DNA of 57,233 bases from Desulfobacterales bacterium (GTDB lineage Bacteria > Desulfobacterota > Desulfobacteria > Desulfobacterales > JAIPEE01), in contig JAIPEE010000025.1 in the NCBI GenBank assembly GCA_021737275.1, forward strand, positions 1-57,233, given 5' to 3'. The translations under genes were made by a program, and so were the position numbers. Shown piece by piece: positions 1 through 57,233 of this stretch. The stretch's first letter is position 1. The number at the start of each line of letters is the position of its first letter. Under the pieces are notes generated by a model. The model did no database searches and was not told the DNA's origin. It was given only the letters and a program-made list of their open reading frames with translations.

Positions 1-93
1 CCTCAAGGGCAACTTACCCTGACGATGAGCGCAAATAAAGCAGTTCGAAAAGATCTTCTTCATTTTCTCGACGTGTTGCAAAAAGCAGCATGA
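1..93 (+). CDS. 3' end of an unidentified gene
   Basis: An open frame enters from the left edge and gives 30 residues ending in ...FLDVLQKAA before a TGA at 91-93. The tail is amphipathic and helical. The start lies outside the window, so neither family nor function can be assigned. It could also be a chance open frame, because only 90 bases are visible. It is followed by about 490 bases without a recognisable gene. Confidence 0.4.
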   Translation, partial: PQGQLTLTMSANKAVRKDLLHFLDVLQKAA

Positions 94-310
94 TATACTG
101 AGAAAAAAGTTAAAATTTTATGCAACATTAGGGTTAACCGCATAGATAAATTATAGTACCTCAATTAAATTACCCCCTTCATTTTTCCCTGACCTTGACC
201 GCAGTACCTTGCGCACCCGCATTCATAAAACTCAATATCCAAAAACCATAAATTCTCATCTCAAATTCAATCCCCTTATTCTTAGCCTTTATAGATTCCG
301 AAAAGTACTG

Positions 311-351
311 AAAAGGGTTAAATATGACCATCGGTTAAATATGACCCTTTT
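311..351 (+). terminator. Terminator-like hairpin containing two 14-bp direct repeats
   Basis: AAAAGGGT at 311-318 pairs with ACCCTTTT at 344-351 and is followed by more T residues, the shape of a rho-independent terminator. Inside it the 14-mer GGTTAAATATGACC occurs twice in direct orientation, at 316-329 and 333-346. A related sequence (CGGTTAAATATGA) occurs near 16,884. The element may end the gene entering from the left or be a small repeat. Confidence 0.4.
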
Positions 352-446
352 TATATGATGTTTAATGGCTTACATGAACAGTGCTTTTGGGCTGTTTATT
401 CAAATAAATCAGAATGATGTGTAATAAAAACCAAAGCACATGAATC

Positions 447-461
447 TGGCACGAAACTTGA
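447..461 (+). promoter_or_regulatory. Sigma-54 type (-24/-12) promoter candidate
   Basis: TGGCACG at 447-453, then four bases, then TTGA at 458-461 matches the RpoN consensus TGGCACG-N4-TTGC at all fixed positions except the final C. The spacing is correct for -24/-12 recognition. Transcription would start near 472, and the next gene is the KH-domain protein at 586. No enhancer-binding site was identified upstream. Confidence 0.4.
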
Positions 462-585
462 GTGTATAAAACGTAAAGGCGCTCTTAAAAGGTGTTGAAT
501 TAAAACACCATTGTTCCTGAAGGATCGGGTACGGATGCGTCATAACAATGTTGCATTTGACATCACCCTCAACAGGAGCTGCATC

Positions 586-816
586 ATGAAAAAGATAGCT
601 GAAATTATCGCACGTGCGATTGTTGATGAACCGGATGTTGTTGCCGTCATTGAAGTTGTCGGAGTGAATACGACGATACTGGAGCTCAAAGTCGCCAAAG
701 CTGACATGGGAAAGATCATCGGCAAACAGGGTCGCACGGCTGCCGCAATGCGAACCATATTAAACGGTATTTCTGCCAAAGGCAAAAAACATACCGTACT
801 CGAAATTATCGGATAA
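586..816 (+). CDS. khpA: KH-domain RNA-binding protein, KhpA-like
   Basis: A 76-residue protein matching the KhpA/YlqC family, which forms a single KH domain that binds RNA, often together with KhpB. The GKIIGKQGRT stretch supplies the GxxG RNA-contact loop (GKQG), flanked by the usual alpha-beta elements and ending in VLEIIG. The frame opens upstream at 511, but the ATG at 586 is preferred: it gives the normal family length and has an AGGAGC ribosome site at 574-579. In most bacteria khpA lies between rpsP and rimM; here it stands alone behind a sigma-54-like promoter and before a monooxygenase-fold gene, so it may be a second copy with a specialised role. That role is inference. Confidence 0.85.
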   Translation: MKKIAEIIARAIVDEPDVVAVIEVVGVNTTILELKVAKADMGKIIGKQGRTAAAMRTILNGISAKGKKHTVLEIIG

Positions 817-850
817 CGAGAATGGCACAAATTACCGCGGGGTGACTGTA

Positions 851-1180
851 ATGATTGTTGTCAGAATCACGTTGAAAGTACTTCCTGAAAAACAGAAAGA
901 GCTGGTGCAAACCCTTCTCTCGATGATTGAAAAAATGGAAAGGGAAGCGGGTTGTCTCAGTTATAAACTGCTTTGTGATATCAAGGATAAAAATTTTCTG
1001 AATCTGCATCAGGAGTGGAAAACGCGAAAAGATTTCGATCACCATTTAAGGTCTGATATGTTCAGTGTTTTTCTGGGGACAAAGATTCTCTTAAGCGAAC
1101 CATTGAAAATTCAAATTTTTACAATCTCAGATTCTGAAGGAATAGAGGCTGTTCATTCCATCAGAAAAACAAGAAATTGA
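851..1180 (+). CDS. Antibiotic biosynthesis monooxygenase (ABM)-fold protein
   Basis: About 109 residues with the pattern of the dimeric alpha/beta ABM or YgiN-like family. It starts IVVRITLKVLPEKQKELVQTL, has a central EAGCLSY segment, and the conserved LHQEWKTRKDFDHHLRSD part follows. Members include quinol monooxygenases and heme-degrading or stress proteins, so the substrate cannot be read off. The ATG at 851 is chosen over an in-frame GTG at 842 because GGGGTG (839-844) sits at ribosome-site distance. It follows khpA by 34 bases and precedes the B12-radical SAM gene, so the three may be co-transcribed. Confidence 0.6.
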   Translation: MIVVRITLKVLPEKQKELVQTLLSMIEKMEREAGCLSYKLLCDIKDKNFLNLHQEWKTRKDFDHHLRSDMFSVFLGTKILLSEPLKIQIFTISDSEGIEAVHSIRKTRN

Positions 1181-1216
1181 TTATTACCATATTAATAAAA
1201 AAAGGAGTCTACCGGT

Positions 1217-2695
1217 ATGAACATTCTTCTTATTTACCCTAAATTTCCAAATACGTTCTGGTCTTTCAAATATGCGTTAAGCTTTATCGGTAAGAAGGCG
1301 GCTTTTCCACCACTTGGGCTGCTCACAATTGCCTCGCTACTACCGAAGAGCTGGTCAAAGCGTCTTGTTGACCTGAACGTGAATGGTCTTTCAGATAAGG
1401 ATCTGGCATGGGCGGATATGGCCTTTGTCGGAGGAATGGCGGTGCAGCGAAAATCGGCCGAACAAATCATCGCCCGTTGCAACGCATCGAATTTAAAAGT
1501 TGTTGCCGGTGGCCCGCTTTTTAGTTCTGAACCCGATGAATTTGGTGATGTGGATCATCTTGTTCTTGACGAAGCGGAATTGACACTGCCCGCTTTTCTG
1601 TCGGATTTGAAAACCGGGCAACTTAAAAAGACCTACAGAGCTTCAGGCTTCTGTGATATTTGCGATACTCCGGCGCCATCGTGGGATCTGGTAAAAATGA
1701 AACAATATGCATCCATGAATATTCAGTTTTCCAGAGGATGTCCCTTTAACTGTGAATTCTGCAATGTGACAGCATTATTCGGCCATGTGCCGCGTTTAAA
1801 AACACCTGAACAGATTATCGTGGAACTGGATCGTATTTATGCTTCCGGATGGCGTAGCAGTATATTCTTTGTTGATGATAATTTTATAGGAAATAAGCGA
1901 TACCTGAAAAAACATTTACTCCCTGCCCTGATCGAATGGCGCAAAGATAAAAAGGGATGTGTTTTTTTCACGGAAGCATCCATCAATCTCGCCGATGACC
2001 CTGAACTTCTGGATATGATGGTAAGGGCCGGATTCGATGCTGTTTTTATCGGTATTGAGTCGCCCGACGATGTCTGCCTGACGGAATGTAAAAAGGATCA
2101 GAATAAAAACCGGGATCTCCTCGAAAGTGTGGCCATTATTCATCATTCAGGATTACAGGTGATGGGCGGCTTTATTGTCGGCTTTGACAACGACACCCCT
2201 TCAATTTTCCAGAGGCAGGTTGAGTTTATTCAAAAGAGCGGCATTGTAACCGCAATGGTCGGCATGCTTCAGGCACCTCCGGGGACAAGGCTTTTTAACC
2301 GGCTCCAGGAGGAAAATCGAGTGGTACTTGAATTTTCGGGTGACAATGTCGATGGAACAACCAACATCATTCCTCGTATGGGCATAGATAAACTTTTGAA
2401 CGGGTATCAATCGATCATGAAACAGATTTATGCACCAAAAAATTACTACCGGCGTGTCCGAACATTACTCAAGGAACTAAAGGCACCGAAAATCAGCCAG
2501 CCGTTAAATCTTCAGCGATTCCTTTCATGCTTTCGATCCGCTTTCCGGCTCGGTTTTTTAGGAAAGGAGCGGTTTCGTTACTGGCAACTGATGCTTTGGA
2601 CTCTCATCTCCAGACCCAGGCAGATACCAACGGCTATAACACTGTCCATATACGGGTATCATTACCGCAGAATATGCGAAAAATATATTTACTAA
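1217..2695 (+). CDS. B12-binding radical SAM protein (DUF4070 type)
   Basis: 492 residues. The N-terminus has a cobalamin-binding-like Rossmann fold (PPLGLLTIASLLP, then a G-rich VVAGGPLFSSEPDEF segment). The radical SAM cluster motif CPFNCEFC (Cys 175, 179, 182) follows, then a TIM-barrel core with FVDDNF and GFDAVFIGIE. The C-terminal part (MKQIYAPKNYYRR and beyond) resembles the DUF4070 extension found on HpnP-related and other class B enzymes. These are often methyltransferases or ring-modifying enzymes; the substrate here is unknown. A strong AAAGGAG precedes the ATG. The next gene, a small helical protein, starts 10 bases after its stop. Confidence 0.8.
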   Translation: MNILLIYPKFPNTFWSFKYALSFIGKKAAFPPLGLLTIASLLPKSWSKRLVDLNVNGLSDKDLAWADMAFVGGMAVQRKSAEQIIARCNASNLKVVAGGPLFSSEPDEFGDVDHLVLDEAELTLPAFLSDLKTGQLKKTYRASGFCDICDTPAPSWDLVKMKQYASMNIQFSRGCPFNCEFCNVTALFGHVPRLKTPEQIIVELDRIYASGWRSSIFFVDDNFIGNKRYLKKHLLPALIEWRKDKKGCVFFTEASINLADDPELLDMMVRAGFDAVFIGIESPDDVCLTECKKDQNKNRDLLESVAIIHHSGLQVMGGFIVGFDNDTPSIFQRQVEFIQKSGIVTAMVGMLQAPPGTRLFNRLQEENRVVLEFSGDNVDGTTNIIPRMGIDKLLNGYQSIMKQIYAPKNYYRRVRTLLKELKAPKISQPLNLQRFLSCFRSAFRLGFLGKERFRYWQLMLWTLISRPRQIPTAITLSIYGYHYRRICEKYIY

Positions 2696-2705
2696 GAAAA
2701 ACATC

Positions 2706-2984
2706 ATGTCAATGAACTTAGGATCCAAGAGTATTGAAGAATTACTGGCAGAGGCTGATGAGCTTATCCGACAAATTGCTTCTGATGCCATTGACGATAT
2801 GGAAGAAGAACATCGTTTGCAGTTTGAAAAACACGCTCAAAACCTTAGCAAGATCAAATCCGAGGTTCAGGCTGAGAACGGGAAGATAGAACCTTTAAAA
2901 CAAAGCTCCAGTGCGGAAGGGATGCACGAGGCGATATTGGATATTGTGAAGGCCATGCATGACTTTAAAAATAAGCTTTTCTGA
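2706..2984 (+). CDS. Small helical hypothetical protein
   Basis: 92 residues, highly charged, with long predicted helices (SIEELLAEADELIRQIASDA and a C-terminal VKAMHDFKNKLF helix) suggesting a coiled coil or helical bundle. There is no signal peptide and no membrane segment. It follows the B12-radical SAM gene by 10 bases and is probably in the same transcript. I do not recognise the family. Possible starts are the ATG at 2706 or the in-frame ATG two codons later. Confidence 0.6.
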   Translation: MSMNLGSKSIEELLAEADELIRQIASDAIDDMEEEHRLQFEKHAQNLSKIKSEVQAENGKIEPLKQSSSAEGMHEAILDIVKAMHDFKNKLF

Positions 2985-3177
2985 AATGATATGTTATTAA
3001 CGGCAGAAAATCATTAAATGACAGCCGAGAAGAAACCGGAAAAGGAATATCGTGGGAAAGATCTTCATATCGGAAAGTCCTTCAGTTGTAGGCCGTGACA
3101 GAAGACCTCATCCAATTCATTGGTCACACGGCCATCAAAGACAGAAATATTACAACATGATTAAAGGAGGTATTATA

Positions 3178-3527
3178 ATGAAACCAGAGTCTGCAGGAAA
3201 AATTAAGTATGGAGTTTAGGGTCTTGTTTTTGGGGTAGTCATTGCAATAATCATCGGTTTTGCGTGGGGGGATGGACAACCTCCAGTACAAGCAAAACGA
3301 TGACCGGAGATGCAGTCTTGGCGAGTCAAGCGGCGATCTGCGTCGCCCAATTTATGAAGGAACCGAACCATGAAGAGCTACTCAAAGAATTGGGAGAATT
3401 AGATTCATGGCAGAGAACTGAATTCATTGAAAAGGGTGGCTGGGATAAAATGCCCGGCCAAAAGAAGGCTGACAATCGTGTCGCTCGATCATGTTCTGGC
3501 GGGCTTCAACTTCTTGTCACAAAATGA
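3178..3527 (+). pseudogene. Broken gene for a small membrane-anchored protein
   Basis: A good ribosome site (AAAGGAGG, 3163-3170) and ATG at 3178 start a frame that meets TAG at codon 14 (3217-3219). It continues through a clear hydrophobic segment (GLVFGVVIAIIIGFAW) and then breaks in a run of six G (3266-3271). Restoring one G joins it to the frame that runs from there to TGA at 3527 (...TMTGDAVLASQAAICVAQF..., ...LGELDSWQRTEF...). The intact product would be about 116 residues with one N-terminal membrane segment, resembling small conserved proteins of unknown function. Two independent lesions argue for decay rather than one sequencing error, although both could be checked. Confidence 0.65.
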
Positions 3528-3616
3528 GTTGGCGGTTAAGGGGAACCCATATCTGGGGAAAACCTTTGTGTCCTTTTCTTATGATTACAGGTTACTCGAT
3601 TTCTTATTCGACTTGA

Positions 3617-3724
3617 AACGAATTCCGGCGGAGAACTATCCTTGATGATCTGGGCCATCTCCTTTTGCATATGGAAAGTTTGCAGGGCGAGGCGCTTAGA
3701 AAGATGTTGCGGGTAGCCGGATGA
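3617..3724 (+). pseudogene. Possible C-terminal remnant of an ATPase/protease (FtsH-like)
   Basis: A 35-codon frame after a TGA reads ...ILDDLGHLLLHMESLQGEALRKMLRVAG and stops at 3722-3724. The spacing of ILDD, LLL, ESLQGEALRKML recalls the far C-terminus of FtsH-type proteases (a helix ending in ET/ES-L-x-G-E-x-L-R). The match is short and the assignment is tentative. It lies between two clearly decayed genes, which fits a stretch of gene remains. Confidence 0.25.
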
Positions 3725-4377
3725 AAGCCGAGAAAAAGGACAACCCCACTATGATCCGAATGATTCCAGATAACCAGATTACCCTGTTGCAAAACGGTGA
3801 AGAATCTTTCCCGGCGATCGAGGCCGCGATGGATCGGGCAGAGCATGAAGTTTATCTGGAAAGCTATATTTTCAAAAATGATGATATGGATATGCCTGAC
3901 CAGACCTTGCCTCGTTATGACTATGCTGTAAGCGTGGAAGGGTCGCTGGTGGATAAAAATTACCATTCGACGCGTCGTGTATGGTTGCGAGTGGCCTGGA
4001 TCCGTTTTCGTGCTTATTGGGGCCGGGGCGTCGGCAGACATACTTCTTCAACCGAATCCGTTGGTGGAGGTATGTGCTCAGCCTTTCTGGTACGGGATAA
4101 CATCCGTCATCGCCGCGATATTGAAGATGACTATCTACAGACGATTGAAAATGCGCAATTTGAAATTATTCTGGCAAATGCTTTTTTTTTGCCCGTATTG
4201 AATTTTCGCCATACGCTGCCGGATACGGCAGGGCTGGGTCTCCGGGTGATTTTGCTGCTGAAAGGAAGTGCACAGTATCGATTGCTGCATTTTGTCTCTC
4301 TTTTTTATTATGCAGGAGAAATAAAAGATGGAAAGTTTAAAAAGCATGCGACCGCCCCTGTTTCCTCATTTGCCTGA
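3721..4377 (+). pseudogene. Truncated phospholipase D/cardiolipin synthase remnant
   Basis: The frame opens at ATG 3721 with MIRMIPDNQITLLQNGEE and VYLESYIF, the N-terminus of ClsB-type phospholipase D enzymes. It jumps after FKNDD to a later region (LPRYDYAVSVEG...), losing about 80 residues that would hold the first HxKxxxxD motif. A third recognisable block (VRDNIRHRRDIEDDYLQ, IILANAFFLP) ends at RLLHF near 4,293. The reading frame then runs on into unrelated sequence over the start of the phosphorylase gene, so the second HKD motif is missing too. With both catalytic motifs absent it cannot be an active synthase. Confidence 0.75.
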
Positions 4378-6478
4378 ACGACTTTCAGGTCTGGAGGATC
4401 TGGCTGAAAATCTCTGGTGGAGCTGGAATCCAGGCGCAAGAATGCTCTTCAAGACACTTGACCGGCAGGCCTGGAAAGAAAGCGGCCATAACCCGGACAA
4501 GATGCTCAGGGACTTTCCCCGGGAGCTGCTGGAAAAGGCCGGCACCGATGCAGGCTTCATTAGCAAATATGATGATGTGATGGATACGTTCCATAACTAT
4601 ATGAAACAAAAAAAGTGTCGGTTGCTGGATAAGGCGTTGCCGGATTACAAGTTTGCCGTGGCCTATTTTTCAGCCGAATACGGTCTGCATCGTTCATTAC
4701 CTTTCTATGCCGGCGGATTGGGGTTTTTGGCGGGAGACTACATAAAGGAATGCAGTGACTTGTGCTTCCCGTTGGTGGCTGTGGGTTTTATGTATCCTGA
4801 GGGCTATCTTCGACAGCAGATCCGGGATGACGGGTGGCAGGAGAATCTTGTTGAGCCTATCTATCGCGAGGCCGCGCCAATTTCAAAAGTAATGGACAAG
4901 GATGGAAACCAACTTGTTGTCAAAGTGCCGCTGACCGATCCGCCCATCTATGTTGCTGTATGGAAAGTTGCTGTCGGACGTATTTCACTCTATCTGATGG
5001 ACACGGATGTCGATATCAACGATCCCTGGAACAGAGGCATTTCCGCCCGGCTTTATACCGGTGATCTTGAACAGCGCCTGCGCCAGGAAATCGTACTTGG
5101 ACTCGGCGGTGCAGAGATGCTCAGAGCATTGGGTGTAAATCATTATCTCCTACATCTGAACGAAGGCCATGCGGCCTTTGCACTTCTGGAGCGGATCCGG
5201 GGAGCGATGTCAGCAGGCAAGGGTTTTGCAGCCGCCTGTGAGAAAAATATCAATACCACTATTTTTACAACGCATACACCTGTTCCTGCGGGCCATGATG
5301 TTTTTCCATTTCAGTTGATCGAAAAGTACTTTAATTCCTACTGGCCGAATCTGGATATTGACCGAGACACATTTTTTCAATTGGGCATCCATCCGGAAAA
5401 ACCGGATGCGGGATTCAATATGACCGCTTTTGCGATGAGATTTTCCGGTTACCGGAACGCTGTGAGTAAACGACACGCCGAGGTTTCCCGGAAGATGTGG
5501 CAGGGCCTATGGCCAGACGTGCCTGAGGATCAGGTGCCCATTGATTATGTTACTAACGGCGTTCATGTGCCAACCTGGATCGAACCGAAAATGGAGCTTT
5601 TGATGAACAAATATCTCGGTGTTGATTGGCAGGATAAACATGATGATCCGGCCACCTGGGCGCTTATCGACAGTGTTCCTGATAATGAGTTGTGGCAAAC
5701 ACACTACTGGCTCAAAGTAAAACTGATTGATGCGATCAGGGAGCGTTCACGTCTGCGCTGGGCTAATGGCGATGCCGGTGCCTCCATTATGCTAGCCGGC
5801 GGCGCTTTTCTGGATCCTTCTGTGCTTACGATCGGTTTTGCCCGTCGGTTCGCCACATATAAAAGAGCCCTCTTGATTTTAAATGATCTGGAGCGGCTAA
5901 AAAAACATTTCAAGGATCGATGGCGTCCCATACAAATTATCTTTGCCGGTAAGGCCCATCCCGCCGATGATCCCGGCAAGCGGCTTTTGCAGGATCTGAT
6001 TAATCTGGCACGTAACCCGCAGCTTGGTGGAAGAATTGCCTTTGTTGAAGATTATGGTGAACAGTTGGGGCAGTATCTGGTGCATGGTGTTGATGTTTGG
6101 CTGAATACGCCTCTTCCACCACTTGAGGCTTGCGGAACGAGCGGCATGAAGGCCGCGCTAAACGGTGTGCCACATTTAAGTTTGGTGGACGGCTGGTGGG
6201 GTGAAGGTTTTAACGGGAAAAACGGGTGGGCTGTGGAACATGAGGAAACTTCAGATAGCCCCGATAGCAGTGATGCTGATAAAATCTACAGGATTCTCGA
6301 GGAGGAAATCATACCGCTTTATTATAAAATGTCTAACAGCGGCATTCCGCATGATTGGGTCAAGGTGATGAAAGCATCCATGAAAAGCAATGGGGCCGGA
6401 TTTTCTGCCCGCAGGATGGTCAGGGAATATATAGAAAAATTCTATTCCAGGAGTTTGGAACGGAGTTTGAAAGAATAA
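4328..6478 (+). CDS. glgP: Alpha-glucan (glycogen) phosphorylase, GT35
   Basis: 716 residues of the short bacterial alpha-glucan phosphorylase type, which releases glucose-1-phosphate from glycogen or maltodextrin in the cytoplasm. The N-terminus (ERLSGLEDLAENLWWSWNP) is the DUF3417 signature of this subgroup. The active-site blocks FSAEYGLH, NEGHAAF and FTTHTPVPAGHD are present. The pyridoxal-phosphate lysine lies in EACGTSGMKAALNG (Lys 608). The start is supported by AGGAG at 4313-4317. It opens a carbohydrate block continued by two glycosyltransferases and two GH130 proteins, so glucan breakdown may feed hexose phosphate into that pathway; the link is inference. Confidence 0.95.
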   Translation: MESLKSMRPPLFPHLPERLSGLEDLAENLWWSWNPGARMLFKTLDRQAWKESGHNPDKMLRDFPRELLEKAGTDAGFISKYDDVMDTFHNYMKQKKCRLLDKALPDYKFAVAYFSAEYGLHRSLPFYAGGLGFLAGDYIKECSDLCFPLVAVGFMYPEGYLRQQIRDDGWQENLVEPIYREAAPISKVMDKDGNQLVVKVPLTDPPIYVAVWKVAVGRISLYLMDTDVDINDPWNRGISARLYTGDLEQRLRQEIVLGLGGAEMLRALGVNHYLLHLNEGHAAFALLERIRGAMSAGKGFAAACEKNINTTIFTTHTPVPAGHDVFPFQLIEKYFNSYWPNLDIDRDTFFQLGIHPEKPDAGFNMTAFAMRFSGYRNAVSKRHAEVSRKMWQGLWPDVPEDQVPIDYVTNGVHVPTWIEPKMELLMNKYLGVDWQDKHDDPATWALIDSVPDNELWQTHYWLKVKLIDAIRERSRLRWANGDAGASIMLAGGAFLDPSVLTIGFARRFATYKRALLILNDLERLKKHFKDRWRPIQIIFAGKAHPADDPGKRLLQDLINLARNPQLGGRIAFVEDYGEQLGQYLVHGVDVWLNTPLPPLEACGTSGMKAALNGVPHLSLVDGWWGEGFNGKNGWAVEHEETSDSPDSSDADKIYRILEEEIIPLYYKMSNSGIPHDWVKVMKASMKSNGAGFSARRMVREYIEKFYSRSLERSLKE

Positions 6479-6548
6479 TCAGGTTGTTACTCATCTTAAA
6501 CGAAATGAGTGTGAGCGCATATGCATGTCTAAAAAGGAGGTTTTTTAA

Positions 6549-6638
6549 TTGAAAAACCACAATTATCGGTATTTCAGTTTTGCGGTTGCAGCCTTTGTAA
6601 ATATCAAGAGATCCTGCGCTGGATCGGAAGGAGAATAG
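6549..6638 (+). CDS. Possible 29-residue small protein with TTG start
   Basis: A strong ribosome site (AAGGAGG, 6534-6540) sits eight bases before a TTG that opens a 29-codon frame (LKNHNYRYFSFAVAAFVNIK...) ending in TAG at 6636-6638, two bases before the next ATG. The ribosome site for the next gene lies inside the 3' end of this frame, suggesting translational coupling. The family is not recognised. The strength and placement of the ribosome site are the main evidence. Confidence 0.45.
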   Translation: MKNHNYRYFSFAVAAFVNIKRSCAGSEGE

Positions 6639-6640
6639 CC

Positions 6641-6934
6641 ATGTATCTTTCATTAATTATCTCTTTTTTACTTTTAATGGGAATTGTTATCGCCTTTTTT
6701 CAGAACAACATGCCCCTGGAGCTGAAATTTATCACCTTGAACATTCAGATGCCTTATGGAGCCCTGATCCTGTTTTTCTCTCTGATCGGCGGTGCTATAG
6801 TGGCCGTTCTGGCATTACCGAAACTGGCGAGAAAATCTCTTGATGTCAGGCGTTTGCACAAAGAGATCTATACTTTGAAAAGAAAGATTCTGGAAATGGA
6901 AAAGGGCCATTCCCGTGAATCTCAAACAGAATAA
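6641..6934 (+). CDS. LapA-domain (DUF1049) membrane protein
   Basis: 97 residues with two membrane segments (about 3-23 and 39-60) followed by a charged helical tail (LARKSLDVRRLHKEIYTLK) likely to form a cytoplasmic coiled coil. The FFQNN turn between strands and the PYGALILFFSLIGGAI second helix are typical of the LapA/LapB heat-shock envelope family that, in Enterobacteria, supports regulation of lipopolysaccharide synthesis. Its ATG has GGAAGGAG just upstream. It lies between the phosphorylase and the glycosyltransferases, so a role at the membrane in polysaccharide assembly is possible but unproven. Confidence 0.75.
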   Translation: MYLSLIISFLLLMGIVIAFFQNNMPLELKFITLNIQMPYGALILFFSLIGGAIVAVLALPKLARKSLDVRRLHKEIYTLKRKILEMEKGHSRESQTE

Positions 6935-6987
6935 CCCTTCAGAGACAGGCAAGAATAAATCGATAATAAAACAAAATGAGGTAAAAA

Positions 6988-7113
6988 ATGGGAGACAAAG
7001 GCAAAAAAGACAAAGGTAAAAGAGAAGATCAGAAAAAAAGCAAATCCACACCAAAGGAGAAACGGAAAGAAAAAAGAGATAAAACAAAATCGATTTGGAC
7101 GAATGAAAAATAA
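6988..7113 (+). CDS. Small lysine-rich basic protein
   Basis: A 41-residue frame, MGDKGKKDKGKREDQKK... to ...SIWTNEK, composed mainly of Lys, Glu, Asp and Arg with no hydrophobic core, so it is probably disordered. A GAGG ribosome site stands seven bases before the ATG and the stop is 24 bases before the glycosyltransferase gene. Similar tiny KxK-rich proteins occur in deltaproteobacterial genomes, but no function is known to me. Its low-complexity composition means that it could be a chance frame in A-rich DNA. Confidence 0.45.
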   Translation: MGDKGKKDKGKREDQKKSKSTPKEKRKEKRDKTKSIWTNEK

Positions 7114-7137
7114 ACATAAAACAAAAAGGTCTTATCT

Positions 7138-9432
7138 ATGACATCAGTTATTAAGTATTATAAAGGAATCAACTCGATTGCCGTTATAGGTAACTATTTA
7201 CCCCGCCAGTGCGGTATTGCAACCTTTACCACGGATCTGGTTGAAAGTTTGTCAAAAGAAGCCCCCGATATTCAGTGCTGGGCGGCTGCCATGAATGACA
7301 AGCCTGATGGGTATTCCTATCCGGAAAAAGTTCGCTTTGAGATCAACCAGAACAAGTTGGCCGATTATAGTGATGCATCTCAATTTCTCAATATCAGCCA
7401 GACGGATATTGTCTGCGTGCAGCATGAATACGGTCTTTTCGGTGGCTCTGCCGGGAGCCATCTGCTGAAACTCTTGGGTGATCTGCGTATGCCGGTGGTG
7501 ACAACGTTACACACGGTTTTAAAGGATCCCTCGCCGGACTATCGTGATGTCATGTGCAAGCTGGCGAGCCTGTCAGAAAAACTGGTGGTAATGAGTCGGA
7601 AGGCATTTCACTTCCTCAAAGGGATCTATGCCGTTCCTGAGGATAAAATTGTTTTTATCCATCACGGCATCCCGGATACCCCTTTTATTGATCCCAGTTT
7701 CCATAAAGACAAGTTTGACGTTGAAAGTAAGAAGGTCTTACTCACGTTTGGACTGCTTTCTCCTAATAAAGGTATTGAAAATGTACTGAAGGCACTTCCG
7801 GAAGTTATAAAAAAACACCCTGATGTAGCCTATATTATTTTAGGTGCAACGCATCCGCATATTTTGAAAATGCATGGAGATGAATACCGTATCATGCTTC
7901 AACAGCTTGTACGTAAACTCAATATCGGTGAGCATGTCATTTTTAAAAATCGTTTTGTTGAGCTTAAAGAGTTATGTGAGTATCTCGGCATTGCGGATAT
8001 CTATGTTACACCTTACCTTGAAGAGGCACAGATTACCTCCGGGACGCTTGCCTATGCCATGGGTACAGGCAAAGCTATCATTTCAACCCCATACTGGTAT
8101 GCCACTGAGATGCTTGCCGAAGGTCGGGGTAGAATTGTGCCCTTCAACAATCCGGATGCCATGGCGAAACAAATCATCGACCTTCTGGATAATGATGTTG
8201 AACGACATGCCATGCGTAAAAAAGCTTATATGTTCAGCCGCGATGCGGTCTGGAAAGAAGTTTCCCGAAAATACCTCCAGATTTTCAGTGAAGTGCGGCA
8301 AAACCGCACCCGGAAACCACGGCCCCGTCATTCTTACATTGAAAACATCAAGGCCATCACCAATTTTGAGCTGCCGGAGATTAAGCTCGATCACCTTAAA
8401 GCCTTTACCGATGATACAGGCATGTTGCAACATGCCAATTATACCATTCCTGATCGTACGCATGGCTACTGCACCGATGATAATGCAAGGGCTTTGCTGG
8501 TAGCCGCCATGGGTCAAAAATATCTGCCGTCAAACAGCATGGGCCTTGATGCGCTCAGCGGACATTATCTCGGATTTCTTCTGTATGCCTATAATGAAAA
8601 AAATGGGCGCTTTCGCAATTTCATGACATATTCGCGACAGTGGATGGAGGAGATAGGGTCAGAGGATGCGCATGGCAGATCGCTCTGGTGCCTTGGTAAG
8701 GCGGTGGCTTTTCTTGATGATCCCGGATATCTTGCAATGAGTACAACCCTTTTTAAAAAGGCGCTGAGAGCTTCGGAGGCTTTTCATTCGCCCCGCGCTT
8801 TCGCTTTTTGCCTGGTGGGCGTGGATGCATACCTGCTTAAGTTTTCCGGTGACAGTGATGTGCGCAGGATTCGGGATGTGCTTACGGACAGGCTTTTCAA
8901 TCAGATTAAAAACAATGGAACAGATGATTGGCCCTGGTTTGAGAATGCGCTGAACTATGCTAACGGCAAACTGCCTCACGCCCTGCTGTTGTCAGGCCAC
9001 CGGATGCAAAACAACGACATGATCGATATAGGACTTAACGCCCTCAAGTGGCTGCTTGCCATTCAAACCGAAGATAATCACTTTGTGCCTGTCGGCAGCA
9101 ACGGCTGGTATAAAAAAGGTGGCCTCAGGGCCCGCTTTGATCAACAGCCTGTCGAAGCCAATGCCATGATTGAAGCCTGTGTCGAAGCGTTTAATGTTAC
9201 CCATGACCAGACATGGTTTGAGGGTGCGGTCATGTGCTTTAACTGGTTTCTCGGACATAATGATCTGAATATGCCACTTTATGACCCCAAGACCGGCGGT
9301 TGTCGTGATGGATTAATGGCAGATGGTATTAACCAGAATGAAGGTGCCGAGTCCTCTCTGGCCTGGCTGCTTTCGCTGATGGCATTGCAGAAGCTTTATG
9401 CCGACGAGATTTTAAACCAGCAGTTATCATAG
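7138..9432 (+). CDS. Family 4 glycosyltransferase fused to a glycosidase-like toroid domain
   Basis: 764 residues in two parts. Residues about 10-390 form a GT-B glycosyltransferase: IGNYLPRQCGIATFTTDL at the acceptor side, VQHEYGLFGG, TTLHTVL, and the donor-binding EEAQITSGTLAYAMGTGKAI (first Glu about residue 295). Residues about 410-760 form an alpha/alpha-toroid with repeated helices (GYCTDDNARALLVA, GRSLWCLGKAVAF, DDWPWFENALNY), similar to processing glycosidase or epimerase-like barrels. The fusion suggests that sugar transfer and trimming or sensing occur in one polypeptide. It is followed after 26 bases by a second GT4 gene and then two GH130 genes, forming a probable operon for a mannose-containing glycan or storage oligosaccharide. 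The product is not known. Confidence 0.8.
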   Translation: MTSVIKYYKGINSIAVIGNYLPRQCGIATFTTDLVESLSKEAPDIQCWAAAMNDKPDGYSYPEKVRFEINQNKLADYSDASQFLNISQTDIVCVQHEYGLFGGSAGSHLLKLLGDLRMPVVTTLHTVLKDPSPDYRDVMCKLASLSEKLVVMSRKAFHFLKGIYAVPEDKIVFIHHGIPDTPFIDPSFHKDKFDVESKKVLLTFGLLSPNKGIENVLKALPEVIKKHPDVAYIILGATHPHILKMHGDEYRIMLQQLVRKLNIGEHVIFKNRFVELKELCEYLGIADIYVTPYLEEAQITSGTLAYAMGTGKAIISTPYWYATEMLAEGRGRIVPFNNPDAMAKQIIDLLDNDVERHAMRKKAYMFSRDAVWKEVSRKYLQIFSEVRQNRTRKPRPRHSYIENIKAITNFELPEIKLDHLKAFTDDTGMLQHANYTIPDRTHGYCTDDNARALLVAAMGQKYLPSNSMGLDALSGHYLGFLLYAYNEKNGRFRNFMTYSRQWMEEIGSEDAHGRSLWCLGKAVAFLDDPGYLAMSTTLFKKALRASEAFHSPRAFAFCLVGVDAYLLKFSGDSDVRRIRDVLTDRLFNQIKNNGTDDWPWFENALNYANGKLPHALLLSGHRMQNNDMIDIGLNALKWLLAIQTEDNHFVPVGSNGWYKKGGLRARFDQQPVEANAMIEACVEAFNVTHDQTWFEGAVMCFNWFLGHNDLNMPLYDPKTGGCRDGLMADGINQNEGAESSLAWLLSLMALQKLYADEILNQQLS

Positions 9433-9458
9433 AAACGCGATTAAAAAAAGGATCTACA

Positions 9459-10478
9459 ATGCATATCGCTATGCTTTCTCCCATTGCCTGGCGCACACCG
9501 CCTGTACATTACGGTCCGTGGGAAAATGTAACATCTCTTATAACCGAAGGCCTGGTAGCAAGCGGCCATCAAGTGACCCTGTTTGCGACGGCTGATTCGC
9601 AAACCAGTGGAACACTGCATGCCGTCTGTCCGCGAGGATATGAAGAAGATCGTTCACTCATTCCAAAAGTCTGGGAGTGCCTGCATATTTCAGAACTCTT
9701 TGAGAATGCTGATGACTATGATATTATCCACAACCATTTTGATTTTTTACCGCTGACATATACGGGATTGACAACGGCCCCGGTTGTGACCACCATTCAT
9801 GGTTTTTCATCCCCCGGGATTTTGCCTGTTTACAAGAAATACAACGGCAAAGTATTTTATGTTTCCATCAGCAATGCTGATCGGTCGCCGGCGCTTGATT
9901 ATATCAAGACCATCCATCACGGAATTGATATAAGGCAGTTTGATTTTCAGCCTGAGGCGGGCGACACGCTCCTTTTTTTCGGTCGCATTCACCATGACAA
10001 AGGGGCCCGCGAAGCACTGGATATTGCCAGGGCCTGCAATAAAAAGTTGATACTGGCAGGCATCATCCAGGATCAGGCCTACTACGATCGATATATCGTT
10101 CCCCATATAGACAACGGCAAGGTGGTCTATGTCGGCAGCGTAGGACCGGATGAGCGCAATCGCTTGTTAGGTTCAACCTGCGCACTATTGCATCCTATAC
10201 AGTTTGATGAGCCTTTCGGTCTCTCTATTATCGAAGCCATGGCCTGCGGTACACCTGTGATCGCCTTTAACCGCGGCAGCATGCCAGAACTGATTGAAAA
10301 CGGGAAAAACGGATTCCTGGTCAACAATGTGGATGAGGCTATTGAGAATGTTGCGCGTATAAAAGAAATTGACCGTGCAGCCTGTCGTCATCATGTTGAA
10401 CAGAATTTCACTGTCGACCGCATGGTTAAAAAATACATACACGTCTACGAATTGATTTTACAGGGCAGGAAATTATGA
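9459..10478 (+). CDS. Family 4 glycosyltransferase
   Basis: 339 residues with GT-B architecture. The N-terminal MHIAMLSPIAWRTPPVHYG loop is the pattern of nucleotide-sugar transferases related to sucrose-phosphate synthase-like and mannosyltransferase enzymes; HNHFDFLPL and TTIHGF line the acceptor site. The C-terminal donor site has FFGRIHHDKGA and the E-x7-E region FDEPFGLSIIEAMACGTPVI (about residues 247-266). It starts with AAGGA seven or so bases before ATG, and its last four bases overlap the start of the GH130 gene (ATGA), indicating translational coupling. The sugar and acceptor are unknown. Confidence 0.85.
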   Translation: MHIAMLSPIAWRTPPVHYGPWENVTSLITEGLVASGHQVTLFATADSQTSGTLHAVCPRGYEEDRSLIPKVWECLHISELFENADDYDIIHNHFDFLPLTYTGLTTAPVVTTIHGFSSPGILPVYKKYNGKVFYVSISNADRSPALDYIKTIHHGIDIRQFDFQPEAGDTLLFFGRIHHDKGAREALDIARACNKKLILAGIIQDQAYYDRYIVPHIDNGKVVYVGSVGPDERNRLLGSTCALLHPIQFDEPFGLSIIEAMACGTPVIAFNRGSMPELIENGKNGFLVNNVDEAIENVARIKEIDRAACRHHVEQNFTVDRMVKKYIHVYELILQGRKL

Positions 10479-11416
10479 AAAAAGATCATTCGGTAATAAA
10501 ACGTTTTAAAAACAATCCCATACTGACAAACAAGGATGTGCCGTATCCGGTGGCAACCGTTCACAATGCGGGTATTATAAAACATAATGGCCGTTACATT
10601 ATGCTGTTCAGGTCACATCTGTTAAACGGACGATCCATTATCGGCAGGGCTGACAGCGAAAATGGCATTTCATTTACAGTTCATCCCAAGCCATTTCTTG
10701 TACCTTCAACGGACACTGTCTTTGCCGAATATGAAGCGTTTGGCGTGGAAGACTTGAGAATCTCGCAAGTAGAAAACGAATACCTGCTGACCTATAGCGC
10801 TTATTCCCGCCACGGTGTAAGGATAGCCCTGGCGCGTACTTGTGATTTTGAAGAAGTGGAACGTATTGCGCTGATCACCCAGGCCGATCTTCGCAATGTC
10901 GTCATCTTCCCTGAAAAGTTTGATGGCCGGTATGTGCGTCTGGACCGGCCGCATTCCGAAATTTCACCGTGGTCGATCTGGATTTCCTACTCTCCGGACC
11001 TCGTACACTGGGGGGATTCACGGGTGATTATAAAACCGGTTTCCTATCACTGGGATGAAATGAAAATAGGGCCCGGTGCACCGCCGTTTATAACCGACAA
11101 AGGTTGGCTCCATATTTATCATGGCGTTTTTAAAACGATGTCCGGAACCGTCTATCGACTTGGTGTAGCGCTTCATGGCCTTGATGATCCGGCGAATATC
11201 ATCGGCGTTTCCGACCAGTGGATATTACAACCCGAAGATCCCTGGGAGATAAATGGCTATGTCCCCAATGTTGTATTTACCTGCGGTGCTGTGCCGGAAG
11301 ACGACGGAACCGTAAAAATTTACTGGGGTGGCGCTGATTCGGTGATGTGCGGGGGCACGGCAGTGATTGATGAACTGGTCGATCTCTGTCTTTCTGATTC
11401 CCGGCCACCTTTATAG
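10475..11416 (+). CDS. GH130 family mannoside phosphorylase-like protein
   Basis: 313 residues with the five-bladed propeller pattern of GH130: FKNNPILT near the N-terminus, HNAGIIKHNGRYIMLFR, the catalytic acid in GVEDLRIS (Asp 93), GPGAPPF, GWLHIYHGV and the closing GYVPNVVFTCGAV and IYWGGAD. Family members phosphorolyse or hydrolyse beta-1,4- or beta-1,2-mannosides. Phosphorolysis would give mannose-1-phosphate, and the preserved phosphate-site basic and histidine residues make that plausible, though the substrate cannot be read from sequence. It overlaps the upstream glycosyltransferase by four bases, so synthesis and recycling of the same glycan may be paired. Confidence 0.88.
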   Translation: MKKDHSVIKRFKNNPILTNKDVPYPVATVHNAGIIKHNGRYIMLFRSHLLNGRSIIGRADSENGISFTVHPKPFLVPSTDTVFAEYEAFGVEDLRISQVENEYLLTYSAYSRHGVRIALARTCDFEEVERIALITQADLRNVVIFPEKFDGRYVRLDRPHSEISPWSIWISYSPDLVHWGDSRVIIKPVSYHWDEMKIGPGAPPFITDKGWLHIYHGVFKTMSGTVYRLGVALHGLDDPANIIGVSDQWILQPEDPWEINGYVPNVVFTCGAVPEDDGTVKIYWGGADSVMCGGTAVIDELVDLCLSDSRPPL

Positions 11417-11544
11417 GTAATTGTTGCAGGATGTCCGCAGATCAAAAATAAAACCTGGGAGTAGACTGGAATTGAAGACTTGTCCTGATTGAAAGAGTGT
11501 TAATAAAACATTTAACTTCCAATTGACAGTAAGGTTGCACAAAC

Positions 11545-13023
11545 ATGAATAGAAAAAAGGGCCAAAGGCCGAAAGTTAAAAGAAAAGCAAATAAAATTGA
11601 AGGGGATACATCGCGGGTAATTACATGCCTTCATGTTCCTGAAGAGGGGCATCGTATATCCAGAATCATTCAGCGAATTATAAGCTTGTCTGATACAGCG
11701 GCCAACAATTTAATGAAGCGGATAATGACTGATTTTGAAGGTCGACACGAGGACATCGGGCACATTTTTGAACGGCATTTAGCTGAGGTAAAAGGATATC
11801 TTCCCATGGATGTAAAACTCAGCGAAGTTCAAAAAAATCTCATTGGTGCATATTTTACAAAAGAGTATGCCATTGAATCCGCTGCGCTTTTCAATCCTTC
11901 CATTGTTCCCCATCCTGACCAGCGCAACCTGGAAAAAGACAGCTTGCGCTTCATAATGAGTTTAAGGGCAACCGGTGAAGGGCACATTTCATCAATTGTC
12001 TTTCGCAGCGGTGTCCTTGACCGGAACAACAAGTTTATTTTTGATCCGATCAGTGATTATGTAGAAACACCGGATCTCCAATTAGACTTGGTCTATAAAT
12101 GCAATGTTTTCCAGCGCAAGCTGCACGAGATGGGTGCCGGCAATGAAGTAACCGCATATATACTTAACGAGATGTCGGAAGATTTTACATATAATGAATT
12201 AAAAGAAACAATTGACCGACTTCGTGCAAAGCCGAAATTTCCTGAAAATGTCCAAAACAGAACCTTCGAGATCCTTTGCTGGCTAGCAGATTCCAATTAT
12301 GAGGTGGCTTTCCATTCCAATCATCGCATATCCGAAAGGGTGATCTTCCCTGTTTCGAAAAACGAAAGCAGAGGCATTGAAGATGCCCGTTTCGTCCAAT
12401 TTTTTAATGAAAACGGTGAAATGATTTATTATGCGACTTATACGGCCTATAATGGCATTACCATTTTACCGCAGTTAATTGAAACAACGGATTTTATCAA
12501 ATTCAATATACTTACGCTAAACGGCAAGGCCGTACAAAACAAGGGGATGGCACTTTTCCCACGAAAAATTAATGGCCGTTTTGCCATGCTTTCGAGGCAG
12601 GACGGTGAAAACAATCATATTATGTTTTCGGATAATATCCATTTCTGGCAGGAATCCAAAATCATTCAGGAACCTGAATATCCCTGGGAATTCATCCAGA
12701 TCGGCAATTGTGGTTCACCTCTGGAAACCAGTGAAGGCTGGATCGTGCTAACCCATGGCGTAGGGCCCATGCGTAAATATTGCATCGGCGCCATTTTGCT
12801 TGATCTTAAAAATCCGACAAAAATCATTGCCCGCCTGGATGAGCCATTACTTGCTCCGCATGAGAAAGAGCGCGAGGGATATGTTCCCAATGTCGTATAT
12901 TCCTGTGGTGCGCTCATTCATAATAACAGGCTGGTTATTCCATACGCGATGTCCGATATCAATTCAGGTATTGCGACTGTTGAAGTCAGAGAATTGATTA
13001 ACTGTATGCGCGTGATCCGTTAG
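11545..13023 (+). CDS. Long GH130-type glycosidase/phosphorylase with N-terminal extension
   Basis: 492 residues. About 150 N-terminal residues (LHVPEEGHRISRIIQRIISL...) precede the GH130 propeller, whose blocks are SNHRISERVIFP, the catalytic GIEDARFVQF (Asp 280), YYATYTAYNG, QIGNCGSPLETSEGWIVLTHG and REGYVPNVVYSCGAL. The long form with an N-terminal helical extension is a distinct GH130 subgroup often encoded beside glycosyltransferases. It lies 128 bases after the first GH130 gene with an AAGG ribosome site, and ends 30 bases before the convergent desaturase gene. Substrate is unknown; mannoside is the family expectation. Confidence 0.85.
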   Translation: MNRKKGQRPKVKRKANKIEGDTSRVITCLHVPEEGHRISRIIQRIISLSDTAANNLMKRIMTDFEGRHEDIGHIFERHLAEVKGYLPMDVKLSEVQKNLIGAYFTKEYAIESAALFNPSIVPHPDQRNLEKDSLRFIMSLRATGEGHISSIVFRSGVLDRNNKFIFDPISDYVETPDLQLDLVYKCNVFQRKLHEMGAGNEVTAYILNEMSEDFTYNELKETIDRLRAKPKFPENVQNRTFEILCWLADSNYEVAFHSNHRISERVIFPVSKNESRGIEDARFVQFFNENGEMIYYATYTAYNGITILPQLIETTDFIKFNILTLNGKAVQNKGMALFPRKINGRFAMLSRQDGENNHIMFSDNIHFWQESKIIQEPEYPWEFIQIGNCGSPLETSEGWIVLTHGVGPMRKYCIGAILLDLKNPTKIIARLDEPLLAPHEKEREGYVPNVVYSCGALIHNNRLVIPYAMSDINSGIATVEVRELINCMRVIR

Positions 13024-13040
13024 CAGTTTGGTTAATATTA

Positions 13041-13085
13041 AGATGCGGTAATTTTAAGGAAAACCGACCATTTTTTGCCGCATCT
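13041..13085. terminator. Bidirectional terminator between convergent genes
   Basis: AGATGCGGTAA (13041-13051) can pair with TTGCCGCATCT (13075-13085), an 11-bp stem with one G-U position. T-rich stretches occur within and beside the loop. It lies between the converging GH130 and desaturase genes and includes the last codons of the desaturase. Confidence 0.5.
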
Positions 13086-14082
13086 CATCCCAGAGTTTCA
13101 GCCGTGTACAATAAAAACTTTTCATGATAGTGAGCGGTGCTTTAGCGTGAAGCGCCGGAACAGCATCGTAGCATTTCTTAAGATTGTAGTTTGGGATTCG
13201 GGGATTAAGGTGGTGAATATGGTGGAAACCGATGTTACCCGAAAACCAGCGCAGCACAGCCGGTAATCTGAAATAAGAACTGCCTTCCATTGCTGCGCGT
13301 AAAGGATCCCAAGAGTTTTTCCGTGCCCAATAAACGCCCTTGAACTGATGCTGAACATAAAACAGCCAGATTCCTGCGACCCCTGCAAAAAACATCACGG
13401 GCAGCTGGATCAGAAGGTATGTCTGCCAACCGATAAATCGTATGGCGAGCAGAATTATGATGAGTAAAAATAAATTGGTGAAAATAGTGCTCATTCGTTC
13501 TTTTCGTTCTACCCTTGTGTCCGGAAGACGGTTATGGAGGAGAAAATTGAATAATGCGCCAAACCCGATCAACACCAGGGGATGACGATAGAGCCGGTAT
13601 ATCATTTGCTTTTTTTTAGTTAAGTTCTTATACTCCGTTAATGTCATGGTCCAGATATCACCAAATCCACGTGTATCGAGATTCGCATAAGTACCATGGT
13701 GCCTAAGGTGAGTGAATCGCCAGTCTTCAAATGATGTAAATACCAATATCCCGATAAGGTAACCGAAGAAGGTATTTACTCTTTTTGATTTAAAAAACGA
13801 ATTATGCACACAATCGTGAAATAAAATAAAAGCGCGAACAAGAAATGCTGCGGATAGCAGCGCAAGAACCAGCGTCAGCGTGTAAGAATAGCCGAGCTGG
13901 ATTGACCGAATCATCAGACACCAGATACAGCCATATGGAATCAATGTGTTAATCAACTGCCATATAGCTTTTCGGTTGTCGGATCTCCGGAAGCTTTTAA
14001 GTGTTGGGTACCAATCGGGCCAGGTGCGTTGAGGGCTTTTTTTCTCATTATTATTAGCCTGATTCGATTCATTTGAAATCAT
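13054..14082 (-). CDS. Membrane fatty acid desaturase
   Basis: 342 residues with four or more membrane helices and the three histidine clusters of the di-iron acyl desaturase family: FHDCVHNSFF (HxxxH), HLRHHGTY (HxxHH) and GFHHIHHL (HxxHH). This form introduces double bonds in acyl chains using oxygen and an electron donor such as ferredoxin or cytochrome b5. Oxygen dependence fits the aerobic-type terminal oxidase later in the window. It is monocistronic and divergent from the TIM-barrel isomerase gene. The ribosome site (AGGTTTTAAAC, minus strand) is weak but near the ATG. Confidence 0.85.
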   Translation of the reverse strand: MISNESNQANNNEKKSPQRTWPDWYPTLKSFRRSDNRKAIWQLINTLIPYGCIWCLMIRSIQLGYSYTLTLVLALLSAAFLVRAFILFHDCVHNSFFKSKRVNTFFGYLIGILVFTSFEDWRFTHLRHHGTYANLDTRGFGDIWTMTLTEYKNLTKKKQMIYRLYRHPLVLIGFGALFNFLLHNRLPDTRVERKERMSTIFTNLFLLIIILLAIRFIGWQTYLLIQLPVMFFAGVAGIWLFYVQHQFKGVYWARKNSWDPLRAAMEGSSYFRLPAVLRWFSGNIGFHHIHHLNPRIPNYNLKKCYDAVPALHAKAPLTIMKSFYCTRLKLWDEMRQKMVGFP

Positions 14083-14361
14083 GTTTAAAACCTCCGTTTG
14101 GTTCTTGCATCCATTCGGGGCCTGGCTTGGTCCTAAAAAACATTAACCTGAGCTTGCCTAACTCAACGGGGAGATATTGTATTATAAAATAATTAGAGTC
14201 AAAATTACAACGGTAAAATATACAGAAAAGGAGGCAGAAGCGTATACAAAAAAAATGAATTGAAAAAATTCCTGCAATGTTGTATTATATTTATATAATT
14301 ATCAAAAACTTGTCTTTCTTTAAATCGTAATTGCGACTCATCAATATACAGGAACTTCAGA

Positions 14362-15213
14362 ATGGCCTTTGCATACAGTACCAATGCTTTTGTGAAATAT
14401 TCGCTTAAGGATGCGATAAATAAAATATCAGAAATCGGTTTCGGGGGTGTTGAAATTATGTGTGATATCCCGCATCTTTATCCGCTAAATGTTAAAAATG
14501 AAGATTTGGATGATCTGCAACAAACTGTAGATAACACCGGAATAAAAATAACCAACCTCAATTGTTTTACCCTGTTTGCTGTTGGAGATACGTATCTTCC
14601 GTCATGGATTGAATCCGATCCTGCAAGAAGGGACGTACGGGTAAACCACACGCTTCAATGTATTGAAATTGCGGCATCTCTTGGATGTAGGAACATCTCT
14701 ATTCCGCCTGGTGGTCCCCTGGATGATATGTCTGAAAAAGAGGCAATTATTCTGTTTCATAAGGAGCTCGAAAAAGTAATTCCCTTTGCGGAAGAAATGA
14801 ATGTAAAGCTCCTTATCGAACCGGAACCGGAACTTCTTATTGAAAAGTCAAAGCAGATAAAGTCTTTTGTTAAGAATGTTGCTTCAGATATTGTAGGCAT
14901 CAATTTTGATATTGGTCATTTTTATTGCGTAGGAGAGCCTCCGGATGAAGTGCTTGATGATCTTATTGAATGGGTGGGACATATGCATCTTGAAGACATA
15001 GCCCGGAACAGGGAACATAAACACCTTATCCCCGGCGAAGGCGCAATTAATTTCAGGGCGATGTTCAGCAAAATTAGATCCATTGGATATGAGGGTGATA
15101 TTTGCCTTGAATTGTATCCTTACATTGATAACCCTGAAGAAGCCGGTATAAAAAGTATGAAACATTTGTCTCCAATCTTTCGGGAAACAGAATATGAAAT
15201 ATACGCAAAATAA
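14362..15213 (+). CDS. Sugar phosphate isomerase/epimerase-like TIM barrel
   Basis: 283 residues of the AP-endonuclease-2/xylose-isomerase-like barrel: ISEIGFGGVEIMCD early, ISIPPGG, LLIEPEPELLIE, INFDIGHFYCVGE (metal-binding Asp/His), HMHLEDIA and the final GYEGDICLELYPYIDNPE. The Glu, Asp and His residues expected for a divalent metal are visible. Its 3' end overlaps the next gene by 20 bases, so the pair is probably coupled. The partner is a dehydroquinate-synthase-fold enzyme, and similar pairs occur in ebo-type and other small-molecule clusters, so the two may act in sequence on a sugar phosphate. That is inference. Confidence 0.8.
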   Translation: MAFAYSTNAFVKYSLKDAINKISEIGFGGVEIMCDIPHLYPLNVKNEDLDDLQQTVDNTGIKITNLNCFTLFAVGDTYLPSWIESDPARRDVRVNHTLQCIEIAASLGCRNISIPPGGPLDDMSEKEAIILFHKELEKVIPFAEEMNVKLLIEPEPELLIEKSKQIKSFVKNVASDIVGINFDIGHFYCVGEPPDEVLDDLIEWVGHMHLEDIARNREHKHLIPGEGAINFRAMFSKIRSIGYEGDICLELYPYIDNPEEAGIKSMKHLSPIFRETEYEIYAK

Positions 15214-16375
15214 ATATGCTGCCCGGACACCTAACTTCAGTGTTTCATATCAATATCCGGTGTGCTTCACGAAGGACCTCTTCAATCATTCAAATGAAAC
15301 GCTTATCCAGACTATTGCTCCGCTGGATACAAAGTCACCACAAAAAATTTTCATATTCATTGATTTTAATGTTGAAATTTCAAACCCGGGATTAAAAAAG
15401 AAGATTCGAGAATATTTTAATAAATACAGTAGTCGTATTGAATTGAGTTCTTCTCCGGTAATTCTACCAGGTGGTGAGAGTATCAAAAATAGTTGGGACT
15501 ATGTTCATGAGGTATCAACAAAGATAAGTGACTTTCATCTGGACCGACACAGTTTTGTAATGGCCATTGGCGGCGGTGCGGTTCTGGATCTGGTTGGTTT
15601 TGCTGCAGCGATTACTCACAGGGGTTTAAAACTGGTTCGTATACCGACCACAACGCTTTCTCAAAATGATGGTGGTGTTGGAGTAAAGACCGGTATCAAT
15701 GATTATGGCCAGAAAAATTTTTCTGGAACTTACACACCACCATTTGCAGTAATTAATGATTTCCTGTTTTTAAAAACACTTCCCTTTGAACATTTTATCG
15801 GCGGGGTGGCCGAAGCATATAAAGTGGCTATGATTAAGGAGAAACCCTTCTTTGATTTTCTTATAAAAAATACAGAAAAGCTGAAATCAAGAGATCAGGA
15901 AGCTATTGAGAAAACTGTTTATCAATGTGCGCTGATACATCTTGATCATATTGAAAACGGTGGTGACCCTTTTGAGTTCGGGTCAGCCAGACCCCTTGAT
16001 TTTGGCCACTGGTCTGCCCATAAGATTGAAAGCCTGTCTGCTTACTCGATTGGCCACGGTCAGGCCGTATCTATCGGAATTGCGCTGGATTCATTTTATG
16101 CCTGGAAAAAAGAGCTGCTTTCAAAAGATGAGTTTCAGCAGCTTATTACAGGGCTTCTCTCTTCCGGTCTTCCCGTATGGAGTGAATATCTGGAAATGTC
16201 TGATAATGAGGGAGATCTGGAAATACTGGAAGGCCTTGAACGGTTCCGTGAACACCTCGGCGGGCAACTGACGTTTACCATGCCCAATGGAATTGGTCGT
16301 AAAATTGAGTTGCATGAGATGGATGTCGGAATTGTGGAGGATGGGATTATTTATCTGAAAAACATAAAAGCATAA
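15194..16375 (+). CDS. Sugar phosphate cyclase of the 3-dehydroquinate synthase fold (not classical AroB)
   Basis: 393 residues, longer than AroB (about 360). NAD-binding GGGAVLDLVGFAAA, the PTTTLSQNDGGVGVKTGIN block, KNFSGTYTPP, the metal Glu in GGVAEAYKVAM, and the metal histidines in LDFGHWSAHKIE and IGHGQAVSIGI are present. Classical AroB usually has Asn where this protein has the Asp of LDFGH, and its sequence otherwise diverges, so it fits the EboD-like or secondary-metabolite cyclase branch better than shikimate synthesis. It overlaps the TIM-barrel gene upstream by 20 bases. Product could be a cyclitol or related ring; unproven. Confidence 0.8.
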   Translation: MKYTQNKYAARTPNFSVSYQYPVCFTKDLFNHSNETLIQTIAPLDTKSPQKIFIFIDFNVEISNPGLKKKIREYFNKYSSRIELSSSPVILPGGESIKNSWDYVHEVSTKISDFHLDRHSFVMAIGGGAVLDLVGFAAAITHRGLKLVRIPTTTLSQNDGGVGVKTGINDYGQKNFSGTYTPPFAVINDFLFLKTLPFEHFIGGVAEAYKVAMIKEKPFFDFLIKNTEKLKSRDQEAIEKTVYQCALIHLDHIENGGDPFEFGSARPLDFGHWSAHKIESLSAYSIGHGQAVSIGIALDSFYAWKKELLSKDEFQQLITGLLSSGLPVWSEYLEMSDNEGDLEILEGLERFREHLGGQLTFTMPNGIGRKIELHEMDVGIVEDGIIYLKNIKA

Positions 16376-16381
16376 AAGCGT

Positions 16382-16864
16382 TCAACAACAATCCCTATCA
16401 TTTCGCCTCTCTGCCAACCTCACCATTTTTCTATCTTTAGCTTCACTGTTACGCCGAATATCTTCTTCAGAGTCCAGCTTAAGCTCGGGGATTTCAGCCG
16501 GTTTTCCATTTTCATCAATGGCCACAAATGTAAGATAGGCTGAAGAGACATGTTTTACTTCGCCGGTCATCATATCTTCTGTTTCAACTCTTACACCGAT
16601 TTCCATGGAACTTTTTCCTACCAGATTCAGGCTGGCTTTTAATATCAAAAGATTACCAATATTTGTCGGGCAGAAAAAATCCAGACGATCAATGGATGCG
16701 GTCACGGCATTGGTTCGGGCATGGCGGAATGCAACAACGGCAGCCGTATTATCTATATATTTCATAACAACACCACCGTGTATGGTGCCGGCAGGGTTTG
16801 CCTCATGAGGCTGCATGATTTGTGCTGTTTCAAAGCGGCTTTCGTTTATTGTTTTTGGATCCAT
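16382..16864 (-). CDS. Hotdog-fold acyl-CoA thioesterase (YciA/BACH-like)
   Basis: 160 residues of the single-hotdog acyl-CoA thioesterase type, which releases free acids from CoA. Key pieces are NPAGTIHGGVVMKYID with the catalytic Asn/Asp, AVTASIDRLDFFCP and VSSAYLTFVA. The C-terminal tail (RMVR-like, ending in RNDRDCC) is unusual for its two terminal Cys. It ends 6 bases from the converging cyclase gene. On the minus strand it follows the RACo-like gene by 73 bases with AAAAAGG before ATG. Confidence 0.85.
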   Translation of the reverse strand: MDPKTINESRFETAQIMQPHEANPAGTIHGGVVMKYIDNTAAVVAFRHARTNAVTASIDRLDFFCPTNIGNLLILKASLNLVGKSSMEIGVRVETEDMMTGEVKHVSSAYLTFVAIDENGKPAEIPELKLDSEEDIRRNSEAKDRKMVRLAERRNDRDCC

Positions 16865-16937
16865 TTGATAACCTTTTTTACTAATCGGTTAAATATGATT
16901 TAGTCGTTATATAAAAAACAGATTAACGGCTTTACGC

Positions 16938-18482
16938 TTATTGTTCCGGAATACTTACGGATGAAAATCCGGATGTATCCGTATGCGGCAGAAATTTTGC
17001 TGCACTGAAACGGTTCATGAATTCCTGATTTACATTCAGCTCCATATAAGTAATTCTGTCTCTGATATTGTCAATTTCATCAATCACACCTCTGTCCGTC
17101 AGTACCATTGCCGCACCACCAAGCGAGCTATTGCCTATAGACTGATAAGTTTCAAGCGGGAGATCCGGCAGCATACCTATGGAAATGGCAGAGACCGGAT
17201 TTATATAGGAGCCGAATGTTCCGGCGACATAAAACCTTGAAAGATCATTAAATTTAGTTCCCACACTATTGGTGATAGTCTCAAGAATGGTATACATGGC
17301 CGCTTTTGACCTGACCAGGCTGTCAATGTCTGCCTGATTTATTGTGAGAGCTCTTTCAGTTGCTGATGATTCTGCAGGTACCAGAATAAAGTGACAGATA
17401 TCATTTATTTTAATTAACCGGTCTCCACATTTTTCAGGAATAAATTTTCCCTGAATATTGATCATGCCGCTTAAAAAAAGTTGTGCAGCGAGATCAATGA
17501 GTCCTGATCCACAAATACCTCTGGGCTGTAGTTCTCCGATGGTATGGCAGTTTACATCCCCGGTTAAAGGGTCTATAATAACCTGATCAATTACCCCAGG
17601 TGCCGCCATCATGCCCATTCGTGTTACGCCGCCTTCCAATGCCGGCCCTGCAGCACCCGCACAAGCCATAAGCCAGTTTTTATTTCCCAGGACAACCTCG
17701 GCATTTGTTCCGACATCAACCAGTATTGCGGTCTCTTCAGCACGGTTAATACCGGAAAACAGAATACCGGCTATGAGATCGCCGCCAAAATAACTACCGA
17801 TATTTGGAAAGACAATCATTCTTGTGGAGGAATTAAGCTGAATATCCAGATCCGATGTTTTGATTACGCCGGGCCGGTTTATTACAGGAATATAGGGTTC
17901 ACGGATTATCCATCTTGGATCCAGTCCAAGAAAAAAATGGGTCATGGCCGTATTGCCGGCAAGTGAGGCAATGTAAATATCTTCAGGGGCGACTCCGGCT
18001 TCCCGGCATACTCGGCGGATCATCCGGTTTAGGCCATTAATAACCAATTTGTTCAAATGATCAAGCCCATTGCCTTTTTCAGCAGCATGAATTCGGGTTA
18101 AAATGTCCGGGCCAACCGATATCTGGGGGTTATCAAAGGAATCTTCTAATATTGTTTTGCCGGTAACAAGGTCTACCAGTCTTAAAACCATAGTTGTTGT
18201 GCCAAGGTCAACCGCTAGCCCGACAACATTCCAGTTCTCTTCGGCCGGCCCGATGCCGGTCAGGATCCACCGGTTTTTGTCTTTGAACATGATACAGCGG
18301 ACATGAAAATTATACTTTCTGATGAGATCTGGCAGTTGTTTTAACAGGGACAGATCAATTTTTATACTATCTGCACCAGTGGTTGTCTTAAGTGCAGCGA
18401 CCAATCTGTCCGCATCGGCTGAGTTGTTCTGTAAAGAGGGTTGTTCAAGAGAAACGGTAAAAATCCAGTTTGGTGATTTCAT
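16938..18482 (-). CDS. RACo-like ASKHA ATPase (DUF4445), lacking the ferredoxin domain
   Basis: 514 residues from ATG 18482. AVDLGTTTMVLRLVDLVTGK (phosphate-1 motif), ILVDVGTNAEVVLGN, ACAGAAGPALEGG, PRGICGSGLIDL and FYVAGTFGSYIN identify the acetate/sugar kinase-Hsp70-like fold of reductive activators of corrinoid proteins, which re-reduce Co(II) corrinoids at the cost of ATP. The usual N-terminal [2Fe-2S] domain is absent: only about 85 unrelated residues precede the ATPase part, so it must take electrons from another protein or act differently. An in-frame TTG at 18494 could extend it by four residues. It follows the sirtuin gene by 18 bases. Confidence 0.85.
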   Translation of the reverse strand: MKSPNWIFTVSLEQPSLQNNSADADRLVAALKTTTGADSIKIDLSLLKQLPDLIRKYNFHVRCIMFKDKNRWILTGIGPAEENWNVVGLAVDLGTTTMVLRLVDLVTGKTILEDSFDNPQISVGPDILTRIHAAEKGNGLDHLNKLVINGLNRMIRRVCREAGVAPEDIYIASLAGNTAMTHFFLGLDPRWIIREPYIPVINRPGVIKTSDLDIQLNSSTRMIVFPNIGSYFGGDLIAGILFSGINRAEETAILVDVGTNAEVVLGNKNWLMACAGAAGPALEGGVTRMGMMAAPGVIDQVIIDPLTGDVNCHTIGELQPRGICGSGLIDLAAQLFLSGMINIQGKFIPEKCGDRLIKINDICHFILVPAESSATERALTINQADIDSLVRSKAAMYTILETITNSVGTKFNDLSRFYVAGTFGSYINPVSAISIGMLPDLPLETYQSIGNSSLGGAAMVLTDRGVIDEIDNIRDRITYMELNVNQEFMNRFSAAKFLPHTDTSGFSSVSIPEQ

Positions 18483-18500
18483 ATTATATCCCAATTAATT

Positions 18501-19241
18501 TTATTGAGTCATATACCTTACTATTCCATTCATAATGTCGCCTGCAGAACCATATATGGACAGATCACTGATATGGTTGGACAGCGTTGTTGCCTCTGCA
18601 TTGATTTCGATAACGGTTGCATTATTCTGCTTGGACACCGCAGGCATCATTGCTGCCGGATGTACAATGGCAGATGTTCCAATGACCAGCATCACATCAC
18701 AACCGGAAGCTGCCGCAATGGATCTTTCCAGATTATCTTCCGGAATCATCTCACCGTAAAAGATACACTCCGGCCTGTATATGCCACCGCATTTACAGCG
18801 GGGGGGCATTTGTGACATATCGACATCTTTTGTCGGGCATTGATGGCCACATTCTATACAGCGCTGGGAAGCAAAGTTGCCGTGAAATTCAATTACATCA
18901 CTGTTGCCTGCCGCCTGATGGAGGCCATCCAGATTCTGGGTAATAACAGTTGTCAGTTTACCCATCGCCTCAAGTTTCGCCAGCCCCTTGTGACCGTCAT
19001 TGGGCACTGCCTTGTCCAGAACATCCTTAAGATCTTTAAGCAGGACATTCCACACCGTGGCCGGATCTTTCATGAAAGTATCAATATGCGCATATTTTTC
19101 AGCATCAATCTTTTCCCACAAACCGCCTTTACCTCTGAAAGGGGGAATGCCGCTTTCAACAGAAATTCCGGCGCCGGTAAGCGCAACCACATTTTTTGCA
19201 GAGCGTATAATCTCTGCCGCTTTAATATATTGATCAATCAT
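18501..19241 (-). CDS. NAD-dependent protein deacylase (sirtuin)
   Basis: 246 residues of the Sir2 family, which removes acyl groups from protein lysines while consuming NAD. GAGISVESGIPPFRG (residues 23-36), TQNLDGLH (101-108), the catalytic His 120 in EFHG, and zinc Cys 128, 131, 149 and 151 are all present. Near residues 65-70 the Tyr-x-x-Arg pair typical of CobB/SIRT5 desuccinylases is not visible (NVLLKDLK instead), which favours simple acyl groups, an inference. It is upstream of the RACo gene and downstream of AcuB and AcuC-like genes, grouping two kinds of deacylases. Confidence 0.92.
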   Translation of the reverse strand: MIDQYIKAAEIIRSAKNVVALTGAGISVESGIPPFRGKGGLWEKIDAEKYAHIDTFMKDPATVWNVLLKDLKDVLDKAVPNDGHKGLAKLEAMGKLTTVITQNLDGLHQAAGNSDVIEFHGNFASQRCIECGHQCPTKDVDMSQMPPRCKCGGIYRPECIFYGEMIPEDNLERSIAAASGCDVMLVIGTSAIVHPAAMMPAVSKQNNATVIEINAEATTLSNHISDLSIYGSAGDIMNGIVRYMTQ

Positions 19242-19331
19242 TTATTTTTCCTAAATATGTATGTCAGGATTCCATCCTGAGTCCACTCCTTAAAAATTTG
19301 CACAGGAAGATCAGGAATTTTTTTCTTACAT

Positions 19332-19358
19332 CCCGGACCTGCCGTATAATAGTCCGGG
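19332..19358. repeat. Hairpin between sirtuin and CBS genes
   Basis: CCCGGAC (19332-19338) and GTCCGGG (19352-19358) form a perfect 7-bp stem with a 13-base loop. A T-run follows on the plus strand (19371-19377), whereas genes on both sides are on the minus strand. It is therefore either a processing structure or a remnant rather than an obvious terminator for these genes. Confidence 0.35.
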
Positions 19359-19503
19359 CAGGATCAATCATTTTTTTCTGAAAAGCCATCAGGCGCCGAT
19401 ACGGTCACCATGGCGTCATAATGAATATTTGCAACTGTCAGATCAGTGCCAATATAGATAAAAAACCCTGTAAGGATTATAGCCCGATTCGTATTCAGCC
19501 GAA

Positions 19504-20181
19504 TTATCCATGTTCCAGTGGATTATCCAGATACCATTGAGATGGTTCAATTAATGTAAAACCGGCTTCCTTGAGTTTGCGTTTAACAGGCACAACATTT
19601 TTAGAAAAAAGATAGGGGAATACAGCCCTTTTACCTTCAGCCCAGCACTGACTGACCAGAACACTGCCGATGGACATATTTTCTTCAGTAATGATATCCA
19701 CGATTTTTTTCAGTTCACCAACCCTTTCTTTCACAATGATGCAGAGCAATGTACCAGGCTCACCGATACCCATGACTTTGGTGGTCTCATCCAACATATC
19801 CTGAACAGAAACAATTCCGATAAGCTTTCCATCCGCTTCAACAACCGGGAACGCACCGTGTCTGGTTTTTTGGTACAATAAAATAGCATCCTGAATAGTA
19901 CAGGCCGGAGAAACCGTTATCGGGCTGGTGGACATGATGTCTTTTGCAAGGAGTTCTGTAAGTTTTTCACCTGCTTTTTTATATTCATAATCGTCCAGAA
20001 GAATCGAAGGCATGGCACTTCTGATATCACGGTCCGTCAGAATACCGACAATCCGGTTTTCCGAATCCACTACCGGTAAATGGCGGATAGTGTTTTCAGC
20101 CATGATTTCTTTTGCCTGAAGAATGTTGGTGTTTTTGTTAATTGTAATGACATCACGGGTCATTGCTTTTGTGACAAACAT
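19504..20181 (-). CDS. acuB: AcuB-like tandem CBS plus ACT-type regulatory protein
   Basis: 225 residues: two CBS domains (about 1-60 with HLPVVDSENRIVGILTDRD, and 80-135 with GAFPVVEADGKLIGIVSVQD), then an ACT-like module (LLCIIVKERVGELKKIVDII). CBS pairs usually bind AMP, ATP or SAM; the ACT part often binds small ligands. The order matches AcuB of the acu locus in Bacillus. Its start overlaps the deacetylase gene upstream by 22 bases, showing tight coupling. Its ligand is unknown. Confidence 0.85.
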   Translation of the reverse strand: MFVTKAMTRDVITINKNTNILQAKEIMAENTIRHLPVVDSENRIVGILTDRDIRSAMPSILLDDYEYKKAGEKLTELLAKDIMSTSPITVSPACTIQDAILLYQKTRHGAFPVVEADGKLIGIVSVQDMLDETTKVMGIGEPGTLLCIIVKERVGELKKIVDIITEENMSIGSVLVSQCWAEGKRAVFPYLFSKNVVPVKRKLKEAGFTLIEPSQWYLDNPLEHG

Positions 20182-21149
20182 TTTTTCCTCCGGTGGCAGG
20201 AGTGATTAAGCAACACCTCTACATGGTTTTTGGCCAGTTCCGGCAGCCGTTTCAGGACATAACCGCCTTCTAATACAGATACCAGCTTCCCGTCGGTATG
20301 TTTTGAAGCCAGTTCCATTATAAGTTTTATCATCCACGTATACCATTCTGTGGATATTTTGACATTGGACATTTGATCATCAATGTGGGCGTCAAACCCG
20401 GTAGAGACTAAAATGAATTCCGGGTTGAATTTATCAAAAATCGGGAGAAGATCTCTTTCAACCAGATGTTTCCAGTCATCATCACTGTTGCCGGGTAACG
20501 ATGTTGAGTTTTTTACAGAGCCGGTTCCTTTTCCGGTTCCCACTTCAAATTCTCTGCCGGTGCCGGGATATGCAAATGACGGGTGCTGATGAATAGAATA
20601 GTAAATGACAGAAGGATCGGATTCAAAAATATGCTGAGTGCCGTTTCCATGGTGCGCGTCAAAATCGATAATCAGTATCTGGCTTAGGTGCCACTTTTGC
20701 AGAAGGTATTTTGCTGCAATGGCAACATTTCCAAAATAACAAAATCCCATGGCCTTGTCGGCTTCAGCATGGTGGCCAGGCGGTCGGACGGCACAAAAGG
20801 CATTATCCAGTTCATTTTCCATTACACGGCGAACGGCATCAATTACACCACCTACAGCCAGCAGTGCCGTGTTATAAGTGTCTTTGCACATTTTGTTATC
20901 CGGATCATCAAGTATCGGTTCACCGGCAAGGCACTTTTCCTTAAATCGTTGAATGTATTCTTTTGTGTGGACAGCCTCTATCCACTTCATTTCAGGAGAG
21001 ACAGCAGGAAAAACGGTAAGATCCGATAAGAGGCCGGCATCCTGTATTCCCTTTAAAATAGCTTTAAGTCTTTCAGGGTGTTCGGGATGATAAGGGCCTG
21101 TATCGTGAAGCAGAAATCGCTCATCGTACATGAAACCGGTTCTATTCAT
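20160..21149 (-). CDS. acuC: AcuC-like zinc deacetylase (histone deacetylase family)
   Basis: 329 residues of the zinc-dependent arginase/deacetylase fold. RPPGHHAEADKAMGF (His-His pair), IIDFDAHHGNGTQHIF (zinc Asp and His), STGFDAHIDD (third zinc ligand) and VLEGGY (transition-state Tyr) are all intact. AcuC removes acetyl groups from acetyl-CoA synthetase in Bacillus, which makes control of acetate/acetyl-CoA activation the leading guess. An AAAGGAG lies unusually far (19 bases) before the ATG on this strand. It sits 47 bases after the CooC gene. Confidence 0.9.
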   Translation of the reverse strand: MNRTGFMYDERFLLHDTGPYHPEHPERLKAILKGIQDAGLLSDLTVFPAVSPEMKWIEAVHTKEYIQRFKEKCLAGEPILDDPDNKMCKDTYNTALLAVGGVIDAVRRVMENELDNAFCAVRPPGHHAEADKAMGFCYFGNVAIAAKYLLQKWHLSQILIIDFDAHHGNGTQHIFESDPSVIYYSIHQHPSFAYPGTGREFEVGTGKGTGSVKNSTSLPGNSDDDWKHLVERDLLPIFDKFNPEFILVSTGFDAHIDDQMSNVKISTEWYTWMIKLIMELASKHTDGKLVSVLEGGYVLKRLPELAKNHVEVLLNHSCHRRKKCLSQKQ

Positions 21150-21196
21150 ATTTGTACCGTATTATTAGCTCCTTTACAGGGAGACCCCGGCAAAAG

Positions 21197-21946
21197 CTAT
21201 GTAATAATTTTATCAAAAATATCGCAAGCGGCCTTAAATGCCTCATTGTTTTCAGGTAATTCTATTGTCGGCCTGCCCGCCATATCAAATTCATAAAGCA
21301 TTTCATTTTCAGGAATAGTACCGGCAAGCTCCAGTCCGGACGACTCAAGAAGAGCCAGAACCTCATCCGATGGTTGTTCTTTTGCCTGGTTGATGATCAG
21401 ACAGCTTTTCCCAAAACCGATATTGAGTGTCGAGGCCAGTTTGTTAATTCTGATCGCCGCCTGAATACCCCTTCGTGATGTGTCTGAAACAATCAGAAGC
21501 ACGTTAAGGTTTCTGGTTGTCAGCCGGCTGATATGCTCCATGCCGGCTTCATTATCCATGACAAGATATCTGTAGTTGCCGGTCAGTTTTTGAAGAAAGC
21601 CGGATAACAGAGAGTTGGCTGCACAGTAACATCCGGCACCTTCAGGCTGGCCCATTACAACGAGATCAAAAGAGGGTGTCTCGGCAATGGCCTGCTCCAT
21701 CCTCATGGAGATGAAGACATCTTTTGTCATCCCGTTGGGGACTTTGCCTTTTTTCATATCCTCCCTGGCATCACCAAGCGTTTGCGTTACCTCAACACCA
21801 AGAACTTCGTTAAGATTCGCATTTGAATCCGCATCTACGGCAAGGATGGGAGATTTGTTATTTAAATTAAGGTATTTGATCAGCATTCCAGCTGTTGTTG
21901 TTTTACCGGTACCACCTTTTCCGGCAAGAGCAATTGTATATGGCAT
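21197..21946 (-). CDS. cooC: CooC-family ATPase, nickel insertion into CO dehydrogenase
   Basis: 249 residues of the MinD/ParA-like SIMIBI ATPases. The N-terminal GKGGTGKTTTAG (8-19) is the deviant Walker A, with VDADSNANLNEVLG following. The GAGCYCAANSLLSGF segment carries the Cys-x-Cys that bridges the dimer and binds nickel in CooC. YLVMDNEAGMEHISR is the switch region. CooC matures the nickel-iron CO dehydrogenase/acetyl-CoA synthase. It heads the acuC/acuB stretch; CODH itself is not in the window. Confidence 0.88.
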   Translation of the reverse strand: MPYTIALAGKGGTGKTTTAGMLIKYLNLNNKSPILAVDADSNANLNEVLGVEVTQTLGDAREDMKKGKVPNGMTKDVFISMRMEQAIAETPSFDLVVMGQPEGAGCYCAANSLLSGFLQKLTGNYRYLVMDNEAGMEHISRLTTRNLNVLLIVSDTSRRGIQAAIRINKLASTLNIGFGKSCLIINQAKEQPSDEVLALLESSGLELAGTIPENEMLYEFDMAGRPTIELPENNEAFKAACDIFDKIIT

Positions 21947-22086
21947 TGATCTAATTTTCCCTTCAAGAATATTGTATAAGTTTCAGAATAAATTGATAGG
22001 TCACTTAACAAAAACAGTCAAGCGGCTTTTTGAGGGGGCGTAATAATGACATTTTTAAGAACGATATTTATTATATATATCATCTA

Positions 22087-22458
22087 TTACTCACCATCTT
22101 TAAGCAGACCGGGATGTTCTTCAAGTTCATCAAACAAAATGTCCGGGTCAGGACTGTTTAAAGCCATCAAATTTTTAAAGTGTCCGTATGAATCAATATC
22201 AATGGATATCAGTTGAACGGCCAAACCGTTTTCCACAATGCGGACAGCAATGCATTTTATTTGGATTGTAACGGTATTTAACCGAAGATTCAGTGTAAAT
22301 TGATCTCCAGGTGAAACTCCGGGTACAGAAGAGAGGCAGACAAATGCACCGCCAAAACTGATATTAATAATTTTACTTTTTAACACCAAACCATCAGGTA
22401 AGACAATCTCAGTATCAACCTTTATCTGGAGGCGGGTATGTTTTCGTTTTTCTTCCAT
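22087..22458 (-). CDS. PilZ-domain protein
   Basis: 123 residues from the ATG at 22458 (MEEKRKHTRLQI). The RKHTR block supplies the basic residues and INISFGGAFV supplies the N/DxSxxG motif that bind cyclic di-GMP. The rest is one PilZ barrel with a short acidic tail (PDPDILFDELEEHPG). An upstream in-frame ATG at 22500 would add 14 unlikely residues (MPYHYLYDHRSRKT). It is a single-domain c-di-GMP receptor; its target is unknown. Confidence 0.8.
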   Translation of the reverse strand: MEEKRKHTRLQIKVDTEIVLPDGLVLKSKIINISFGGAFVCLSSVPGVSPGDQFTLNLRLNTVTIQIKCIAVRIVENGLAVQLISIDIDSYGHFKNLMALNSPDPDILFDELEEHPGLLKDGE

Positions 22459-22593
22459 CGTTTTTCTGCTCCGGTGATCATATAAATAATGATATGGCAA
22501 AAGGAGAATTTTGTATAAAACTTAAAAGATTACAATGCGTTAGCAATATCAGTTCAAAAACATGTTCACAAGAATCAATAAACGGTGATCAGA

Positions 22594-23439
22594 TCAGAGA
22601 CCGGCCAGCTTTTTGAGCATTCTGATCTCTTCTGCCCAGATATCACTGTTCGGTGTTTCAAGAATCAAAGGAATATTATCAAATCGTTTATCTTTCATTA
22701 TAAATTTAAAAGGCTCAAGGCCAATAGTACCCTTTCCAAGGTTTTCATGCCGATCAACGCGTGTTTCAAACTCTTTTTTGGAATCGTTAATATGCATACC
22801 TTTTAAATATTTAAAGCCTATAATATCATCAAACGCCTTGAATGTTTTGTCAAAAGCAACTTTTGTGCGAATCTCGTAACCGGCTGTGAAACCATGGCAG
22901 GTATCATAGCAGACACCTACACGGGATTTGTCTTCTACGTCTTCAATAATATGAGCGATCTGTTCAAATTTGTGGCCCATGTTGGTACCCTGTCCGGCGG
23001 TATTTTCAATTACAGCGGAAACCCCTTTTGTTTTATCCAGGGTAATGTTGATTGATTCCGCAATTGTATTCAGGCAAGTTTCCTCATCTGTCTTCTTGAG
23101 ATGACTGCCGGGGTGAAAATTGAGTGTTTGAAGTCCAAGTTGTTCACATCGTTGCATTTCATCAAGAAAGGCATCTCTGGATTTTTCAAGCGCTTCCGGT
23201 GCCGGACTTCCCAGGTTAATCAGGTATCCGTCATGGGCAAGAATCTGTTCGGGTTTGTATCCGATCTCCTCACAGTTTTTTTTGAATTCAGAAATATTTT
23301 TATCAGAAAGGGGTTTGGCTTTCCACTGACGCTGATTTTTTGTAAAAAGTGCAAACGCGGTTGCACCAATTGCTTTTGCATTTAAAGGGGCGTTTTCTAC
23401 ACCGCCTGAGGTACTGACATGGGCTCCGATAAATTTCAT
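22594..23439 (-). CDS. nfo: Endonuclease IV (AP endonuclease)
   Basis: 281 residues matching Nfo, which cleaves DNA 5' of abasic sites with three zinc ions. The metal-ligand blocks are intact: [49 protein letters not shown] and PLILETPN. The N-terminus [17 protein letters not shown] is typical. Its length matches the family. Divergent from the next gene on the plus strand; the 140-base gap carries an AT-rich repetitive tract (about 23,470-23,515). Confidence 0.96.
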
Positions 23440-23585
23440 TAGCCGGCTCCATTAAAAGTTATGAAAGGTAATCTTTTGTTCTTAACGATAATCGTGCCCT
23501 TAATCGTAAGTAATTAGCTGGTTGAAATATCGATTAAAAGCGGTATAATAGGTCAGTATTATAACACTTGAAATTATAATTGCCA

Positions 23586-24236
23586 ATGATATCGGAAATA
23601 AACCACCAGGAATTTATAGGAAAAATTAATACCGGCGAAATTTATCTGCAGGATTTTCCTTCATATATCCGGACTTTTTTTACATCACCGAAAAAGGATG
23701 CTCTTGATGAGATCGGTAAATTTTACCGGCAGGAACGGTGGCACATAACTGTATTATGGCTTCTTCGGTCAGTAACTTTTTATCTGGGGTTGTTTCTGAG
23801 TATTATTATGGCGTTTGGTTTTAAAAACCTTCTGCTCGGGTTTTCAATAGCATTTATTTTCTGGTTTGTTTTTCAGATCTCCTTTGAAAGTGGTGCCAAG
23901 CCATCAGACAGACTTGATGGTGATGATGATGAATCCTTTGGTATTGTTATTGGTCGGTTGAAAACTATTATGGCTATTGCGATCGCTATTGCTGCAAGAA
24001 CAAGATATCCCCAGTTTTTTGGAACAGGAAGTTTTATTCATATATTGTTTTTGCCGGTACTGATCCCTTTGCCTTATCTTTTTGGACGGTGGGCTTATAA
24101 GTATGCAAGATGGCATATGGTCAACCTGTCGATAAATAAAAAAGAGATCTTTTATTTTCTCATTAAAAAGGGCGTTTTCAAGCAGATTGTTGATGGGGGA
24201 GTTTCTCTTGGCGAAGAGAGCCCTTATAGACGCTAA
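23586..24236 (+). CDS. Integral membrane protein of unknown function
   Basis: About 216 residues. The first 55 are soluble (EFIGKINTGEIYLQDFPSY), followed by four hydrophobic segments near 55-85, 85-105, 140-165 and 165-185 (VTFYLGLFLSIIMAFGF, GFSIAFIFWFVFQ and so on). The C-terminal tail (KKEIFYFLIKKGVFKQIV) is cytoplasmic-like. The ATG at 23586 is preferred to TTG at 23580. No family was recognised. It may be cotranscribed with the lipoprotein gene, 103 bases downstream. Confidence 0.65.
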   Translation: MISEINHQEFIGKINTGEIYLQDFPSYIRTFFTSPKKDALDEIGKFYRQERWHITVLWLLRSVTFYLGLFLSIIMAFGFKNLLLGFSIAFIFWFVFQISFESGAKPSDRLDGDDDESFGIVIGRLKTIMAIAIAIAARTRYPQFFGTGSFIHILFLPVLIPLPYLFGRWAYKYARWHMVNLSINKKEIFYFLIKKGVFKQIVDGGVSLGEESPYRR

Positions 24237-24339
24237 TATCATTATAAAACCTCCCTTTCCCTTTAGCAAAAGAAGACTGAAGGGGATTTAAAAAGGTTTA
24301 AATCCAGCACTACATAAATAATTAATTATAGAGGCTCTC

Positions 24340-25830
24340 ATGACAGTTAGAAAATATATTTTATTTATGCTGATTTTTATGCCGGCAGTTTTAACCGGCT
24401 GCCAGGCCGTTATGCACAGGTCTGATGTGGACTCTGAACTGAAGCGCAATATCGATTTTTTTAACAATCTGGACAATGTCATCCAAAAGGCCGGTGTAAA
24501 GGACACCGCTACCTTTCCGGTCAAAGGCTTTCCTTATCTGAGAACAAGTCGATTTGTTGCTGAAATAGCCAGTTTAGTTGAAACAGAAGAGCAAAAAAGT
24601 GCAATTGTTGATTATATGATGGGGCTTGATGCGGCAGCCAGAGATAAGGAAGTTGCAAATCTGTTCAACCCGGGCATAAAAGCTGTTGCTGTTCAGCAAG
24701 ACAATAAGTTCAGTCAGGATGATCTGAAAAAACAAATTTACAGAGGGGCTGAAATTTTACACAAATATGACAAAGTGCAACCCGGTTTTTATGAAAATGT
24801 TTTTAAATCTGTAACAGTTCCAGATGAATACTCTACTATATTAAGAACTGCCGGCGTTTATCCGATAACCGTACTGCCGGTTATTTATCTGACAAAAAAG
24901 ACACGCAATGAATTCAGTATCTGGCATGAAACCTCGCCGGACAGGCTGACAATCGATGGAAAACTGACAGCTTATTCATTAGCTGAAACCACAAGTTACG
25001 ACAGGGGTGTGGTCGGTGAAATTCTGAAAGATTCAATCGGGAACACGCTCAGGATTCCAACACTTTCAGAGGAAAACGAGATGACGCTTATTTCCATGTT
25101 TGCCCCGGTATTTGTAATGGATGTTGCTGCCCACTATGATCAGATCGGCGGTTTTATATGGAAGGACGGGCAGGTTGCCACAGAGGAACAAAACCCTTCT
25201 GTTTATTATTATATTTCTCATGCACTGTTTAAGGATCGACCGGTTATTCAGTTGAACTACGTTGTCTGGTTTTCAGGACGGAGTGGGGAGAATTCACCCT
25301 GGATAGAGCGCGGCAACATTGACGGCATGACGGTTCGGATAACACTTGATACTGAGGGTATTCCGTTTATGGTTGATATTATGAATAATTGCGGGTGTTA
25401 TCATTTTTTTGTGCCGAATAGGGACTACGTACAAGATATTGTAACAAGGCCGTCAAAAATGGATCCTTTCTACCCGGAATGGCTGCCCACAGAATTTCCG
25501 GAAAAAAGATTACAACTCAGAATTAACTCCGGGTGGCATCAGGTACAGCATATAGCCGCTATAGATAATTCGGAAGAAACGGTTATCTGTGATCTTGTAA
25601 ATTATGATGAACTTGAAATGCTGCCCGATAAAAAAGGAGATACAAAAAGTATTTTCAATGAAAAAGGCATCATCAAAGAATCCCGACGTATAGAGCCGGT
25701 TCTTCTTTTTTCAATGGGTGTTCATAGTATCGGAAGCATGCGCCAGCGGGGTCATCATGCGACATCCCTTATCGGAAGAGATCATTTTGATGATCCCTGT
25801 TTTTTAGAAAAAAGTTTTATTTTTAAATAA
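24340..25830 (+). CDS. Large predicted lipoprotein of unknown function
   Basis: 496 residues with a lipoprotein signal peptide (MTVRKYILFMLIFMPAVLTGC, acylated Cys 21). The rest is a soluble, mixed alpha/beta protein with charged blocks and no recognised domain; notable pieces are SIWHETSPDRLTIDG, VMDVAAHYDQIGGF and a Cys-containing NNCGCYHFF. The ending (RQRGHHATSLIGRDHFDD) contains a His cluster that might bind metal. It is followed by YceI and MsrA genes on the same strand, so an envelope role is likely. The function is unknown. Confidence 0.7.
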   Translation: MTVRKYILFMLIFMPAVLTGCQAVMHRSDVDSELKRNIDFFNNLDNVIQKAGVKDTATFPVKGFPYLRTSRFVAEIASLVETEEQKSAIVDYMMGLDAAARDKEVANLFNPGIKAVAVQQDNKFSQDDLKKQIYRGAEILHKYDKVQPGFYENVFKSVTVPDEYSTILRTAGVYPITVLPVIYLTKKTRNEFSIWHETSPDRLTIDGKLTAYSLAETTSYDRGVVGEILKDSIGNTLRIPTLSEENEMTLISMFAPVFVMDVAAHYDQIGGFIWKDGQVATEEQNPSVYYYISHALFKDRPVIQLNYVVWFSGRSGENSPWIERGNIDGMTVRITLDTEGIPFMVDIMNNCGCYHFFVPNRDYVQDIVTRPSKMDPFYPEWLPTEFPEKRLQLRINSGWHQVQHIAAIDNSEETVICDLVNYDELEMLPDKKGDTKSIFNEKGIIKESRRIEPVLLFSMGVHSIGSMRQRGHHATSLIGRDHFDDPCFLEKSFIFK

Positions 25831-25937
25831 GTTAGAGCGTCATCGATCTGAAACCGGGTATTGCAACCACCAAAATTGATCTTATCTTTAAAATACGTAA
25901 TTTTTTCAGACGTGTCGAAACGTGAGTTTTTCTGAAT

Positions 25938-25951
25938 ATTCAGTCCTGAAT
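25938..25951. promoter_or_regulatory. 14-bp palindrome upstream of the YceI gene
   Basis: ATTCAG-TC-CTGAAT is a perfect inverted repeat (six-base arms, two-base centre) 36 bases before the ATG of the YceI gene. It sits where a repressor or activator could act. TTCAGA near 25,908 with TCTGAA near 25,931 gives a second, wider pair. No known regulator consensus was matched. Confidence 0.25.
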
Positions 25952-25987
25952 TTCACAGCAAGTTGAAATTTCAAAGTGGGGTGAATC

Positions 25988-26581
25988 ATGAAAAGATTAA
26001 AAAAATATATAAAAACAGTTTTTCTGATGTTTGCTGTACTGGCTTTTTGTATCTGCGGTCAGAGTTCAGCAGCAGAAACTTACGATATTGATCCTGTTCA
26101 TTCATCGGTCGTATTTCGTATCAAACATCTGGGAATTTCATATGTTTATGGACGATTTAACGGGCTGACCGGCTCACTGATTATTGACCAAAACAACGAT
26201 AAAAATAATGAAATCAACGTAACGGTAAAAAGCGACAGTGTTGATACATTTAACCCGGATCGGGATAAACATCTTAAAAGTGCTGATTTTCTGGATGCTG
26301 AAAAGTTTCCGGAAATACTTTTTGAAAGCATCTATTTTATAAAAAAAGAAGATGCGCGTTACGAGGTAAAAGGGGAACTCAATCTGCATGGTGTGACAAA
26401 AATCATTACTGTCGAGGCAGAACATACCGGTTCCGGTGAGGATATGTGGGGAGGTTTCCGGATCGGATTTGAAACATCATTTATCGTAAGCAGAAGTGAT
26501 TTTGGCATTAAAAGCCTGCCGGGCGCAGTGGGTGATCTGGTAAAGATGACAGTGAGTGTTGAAGCGGTATTAAGAAAATAA
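25988..26581 (+). CDS. YceI-family periplasmic lipid/isoprenoid-binding protein
   Basis: 197 residues with a signal peptide (ALAFCICGQSSAAET, probable cleavage after AAA-like AA-E). The lipocalin-like YceI barrel is recognisable: TYDIDPVHSSVVFRIKHLG at the start of the mature protein, GRFNGLTGSLIID, the DKHLKSADFLDAEKFPEI hallmark, GELNLHGVTK and the closing KMTVSVEAVL. Family members bind polyprenyl chains or fatty acyl chains in the periplasm. It lies before MsrA and after the lipoprotein gene in a probable envelope-maintenance operon. Confidence 0.92.
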   Translation: MKRLKKYIKTVFLMFAVLAFCICGQSSAAETYDIDPVHSSVVFRIKHLGISYVYGRFNGLTGSLIIDQNNDKNNEINVTVKSDSVDTFNPDRDKHLKSADFLDAEKFPEILFESIYFIKKEDARYEVKGELNLHGVTKIITVEAEHTGSGEDMWGGFRIGFETSFIVSRSDFGIKSLPGAVGDLVKMTVSVEAVLRK

Positions 26582-26596
26582 AAGGCAGGTTGAGAA

Positions 26597-27238
26597 ATGA
26601 AAAAGATTAATATAACAATAATTGCCGTCATACTGTTTTCAATTTACGGTACCGGTGTTTGTGGTGATGATATGACTGAAGTAAAAAAAAAAGAAAAACA
26701 ATATGAAACGGCTACCTTTGCAGGTGGGTGTTTCTGGTGCATGGAACATCCGTTTGATAAACTTCCGGGCGTAATTTCAACTACGTCCGGTTATATCGGC
26801 GGTCAAAAAAAAAATCCGACATATAAAGAAGTTTCGGCCGGCGGAACAGGCCATGCTGAAGCGGTTGAGATTATATATGATCCTTCAGAAATAACCTATG
26901 AAAAACTGCTGGATGAGTTTTGGCGAAATATTGATCCGACGCAGAAAAATGGCCAGTTTGTTGATATTGGAAGGCAGTACCGGTCAGGAATTTTTTATCA
27001 TAATGAAGCACAGAAAAAGGCTGCAGAGTTATCAAAGAAAACGCTCTCCGAATCCGGTCGTTTTAATAAACCGATTGTAACTGAAATTGTAGCGGCTTCC
27101 ATATTTTACAATGCCGAAGATTATCATCAGGATTACTATCAGAAAAACCCTATTCGGTATAAATATTACAGGTATGGCTCCGGGCGGGACAAGTTTCTTG
27201 AAAAGACCTGGGGTGATGAGGAGGCTAGTGGAGATTGA
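26597..27238 (+). CDS. msrA: Peptide methionine sulfoxide reductase MsrA, exported
   Basis: 213 residues. An N-terminal hydrophobic segment (ITIIAVILFSIYGTGVCG) suggests export. GGCFWCMEHPF carries the catalytic Cys 45, with Cys 48 nearby, and the family blocks SGYIGGQKKNPTYKEVSAG, DPTQKNGQFVDIGRQYRS and AEDYHQDYYQKNP are intact. It repairs oxidised methionine, here probably in the envelope, matching the YceI and lipoprotein neighbours. It starts 15 bases after the YceI stop with AGGTTGAG as the ribosome site. No MsrB domain is fused. Confidence 0.93.
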   Translation: MKKINITIIAVILFSIYGTGVCGDDMTEVKKKEKQYETATFAGGCFWCMEHPFDKLPGVISTTSGYIGGQKKNPTYKEVSAGGTGHAEAVEIIYDPSEITYEKLLDEFWRNIDPTQKNGQFVDIGRQYRSGIFYHNEAQKKAAELSKKTLSESGRFNKPIVTEIVAASIFYNAEDYHQDYYQKNPIRYKYYRYGSGRDKFLEKTWGDEEASGD

Positions 27239-27531
27239 CGTTATTGATCATTCAATTTGTCAAATATCCTTTCGGAAGAATGGGTGCCGGTGGTGCTTTG
27301 ATGTCTGTGTATATCCGGGAGACTGATGGTAATCTGCTGGAAAATTCCAATTATAGTAATGGTTGACCGGAATGTTCGAATTTTTGAGCTTTTTCTCCGG
27401 TCTGTTGTGTGAGTCTTTAAAGATAGCTTTCAGATATTAACCGGGGTTTTTTACCGGCAAGAGTGGGCTCGTCTTTCTATTTTTGCCCAAATATTAATTG
27501 ATATAAGTATATATATTTCAGGAGGAAGTTT

Positions 27532-27867
27532 ATGAAGATCAACATTGAGTCTAATTATGTGGAGTTTACACCGGAAACTGCTGATGAAACCGTAAAGCTG
27601 GAGGGCCTCTGGCGCCGACTGGTTGATTGTGCCCGGTTTAACAAGAAGATGGTGCCCATGGGGGAGTACTTTCCAAAAGATGAAGAGAAAAAGGTGGCCC
27701 GCTTTGCTTTTGAAGGAGAGAAGTCTGAGGGGGATGATGATTATCCGGAGGTTTATGCGGATCAGGACTGTACATGCTACTGCCAGACCTGTAACAAATA
27801 CGTTAATCTGAAAAAAGGAGACAGGGTTCCGCCATGCTGTGGCAAGATAATGGAAGTTCTGGACTGA
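27532..27867 (+). CDS. Small acidic protein with a C-terminal Cys cluster
   Basis: 111 residues. The N-terminal two thirds is acidic and helical (KLEGLWRRLVDC, FAFEGEKSEGDDDYPEVY) and the end has CTCYCQTCNKY and CCGKIMEVLD, six Cys in all, resembling a zinc ribbon or rubredoxin-like knuckle. A strong GGAGG lies just before ATG. The family was not recognised. It is monocistronic, followed by a terminator hairpin. Confidence 0.7.
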   Translation: MKINIESNYVEFTPETADETVKLEGLWRRLVDCARFNKKMVPMGEYFPKDEEKKVARFAFEGEKSEGDDDYPEVYADQDCTCYCQTCNKYVNLKKGDRVPPCCGKIMEVLD

Positions 27868-27878
27868 TAGCCTTATGA

Positions 27879-27919
27879 TGCTGCAGATATTGAGATTAAA
27901 ATGCTCGGCATCTGCAGCA
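27879..27919 (+). terminator. Hairpin after the small Cys-rich gene
   Basis: TGCTGCAGAT (27879-27888) pairs perfectly with ATCTGCAGCA (27910-27919), a 10-bp stem with a 21-base loop, followed by a short T-rich tail (CTTTATTTTG). It is placed 12 bases after the stop of the small protein gene, and lies before the converging UbiG-like gene, so it could terminate both. Confidence 0.5.
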
Positions 27920-27953
27920 CTTTATTTTGAAAAGCACTTAAAGATAATCATTG

Positions 27954-28673
27954 TTAATCTTCCATAATCTTTGATTTAAAGTGTATAAGGTAGTTAACAC
28001 AAGTATTAATACATAAAAAGTACTTCCTTGTCAGCAGGTTATAAGAAAACCCCTTTATGGAAATTTTTGTTAATCCGGAGTTGTTGCACCATATTTCAAG
28101 CTCATGAGGCTTAATAAAATCACGAAATCTATGTGTGCCTTTTGGAAGAAGGCGAAGGATATATTCTGCTCCGATAATGGCAAAAAACCAGGCTTTGTAT
28201 GTCCGGTTAATCGTTCCAAAAAAGATATCACCACCGGGTTTTAAAAGCGTTGCTGCCGCAGAAATAACTGAAAATGGGTCCGGAATATGTTCAATCAGTT
28301 CCATACAGGTTATGACATCAAATTTATCCGGAAATGTTTTGGAAAAACCCTCCACCGTTTCCTGAACATATGAAATATCAAGGTTGTTACCTTTTGCATG
28401 TGAAGCGGCAACGGATATTGCCTGTTTTCCGACATCTATTCCGGTAACATGGGCGCCTTTTTCTGCCAGCGCTTCAGAAAGAACGCCACCGCCACAACCG
28501 ATATCCAGGATTTTTTTCCCGCTACAGTTAACAGTGTCCTGAATAAAAGACATTCGGAGCGGGTTAATATCATGAAGTGATTTTAAACGGCCATTTTTAT
28601 CCCACCAATGGAGCGCCAGGGCTTCAAACTGTTTTACCTCTTCAGAATATATATTTTGTTGAGAAGAATCCAT
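27954..28673 (-). CDS. ubiG: UbiG-like SAM-dependent O-methyltransferase
   Basis: 239 residues. EVKQFEALALHWWDKNGRLK and LHDINPLRMSFI at the N-terminus, DIGCGGGVLSEALAEKGAHVTGIDV (SAM-binding motif I), TCMELIEHIPDP and GTHRFRDFIKPHEL are the specific UbiG pattern rather than a generic methyltransferase. UbiG adds the two O-methyl groups of ubiquinone at the membrane. The C-terminal tail (RKYFLCINTCVNYL) is atypical. Ubiquinone is unusual in Desulfobacterota, so either this organism makes it or the enzyme acts on another quinol. Confidence 0.8.
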   Translation of the reverse strand: MDSSQQNIYSEEVKQFEALALHWWDKNGRLKSLHDINPLRMSFIQDTVNCSGKKILDIGCGGGVLSEALAEKGAHVTGIDVGKQAISVAASHAKGNNLDISYVQETVEGFSKTFPDKFDVITCMELIEHIPDPFSVISAAATLLKPGGDIFFGTINRTYKAWFFAIIGAEYILRLLPKGTHRFRDFIKPHELEIWCNNSGLTKISIKGFSYNLLTRKYFLCINTCVNYLIHFKSKIMED

Positions 28674-28716
28674 AATTGATGCATTCGTAAAAAGAATGCA
28701 AATTTTTATAAAAAAA

Positions 28717-28732
28717 ATATCGTCAACGATAT
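28717..28732. promoter_or_regulatory. 16-bp palindrome in the ubiG/UbiA divergent promoter region
   Basis: ATATCGT-CA-ACGATAT has perfect seven-base arms around a two-base centre. It sits between divergent quinone genes, so it could be an operator for both. A separate hairpin TGCATTC / GAATGCA (28680-28686 and 28694-28700) lies next to the ubiG start. No regulator in the window is an obvious match. Confidence 0.4.
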
Positions 28733-28946
28733 CAAGATAAAATAATTAAAGAAAATCCCTACTTGAACTTAATGAAGATTTTTTTTATAATAATAGAAAT
28801 TTTTAAGAAAATCAATCGACCGATTATATCATTTTCTCATAAGGGATAGAACCACAATGTCCCGGCAAAGATAGTTGTCTTTATATTATCAATATCTACA
28901 GATTGAAGTTTTAACAAAGTAGTATTTTAAAAATAATGGAGGAAGC

Positions 28947-29885
28947 GTGAAAACAGCAGCTGACATTTATGATGCAATTTTACCATCCAGACTGAAGTTG
29001 TTTTGCGCGCTATCCCGGACCCATCATGGTATCCTGGACATGATGACACCCTTTTTTGCCGCTATATTGCTGATCGGAGGCTTTCCATCCATAACGGTTC
29101 TGTTTCTTGCTATTATAACCGTTTTTGCAGGCTATACAGCCGTTTATTCGCTGAATGATATTATTGGCAAAAAAAACGATAAAAAAAAACTTAACCGAAA
29201 TGCCGGTAATGAAGACTCACCGGATCTGGATTCTGTGCTTGTCAGGCATCCCCTGGCACAGGATCTTTTGAGCATAAAGTCTGCTGTGGTTTGGGCTGTT
29301 TTATGGGGCGTTGTCGCATTTATCGGAGCCTACCTGTTAAATCCTGTTTGTGCGTTTATCTTTATTGTCGGGTGTCTGCTTGAAGCTGTTTATTGTTTTA
29401 TGCTTACGATTAGCTGGATGCGTGTATTTGTCAGCGGCATTGTTAAAACACTTGGTTCTGTTGCAGCCGTATTTGCTGTCAACCCCGACCCGCCAGGAAT
29501 GTATGTTTTATCACTTTTTCTTTTTTTGTTTTTCTGGGAACTTGGCGGTCAAAATATTCCAAATGATTATACAGATATAAATGAAGATAATCTTATTAAT
29601 GCCAGAACACTACCGTTGAGGTTTGGTTCAAAAACCACAGGGCGGATTATTATGGTCTCCCTGGTTATTGCCGTTTTTTCTGTGTTTGTAACATTCAAAC
29701 TGTCAGGGACAACATTTGAGATGCTGCCATATATGATTTTATTGACAGGTAGCCTTGTATTGCTTATCTGGCCGGCCTTTTATCTGCTAAAAACAAACCG
29801 GCCCGAAGATGCACTAAGGCTTTTTAATAAAGCCAGTTACTATCCGGCATTTTTACTGGCAGTTGTTTTGTTTGGAATAATATAA
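28947..29885 (+). CDS. UbiA-family membrane prenyltransferase
   Basis: 312 residues with about eight membrane helices. The Asp-rich pieces are NDIIGKKND (residues near 75) and NDYTDINED (residues near 210), where UbiA enzymes bind the Mg-diphosphate. The first motif is irregular relative to NDxxD, so the assignment to a particular aromatic acceptor is open. In context, beside UbiG and UbiE, it is likely to prenylate the quinone head group. A GGAGGAAG ribosome site stands before GTG/ATG at 28947. It converges with the UbiE gene with 11 bases between. Confidence 0.75.
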   Translation: MKTAADIYDAILPSRLKLFCALSRTHHGILDMMTPFFAAILLIGGFPSITVLFLAIITVFAGYTAVYSLNDIIGKKNDKKKLNRNAGNEDSPDLDSVLVRHPLAQDLLSIKSAVVWAVLWGVVAFIGAYLLNPVCAFIFIVGCLLEAVYCFMLTISWMRVFVSGIVKTLGSVAAVFAVNPDPPGMYVLSLFLFLFFWELGGQNIPNDYTDINEDNLINARTLPLRFGSKTTGRIIMVSLVIAVFSVFVTFKLSGTTFEMLPYMILLTGSLVLLIWPAFYLLKTNRPEDALRLFNKASYYPAFLLAVVLFGII

Positions 29886-29917
29886 GACAGGCATACTTAC
29901 TTAAATGCCTTATGTCT
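29885..29917. terminator. Hairpin between converging UbiA and UbiE genes
   Basis: AGGCAT (29889-29894) pairs with ATGCCT (29905-29910), flanked by AGAC/GTCT outer pairs with a small bulge. It lies across the gap between convergent genes and could act in both directions. T-run support is weak. Confidence 0.35.
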
Positions 29918-30706
29918 GACGGCAATGCCATCTGTAAGCCGTTTGTATGAAATGTTTTTAAAACCGATTTCTGAAAGAATGGATACAATTTCATCAGGAA
30001 GCGGAAATATCCGGATGGATTCAGGAAAAACGGTATATGCATCCTTTGACCCGGTAATCAGTGCACCAAGAAGTGGCATTATTTTATAAGAGTAAAAATC
30101 ATAGAACAACCGGAACCAGAATGTTTTTGGCTTTGAAAATTCAAGGCAAACCATTCGGCCTTCTGGTTTTAATACACGGAATATTTCTCTGAAACCCTGT
30201 TCAAGGTGTGTCAGATTTCGGATACCAAAACCTATGATGACCGCATCAAACTGTTCATCAGAAAAAGGAAGCGATTCAGCATCACCCTGTATAAAGTTTG
30301 TGTTCTTTGAAAATGGGCGACAACGCTTTTTTTTAATACCGGTTTTAAGCATTTGCCAGTTAAAGTCACAGGCAACAATCTGGCCGGCGTTACCAATAAT
30401 TTTTCCGGCCATACTTGAAAGATCGCCTGTGCCGGCACATAAATCCAGCAGGCGGTCTGGGGGCTTTAACGCAAGCGCCTTGACTGAACTTTTTTTCCAT
30501 GCATAGTGAATGCCCATACTTAAAATGGTATTCATTAAATCGTATTTTGACGAAACAATATTGAAATGGTGCTGAACACGTTGGGCCTTATCTTTTTCGT
30601 GAAGCACTTCAGAGCCGAACATTGCTGTCTGCTGTTTTGTGACAGATTTTTCGAGTTGCCGGTGCCTGCCTGTTTTGTCAGACCATACTGATTTGTAAGA
30701 AATCAT
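29897..30706 (-). CDS. ubiE: UbiE/MenG quinone C-methyltransferase
   Basis: 269 residues. VQHHFNIVSSKYDLMNTILSMGIHYAWKK, LDLCAGTGDLS, QGDAESLPF, IGFGIRNLTHLEQG, CLEFSKP and DAYTVFPESIRIFP are the standard UbiE/MenG blocks, which methylate the ring of demethylmenaquinone or the equivalent ubiquinone step. About 28 extra N-terminal residues precede the usual start. An alternative start is the Met of MFGSEVLHEKDK. The pairing with UbiG and a UbiA-like gene suggests a dedicated quinone locus. Confidence 0.93.
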   Translation of the reverse strand: MISYKSVWSDKTGRHRQLEKSVTKQQTAMFGSEVLHEKDKAQRVQHHFNIVSSKYDLMNTILSMGIHYAWKKSSVKALALKPPDRLLDLCAGTGDLSSMAGKIIGNAGQIVACDFNWQMLKTGIKKKRCRPFSKNTNFIQGDAESLPFSDEQFDAVIIGFGIRNLTHLEQGFREIFRVLKPEGRMVCLEFSKPKTFWFRLFYDFYSYKIMPLLGALITGSKDAYTVFPESIRIFPLPDEIVSILSEIGFKNISYKRLTDGIAVRHKAFK

Positions 30707-30789
30707 AGCAGATCCTGTAGGGATTGTATTACCGTATGAAAGATTAATGGACTATAACATAAAGTATACCCGGAACTCAAGGAGGAGCG

Positions 30790-31218
30790 ATGATTAAAAA
30801 ATGCTATCGGTTTTATATTTTTCTTTTGATAGCTGTTTTTTTAATGGCACCACAGACAGCCATAAAAGCAGGTGAAGAACTGATTAACTGTGATATCCAG
30901 AATGGATCGTGTACAAAAAAAGCAGAGAATCTCTCAGTTACGCTTGATATAAAGCCAAAGCCGGTTAAGGCTATGACAGATCTGATCTTTACGGTCACAC
31001 TAACTGAAGAATATAAAGGTGAAGTGCCATATATTGATCTGGGTATGCCGGGTATGAATATGGGTCAGAACCAGATCCAATTAAACCGGTTGTCAGGTCG
31101 GAAATTTGAAGGAAAGGGCGTTATCGTAAGATGTCCCAGTGGAAAACGTATCTGGAAAGCAGATGTTGTAATTCCCGAAAAAGGAAAGGTAACTTTTATT
31201 TTTGATGTTATCTATTGA
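30790..31218 (+). CDS. FixH/YtkA-like exported protein, probable oxidase assembly factor
   Basis: 142 residues with a signal peptide (MIKKCYRFYIFLLIAVFLMAP) and a single beta-sandwich: SVTLDIKPKPVKAMTDLIFTVTL, a Met-rich loop DLGMPGMNMGQN and a final GKVTFIFDVI. This arrangement is that of YtkA/FixH-type periplasmic domains, some of which handle copper in cbb3-oxidase assembly; the MPGMNMG loop could bind copper (inference). GGAGG precedes ATG. Its 3' end overlaps the next gene by 17 bases. Confidence 0.7.
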   Translation: MIKKCYRFYIFLLIAVFLMAPQTAIKAGEELINCDIQNGSCTKKAENLSVTLDIKPKPVKAMTDLIFTVTLTEEYKGEVPYIDLGMPGMNMGQNQIQLNRLSGRKFEGKGVIVRCPSGKRIWKADVVIPEKGKVTFIFDVIY

Positions 31219-31894
31219 TGGCCTATCCTTTGCGCTGTTTTCAACCGGACTTGCCGTAGGGTTTGGCCATTGTATCGGCATGTGCGGTCCTATTGTAATT
31301 TCACTGTCTCTTGCGGGAAGCGAAAACAGGATTGGAAACCATCTTTGTTATAACATCGGTAGGACAATAACTTACAGTGTGCTTGGCGGTATTCTGGCGG
31401 TTACCGGTTCCTTTACCGGATTGTTTTCAGAAATGGGCGGCTTTCAGAAAGGTGTAATGATTTTTTCCGGGGCCTTAATTGTTTTTATGGGAATCAGTAT
31501 GACAGGATTAATTCCCAAACTTACTTTTCCTTCGGACTGTTTTAACTCATCAGGCGGAATGGGAAGACTGCTTAGCAAGGTAACCCGAAAGGGGAATGCG
31601 CTATCATTTCTGATTCTTGGGATCGTTCTGGGTTTTTTACCATGCGGTCCGGTTTATACGGCACTGCTTTCTGTTGCACGGTCCGGAATGGGCGCTTCTG
31701 ATAAGCTTCAGGCCTTTTTCTACGGATTTATACTGATGGCACTTTTCGGGATTGGAACAATGCCGGCATTGCTGATTGTCGGCAGGCTTTCAACTTTGAA
31801 ATGGTTGAAATCAAGAAAAGTGATTTATAATATTGGTGCTGTTACCATGATTGGTGTGGGGATTTACTTTATTTATCAGGGAATTAAGTATTAA
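31202..31894 (+). CDS. UreH/SafE-type membrane transport protein
   Basis: 230 residues with about six membrane helices: GFGHCIGMCGPIVISLSL (Cys-x3-Cys near the first helix), HLCYNIGRTITYSVLGG, the ILGIVLGFLPCGPVYTALLS repeat, and FGIGTMPALL. It belongs to the SafE/UreH-like family linked to cytochrome oxidase assembly and metal delivery. It overlaps the FixH/YtkA-like gene and sits 126 bases before the ACIII operon, so together they may assemble the oxidase. Confidence 0.8.
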   Translation: MMLSIDGLSFALFSTGLAVGFGHCIGMCGPIVISLSLAGSENRIGNHLCYNIGRTITYSVLGGILAVTGSFTGLFSEMGGFQKGVMIFSGALIVFMGISMTGLIPKLTFPSDCFNSSGGMGRLLSKVTRKGNALSFLILGIVLGFLPCGPVYTALLSVARSGMGASDKLQAFFYGFILMALFGIGTMPALLIVGRLSTLKWLKSRKVIYNIGAVTMIGVGIYFIYQGIKY

Positions 31895-32019
31895 GCCTTG
31901 CATATAAAAGCGCTGTTTGATATTTTTAAAAAAACTTCAAAAGTACCATATCAAAAAACAAGTTTATTGAAATCAAATACATCTCATAACTTAACATTAA
32001 TAAGGAGTCATCTGTTCGC

Positions 32020-34968
32020 ATGGATCGACGAACTTTTTTAAAACTGGCCGGTATCGGAAGCCTTTCATTTGCAGCCGGTTGCAGTGATCCGGAAAAAACA
32101 ATCTATTCCCTTGTAAAAGCACCCGATGACATGGTGACAGGGCAAGCGAAATGGTATGCTACGACCTGTCGAGAGTGTCCTGCAGGTTGTGGCGTTTTGG
32201 TAAAAAACAGGGAAGGGCGTGTTATCAAGATTGAGGGTAACCCCCTCCATCCCATAAACAAAGGAAAGGTTTGTATTCGCGGTCAGGCAGCACTTCAAGG
32301 TGTTTATAATCCCGGTAGACTGAAAAGTCCAATACTCAAAACAGAAAATGGATTGCAGAATATCTCTTTTTCAGATGCAGAAAATTTGCTTTCAGAAAAA
32401 TTCAGCATCGCAAAAATATCGGGTTCCGGTCGAATAAAGATGATGACAGAGGTTGTCAGCCGGCCGCTTTATCAAATATTTGATCATATCATGACCACAT
32501 ATGGCGCTGACGCCCCAACTGTTTTTGAACCATTCGCCTATGAATCGCTTAAAACCGCCAATGAAATGGTTTTCGGGATTGACGGTCTCTTTTCGTATAA
32601 AATGGAACAGTCGGATTTTCTGATTTCCTTTGGTGCTGACTTCCTGGATACATGGCTCTCTCCGGTTGAGTACACCATAAAATTCAAAGAAATGCATGGT
32701 GTCAGAAACGGCAAAAAGGGTCGGTTTGTTCATATCAGTCCGAGTCAGACCCTGACAGCAGCCAATGCTGATACATGGATTCCATGTAATATCGACGATG
32801 AGACTATTGTTGCCCTTGGACTGATCAGAGAGATGATTGTGTGGGGCAAGGGAGAGACCCTTGATAAATCATTACTTGGAAATCTTCAATCGATTGCAGA
32901 TCCTTATACCATCCAAAAAGTTTCAGAACAGACTGGTATATCGGAGCGACTGATATCCGGAATTTCTGAGAGCCTTGTTAAAAGCAGGCATCCTTTAGTT
33001 CTGGGCAGTGGTAATAGTTTTAATGGTGAGCGGTCTTTAGAGACATGTATTGCTTCAAACCTGTTGAATTTGTTGCTAAATCCGGATCTTTCTCAGTTAG
33101 ATTTTAATGAACGATATCGGGTTGAAACAGCAGCGCGACGATCAGAAATATATAACTTCTTTAATGAAGTATCTGAAGATAAAACTAATTTACTGTTGCT
33201 GAATAATGTGAATCCGGTTTTTACACTTCCGAAACAATCCGGTGTTCAGAAAGCTTTGAAAAATAAATCTGTTTTTGTGGTGTGTTTCAGTAATTTTATG
33301 GATGAAACATCAGCAAAGGCAGATATGGTTATACCTGTTGCCATGCCCCTTGAATCCTGGGATGTATATGAGAGTACATCAAAAGTGATCACAACGCTTC
33401 AGCCGGCTATGAAACCACTATACGGTGATCCCCAGATTGGTGACCTGCTGATAAGAAGTTCTTTCAAAGATGTAACAGAAACAGAGTTTTATAAAACAGA
33501 AGTTATACGAAGCCTTGTGAAAAAAGGCAGCATTTCCACTGAACTTCAGTGGCTTAATATGGTCCGGAACGGTGGTTTGTATAATGTACCGGAGAACAAG
33601 GCAAGTTTTTCAAAAAAATTATCAAAGAAAATTTTTGATGTTTTACTGTTAGATCGTAAAGAGACGACAATACCCCTGTCTTTGGCCATAATGCCTTCTG
33701 TACGATTTTTTGATGGCCGTGGTGCCAATCGACCATGGCTTTCGGAAATACCTGATCCATTGACAAAGGTTGTATGGCAGGCGCCTGTTCTGATGCATCC
33801 TGAAACCGTTAAACGTAATAACTTAAAACATGGGGATATGACTGCCATTGAAACAGATAATGGCCTGGTTGAAGCGATTGTTTATGAGACGGCAGGTATA
33901 AAAGAAAATGTGCTGGGCATAAGCATGAGACGGGATCACACTATTGACGGCCAGTTTATTGAGGATAAGGAAGATTCAATTTTTTCTTTATTGTCAGCAA
34001 ATATAGAAAACTTGTCCGGTGGCCCGATCAGTCATGCCAGGGTTATATCCATTAAAAAAGCAAAAAGCTCTGAACCCCTGGCCCATACCGATGGCAGCCG
34101 GCTGCAACATGATAGAAAAATAGCAATGGCAATGCCTTTCAGCCAATACAGCAACAGTCAGGATCATAAAAAAACGCATGGCGGTTCAGGTCTGAGTATG
34201 CACGAATTCCCGTTGACCCTTCCCATTCCGGAAGGTTATGATGCACATCGTGATATCTATCCGTCACATGAACATGAAAATTATCGATGGGCCATGGTGG
34301 TGGATCTTGATAGATGTGTTGGATGCGCAGCATGCATGGGTGCCTGTTATGCGGAGAATAATATCGGAATTGCAGGAAAGCGGCAGATTATAAATGGTAG
34401 AGAGATGTCATGGGTCAGGGTTGAGCGTTATCTTGATCCGGAAGATAATAAAAAGGTGATCTTCCTTCCCATGATGTGCCAGCATTGTGATGCGGCGCCC
34501 TGTGAGTCAGTCTGTCCTGTTTACGCACCGCATCATTCTAAAGAGGGATTGAACAACCAGATATATAATCGATGCATTGGCACACGATTCTGTTCCCAGA
34601 ACTGTCCGTATAAGGTGAGACGATTTAACTGGTTTGGTTGGAAATGGCCCTATCCGCTTAACCTGCAACTCAATCCGGATGTTACGGCAAGAAGTAAAGG
34701 CGTGATGGAGAAATGTTCGTTCTGTATACAACGTATCAAGGAAGCACATACAACAGCAAAAAGAGAAAAGCGTAAGATAAAGGATGGTGAGGTTATTCCA
34801 GCCTGCGCCCAGACATGTCCATCGGATGTGTTTACTTTTGGCAATCTGATGGACCCGGAAAGCCGGGTCAGTAAACTGGTTTCTGATAAACGGGCTTACC
34901 AGGTAATGGGATATCTTAATACAAAACCGGCTGTTATTTATCTTAAAAAGATATTAAACGAGATTTAG
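32020..34968 (+). CDS. actB: ActB, fused molybdopterin-like and iron-sulfur subunit of alternative complex III
   Basis: 982 residues. The N-terminus MDRRTFLKLAG matches a twin-arginine signal, with a weak lipobox near SFAAGC. Residues about 40-700 resemble the molybdoenzyme catalytic subunit but no molybdenum ligand is apparent. C-x2-C-x3-C-x27-C (Cys 50, 53, 57, 85) is preserved. After about 700, the ferredoxin-type part has DLDRCVGCAACMGACY, MCQHCDAAPCESVCP, CIGTRFCSQNCPYKVRR and EKCSFCIQRI, enough for four clusters. It passes electrons from quinol to the haem subunit. It is the first gene of a run of 11 genes; see ActC to ActE. Confidence 0.93.
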   Translation: MDRRTFLKLAGIGSLSFAAGCSDPEKTIYSLVKAPDDMVTGQAKWYATTCRECPAGCGVLVKNREGRVIKIEGNPLHPINKGKVCIRGQAALQGVYNPGRLKSPILKTENGLQNISFSDAENLLSEKFSIAKISGSGRIKMMTEVVSRPLYQIFDHIMTTYGADAPTVFEPFAYESLKTANEMVFGIDGLFSYKMEQSDFLISFGADFLDTWLSPVEYTIKFKEMHGVRNGKKGRFVHISPSQTLTAANADTWIPCNIDDETIVALGLIREMIVWGKGETLDKSLLGNLQSIADPYTIQKVSEQTGISERLISGISESLVKSRHPLVLGSGNSFNGERSLETCIASNLLNLLLNPDLSQLDFNERYRVETAARRSEIYNFFNEVSEDKTNLLLLNNVNPVFTLPKQSGVQKALKNKSVFVVCFSNFMDETSAKADMVIPVAMPLESWDVYESTSKVITTLQPAMKPLYGDPQIGDLLIRSSFKDVTETEFYKTEVIRSLVKKGSISTELQWLNMVRNGGLYNVPENKASFSKKLSKKIFDVLLLDRKETTIPLSLAIMPSVRFFDGRGANRPWLSEIPDPLTKVVWQAPVLMHPETVKRNNLKHGDMTAIETDNGLVEAIVYETAGIKENVLGISMRRDHTIDGQFIEDKEDSIFSLLSANIENLSGGPISHARVISIKKAKSSEPLAHTDGSRLQHDRKIAMAMPFSQYSNSQDHKKTHGGSGLSMHEFPLTLPIPEGYDAHRDIYPSHEHENYRWAMVVDLDRCVGCAACMGACYAENNIGIAGKRQIINGREMSWVRVERYLDPEDNKKVIFLPMMCQHCDAAPCESVCPVYAPHHSKEGLNNQIYNRCIGTRFCSQNCPYKVRRFNWFGWKWPYPLNLQLNPDVTARSKGVMEKCSFCIQRIKEAHTTAKREKRKIKDGEVIPACAQTCPSDVFTFGNLMDPESRVSKLVSDKRAYQVMGYLNTKPAVIYLKKILNEI

Positions 34969-34970
34969 TC

Positions 34971-36287
34971 ATGGCAGAACTAACGGCAGCACAAATTGAT
35001 AATACTGTTCTGGACACACTGGCAGCACCCTCAAAAACATACTGGGGGATTGTTGGTCTGTTGGGCGTTGGTGTTATGATTGGATTAATGTGCTGGGGTT
35101 ATCAGATTGTCGTAGGTATTGGGGTGGGCGGTCAGAACAATCCGGTGGCATGGGGAACCTATTTGATTAATTTTGTATTCTGGGTTGGTATTGCCCATTC
35201 GGGAACACTTATATCGGCCATTCTTTATCTGTTCAGGGCAGGTTGGCGAAATCCTATTGCCCGGGCAGCAGAGACGATGACTGTTTTCGCGGTTTGTACC
35301 GCTGGTCTTTTTCCATTAATACATGTCGGGCGCGTATGGGTGGTTTACTACATGCTGCCATATCCAAACCAGCGTACATTATGGCCCAATTTTCAATCGC
35401 CACTAGTATTTGATGTTGTTGCTATCAGCACATATCTGACGGTCAGCGCAATGTTCTGGTATACGGGTATGCTGCCGGATCTCGCTATTATAAGGGATCG
35501 GGCAACCGGTAACCGGAAAAAAATATTTTCAATTCTCTGCCTGGGATGGAGCGGACGGCTGGAACAGTGGCGGCACTATACCCGGATCTATCTCTTTTTT
35601 GCTGCACTGGCAACGCCATTAGTCATATCCGTACATAGTGTTGTGTCGTGGGATTTTGCGCTGGGCGTTATTCCCGGATGGCACAGTACTGTCTTTGCGC
35701 CATATTTTGTTGCCGGGGCTATTCATTCAGGGCTTGCAATGGTGGTGACATTGATGATTCCCCTGCGTAAGCTTTTTAAATACGAAAAGATCATCACAAT
35801 GGGTGTGCTTGAAAATGTAGCCAAGACCATTGTTTTTACAGGATTGATTGTTGGTTATGCGTATGGCGTAGAATATTTTCTGGCTTGGTACAGTGGAAAC
35901 AGTGTGGAGCAGGAGTCATTCATGTGGCGGGCAGTCGGAGAATATAAAATTGAATTCTGGATTATGGTTATCTGTAACTCCATTGTTCCGCTTCTTTTCT
36001 TTATCAAAAAAATCCGGACAAGTATTCCGTGGCTGTTGATCATATGTATCATGGTAAATATTGGTATGTGGTATGAACGGTTTGTTATTATTGCCGGAAG
36101 TGTGGCCCATGACTTTATACCCCATGCTTGGGGATATTATGCACCCACTCTGACGGAGTTCGGTATTATGCTGGGCGCATTTTGTCTTTTCTTCTTTCTC
36201 TTTATTCTGTTTGTCAAACACATGCCCTCCATTTCAATGACGGAGATGAAAGAACATCTTCATGCAGGAGGGAACGATGCCGGATAA
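34971..36287 (+). CDS. actC: ActC, NrfD-like quinol-binding membrane subunit of ACIII
   Basis: 438 residues with about ten membrane helices in the NrfD/PsrC pattern. Typical blocks are GGQNNPVAWGTYLINFVFW, IAHSGTLISAILYLFR and ISVHSVVSWDFALGVIPGW. It starts two bases after ActB. In ACIII it forms the quinol site and proton channel with ActF. The C-terminal 11 bases overlap the ActD start. Confidence 0.94.
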   Translation: MAELTAAQIDNTVLDTLAAPSKTYWGIVGLLGVGVMIGLMCWGYQIVVGIGVGGQNNPVAWGTYLINFVFWVGIAHSGTLISAILYLFRAGWRNPIARAAETMTVFAVCTAGLFPLIHVGRVWVVYYMLPYPNQRTLWPNFQSPLVFDVVAISTYLTVSAMFWYTGMLPDLAIIRDRATGNRKKIFSILCLGWSGRLEQWRHYTRIYLFFAALATPLVISVHSVVSWDFALGVIPGWHSTVFAPYFVAGAIHSGLAMVVTLMIPLRKLFKYEKIITMGVLENVAKTIVFTGLIVGYAYGVEYFLAWYSGNSVEQESFMWRAVGEYKIEFWIMVICNSIVPLLFFIKKIRTSIPWLLIICIMVNIGMWYERFVIIAGSVAHDFIPHAWGYYAPTLTEFGIMLGAFCLFFFLFILFVKHMPSISMTEMKEHLHAGGNDAG

Positions 36288-36795
36288 GCAATATGTCATT
36301 GGACTTTATAAGGAAGAGGACAACGCTGTCGCGGCGATAAAGTCACTTAAGGGCTCGCCATTTGATCTTTTCGAGGTTCATAGCCCTGTTCCTGCAGAAA
36401 AGATAAATGCGGAGCTAAAAAAAAGTAAAAGTAAGGTAGGGTATTTTACGCTTTGTGGCGGAATCATCGGTTTCATAACCGGATTTTTACTTGCCATTTT
36501 TACAGCCACACGCTGGAGCCTAATCGTCAGCGGTAAGCCTGTAGTAGGTTTTGTGCCTTTTTTCATTGTTGGGTTTGAGTTTACTATTTTGTTTGGTGTT
36601 TTAGGAAATATTCTTGGTTTTCTGGTGATGTCTCGAATGCCGGCACGACTTGCTGGAAAGCCATATGATGAAAGATGTTCAGGTGAATATTTTGGCGTTG
36701 TTGCCACCTGTGATTACGGGCGAGAAGAAAAGCTGTCTGCACTTTTCACGAAAAATGGCGCAGATGATATAAAAGTGGAAAAGAATAAAAACTAA
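36277..36795 (+). CDS. actD: ActD, DUF3341 membrane subunit of ACIII
   Basis: 172 residues from ATG 36277, chosen because AGGAGG (36266-36271) lies five bases before it; the earlier ATG at 36262 lies before that site. Soluble N-terminus (VIGLYKEEDNAVAAIKSLK, FDLFEVHSPVP) is followed by two helices (YFTLCGGIIGFITGFLLAIF, FVPFFIVGFEFTILFG). The ferredoxin-like N-terminal domain and two-helix tail identify ActD. It overlaps ActC by 11 bases. Confidence 0.92.
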   Translation: MPDKQYVIGLYKEEDNAVAAIKSLKGSPFDLFEVHSPVPAEKINAELKKSKSKVGYFTLCGGIIGFITGFLLAIFTATRWSLIVSGKPVVGFVPFFIVGFEFTILFGVLGNILGFLVMSRMPARLAGKPYDERCSGEYFGVVATCDYGREEKLSALFTKNGADDIKVEKNKN

Positions 36796-36798
36796 ATT

Positions 36799-37938
36799 AT
36801 GGAACAAATCATACGGCGCTTGAGCCAAAAACAGGCCGCAATATATTTATTCATGATTATACTGGGGGGCATCACTTTTGTTGCCCAGTTAACAGTGGGT
36901 GACGCCGGTCGAGCATGGCAGACATACCTGATCAATTTTCTGTTCTGGTCCGCGATAGCCCAGGGTGGTCTGTTGTTTGCCATAATCATGCATTTGACCA
37001 GGGCTCGATGGAGCGGGCCCATGCAGCGTATTTCAGAATCTTTTGTCATGTTTTTCCCTATTTCGCTGGTTTTGTTCCTGATCATTTTTGCAGGAAAGGA
37101 TCTCCTTTTCCCCTGGCTTCATGAAGATTTGCACGGTAAGGAACTCTGGCTCAACATGCCGTTTCTTTTTGCGAGAGATCTTCTGGGATTAATTATACTA
37201 TACGGGCTTGGTTTCGGTTATGTCCGTTATTCAATGATGCTTAATAATGGTGGGGATGAACAACAGTGTCGTGATCGAATGACAAGGTTTAGTGTGCTTT
37301 ATGCAATCGGTTATGCGCTCGTATTAACACTCATCGGTTTTGATCTGGTCATGAGTATGGACCCTCATTGGTTTTCCACACTATTTGGTGCCTACATATT
37401 TGTAAAAGCTTTTTATATTGGTCTGGGCGGGCTGATTATTTTATCAGCATTATTACACCTGGGTTCTAAAAAGGAATCAATACTGACACCTGACCATTTT
37501 CACAATATTGGCAAACTCTTTTTTGGATTCTGCCTGGTCTGGGCGGATTTCTTTTACTGCCAGTTTGTGGTGATCTGGTATGGTAATCTGCCGGAAGAGA
37601 CAAGTTATATTATTCTACGTACAATGGTTCAGCCCTGGCAGTCATTATCATGGATCGTCTTTACAATTTGTTTTATCGCACCGTTTTTTATTTTGCTGAA
37701 TAAAAATATTAAAAAACGACCGACGGCCATGCTGCTGCTGTGTATCGTCATTCTGGGTGGCATCTGGCTGGAACATGTCCTGTTGTTAGGACCGATACTG
37801 AGCCCATCCGGATTTAATGTCGGTATAACGGAAATTCTGATTTCATTTGGGTTTTTTGGGATGATGGCAATGGCAATCTATTTGTACATCAATCGGTTTG
37901 GAAAAGTCATCTTTAGAAAGACGGTGCATAAAAACTGA
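36799..37938 (+). CDS. actF: ActF, second NrfD-like membrane subunit of ACIII
   Basis: 379 residues, ten predicted helices. YLINFLFWSAIAQGGLLFA, FPWLHEDLHGKELWLN and SMDPHWFSTLFGAY are characteristic of ActF, the paralogue of ActC. It starts three bases after ActD and its stop shares one base with ActA (TGATG). It is shorter than ActC, as expected of the family. Confidence 0.92.
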   Translation: MEQIIRRLSQKQAAIYLFMIILGGITFVAQLTVGDAGRAWQTYLINFLFWSAIAQGGLLFAIIMHLTRARWSGPMQRISESFVMFFPISLVLFLIIFAGKDLLFPWLHEDLHGKELWLNMPFLFARDLLGLIILYGLGFGYVRYSMMLNNGGDEQQCRDRMTRFSVLYAIGYALVLTLIGFDLVMSMDPHWFSTLFGAYIFVKAFYIGLGGLIILSALLHLGSKKESILTPDHFHNIGKLFFGFCLVWADFFYCQFVVIWYGNLPEETSYIILRTMVQPWQSLSWIVFTICFIAPFFILLNKNIKKRPTAMLLLCIVILGGIWLEHVLLLGPILSPSGFNVGITEILISFGFFGMMAMAIYLYINRFGKVIFRKTVHKN

Positions 37939-38489
37939 TGGACGATCGTAGAAAACACAGATGGATTAGCTTTTTAAAGATTAAGGGTAGTGCGCTCTTC
38001 TGGACTGCGTCCTGTGCTGCGTTGGCTATTTTTCTGGTTCTGTTTTTGTATGTGTGGCCGGAATGGAAAATGGGACCTGAACAACCCATTTCATTCAGCC
38101 ACCAGGTCCACGCTGGTGTCAAGCAAATCAATTGTCGGTTCTGCCATTCCTATGTAGACAGGTCTCAACATCCGGGTATGCCACCGGTAGAAAAATGTTT
38201 GTATTGCCACAAATATATTATTGCAGAACATCCTGAGATTAAAAAAGAGCACAACTATTATAACACCAATACGCCAACACCCTGGAAGAAGGTGTTTTAT
38301 CTGCCCGAGCATGTATTTTTTAAACATCAACGTCACATTGACAGGGAGATACAATGCCAGGAGTGTCATGGTGAGGTTGAAAAAATGGATCGCCTGAAGG
38401 GTGTTAATTTTAAAATGGGATTTTGTATTAAGTGCCACAGGGAGAAAGAGGGTACACCACTGGGGTGTTGGCTCGGCTGCCACAATTAA
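37938..38489 (+). CDS. actA: ActA, multihaem cytochrome c subunit of ACIII
   Basis: 183 residues with one N-terminal membrane anchor (about 19-40). Four CxxCH sites are seen (Cys 66/69, 87/90, 140/143, 163/166). A fifth site at the C-terminus reads CWLGCH, Cys 177 and 181, one residue longer than CxxCH. Pentahaem ActA carries electrons out of ACIII to the next cytochrome. Order: it is followed not by ActB but by ccoN. The stop is immediately before a long inverted repeat. Confidence 0.9.
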   Translation: MDDRRKHRWISFLKIKGSALFWTASCAALAIFLVLFLYVWPEWKMGPEQPISFSHQVHAGVKQINCRFCHSYVDRSQHPGMPPVEKCLYCHKYIIAEHPEIKKEHNYYNTNTPTPWKKVFYLPEHVFFKHQRHIDREIQCQECHGEVEKMDRLKGVNFKMGFCIKCHREKEGTPLGCWLGCHN

Positions 38490-38620
38490 TTATGTCTTGT
38501 TTCAGAAGCCGATGACACAGCATCTTCATCGTTGTCAATGGCTCGCGGTAGAGAGATACTACAGTTTCCTCTTTCCGCCTTGAGTTTGCCGCACCTTCAG
38601 CTTCTGAAACAAGACATAAT
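38489..38620. repeat. Perfect 21-bp inverted repeat between actA and ccoN
   Basis: The 21 bases at 38489-38509 (beginning ATTATGTCTTG) are the exact reverse complement of 38600-38620. About 90 bases separate the arms, containing a smaller hairpin CGATGA / TCATCG (38510-38531). No reading frame is convincing. The left arm begins on the last base of the ActA stop codon. It is either a small non-coding transposable element (MITE-like) or a long RNA stem that affects expression of the oxidase genes relative to the upstream genes. Confidence 0.85.
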
Positions 38621-38654
38621 GGTGCTATAAAATTAGATAGTAAAAGGAGTTCAG

Positions 38655-40004
38655 TTGTCGGAAAATAATAAAACAGCTTTGGGATTTTGCCTGACATCCA
38701 GTTTTTGGATGGTGGTAGCCACGCTTGCAGGATTGCTGGCAGCAACCAAGCTGGTGGCACCGGATCTTATGGGAAGTATTAGCTGGCTGACTTTTGGCAG
38801 GCTAAGGCCCATTCATATTAATCTGGTACTATTCGGGTTTGTAACACCGGGCCTTCTTTCGGCTGCATTTTATTATTTCCCCAGACTTTTGAAAACAGAT
38901 CTTTTCAGTGAAAAGTTGGGCGTTATAACCATAGTTTTATGGAATATATTTCTTGTATTTGCAACGGTAACGCTGGGGCTTGGTCAGACACAGGGACGTG
39001 AGTATGCAGAAATGATCTGGCCGGTTGATATTATGGTAGCCGTTCTTTTTATAATGGTCTTTGTTAATTTAACCATGACCGTTGCCAACCGGAAAGAGTC
39101 CCTGCTTTATGTTTCAATCTGGTATGTCTGTGCAGGCATCGTATTGACCGCAGTTACATATGCGCTGGGTAATGTAATCTGGCAGCCGGATACCGGCGCA
39201 CTTAAGGGGATACCTGATGCAATTTTACTCTGGTTTTACGGGCATAATGTATTTGGCTTGCTACTGACACCATTGAGTTTGGGTGTGGCCTACTATGTTA
39301 TTCCACGATCCTGTAAAACACCGCTTTACAGCCACACACTTTCATTGCTGGGTTTCTGGTCCCTGCTGGTAGTTTATACCCATATCGGTACGCACCACTT
39401 ACTTCAGGTTCCGGTACCAACCTGGCTTAAAGTAATTTCCATAGTGGATAGTATGGGTATGGTGATTCCGGTCATGATTTTTCTTATTAATATCTGGTAT
39501 ACCGCAAAAGGAAAATTTGCTGAAATTCATGGAGACATCGGGACAAAATTTATATTTGTCGGTACTATTATGTATTTCTTTGTAAGTATACAGGGCTCGA
39601 TGATGGCGCTTCCGCAGGTGCAGCGGATTACCCACTTTAACAACTGGGTTGTCGGTCATGCTCATATCGGTGTTTTAGGGTTTGCAGGAATGATGGCACT
39701 TGGTGGAATGTATTATGTGGTGCCGCATATTACAGGAAGACCTTTATTCAGCCGATTACTGGCAGATTTGCAGTACTGGCTGATTCTGATTGGTGTGATC
39801 GGTTTTACAGTTGTTTTGACCATAGCCGGCCTGATTCAGGGCAATGGGTGGCTGAATGGAGAGACAGTTTACCGGATTCTGGCTGAAATCCATGTATATA
39901 ATGTCATCAGGGCGTCACTGGGGGTAATGATTTTTTTCGGCGCCGTAATTGGACTATACAATATTTTAAGAAGTATTTTTGTTCGATCCGGAGGTGTTCA
40001 GTGA
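38655..40004 (+). CDS. ccoN: CcoN, catalytic subunit of cbb3-type cytochrome oxidase
   Basis: 449 residues, TTG start behind AAAGGAG (38642-38648). Twelve or so helices. The low-spin haem ligand His 54 (RPIHINLVLFGF), CuB ligands His 197 (WFYGHNVF) and His 247/248 (THIGTHHLL), the haem b3 pair His 335/337 (VVGHAHIGV), and the Tyr 241 that aligns with the cross-linked Tyr of known CcoN (44 residues after His 197) are all present. It reduces oxygen with high affinity. Its 3' end overlaps ccoO by four bases. Confidence 0.95.
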   Translation: MSENNKTALGFCLTSSFWMVVATLAGLLAATKLVAPDLMGSISWLTFGRLRPIHINLVLFGFVTPGLLSAAFYYFPRLLKTDLFSEKLGVITIVLWNIFLVFATVTLGLGQTQGREYAEMIWPVDIMVAVLFIMVFVNLTMTVANRKESLLYVSIWYVCAGIVLTAVTYALGNVIWQPDTGALKGIPDAILLWFYGHNVFGLLLTPLSLGVAYYVIPRSCKTPLYSHTLSLLGFWSLLVVYTHIGTHHLLQVPVPTWLKVISIVDSMGMVIPVMIFLINIWYTAKGKFAEIHGDIGTKFIFVGTIMYFFVSIQGSMMALPQVQRITHFNNWVVGHAHIGVLGFAGMMALGGMYYVVPHITGRPLFSRLLADLQYWLILIGVIGFTVVLTIAGLIQGNGWLNGETVYRILAEIHVYNVIRASLGVMIFFGAVIGLYNILRSIFVRSGGVQ

Positions 40005-40930
40005 AGATGACACCGAGGATAGTTGTTATTGGAAGTTTGTTGATACTGGCAGCGGTTGTGCTGGTTGTTGTGGCTTTACCATTTTATACCGTGAGTGATG
40101 CACCATCGGAAATATATCGACAGCGCACAGATGAAGAACTTGCCGGGAAACAGATTTATATAGCCAATGGCTGTGTTTACTGCCATTCACAATCTATCAG
40201 AACAATCGATTGGGGCCTGGGTGCAGAGCGAATTGCACAGTCCGGTGATTATATTGATGATCATCCTATCTTGCTGGGGTCGGCGCGAACCGGCCCGGAT
40301 CTTTCACAGGAAGGCGGCGAACATCCGGATGACTGGCATATGGCACATTTTAAAAACCCGAGAACAACGCGGCCAAACTCTATTATGCCACCATTTTTAT
40401 TCCTGGGTGAGGAAAATATAAAAAAGCTGACAGCTTATGTTCAAAGCCTGGGTATGATCATGGCCGATAAACGAATAGCTCGCCAGAGAAAATGGAAAGA
40501 ATTATCAACTGCTGCTTTTGAAGCTGGTCCGGAAGTCAATGTGAAATGGCTGCATAGTCATGTGCCCGAACCCTGGCAAAAGATTGCTAACCCCTATCCG
40601 ACAACACCCGGCGCACTGGCCAGGGGTCATAAGATTTATCAGGATTTTTGTATGGGGTGTCACGGGCCGGTAGGAGATGGCATGGGACCGGCACAACCGG
40701 ATCTTTATCCACCGCCATTAAATTTTACCATTTTAAAAGATCGCGGTATTTCCGGTGGGATATTATACTACCAGATTATGAACGGTATCACCGGTACGGC
40801 CATGCCATATTTTAAAAAGGAGCTTGAATCCGAAAAAATATGGGAAGTAGGAGATTACGTGGCTGTATATTTCATTAATGAAAGTGATGCCGGCCAGGGC
40901 GGCGGGATAGATGCTGCTTTTGAGAATTAA
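40001..40930 (+). CDS. ccoO: CcoO-like monohaem subunit fused to a second cytochrome c domain
   Basis: 309 residues. GTG start at 40001 with CCGGAGG six bases before; an ATG at 40007 is the alternative. One N-terminal helix, then CVYCH (Cys 58/61, Met 129 as probable ligand in SIMPPF) of CcoO, and after a linker (YPTTPGALARGHKIY) a CMGCH domain (Cys 217/220, Met 268 in GTAMPYF) of the CcoP-like cytochrome type. The standard separate dihaem CcoP is missing, so this fusion probably delivers electrons to CcoN on its own. Confidence 0.85.
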   Translation: MKMTPRIVVIGSLLILAAVVLVVVALPFYTVSDAPSEIYRQRTDEELAGKQIYIANGCVYCHSQSIRTIDWGLGAERIAQSGDYIDDHPILLGSARTGPDLSQEGGEHPDDWHMAHFKNPRTTRPNSIMPPFLFLGEENIKKLTAYVQSLGMIMADKRIARQRKWKELSTAAFEAGPEVNVKWLHSHVPEPWQKIANPYPTTPGALARGHKIYQDFCMGCHGPVGDGMGPAQPDLYPPPLNFTILKDRGISGGILYYQIMNGITGTAMPYFKKELESEKIWEVGDYVAVYFINESDAGQGGGIDAAFEN

Positions 40931-40939
40931 AAAAAGAAT

Positions 40940-41040
40940 TTAGCCACATTCTTAATTATACTCATAATCGTAATCTGGCTTTTGGATGTTTGAAATGAAT
41001 AAAAAGACAATTAAGAATAAGAGTACGATTAAGAGCACGA
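40940..41040. repeat. AT-rich degenerate inverted/repetitive tract
   Basis: The 160-base gap between the CcoO-like gene and the next small gene contains ATTCTTAATT (about 40,949) with AATTAAGAAT (about 41,009), and repeated AATCGTA/ACGATTA words. Similar words appear at 23,470-23,515, between the nfo gene and its neighbour. Small, scattered and imperfect; perhaps a degenerate interspersed repeat. Confidence 0.35.
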
Positions 41041-41092
41041 AGAATAAATTATGTTATAATAACGTAAGTTTAAGTAAAAATCAGGATGCAAA

Positions 41093-41350
41093 ATGTATTA
41101 TCCGTATTTTATTGCATATATGATAATCGGCTTTGCTATCAGTATTCCAGTATTTCTATGGGCACTGAAAAATGGCCAGTTTAGTGATCAGCAACGTGCC
41201 GGCTATTTACCCCTTGAGCCGGAAAGTGATGGCACCGATACAGGGGTAAGTAAAATTCATCGGCTGGAAATCTATGCTCTGTTTGTTTTGATTGCCATGG
41301 GCCTTGCTGCCAGTGCCAGTGTTCTGGTGTTTGCAATATTGAATGCGTAG
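41093..41350 (+). CDS. ccoS: CcoS-like small membrane protein with an extra helix
   Basis: 85 residues. The N-terminal helix and following FLWALKNGQFSDQQ resemble CcoS, which helps insert cofactors in cbb3 oxidase (the CcoS pattern is helix then W-x-x-K/R-S/N-GQFDD). A second C-terminal helix (YALFVLIAMGLAASASVLVF) is not part of standard CcoS. It follows ccoO after a 160-base gap. Confidence 0.6.
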   Translation: MYYPYFIAYMIIGFAISIPVFLWALKNGQFSDQQRAGYLPLEPESDGTDTGVSKIHRLEIYALFVLIAMGLAASASVLVFAILNA

Positions 41351-41362
41351 GAGAGTTAATTC

Positions 41363-41635
41363 ATGCGTTATTTTGAGTGGCTCAACATAGAACATGTAAT
41401 CATGTTTACTGTACCGGCGATGATACTGATTATTCTGATCGGCATGGCGCTGGGCTATACTCATCTGAGCAGAAAGCGGGATAAAGATACCGGAAAAATA
41501 ACAGCCCGATACCCTGATGAATTATCTGAAAGACATTCGCCATTCCCGCTGGTATTAATACTGATTGTTGTCGGAATAATCCTGTGGGCTATCTTTTATA
41601 TTCTAATAGCAGGCTTGAGTGGAGTGAAGATTTAA
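41363..41635 (+). CDS. Small two-helix membrane protein, CcoP N-terminus-like
   Basis: 90 residues with a helix near 12-32 and another at about 60-85 (SPFPLVLILIVVGIILWAIFY). The second helix and its preceding SPFP and trailing G-x-SG turn resemble the membrane anchor of CcoP. There is no haem motif. It could replace the missing CcoP anchor as a structural subunit; inference. It starts 12 bases after the CcoS-like gene. Confidence 0.5.
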   Translation: MRYFEWLNIEHVIMFTVPAMILIILIGMALGYTHLSRKRDKDTGKITARYPDELSERHSPFPLVLILIVVGIILWAIFYILIAGLSGVKI

Positions 41636-41636
41636 A

Positions 41637-41891
41637 ATGGATAAACAACCATCATCAGGTAAAATTTCAAAAAAGGCGATCAGATGCTCCTGGGTAATTG
41701 TCTTGCTGATGGTTGTTTTTATTATTGTTAAGGGCCTTGTTACTTTTTTTGTAGTTGGGGATAAGGGGCAACCGGACTGGGACTACAGACCGGTTAAGGA
41801 TGTTCCCGGTGAATCTCAATATGCTGATTATCCGGATATGCCGGTGCCGCAGCATGTTCGTGGTGGTGAAGAAGAAAAGGAAATCAAATGA
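41637..41891 (+). CDS. Small single-helix membrane protein
   Basis: 84 residues, one membrane helix (about 18-41, WVIVLLMVVFIIVKGLVTFFVV) and a short acidic exterior tail (QPDWDYRPVKDVPGESQ). It starts one base after the previous stop and overlaps actE by four bases. No family recognised; position implies a subunit or assembly factor of the oxidase. Confidence 0.55.
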   Translation: MDKQPSSGKISKKAIRCSWVIVLLMVVFIIVKGLVTFFVVGDKGQPDWDYRPVKDVPGESQYADYPDMPVPQHVRGGEEEKEIK

Positions 41892-42376
41892 TAAGGCGAT
41901 GGATCATATTTGGAATTGGAATTCTTTGTCTGGCTATATTTTTAACTGGTTGCGAATATGACCCCGGTATGCGGGAGCAGCCCATTATTAAGCCCCATGA
42001 AGAACCGGTTCACCATATGGTTGAAGGTATTGTTCCTTTTGGCAGCAGTGAGGAGATATATCGGAAAACAGACCCAAAGATCTTGAAAAACCCAATTGCT
42101 TATAATGCCGAAGCAGTAGCTCTGGGTAAAATCAAGTACGGTATGTATTGTGTTATGTGTCATGGCATTAAGGCAGATGGTATGGGAAGTGTGGGGCAGA
42201 GTTTTAATCCGCTTCCGACAGATCTTTTGTCATCTAAAGTTCAACAGAAGACGGATGGAGAATTATTTAACAATATCAGTTTTGGGCAGAAGAGAGAGCC
42301 GGCTCTTGCCACGACGGTTTCGGTGGAAGATCGGTGGAAGATTATTATCTATTTGAGAAGTATGGTTGACTCTTGA
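41888..42376 (+). CDS. actE: ActE-like monohaem cytochrome c lipoprotein
   Basis: 162 residues. Lipoprotein signal with LTGC (Cys 22), then an exported domain with CVMCHG (Cys 88/91, His 92), MYCVMCHGIKADGMG, and a closing WKIIIYLRSM helix. This is the ActE pattern, a small cytochrome on the periplasmic side of ACIII. Its place at the end of the operon, after the oxidase genes, is unusual. ATGA overlap with the preceding gene. Confidence 0.85.
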   Translation: MIRRWIIFGIGILCLAIFLTGCEYDPGMREQPIIKPHEEPVHHMVEGIVPFGSSEEIYRKTDPKILKNPIAYNAEAVALGKIKYGMYCVMCHGIKADGMGSVGQSFNPLPTDLLSSKVQQKTDGELFNNISFGQKREPALATTVSVEDRWKIIIYLRSMVDS

Positions 42377-42432
42377 AAGCTTTTTATATCATCGGCAATG
42401 ATTAACAAAAAAATTACAATTTCAACTTACCT

Positions 42433-42605
42433 CTTCATTTTCTTTGCCCGGCCAAAGAAAATGAAGCAAAAGAAAGGCCGCCCCTCAACTTTGGCCTTCG
42501 GCTTCCCTCGCTTATGCTATTGCCTGCGGCGAATCCAGGAACTCGCTTAGGCTCAGACAGCCTGGATTCTTCTTCCGCAGTCAATAGCAACGCTCAGCTG
42601 CGTTG
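42433..42605. repeat. Block of three nested inverted repeats (non-coding)
   Basis: Three hairpins are stacked in 173 bases. CTTCATTTTCTTTG (42433-42446) and CAAAGAAAATGAAG (42453-42466) pair perfectly. A long imperfect stem joins 42516-42539 (GCTATTG, CTGCGG, GAATCCAGG) with 42561-42588 (CCTGGATTC, CCGCAG, CAATAGC). CAACGC (42588-42593) pairs with GCGTTG (42600-42605). No coding frame fits. It looks like a multi-hairpin intergenic repeat, of the type often spread by RAYT transposases. Confidence 0.65.
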
Positions 42606-42681
42606 AAAGGGGAAAAGATTAAAGGATAGTATCCATTTTAATAAACAGTAAAACACCTTACGATATGCTATAAAGAAAAAA

Positions 42682-45168
42682 TTGAAGAATCCAACACACA
42701 TAAATCTTCTTTGCGATCTTTGCGGTCTTCCCGTATATTCCAATGCCTTTGATCAAATTATATCAGAAAAGACATATCACTTTTGCTGCACCGGGTGCCG
42801 TCAGGTTTTTAATATCCTGATGGCCGCAGAAGGCAGTAATGATCCGGATAAATTCAAGGAATCAGATGTCTTTAAACGGAGTCGTGAAATGGGGATCATC
42901 CCGGCACCGGATAGTCAGACGGACCTGGATGGCCAACAGACTGAAAGCCAGAACATTAGTTCAAGCCATGATACTACACTGCCAATTTCATTAAACGTAT
43001 CCGGTATGTGGTGCCCTGCCTGTGCATGGCTTGTTGGAGAAGTTATTGGGAAGATACCGGGGGTATCAGAAGCATCTTGTGATTTTTCAATTGACAGAGC
43101 ATGGTTCAGGTATGATCCTGTCAGAACTTCTCCTGCGGAAGTTATCAATAAGATAAATAGTCTTGGTTATAATGCATATAAGTCAGATAAAGAGGCGCGG
43201 CCATTAAGGTCAATTTTAATCCGTTTTTCATTGTGTGCAATACTGACATTAAATGTGATGATGCTTTCATTTGCTCTATACTCTGGATTTTTCACAGAGC
43301 TCCTATCCGGAAGTATTCTCAAGTTGTCTCTACCTATATTTGGTCTTTCAACAGTTGTTGTAATTTATGGTGGTTGGTATATTTTTAAAACAGCAATGCA
43401 TGGTATTAAATCCGGCTTCATGGGAATGGAAATACTGGTGTCCGTTGGAACACTATCAGCATATATTTACAGCGTAACCCAGATGTTTTCCGGTAGCATA
43501 CATCTTTATTTTGATACAGCAGCAATGCTGATCACCCTGGTGCTTTTGGGCAAGTTGTTTGAGGGTTTTGCAAAAAAAGATATAACTGCAGCTTTAAAAA
43601 CGCTGTTCTCGTTATTACCGGGAAAGGTAAAAATCGTATCTGATGATTATCCAGACGGCCGTTATGTGCATGTTGATGCCCTTAATAAAAATGATCTTTT
43701 CAGGGTTGTCCGGGACGATGTGGTTGCTTCAGATGGCGAAGTGGTCAAGGGGCAGGCTGCTGTTGATGAATCTTCAATAACCGGAGAAAGCAAGCCTGTT
43801 ACATATAAGAAGGGAGACTTTATAAAAAGTGGTTCAACGATATTACGGGGAGACCTTACCATAAAGGCACATTTTTCAGCAGGTAACTCAATGCTCGGAC
43901 AGATGGTTGATATCATGCAAAAAACACTATCTCAAAAGATGCCGCTGGAAGGTAAAACAGATAAGATTCTTCAGTGGTTTGTTCCTGTAATTATTTTTTT
44001 GTCACTACTGACAGGCTCTTTTCTCTATTTTTCGGGTACGGCGCTTGAAGCATCTATTATGCGAGCCGTTACTGTAATGGTAATATCCTGTCCCTGTGCG
44101 CTAGGTATTGCCATTCCCCTTGCACGTGTTGGTGGTGTGGCACTCGCCGGTAGAAAAGGCCTTCTGATTCGGGATTTTGGCGTGTTTGAAGCGACGACCA
44201 GAGTTGATACGATTGTGTTTGACAAAACAGGGACGATAACTGAAGGGAAATGGCAGTTGCTTGATATTCAGGCTTTGGGTGAATATCAGAAAGAAGAAAT
44301 TTTGTTTATAGCTGCAGCGTTGGAAGAAGATGTTGATCACTTCATTGCGACTGAAATATTAAACCATGCTTCAAGTAACCAATTCAACATCCCGATTAGT
44401 AATAAAAAAATATATGATAATGGTGTTTCAGGGACTTATAAAAATCAACCAGTTTGTATCGGTTCACGGGAATTTGTTTTAAATCAAGGTAATACTATTA
44501 CTGTAAACGATGGTCCTGATTTCCAGAAACAGAAGAACAGCCTGCAGTCCAGAGTATATTTGAGTTGTGGCGGAAAGCTGGAAGCGGTATTTCTGTTTGG
44601 TGACCGTTTAAAAGAAAGTGTCTCTTTACTTATCAATAAATTGTACAGGCTGGGATATAAAACAGCCGTTATCTCCGGGGATGATGAAAAAGCTGTAACA
44701 AAAATAGCTGAAATTACAGGCATTCAATCTTTTCAGGGTGGCATGACGCCTGTTGAAAAGTCAACATTTATTAATAAACTACAGGAAAACCATCATGTTG
44801 TTATGATGGTTGGTGATGGCATTAATGATGCACCTGCCCTTGCCCTTGCAGATGTCTCTGTTGCCGTTCATACAGGAAGCCGTTTAGGGAAAGAGGCGGC
44901 GGACATTACCTTTTTAAAAAGTGATCCGGCCCAGCTCATCGAGCTGATAGATCTTTCCGGAACAGTGACACGAAAAGTACAGCAAAACTTCAGGGGTTCT
45001 TTTGCCTATAACCTTTTAAGCATCCCAATTGCCATGAGCGGTTTGCTGACACCATTGATTGCAGTGTGTGCCATGCTTATAAGCAGCCTGAGTGTTATTC
45101 TGAATACACTGTGGATGATAAAAAAGCCTCTGAAAACAGAAAGCGGCGCTAATTTAAAACAGGATTAG
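42682..45168 (+). CDS. ccoI: CcoI/FixI copper-transporting P-type ATPase
   Basis: 828 residues, TTG start. The N-terminal LLCDLCGLPV and YHFCCTGCRQVFN cysteines are the CcoI metal-binding domain, then an HMA domain with GMWCPACAW. The P1B catalytic elements follow: SCPCALGIAIPL (CPC in the channel helix, near residue 470), FDKTGTIT (near 515) and GDGINDAPALALADVSVA. It moves copper outward for assembly of the cbb3 oxidase, matching the genes just upstream. The gene converges with the membrane protein at 45149 and overlaps its 3' end by 20 bases. Confidence 0.93.
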   Translation: MKNPTHINLLCDLCGLPVYSNAFDQIISEKTYHFCCTGCRQVFNILMAAEGSNDPDKFKESDVFKRSREMGIIPAPDSQTDLDGQQTESQNISSSHDTTLPISLNVSGMWCPACAWLVGEVIGKIPGVSEASCDFSIDRAWFRYDPVRTSPAEVINKINSLGYNAYKSDKEARPLRSILIRFSLCAILTLNVMMLSFALYSGFFTELLSGSILKLSLPIFGLSTVVVIYGGWYIFKTAMHGIKSGFMGMEILVSVGTLSAYIYSVTQMFSGSIHLYFDTAAMLITLVLLGKLFEGFAKKDITAALKTLFSLLPGKVKIVSDDYPDGRYVHVDALNKNDLFRVVRDDVVASDGEVVKGQAAVDESSITGESKPVTYKKGDFIKSGSTILRGDLTIKAHFSAGNSMLGQMVDIMQKTLSQKMPLEGKTDKILQWFVPVIIFLSLLTGSFLYFSGTALEASIMRAVTVMVISCPCALGIAIPLARVGGVALAGRKGLLIRDFGVFEATTRVDTIVFDKTGTITEGKWQLLDIQALGEYQKEEILFIAAALEEDVDHFIATEILNHASSNQFNIPISNKKIYDNGVSGTYKNQPVCIGSREFVLNQGNTITVNDGPDFQKQKNSLQSRVYLSCGGKLEAVFLFGDRLKESVSLLINKLYRLGYKTAVISGDDEKAVTKIAEITGIQSFQGGMTPVEKSTFINKLQENHHVVMMVGDGINDAPALALADVSVAVHTGSRLGKEAADITFLKSDPAQLIELIDLSGTVTRKVQQNFRGSFAYNLLSIPIAMSGLLTPLIAVCAMLISSLSVILNTLWMIKKPLKTESGANLKQD

Positions 45169-46267
45169 ACTTGTCCTTATCCCTTTTGTTAAAAAATATA
45201 ACACCTAAAATAGCGATATAGCTAAATATGGTCACTATTGCAAAGACCGGATAAAGCGTCCCAAGTGGTGCAAAAATGATAACGGTGAGCCAGTGAAAAA
45301 GTATAACGATCATTGAGTGAAGTTTAATGGGAAAGTCTTTATAACGGCAGACAATTGCAAGGCCGCAGAGATTCCAGCCATAAAGTGAAGCAAAACTGTG
45401 CATACGCAGAAGCAGTTTCATATTTTCCTTGATATAATAATCCGGAAAAAATTTGAATGTGATGTAAGCAATCCCGGTCAGCGCCGTATATAATAAAAAG
45501 GCGATGCCGGAAGAGAGAAATGCTTTTTGCTGAGTTTTGATACCGAGTTTATAAAACAGGAAGAAAACCATCAATACGGAAAAGAGCAGAAAATGGGTAA
45601 TGAAAACCTGTGGCACGAGAAGCTCTGCAATAATTAAGAGAAAAAATATAATAACGCCGAGGTTGATGCTCCAGAAGCCAATCTCTTTAAGTACTAAAAT
45701 GGTATTGCTGACATCGTTTTTCATCAGGGAAAAAATAACTGAAAAAGTAATCAAAGAAACAGGGAACGAAAACCCGAGGAAAAAAGTATTCAGGGTTAGC
45801 ATCTCGAAAGTGAAAATATGAAAATATACATCATTAAGAATAACTATTCCTGATATGACAAGGCCCATAGAAAGGCAGAGAAGAGAAGCCTGGTTAAACT
45901 TTTCAGACACAGGGACAGAGGGCCTGACAAAATCCCGGGGCAGAAATGAAAATCGTTTTATGCGGATTGACTCTACAATTACAGCCAGAACAATGGATAT
46001 TATGACAGCCGGTAAATAAAGTTCCAGAAATGCCAGTATGGCATAGATGATGGCCAGTATTAAAAAGAGAAGAGATCGTTTACTTAATACGGCTTTTTTT
46101 TCAGTGTAAAAAAGGATAGCCGTACCGCCGGCGCAGAGATTAAATAAAAAAATATGGAGCCGTTCAAAATCATAAATTGTTCCGCCCAGAACAAAAAGAT
46201 GCAGGAACCCGAAAGACATGGCCAGCGCCATGAGAAACATTAAGACGGCTTTCAGTTGTTTACTCAT
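45149..46267 (-). CDS. Integral membrane protein of unknown function
   Basis: 372 residues from the ATG at 46267 (MSKQLKAVLMFLM); the longer open frame to 46405 is unlikely because it lies in another gene. About eleven hydrophobic segments fill the protein. Two histidine-rich helical turns stand out, RMHSFASLYGWNLCGL and KLHSMIVILFHW, which could be haem or metal sites but are unassigned. It overlaps the upstream epimerase gene by eight bases and was not recognised. Confidence 0.65.
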   Translation of the reverse strand: MSKQLKAVLMFLMALAMSFGFLHLFVLGGTIYDFERLHIFLFNLCAGGTAILFYTEKKAVLSKRSLLFLILAIIYAILAFLELYLPAVIISIVLAVIVESIRIKRFSFLPRDFVRPSVPVSEKFNQASLLCLSMGLVISGIVILNDVYFHIFTFEMLTLNTFFLGFSFPVSLITFSVIFSLMKNDVSNTILVLKEIGFWSINLGVIIFFLLIIAELLVPQVFITHFLLFSVLMVFFLFYKLGIKTQQKAFLSSGIAFLLYTALTGIAYITFKFFPDYYIKENMKLLLRMHSFASLYGWNLCGLAIVCRYKDFPIKLHSMIVILFHWLTVIIFAPLGTLYPVFAIVTIFSYIAILGVIFFNKRDKDKSNPVLN

Positions 46268-47654
46268 AGTACTCCTTCTTAGCACCCAGAACATGGGACA
46301 ATGCGCTGTAAAGATCCGGATATCTGAATTTATAACCTGTTTCAATAAGTTTTTCAGGATACACGCGGGTGCTTGATAATAAAACCTCTTTGCCCATTTC
46401 ACCAAAAAACAGCTTTATCGCTTTTTCAGGAATATGCATAAATGCCGGGCGCTTCAGAATTTGTGAAAGAATGGCTGTTATTTCATAGTTGGTTGCCGGG
46501 TTGGGTGATACAATATTTACTGGGCCGGTTAAACGATCATTATGTATGATGTGGTAAATGGATCCGATAACGTCATCAATCCCCACCCAGCTCATAAACT
46601 GTTTTCCGGTGCCGATTCTGCCGCCCATTCCCATACTGAAAGGAAGCAGCAGTCGTTGAAGTGCTCCGCCGGAAGGTGTCAGCGCCACACCGATCCGTAA
46701 AAAGACAGTGCGGATATTCTTTTCCATAGCCGGACGGGCTGCATTTTCCCACTGATTGCAGACACTGGATATAAAATCATCACCCGGTCCGTCGGTTTCA
46801 GTCAGCTCACGGTTATCCCGGTGTCCGTAAAAGCCGATAGCGGATGCAGAAAGAAAAACTTTTGGCGGGATTGTCATTTCAGCAGCAGTTTTGGCCAGAA
46901 GAGATGTCCCCTTTGTCCGGCTTTCAATGATGATCTTCTTTTTTTCAGATGTCCATTTTCCCTGGCCGATATGCTCCCCTGCCAGGTGAATAAAAACATC
47001 TATTTGAGGCAGGTGTTCCTTTTCGATTATTCCGTTGGACGGATCCCAGAATACTTCATTTTCCTGAACCGGTTTTTTTCTGACAAGAGAAATTACACGA
47101 TGCCCGCCGGTGGTTAAAAACGGGATAATAGCGCATCCAATTACACCGCTTGCACCGGAAATTAAAAAAGTTAACGGCTTGAATGGTGCTATGGCCTGAT
47201 GTGCAGCCATATCAAGCCGGGTTGTTTCGTGGCGATAGACAAAGATATGTTCAAGACGTTTTTCTACAAATCTGTTTCCCAAAAGAGAGCCAAACGGCGG
47301 CACCGGCAGCGCATATTCAATGGCGTCTTTCAGATAGCAGGCATTTTCACCATCAGGGATAAATGTGTGTGTGTGAATCCATTTTCTGAATGGCCCCCGA
47401 GCCTGCCGGTCCCGAAACATCCGGTTCTCATCATAATCCAGATGTTCCGCTTTCCATGTAAAAGAAACCGGGCCGGCTTTCATTTTAAGGGCTACTTTTG
47501 CACCCTTTTGAATGCCGCCCTCCCTGTGCAGAACTTTAACCGGATCCCACGGCGGGCTGAGCCGCTCAAGTGCTCCCGGTCGGGCGTGCCATTGGAATAA
47601 TTCACGGGCAGATACATCAATATGAGATTGTTTGATAAATATCTTTGTTTTCAT
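46260..47654 (-). CDS. SRPBCC domain fused to a TIGR01777 epimerase
   Basis: 464 residues. The N-terminal 150 residues are a SRPBCC/START ligand-binding barrel (HIDVSARELFQWHARPGALERL, HTHTFIPDG, YALPVPPFGSLLGNRFVEKRL). The rest is a NAD-dependent sugar-epimerase-like SDR of the YfcH/TIGR01777 type (FLISGASGVIGCAI, HLAGEHIGQGKW, SASAIGFYGHR). The fusion is known in various bacteria and its substrate is unknown. It overlaps the downstream membrane gene. Confidence 0.88.
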   Translation of the reverse strand: MKTKIFIKQSHIDVSARELFQWHARPGALERLSPPWDPVKVLHREGGIQKGAKVALKMKAGPVSFTWKAEHLDYDENRMFRDRQARGPFRKWIHTHTFIPDGENACYLKDAIEYALPVPPFGSLLGNRFVEKRLEHIFVYRHETTRLDMAAHQAIAPFKPLTFLISGASGVIGCAIIPFLTTGGHRVISLVRKKPVQENEVFWDPSNGIIEKEHLPQIDVFIHLAGEHIGQGKWTSEKKKIIIESRTKGTSLLAKTAAEMTIPPKVFLSASAIGFYGHRDNRELTETDGPGDDFISSVCNQWENAARPAMEKNIRTVFLRIGVALTPSGGALQRLLLPFSMGMGGRIGTGKQFMSWVGIDDVIGSIYHIIHNDRLTGPVNIVSPNPATNYEITAILSQILKRPAFMHIPEKAIKLFFGEMGKEVLLSSTRVYPEKLIETGYKFRYPDLYSALSHVLGAKKEYYE

Positions 47655-47852
47655 AGTACCTCAAGATTTTAAAACCGTAAAATAACATAAAGTACTCATA
47701 AAACCAATTGTTTGGCAAAATGATGGAAAATTAACAAGCGGTTTTCAAATTTTTTATGCGTTTATGTCATATACGGTTATAAATTTTAAATTTGCAAGGT
47801 TTGGCTGAATATGGCATAGAAAATCTTAAATTCAGTTAAAGAGGATATTTTG

Positions 47853-48593
47853 ATGAAACTAAAAGCACTTATTTTATGTTTTATGGCAATCTTAATTTTT
47901 TCGAGTGTTTATGCTCAGGAGCAAGGAGGAAACCCTGCTTCGAATTTTCCGGTTAAGACATATACGTTTGATCCTGTTCCGGAAGGTAGTGTTGCACAGT
48001 ATGATTTTGTTGTCCGGAATACAGGAGATGCACCCCTCGATATTTCCAAAGTTAAATCCGGCTGAGGGTGTACCGTTGCCGATTTCTCCCGGCAGATCCC
48101 TCCAGGTGGAGAGGGAAAGATAACAGTAACATTATCAACATCCGGCCATGGCGGACAGAGAATGTCAAAGCCGGTTATTGTTTTCACAAATGACCCGGAA
48201 AAACCGAAAACAACGTTAAGCGTTATTGTGGATGTTGACAAGGTGGTCAGCATTTCGCCTCAATTTGTGCGCATAAACGGTAAGGTCAGCCAGAAGTTAT
48301 CAGCAAAAGTGACGATTGCCCCGACTGAAAAATATGCGTTTAGTATTATTAGTTCAGAAATTATTGGTAATGGCGAAGAAAATATTTTAGTGGATATTAC
48401 CTCTTTGAGCCGTCCTTCAGGGACATCTTATATTCTGACAATAGATAATATAAAGGCTACGCCGGGAAGTTATCTTGATACAATATTGCTGCGAACGGAC
48501 AGTGAGGTAAGACCGGAGATAGAAATTAAAGTTTACGGCAATATAACTGCAGAAATACCGCAGGAACAGGAAAGCGGTTTTATAGATGAGTAA
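47853..48593 (+). CDS. DUF1573 exported protein with in-frame UGA, probable selenoprotein
   Basis: 246 residues from ATG 47853 (ribosome site AAAGAGG, 47838-47844), signal peptide ending ...SSVYA. In-frame TGA at 48063-48065 replaces residue 71 in KVKSG-U-GCTVADF; the frame is otherwise open to 48593 and shows full DUF1573 sequence on both sides: TYTFDPVPEGSVAQYDFVVRN before and VADFSRQIPPGGEGKI, STSGHGG, TNDPEKPKTTL after. In DUF1573 proteins this place is normally Cys in a CGC motif, so Sec-Gly-Cys (residues 71-73) is what Cys-to-Sec exchange would give. A hairpin at 48097-48116 fits a SECIS. It is a periplasmic domain; its last eight bases overlap the HAD gene. Confidence 0.8.
48063..48116 (+). 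promoter_or_regulatory. UGA codon and candidate bacterial SECIS hairpin
   Basis: UGA at 48063-48065. TCCCTCC (48097-48103) pairs with GGAGAGGGA (48108-48116) with two extra bases on the 3' side, giving a loop AGGU (48104-48107), which contains the GGU expected in bacterial SECIS apical loops. The distance from UGA to the loop G is about 39 bases, at or slightly beyond the usual upper limit. A second closer stem, TGCCG/CGGCA (48077-48081 and 48090-48094), has no GGU loop. Confidence 0.55.
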
Positions 48594-49203
48594 TATCGAG
48601 GTTATTGTTTTTGATTGTGACGGCGTTATGTTTGACACGGAACAGGCAAACATGGCGTATTATAATGAAGTTCTTTTTCACATGAATCGCCCCGGCTTGA
48701 CACCCGAAGAGTTTCAGTTTGCCCACATGCACACATCCGATGAGGTGCTGGCCCGTCTTTTCAAAAAGAAAGATGAGTATGATGCCGCTCAGGCTTATCG
48801 CAAAACAATGAGGTATGAAGATTTTTTTCAATACATGGACATAGAGCCGGGTCTGGTACCGCTTCTTGAAAAATTGCAATTGTCATATAAAATTGCTATT
48901 GCTACCAATCGTGCAGATACCATGGAAAAAATGCTGAAGAGATATAAAATCGAAACCTATTTTGATCTGGTGGTAACCGCGCTTGATGTTGAAAAACCAA
49001 AACCGGACCCGGAAGAACTTTTCAGGATTCTTAAGCATTTTAATGTTACACCGGAAGAGATGCTTTATGTTGGTGATTCTAAACTGGATGAACTGGCCGC
49101 CAAAGGCGCCGGTGTGCCCTTGATTGCTTATCGAAACAAAACCCTTGAGGCCGCTTATTATATATCCCGATTAAGTGAAATTGAAGAAATTGTTGGTGTG
49201 TGA
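48586..49203 (+). CDS. HAD-superfamily phosphatase/phosphoglycolate phosphatase-like
   Basis: 205 residues. VFDCDGVMFDTE (motif I), ATNRAD (motif II), KPKPDPEE (motif III Lys) and YVGDSKLDELAAK (motif IV) identify a beta-phosphoglucomutase/phosphoglycolate phosphatase-type HAD hydrolase with a small alpha-helical cap. The substrate is unknown. It overlaps the DUF1573 gene by eight bases. Confidence 0.9.
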   Translation: MSNIEVIVFDCDGVMFDTEQANMAYYNEVLFHMNRPGLTPEEFQFAHMHTSDEVLARLFKKKDEYDAAQAYRKTMRYEDFFQYMDIEPGLVPLLEKLQLSYKIAIATNRADTMEKMLKRYKIETYFDLVVTALDVEKPKPDPEELFRILKHFNVTPEEMLYVGDSKLDELAAKGAGVPLIAYRNKTLEAAYYISRLSEIEEIVGV

Positions 49204-49220
49204 CAACTGAAAAAGTTGTC
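49202..49220 (+). terminator. Terminator hairpin after the HAD gene
   Basis: GACAACT (49202-49208) pairs with AGTTGTC (49214-49220), a perfect seven-base stem with a five-base loop (GAAAA), followed by TGTTATTTAA. It overlaps the stop codon and lies between converging HAD and MarR genes. Confidence 0.55.
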
Positions 49221-49222
49221 TG

Positions 49223-49693
49223 TTATTTAAGTTGAGCCTTAACAATTTCCATTGAAGACCGGATAAGTTCAAGGCTGGCAATCGCCTGGACTCTGTCTTC
49301 AGGAGCCATTTGCATCAGAAGTTGTTTGTGGATATCCTGTTTGAAGGTATTTATTTCTTTTATCTTTTTCTTGCCTGCCGGTGTCAGGGAGATCAGGCGT
49401 ACACGAGCATCTACAGGGTCAGAAATACAACGAACCAGTCCTTTTCCCAGAAGACTCTTTACAATTTTTGTGACACGGCTTTTGGCAACATCCAGTTTTT
49501 TGGCCATTCCTTTAAATGATAGGTTTTGTTCACTTTCAAAAGCCATCAGGCAGGTGAGTTCTGCCTGAGGCAATTTGAATCGGAAATGTTCATGTATCTT
49601 TCTGACTTCAAAACATTTATGAATTTCATGCATCAGAAAAACGAGATTTTCGGTTTGTTTTTTAAGTAAGTTTGATGGGTCATTATTGTTCAT
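49223..49693 (-). CDS. MarR-family transcription regulator
   Basis: 156 residues. Winged helix: LPQAELTCLMAFESEQ then NLSFKGMAKKLDVAKSRVTKIVKSLLGKGLV (helix-turn-helix) and DARVRLISLTPAGKKKI (wing). The flanks are dimerisation helices. Its ligand is unknown. It may bind the hairpin/palindrome at 49772-49791, just upstream of its own start. Confidence 0.9.
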   Translation of the reverse strand: MNNNDPSNLLKKQTENLVFLMHEIHKCFEVRKIHEHFRFKLPQAELTCLMAFESEQNLSFKGMAKKLDVAKSRVTKIVKSLLGKGLVRCISDPVDARVRLISLTPAGKKKIKEINTFKQDIHKQLLMQMAPEDRVQAIASLELIRSSMEIVKAQLK

Positions 49694-49771
49694 AATGAGA
49701 ACCAGATATTTTGAAATATACTCGTAGTCAATACTCCATATAAAGAGAAATCGGGCCTCAGAGATCTGTTA

Positions 49772-49791
49772 TAATCTGAAAGAACAGATTA
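49772..49791. promoter_or_regulatory. Inverted repeat upstream of the MarR gene
   Basis: TAATCTG (49772-49778) and CAGATTA (49785-49791) are perfect inverted repeats, loop AAAGAA, 79 bases upstream of the MarR start. AGATCTGTT-like outer sequence (49763-) and GGATCT (49795-) give partial extension. It fits a MarR operator or a leftover terminator of the zinc-ribbon gene upstream; no T-run on the minus strand. Confidence 0.35.
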
Positions 49792-49806
49792 AACGGATCT
49801 GGTCGC

Positions 49807-50031
49807 TTACTGGTTTCCAAATCCATTTTGTTCACCGCAGTCAGGGCATTGCCACGTTATACCGTTACATGACATACCCCAGACATTGTCATCCATACAA
49901 TACTGGCATATGGCAAACCCGCAACGGCACGTCCAGCAAAAACGGAATGTTCTTCTACAGCAATGACATTCCGTCTCCTTTTTTCGGCGGTGCCGCATTC
50001 TATAGGAAGATTCACTTACAGAGTTTGTCAT
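49807..50031 (-). CDS. Small Cys-rich zinc-ribbon protein
   Basis: 74 residues from ATG 50031 (a TTG at 50037 is the alternative). CHCC, CWTCRCGFAICQYC and CPDCGEQN give at least four Cys-pair knuckles, probably two zinc sites, after a basic N-terminus (RMRHRRKKE). It overlaps the CoA-binding gene by 20 bases, so it is likely to be translated with it. The function is unknown. Confidence 0.6.
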   Translation of the reverse strand: MTNSVSESSYRMRHRRKKETECHCCRRTFRFCWTCRCGFAICQYCMDDNVWGMSCNGITWQCPDCGEQNGFGNQ

Positions 50032-50440
50032 GTTCAATCTTTATGCAACGGTTCATGATAACATCTATACCGGCATCTGTCAGAAGCTTTGCGGCTTCCT
50101 GGTTTTCGATACCAAGCTGCATCCAGAAAACCTTAGGTTTTATTCGGATGGCCTCATGGGCATGGGGAATCATTTGGGCCGGATTGCGAAATGCATCAAC
50201 AATATCGACTTGCGCTTCAATATCATCAAGCGATGCATAAGCCTTTTCTCCGAGAAGTTCTTTTTGTCCGGGACGGACAGGGATAATTTTATATCCGTTT
50301 CCCTGAAGATATCTGGCCACCATGTTTGAGTCCCTGTTCAGTTTAGGGCTCAGTCCAAGAATAGCGATGGTTTTGTTTTCAACGAGAATTTTTTTGATAT
50401 CTTCATCACCGGTTATGATTTTACCTGCTGGCATTTTCAT
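50012..50440 (-). CDS. CoA-binding domain protein (YccU-like)
   Basis: 142 residues forming a single Rossmann CoA-binding domain: TIAILGLSPKLNRDSNMVARYLQ, GYKIIPVRPG, DIVDAFRNPAQ, FWMQLGIENQEAAKLL and DVIMNRCIKIEH. The pattern is of small YccU-like proteins, with unknown function in metabolism or regulation. Ribosome site CAGGAG precedes the ATG. Upstream of the zinc-ribbon gene, which it overlaps. Confidence 0.9.
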   Translation of the reverse strand: MKMPAGKIITGDEDIKKILVENKTIAILGLSPKLNRDSNMVARYLQGNGYKIIPVRPGQKELLGEKAYASLDDIEAQVDIVDAFRNPAQMIPHAHEAIRIKPKVFWMQLGIENQEAAKLLTDAGIDVIMNRCIKIEHDKLCK

Positions 50441-50529
50441 TCTCCTGCTTGTCTTGTTGAATGGTCATTAATATGTTAAAAAAATCAAAACTTCATAATA
50501 ATAGATGGATTTAATTCAGGAGGCCCGTT

Positions 50530-51123
50530 ATGTCAAGTATTGGAATCTCCGGTTCAGATGCACCGGCCATCTCCCGGGAAGATGCACTGACCTTATTAAA
50601 AAAGCATTTGAAAAATGAAAAGCTCATATCCCACTGTGTCGCATCAGCGGCTATTATGCGGCATCTGGCAAAACATCTTGGTGAAGACCCTGATGCCTGG
50701 GGCATTGCAGGCCTTCTCCATGATCTGGATTTTGAAATAACAGATCAGGATGAATCAAAACATGGCGCTGTTGCAGCCGAAATTCTTGAAAAAGAGGGGG
50801 TCTCTTCCGGGATCATTGAAGCCATAAAAATGCATAATGCAGAAGGGTTGGGGCTTACCCGCACAACCACATTTGACCATGCGTTGACCTGTGCCGAATC
50901 GATTACCGGAATGATTGTAGCCACCGCGCTGGTTTATCCGGATAAAAAAATAGCGAGTGTAAAGCCCAAATCCATTACGAAGCGCATGAAAACACCGCAC
51001 TTTGCTAGAGCCGTCAGCCGGGAACGGATAATGGAATGTGAAAAGATCGGGCTGCAAATTAATGACTTTGTGATCTTGAGCCTTGAAGCCATGGGTGAAA
51101 TTTCAGACGAACTGGGACTATAA
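50530..51123 (+). CDS. HD-domain phosphohydrolase
   Basis: 197 residues of the HDIG type: SHCVASAAIMRHLAKHLG, GIAGLLHDLDFE (His-Asp pair), KHGAVAAEIL, KMHNAEG and TFDHALTCAESITGMIV. It is a stand-alone domain often found beside nucleic-acid enzymes. Substrate is unknown (nucleotide or cyclic nucleotide). The stop codon lies just before the polA start with one base between. Confidence 0.88.
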   Translation: MSSIGISGSDAPAISREDALTLLKKHLKNEKLISHCVASAAIMRHLAKHLGEDPDAWGIAGLLHDLDFEITDQDESKHGAVAAEILEKEGVSSGIIEAIKMHNAEGLGLTRTTTFDHALTCAESITGMIVATALVYPDKKIASVKPKSITKRMKTPHFARAVSRERIMECEKIGLQINDFVILSLEAMGEISDELGL

Positions 51124-51124
51124 T

Positions 51125-53803
51125 ATGACTGATGATAAAACACTGTACCTCATAGACGGCAGTGCATATATTTACCGCGCCTATCATGCTATTCGCAACC
51201 TTTCCAACTCTTCCGGTATGCCCACAAATGCGGCATATGGCTTCACCCGGATGCTGATGAAACTTTTTGATGACCGGTCGCCTGACTATGTGGCCTTGTT
51301 TTTTGATGCCAAAGGGCCGACATTCCGGCATGAGCAGTATACGGAATATAAGGCTAATCGTCCCCCCATGCCCGATGATCTGTCAGTCCAGATACCCTAT
51401 ATAAAGGAAATTTCAGCCGGATTTAATCTACCGGTTTTAGAGATACAGGGTTTTGAGGCAGATGATCTGATTGGAACCATTGCAAGGCAGGCGGAAGCGG
51501 CCGGTTTTTCGGTTGTGATGGTTACCGGTGACAAAGATTTTATCCAGTTGGTTACAGATAAGGCTACGATATGGGATCCCATGAAGGACAAAATCATTGA
51601 TATGAAATCTGTAAGAGAGAATTTTGGTGTTGAGCCAAAACAGATGATTGAGGTGATGGGGCTTTCCGGAGATACCGCCGATAATGTGCCGGGCGTCCAG
51701 GGCATCGGGCCAAAGACAGCGCTGACCCTGATCAGGGAGTTTGGAAATATGGACGTCCTGTATGAACAGGTCGATACCATTACAAAGAAAAAGCAGAAGG
51801 GAAACCTGATAACATTTAAAGAACAAGCATTGTTGAGCCGTGAGCTGGTAACCATCAAAACCGATGCCCCAGTTAAGTTCAATGCGGATGAATATAAAAA
51901 GCATGAACCGGATAGTGAAAAGCTGGCTGAGCTTTATAAAAAATTGGAGTTCAGGCAACTACAGAAAGATGTGCCTGAAAAGGCCGACCTTTCAAAGAAA
52001 AAGTATAAATCAATTCTTGATAGGAATGCGTTGACTGATCTTGTTACAATGATTGGAAAGGCCGGTGAGTTTGCCATTGATACGGAAACTACAGCACTTG
52101 ATCCCATGAAAGCTGAACTGGTGGGCATATCTATTTCCATTAACCCTGACGAAGCTTTCTATATCCCCGTTGGTCACAATTACTTAAACATGCCGGAGCA
52201 GCTTGACAGGGAAGATGTTTTAAAAACACTGGCACCTGTTCTGACAAACCCGGAAATTAAAAAAATCGGCCAGAATATTAAGTACGACTGGATAGTATTA
52301 AAAAGACACGGCGCGGAACTAAATGGTGTTTCTGTTGACACGATGCTGGAGTCCTATCTCATAAATCCCTCAAAACGTGCACATGGTCTGGATCAGATAG
52401 CACTCGATTTTCTGGACCATAAAACCATCACATATAAGGAAGTGGTCGGCACAGGAAAAAAACTGATGAATTTTAGTGAGGTGCCCATAGAAACAGCAGC
52501 ACCCTATGCGTGTGAGGATGCAGATATTACACTGATGGCGCATCAAATCCTCTCCCCAAAAGTAAAAGATCTGAACCTTGTTGATCTTTTTGAAAAAGTA
52601 GAGATGCCCCTTGTTCCCGTATTAATGAAAATGGAGATGCGTGGCATTGAAGTAGATAAAAAGGCATTATCCACATTATCAAAAACTTTTGAACAGGAAC
52701 TTGATAACCTCGAGAAGGCAATTTATGTTCTTGCCGGAGAAGAATTTAATATCAAATCCTCCCAGCAGCTCGGCCATATTCTCTTTGAAAAACTGGAACT
52801 CCCTGTCCAGAAAAAAACCAAAAAGAAAACCGGTTATTCAACTGATGTAAATGTTTTGACAACACTGGCAGATTATCACGAACTGCCGGCTCATATTCTT
52901 CGCCACAGAACCATTGCCAAGCTCAAATCAACATATGCTGATGCCCTGCTTGATCTGGTAAATGAAGAGACCGGACGAATTCACACATCTTATAATCAGA
53001 CGGTAACAGCCACAGGAAGGCTTTCAAGCTCTGATCCAAATCTGCAGAATATTCCGATCCGGACAGAAGAGGGCAGGAAAATACGTGAAGCCTTTGTACC
53101 TCAAAAGGACTGGCTGATGTTATCAGCAGATTACTCACAAATAGAGCTTCGTATTTTTGCACACTGCTCCAATGACAAAATTCTGGTCAAGGCTTTTAAT
53201 GAAGATGAAGATATCCATGCCCGCACAGCCGCCGAAGTCTTTGAGATGATTCCGGGGCTGGTGGACGACGAACTGAGGCGACAGGCCAAGATTATTAACT
53301 TTGGAATTATCTACGGTATGGGAGCATTCAGCCTTTCCAAAGAACTCGGAATCAGTAACAAGATGGCAAAAACCTATATAAATAATTACTTTTCCAGGTA
53401 CAGCGGCGTAAAGCAATTCATTGATGAGACAATAGAAACAGCAAGAGAGAATAAAAAAATCAGTACGTTGCTTGGCCGCATTCGTTTGTTGCCGGATATT
53501 GACAGCGCCAATAAAAATATTCGTGAATTTGCTGAGAGAACTGCCGTCAATACACCTATCCAGGGAACTGCCGCGGATCTGATCAAAGTTGCCATGATAA
53601 ATGTGGACAGGGTTTTTGAGGAAAAGGGACTAAAGGCCGGTATGCTGCTTTCCGTTCATGATGAAATTGTTTTTGAGGTTCCGCCGGATGAACTGGAGGA
53701 GGTAAAAACGATAGTAAAATATGAAATGGAAAATGTCTGGGACCTTAAGGTTCCGCTGAAGGTTAATATGAATTATGGGAAGAATTGGTCTGAAGCGCAT
53801 TAA
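51125..53803 (+). CDS. polA: DNA polymerase I
   Basis: 892 residues from ATG 51125; the frame opens earlier at 51083 but that part lies in the upstream gene. Domains in order: 5' exonuclease (LYLIDGSAYIYRAYHA, GFEADDLIGTIAR, GDTADNVPGVQGIGPKTA), active 3' proofreading exonuclease (AIDTETTALDPM, QNIKYDW, YACEDADITL), and polymerase (DYSQIELRIFAH, RRQAKIINFGIIYGMG, SVHDEIVFEV). All three catalytic parts are complete. It follows the HD-domain gene by one base. Confidence 0.97.
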   Translation: MTDDKTLYLIDGSAYIYRAYHAIRNLSNSSGMPTNAAYGFTRMLMKLFDDRSPDYVALFFDAKGPTFRHEQYTEYKANRPPMPDDLSVQIPYIKEISAGFNLPVLEIQGFEADDLIGTIARQAEAAGFSVVMVTGDKDFIQLVTDKATIWDPMKDKIIDMKSVRENFGVEPKQMIEVMGLSGDTADNVPGVQGIGPKTALTLIREFGNMDVLYEQVDTITKKKQKGNLITFKEQALLSRELVTIKTDAPVKFNADEYKKHEPDSEKLAELYKKLEFRQLQKDVPEKADLSKKKYKSILDRNALTDLVTMIGKAGEFAIDTETTALDPMKAELVGISISINPDEAFYIPVGHNYLNMPEQLDREDVLKTLAPVLTNPEIKKIGQNIKYDWIVLKRHGAELNGVSVDTMLESYLINPSKRAHGLDQIALDFLDHKTITYKEVVGTGKKLMNFSEVPIETAAPYACEDADITLMAHQILSPKVKDLNLVDLFEKVEMPLVPVLMKMEMRGIEVDKKALSTLSKTFEQELDNLEKAIYVLAGEEFNIKSSQQLGHILFEKLELPVQKKTKKKTGYSTDVNVLTTLADYHELPAHILRHRTIAKLKSTYADALLDLVNEETGRIHTSYNQTVTATGRLSSSDPNLQNIPIRTEEGRKIREAFVPQKDWLMLSADYSQIELRIFAHCSNDKILVKAFNEDEDIHARTAAEVFEMIPGLVDDELRRQAKIINFGIIYGMGAFSLSKELGISNKMAKTYINNYFSRYSGVKQFIDETIETARENKKISTLLGRIRLLPDIDSANKNIREFAERTAVNTPIQGTAADLIKVAMINVDRVFEEKGLKAGMLLSVHDEIVFEVPPDELEEVKTIVKYEMENVWDLKVPLKVNMNYGKNWSEAH

Positions 53804-53907
53804 TACTGAACATAAAAGATAAAAACAAAAATCCGGAAAAAACCACGAAACACATGAAATACACGAAAGTTTAAAAGAAAAAGTTATTTTGACTTCGAAG
53901 CGTGATA

Positions 53908-54005
53908 GGGACGTACATTAAAACATGATTCCTTATAGCATATTGTAGTAAAATATAATAGTTACTTCTCAGGAATCCTTATTTAATGTGCGTTCCTCTC
54001 GTCCC
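53908..54005. repeat. REP-like imperfect inverted repeat
   Basis: GGGACGTACATTAAAACATG (from 53908) and its partner around 53972-54005 (GGAATCC ... AATGTGCGTTCC ... CGTCCC) form an imperfect inverted repeat of about 25 bases each. A similar word TTATTTAATGTAC... is at 54711-54724 on the other side of the transposase remnant. This resembles REP sequences that RAYT transposases recognise. Confidence 0.5.
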
Positions 54006-54052
54006 TCTCTAAGCCCCCAGTCGAAAATGACTTTCGTGACAGATGAAATTTG

Positions 54053-54140
54053 CTAAAATCACAATTCAAGGTTTGACCCCATACTTTCTAAAATCACAAT
54101 TCAAGGTTTGACCCCATACTTTTCTTTGACCCCATACTTT
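54053..54140 (+). repeat. 35-bp direct tandem repeat, two copies plus a 16-bp partial
   Basis: The 35-base unit beginning CTAAAATCACAATTC and ending CCCCATACTTT occurs at 54053-54087 and 54088-54122, and the last 16 bases (TTTGACCCCATACTTT) repeat at 54125-54140. It runs right to the truncated 5' end of the transposase. The word is common beside RAYT-type elements. No spacer/CRISPR pattern. Confidence 0.85.
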
Positions 54141-54143
54141 TTT

Positions 54144-54709
54144 CATCTTCTTTTAAGAACCGGCGATGTTAAATATCGCGAGTCATGCAGCGTATTTTGA
54201 CGGGTTACGCTATTTCTTTCAACAGAAAGCATCACAGGCACAGCCATCTTTTTCAAAACGGATACAAATTTATCCTGCGCCGGGAAGATACCTATTTGCT
54301 TGAGCTTGTACGATACATCCACTTGAATCCATTGAGAGCTGGGATTGTCCGGGATATTTCCGGTCTTGAAAATTATCCTTATTGCGGCCTTAGTTCCTTT
54401 TTCGTGAAAGTGTCGCCGCCTTGGCAGGATACCGGTTATGTGCTCAAGGAATCAAAAGGTCTGGATTTAGAATCGGTTGCAAAAAAGGTGGGGAAGTTGA
54501 CAGAAATTAAACCGCACGATCTTTTTTCGAGTGACAGGCAGCACAGCACAGTGCAGGCAAGAAGTTTGTTATGTTTTTGGGCGTATGAAGAAATTGGAAT
54601 GACGCAGCCTGAAGTTGGGTCAAATTTGAGTATGACCCAGGCAGCGGTGAGCCATGCGATAAAACGTGAAAGGGGGGTTGCGGCAGAAAATAAATTCAGA
54701 TTATTTTAA
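54144..54709 (+). pseudogene. RAYT (REP-associated tyrosine) transposase remnant
   Basis: The N-terminal half with the HUH motif is missing: the recognisable part begins with HLLLRTGDV (54144-54170), shifts frame, and continues as MQRILTGYAISFNRKHHRHSHLFQNGYK, EDTYLLELVRYIHLNPLRAGIV and the C-terminal helix-turn-helix-like tail (GMTQPEVGSNLSMTQAAVSH). The catalytic tyrosine helix of RAYTs lies in the ELVRYIHLNP block. With no HUH it cannot be active. REP-like repeats flank it. Confidence 0.75.
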
Positions 54710-55015
54710 TTTATTATTTAATGTACATCGCTCTATACGCATACTTTCTTTAAATTTTACCGTTGAGCCATTTTTAACCTGAACCGGTCGGTCAGCCCTG
54801 TCAAAGATGTAGGCCGGTCCGCGGTCTATAATGCCGACGGCAACATGGCCGCAGAGATTTGCGGGAACATCCGTTATTCTGATTGTCAAAGATAACCACA
54901 CCACAAAAACTTTTTATATAATTTAATTGATTAATAAAGTATATTTTTGTTAATGATTCAGGTAGGTTTTTTTCGTATTATATCAGTCAAGGAAATTTGC
55001 TGGAAAACTATATTT
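54710..55015. other. Gap between transposase remnant and ATP-grasp gene
   Basis: About 306 bases without a recognised gene. An open frame of 67 codons exists on the minus strand (54701-54904, VPANLCGHVAVGIIDRGPAY...) but has no ribosome site and no recognised family. Near 54,711 a REP-like word occurs. The rest is AT-rich and may hold the promoter of the ATP-grasp gene. Confidence 0.5.
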
Positions 55016-56209
55016 ATGAATAGAGCAATCGTATTAGGATGCAGTGCTACGGGATTGGGTATAATTCACGCACTTTCAAAAAAAGGTATTAAAATACTGG
55101 CGATTCCGACTGATAAACAGAATATTGCACAGTTTTCAAGATTTGTTTCTGCAAAGACAAACGTTATCAGCCCTGGGAAAGATAAAAAAAAACTTCTCGA
55201 CTGCTTTTGGGGTTTGGAAATAAAATGGAATGGATCGCTATTGATAGTAGATGGTGATGCCGCTATAGATTTTGTGGCTGAATACCGAAAAGAACTTGCA
55301 AAACGTTTTATGTTGACCATCCCTGACCCGGATGTAATTCGAAGTATACTCAATAAGGGGAAATTATATAAACGGGCAAAAAAAAATAATATTCCAATCC
55401 CGAAAGTACTTTTTCCGGATTCAGTTGCGTATTTGCAACGGAATAAAGCTCATTTAACTTTTCCATGTATTATAAAACCGTTTGAAACCCATGTATTTAT
55501 TTCAATCTTTAAAGAAAAATTGTTTATCATTAATGATTTTAAAGAGCTGATCGAGAAATTTTTAAAAATTCAGTTGAATAATCTCAACGTTATGGTGATA
55601 GAGATTATTCCAGGAAACGACGACTGTCTTTACCATTATCGCTCATATATTGATAAAAAAGGCAATATTCTGGCTGAAATGTGTACGCAAAAATTAAGGC
55701 AAATTCCGCATGGATTCGGTGTTGCCAGATTGTCAAAAACAATCCCTGTTATAGAAGAATTAAGAGAATTTAGCCTTACTCTGTTAAAGAGCGCTGCCTA
55801 TCATGGCGTTTCTTCAGCAGAATACAAGTATGATTACAGAGATTCTAAATATAAACTTATGGAGATAAATGTGAGGCCTGTAAGACCCGAACGGCTTTTT
55901 TTTGCGGCAGGCATCAATTTCCCTTTTATCGCTTTTTTAGATTGTGTAAAAAACATATCTTTTAAAGTAAAAGATTATAAGAACGATATATACTGGATTC
56001 AAAATTTTCCGGATATAATAGAATTTATTAAAGCAAGAAAAGAAAATAATTATTTATTAAAAGAATATTTCAAACCATATTTTTTAAAGAATACATTTTG
56101 TATCCCTTTTTTTTATGATCCATTACCATTTATTGTAGAGTCGTTTTTTTTATTAAAAAATATTTCTAAAAAGATAATCCAAAAAATGAGCCATTTAGCA
56201 ACGAAATAG
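55016..56209 (+). CDS. ATP-grasp ligase of unknown substrate
   Basis: 397 residues from ATG 55016; the earlier ATG at 54947 would add 23 residues of doubtful origin. AIVLGCSATGLGIIHALSKKG (N-terminal Rossmann), IPDPDVIRSILNKGKLYKRAKKNNIPIPK (ATP-grasp A), CIIKPFE and VIEIIPG (ATP-binding), and LMEINVRPVRPE (metal ligands). The family adds amino acids or small acids to carboxylates. AT-rich (many Lys/Ile codons AAA, ATA), unlike polA, hinting at different origin. It is 10 bases before the ferredoxin-type gene. Confidence 0.7.
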   Translation: MNRAIVLGCSATGLGIIHALSKKGIKILAIPTDKQNIAQFSRFVSAKTNVISPGKDKKKLLDCFWGLEIKWNGSLLIVDGDAAIDFVAEYRKELAKRFMLTIPDPDVIRSILNKGKLYKRAKKNNIPIPKVLFPDSVAYLQRNKAHLTFPCIIKPFETHVFISIFKEKLFIINDFKELIEKFLKIQLNNLNVMVIEIIPGNDDCLYHYRSYIDKKGNILAEMCTQKLRQIPHGFGVARLSKTIPVIEELREFSLTLLKSAAYHGVSSAEYKYDYRDSKYKLMEINVRPVRPERLFFAAGINFPFIAFLDCVKNISFKVKDYKNDIYWIQNFPDIIEFIKARKENNYLLKEYFKPYFLKNTFCIPFFYDPLPFIVESFFLLKNISKKIIQKMSHLATK

Positions 56210-56219
56210 TGGTTAAAAA

Positions 56220-56945
56220 ATGATTATAGACAAAAACAAATGCATTGCTTGTCAGGTTTGTCAGGATTATTGCCCAGCCGAAGCGATACAATATGATTCT
56301 CAAACGGAAAGCATGTCAGTTATTCAGGAAAAATGTTTTGAGTGTGGATTATGCTTGAATGTTGATTTTTGCCCTTCGGATGCTTTTATTGAGCCTTTTG
56401 ATGTTAGGGAATACCCCAAAGTAGTTTCCTCATTATTTAGTAACCCAAATACTATTCATAAATGTTCGAAAGTGCCGGGAAGAGGAACTGAGGAATCAAA
56501 GACTAACGATGTTAGAGGACGCATTAAGCATGGGGAGGTTGGCATTTTAATTGAATTCGGTCGACCCGGAGCAGGCTGCACTTTTAAAGATATTTCTCAA
56601 ATGACCACACAGTTAAAAAAAATGGGTGCACATTTTGAAAAAAACAATCCATTATATGCCTTAATGGATTGTGAATCAGGTTCTTTTCCAAAGGAGCTGT
56701 TGGGTCAGAGAATTCTATCGACTATCATAGAATTGAAAATACAAAAAGATGAATTGGAAAATCTTATCCATACTATTAAGGATGTCAGCAACAATATTGA
56801 TACGGTTTTTTCACTAAGTATTATCTGCAGGTTTGAGTCTGAAAATTCATTGCCCGTATTGAAAGAGCTGCAAAGAATAGGAATACAGGCAAGACCAAAC
56901 GCTAAAATTAACCTCGGAATGGGAAAACCGCTAATAGAAAAATAG
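56220..56945 (+). CDS. Two-cluster ferredoxin protein with C-terminal domain
   Basis: 241 residues. Two [4Fe-4S] motifs, CIACQVCQDYCP and CFECGLCLNVDFCP (the last segment has an unusual extra residue), then about 190 residues with GRGTEESKTNDVRGRI and GEVGILIEFGRPGAGCTFKD, a region not identified. The pattern suggests a redox enzyme or adaptor that acts with the ATP-grasp protein. No specific pathway can be named. Confidence 0.65.
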   Translation: MIIDKNKCIACQVCQDYCPAEAIQYDSQTESMSVIQEKCFECGLCLNVDFCPSDAFIEPFDVREYPKVVSSLFSNPNTIHKCSKVPGRGTEESKTNDVRGRIKHGEVGILIEFGRPGAGCTFKDISQMTTQLKKMGAHFEKNNPLYALMDCESGSFPKELLGQRILSTIIELKIQKDELENLIHTIKDVSNNIDTVFSLSIICRFESENSLPVLKELQRIGIQARPNAKINLGMGKPLIEK

Positions 56946-56967
56946 TATTCTTGAAGGGTTTTGTTTT

Positions 56968-57123
56968 ATGACACATTCATTACACAGAATCGGGAGTGAA
57001 GAAAGCCTTAAAAATGACTATGTGTTTTTGTGTACGCCTGCAAATGGCGTCAATAACAAAGGCGCAGCCCAAAAATTGGTTGAAATTCTAGATATTTTAC
57101 CCTGTAGTTGCATAAAAAAGTAG
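56968..57123 (+). pseudogene. Truncated gene downstream of the ferredoxin gene
   Basis: 51-codon frame MTHSLHRIGSEESLKNDYVFLCTPANGVNNKGAAQKL... ending in TAG (57121-57123). The compact beginning, with a conserved-looking TPANGVNNKG, then meets ILPCSC... and stops where the AT-rich, GTAGTAAA-bearing sequence begins. It looks like the front of a larger protein cut off by an inserted element. Family not recognised. Confidence 0.5.
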
Positions 57124-57233
57124 TAAAACAAGTAGTAAAAAGCTTGCGGAAGCCCATGAATAGTGGTTATATAGTGTTTACTACAACAAAAATAACATTA
57201 TCCAGGAGGCCACCGCAAGTGAAGTCCAGTAAA
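57120..57233 (+). mobile_element. Probable left end of an insertion sequence
   Basis: GTAGTAAAA occurs at 57120-57128 and 57132-57140, and its inverse TTTACTAC at 57177-57184. A second hairpin pairs CTTGCGG (57143-57149) with CCGCAAG (57213-57219). AGGAGG (57204-57209) lies nine bases before GTG (57219), which opens a frame (VKSSK...) running off the window. This is the shape of an IS end with its transposase start. The family cannot be named. Confidence 0.4.

Follow-up and report, generated by a model that had tools for sequence, protein, structure and literature searches.

The window analysed here, a stretch of 57,233 nucleotides from a Desulfobacterales bacterium, almost certainly carries a genuine bacterial selenoprotein gene, a member of the OS_HP2/DUF1573 family, in which an in-frame UGA would be decoded as selenocysteine (Sec). 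We favour this reading because of the family membership of the predicted protein, the exchange of UGA and Cys codons at a single alignment column, the Sec-decoding machinery of the source genome and an RNA structure that appears to be under selection. The coordinates of the features are collected in Table 1.

Table 1. Features of the candidate selenoprotein locus, in window coordinates.
Feature	Positions	Strand	Description	Support
OS_HP2/DUF1573 selenoprotein gene (predicted)	47853..48593	+	246 aa, Sec at residue 71, N-terminal signal peptide (putative)	NF041425 120.5 bits
In-frame UGA, predicted to be read as selenocysteine	48063..48065	+	first residue of U-G-C motif	column comparison across homologues
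Hairpin 1 of putative insertion signal	48076..48095	+	window stem UUGCCG/CGGCAG	covariation in 7/7 pairs, 50 Sec sequences
Hairpin 2 of putative insertion signal	48097..48116	+	SECIS-like, GGU loop; UCCCUC/GAGGGA, or alternative fold CUCC-AGGU-GGAG	
HAD-IA phosphatase gene	48586..49203	+	start overlaps selenoprotein stop by 8 bases	Pfam HAD_2 124 bits

When TGA is translated as U, the frame yields all of its residues followed by a stop, and its sole interruption is the one TGA, which gives K-S-G-U-G-C within KVKSGUGCTVADF. The Pfam DUF1573 match (residues 32-120, 71 bits against a cut-off of 26.1) runs across the UGA, and the NCBIfam model NF041425, 'OS_HP2 family (seleno)protein', matches residues 33-128 with a score exceeding its cut-off of 100. 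This model asks for Sec or Cys as the first residue of a (U/C)-G-C motif; in the window, codon 71 is UGA and Gly-Cys follows. An earlier sequence-only reading of this DNA had described the frame as open except for this TGA, with DUF1573 sequence on both sides, and both points were borne out by the translation and the Pfam match. A mechanical scan of the window, homology aside, found five other frames open across a TGA. Such a frame is thus not rare in itself, and the weight therefore rests on the alignment of homologues, to which the window protein is 29-41% identical.

For this alignment, 67 homologous places were compared, namely the window, 65 places from relatives (52 same-order relatives) and one from an unrelated contig. 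The same-order sample comprised 58 genomes, each from a different family; a homologue was present in 53 of them, and most matches had exactly one TGA. At the column of residue 71, TGA was found in 52 places and a Cys codon in 14 (TGC in 12, TGT in 2), and Gly-Cys directly follows the TGA in 52/52 cases. The remaining place (L074; G049:C39:16990-17661, minus strand) is an OS_HP2 homologue misaligned by the program: it has TGA at the usual column, followed by Ala-Ser in place of Gly-Cys, the partner Cys being missing. The proposed check of DUF1573 homologues around residue 71 hence came out as an exchange of Cys and UGA at this column, and the TGA does stand, as had been claimed, at the first Cys of the family's CGC motif. 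In a sample of the phylum, a match was obtained in 119 of 297 genomes, and the family cut-off was exceeded at 40 places, 31 of which had one TGA by our count; scanning genome contigs with a single-protein query returned one distant Cys homologue. Overall, the predicted Sec form is the rule, not a rarity, for OS_HP2/DUF1573 in the order of the source genome. A tree of 65 homologues requires a minimum of seven Sec/Cys changes, a figure that is only indicative, the tree being poorly resolved (5 of 62 branches starred). Genome G034 holds a Cys and a Sec copy that are sisters (L059 and L064; support 98), which suggests that a recent duplication was accompanied by an exchange of Sec and Cys; part of the hairpin 1 sequence is retained in the Cys copy of this pair.

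In the source genome, profile matches were obtained for selA (619 bits) and selB (372 bits), together with one tRNA-Sec of 73.4 bits (gathering score 47) with the anticodon tca (UCA). Two selD genes also exceeded the cut-off, and in both of them the catalytic motif begins with an in-frame TGA. These two genes (L020 and L021) lie about 2.8 kb apart on the minus strand of contig C63 of this genome (165761-169484), and both copies of this selenophosphate synthetase appear to be selenoproteins themselves. The Sec decoding genes that a bacterial selenoprotein calls for (selA, selB, selD and tRNA-Sec) are thus all in the genome; where the sequence-only reading had suggested looking for selB, selA and selC, we found selA, selB and tRNA-Sec. 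Of the 58 genomes of relatives, 56 have a selA match exceeding the cut-off, and a search with strict filters detected tRNA-Sec in 49. Genomes of the order thus generally decode Sec, so that loss of the decoding system does not account for whether a family member carries Sec or Cys, and we rejected such a loss as the origin of the Cys copies.

The RNA downstream of the UGA was analysed at the level of the family. In 50 Sec sequences, hairpin 1 corresponds to alignment columns 14-20 paired with 27-33, and each of its seven pairs shows changes at both bases; its pair 17-30 is formed in 50/50 sequences, as UA, CG or UG. Hairpin 2 corresponds to columns 36-42 paired with 46-53 and has both-side changes in four of seven pairs. 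Over the whole structure of 14 pairs, 81% of cells are paired and 11 pairs carry both-side changes, a covariation reached by 0/500 shuffles. When the partner strand was slid by 1-3 bases, pairing fell to 35-52%; in 13 Cys homologues it was 48%, near the shuffled level. Because the hairpin region is protein-coding, folding energies were compared with those of synonymous-codon shuffles, which keep the protein. In the case of hairpin 1, the z-score was -2.1 in the window, with a mean of -2.51 in 52 Sec genes as against -0.50 in 13 Cys genes; in the case of hairpin 2, the corresponding values were -2.3, -1.90 and +0.41. With the same shuffles, the regions 60-120 bases downstream and 60 bases upstream in these genes gave little or no signal. 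Summed z-scores are too large to be taken as probabilities, the sequences being related; the difference seen between Sec and Cys genes, however, is independent of kinship.

The window by itself was less telling: against dinucleotide shuffles its folding energy was uninformative (z about -0.4 to -0.7), an Rfam search of the window gave no match, and RNAalifold on the family alignment recovered just 6 of the 14 pairs. It is the family comparison and the synonymous-codon shuffles alone that resolve the structure. They support a SECIS-like RNA structure, apparently under selection beyond the protein sequence, which lies just downstream of the UGA and is specific to the UGA-bearing homologues. The SECIS-like hairpin with a GGU loop that had been noticed earlier is present as hairpin 2, and hairpin 1, which covaries better and lies between it and the UGA, had been overlooked. 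Altogether, column exchange, machinery and RNA structure lend support to the DUF1573 selenoprotein with Sec-Gly-Cys that the sequence-only reading had put forward.

By eye, the N-terminus of the protein resembles a signal peptide, and the predicted structural model consists of a leader helix (2-19) and two beta-sandwich domains (mean pLDDT 95, pTM 0.80). From this signal sequence, the product is probably exported to the periplasm. Among solved structures, the model came closest to ciliary-protein domains of the Ig-like/ASH type and to 2qsv, an uncharacterised protein of Porphyromonas gingivalis; whole-model TM-scores are low (0.3-0.5), which is to be expected of two flexibly arranged domains, and show the fold class only. 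A sequence search of solved structures gave no match. Among the homologues, the only conserved Cys positions are Sec/Cys71 and Cys73, and His is nearly invariant at position 50, which is Tyr in the window protein.

Regarding the neighbouring genes, a same-strand HAD gene lies directly downstream in 43 of 50 Sec loci as against 4 of 13 Cys loci (Fisher p 0.0002), and its extrapolated start is at most 30 bases from the selenoprotein stop in 33 of 47 loci. In the window, stop and start share the bases ATGAGTAA. The Cys loci that retain the HAD gene (L068, L069, L071 and L104) look like cases in which Sec and Cys were exchanged at the same genomic site; those lacking it are mostly extra copies elsewhere. 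PriA precedes the gene at 27 loci and DNA polymerase I lies downstream of it at 9, as is the case in the window (polA, 51083-53803). Further upstream in the window, the plus strand carries a cbb3-type oxidase-like set (large subunit, cytochrome c subunits) and then a copper-type P-ATPase (38655-45168 in all), the latter (42682-45168) with heavy-metal-associated and TRASH-like metal-binding domains. On the minus strand, 46260-47654 encodes a TIGR01777/YfcH-family oxidoreductase fused to an N-terminal polyketide-cyclase/START-like domain; it is overlapped by a membrane protein ORF (45149-46405) that matches no family. No redox partner was found among the neighbour genes, and the conserved surroundings give no hint of a redox pathway.

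We propose that the UGA at 48063 would be decoded as selenocysteine by SelB and tRNA-Sec(UCA) with the aid of the two-hairpin SECIS just downstream, and that the product, led by its N-terminal signal sequence, would be exported, its two Ig-like beta-sandwich domains carrying Sec71-Gly-Cys73. These residues would most likely form a reversible selenenylsulfide and act as a redox centre for thiol or peroxide chemistry. Judged from the motif alone, such a periplasmic redox site is slightly favoured over the sum of other possibilities. Alternatively, Sec-Gly-Cys of the same selenoprotein might serve as a periplasmic binding site for copper or mercury, as soft metals, or for a metalloid, without redox turnover. 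The lack of a Trx-like or other catalytic fold in the Ig-like model argues for this possibility, as do the restriction of conserved Cys/Sec to two positions, accompanied by the nearly invariant His50, and the copper-type P-ATPase and cbb3-type oxidase genes upstream. However, the Tyr at position 50 of the window protein argues against it, and so does the fact that the gene's conserved neighbours are the HAD phosphatase and PriA, not the oxidase and the ATPase; we consider metal binding rather unlikely.

Two further explanations were considered. The UGA could mainly be a regulated stop, at which selenium-dependent read-through sets the level of the translationally coupled HAD phosphatase, the Sec protein being secondary. 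The overlap of stop and start in the window, the short distances at most other loci and the association of the HAD gene with Sec copies would all fit. Nevertheless, four Cys copies keep the HAD gene, so that the link does not require the UGA, the sequence 3' of the UGA is conserved as protein, and closely spaced genes are common in bacteria, all of which makes this role of the UGA very improbable. The gene might finally be a truncated pseudogene or the product of a sequencing error, with the UGA as a real stop and the downstream part decaying. UGA is indeed a stop in the standard table 11, and the window does contain read-through frames that are open by chance, yet it is the alignment column that decides: the same UGA recurs in 51 other places spread over many families of the order, and the protein is conserved before and after it. 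UGA conservation and selection on the downstream codons already refute decay, to which we assign a negligible probability.

Regarding what was known before, the GOS selenoproteome (PMC2398784) includes OS_HP2 (pfam07610, UxC), and a 'DUF1573 domain-containing protein, UGC' stands in selenoprotein catalogues (PMC9312934, PMC13188914); PMC13188914 credits this UGC entry to the study that described the selenoproteome of the Delta 1 symbiont of Olavius algarvensis. The sequence-only reading had held an exported DUF1573 selenoprotein with Sec-Gly-Cys to be undescribed, which was wrong given these three sources and NF041425. The window protein is a new member of an already catalogued selenoprotein family. 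What may be less documented are the near-universal Sec form in the order and the two-hairpin insertion signal, and the close link to the downstream HAD phosphatase gene also seems less documented. The case shows that a true selenoprotein which standard gene calling splits in two can be recognised by reading the raw sequence. For most selenoproteins, a role in redox reactions is assumed (PMC9312934); the window protein is predicted to be an Ig-like exported one.

Compared with OS_HP2 as described (NF041425, PMC2398784, PMC9312934, PMC13188914), the window protein is alike in domain, UGC motif, Sec position and a score over the curated cut-off, and nothing essential differs; it has Tyr50 where most homologues have His. 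The Cys DUF1573 proteins (PF07610), e.g. of Bacteroides and relatives, share the domain, but have C-G-C instead of the U-G-C of the window and no UGA, and the Cys homologues compared lack the two-hairpin signal.

In the case of the RNA signal, the published bSECIS model expects a loop of 3-9 bases, a stem of 4-16 bp, a G in the first two loop positions, a distance of 16-37 bases from UGA to loop and an energy of at most -7.5 kcal/mol, and some elements are known to deviate from it (PMC13188914). Neither window hairpin satisfies all of these constraints together, and each form of hairpin 2 misses one: the minimum-energy form is at distance 37 with no G in the first two loop positions, and the alternative form has a G in its loop AGGU at distance 38. 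Hairpin 2 would be the natural SelB-binding hairpin; its position is at the far limit of the model, and hairpin 1 takes up the space before it. More speculatively, and with less than an even chance by a good distance, a variant tandem-hairpin SECIS can be envisaged in which hairpin 1 is also required and brings the distant loop within reach of SelB, read-through then feeding translation of the overlapping HAD gene. We found no description of a two-hairpin SECIS form in a non-exhaustive literature search. The family signal resembles the bSECIS consensus (PMC13188914) in being a sufficiently stable stem-loop right after the UGA, with a G within the first two loop positions of hairpin 2 in 49 of 52 Sec genes. 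It differs in that, for 49 of 52 genes, the distance from the UGA to this G-bearing loop is 37-39 bases, as against 16-37 in the model, and in that a second covarying hairpin stands between the two, a concrete and testable departure from the published model.
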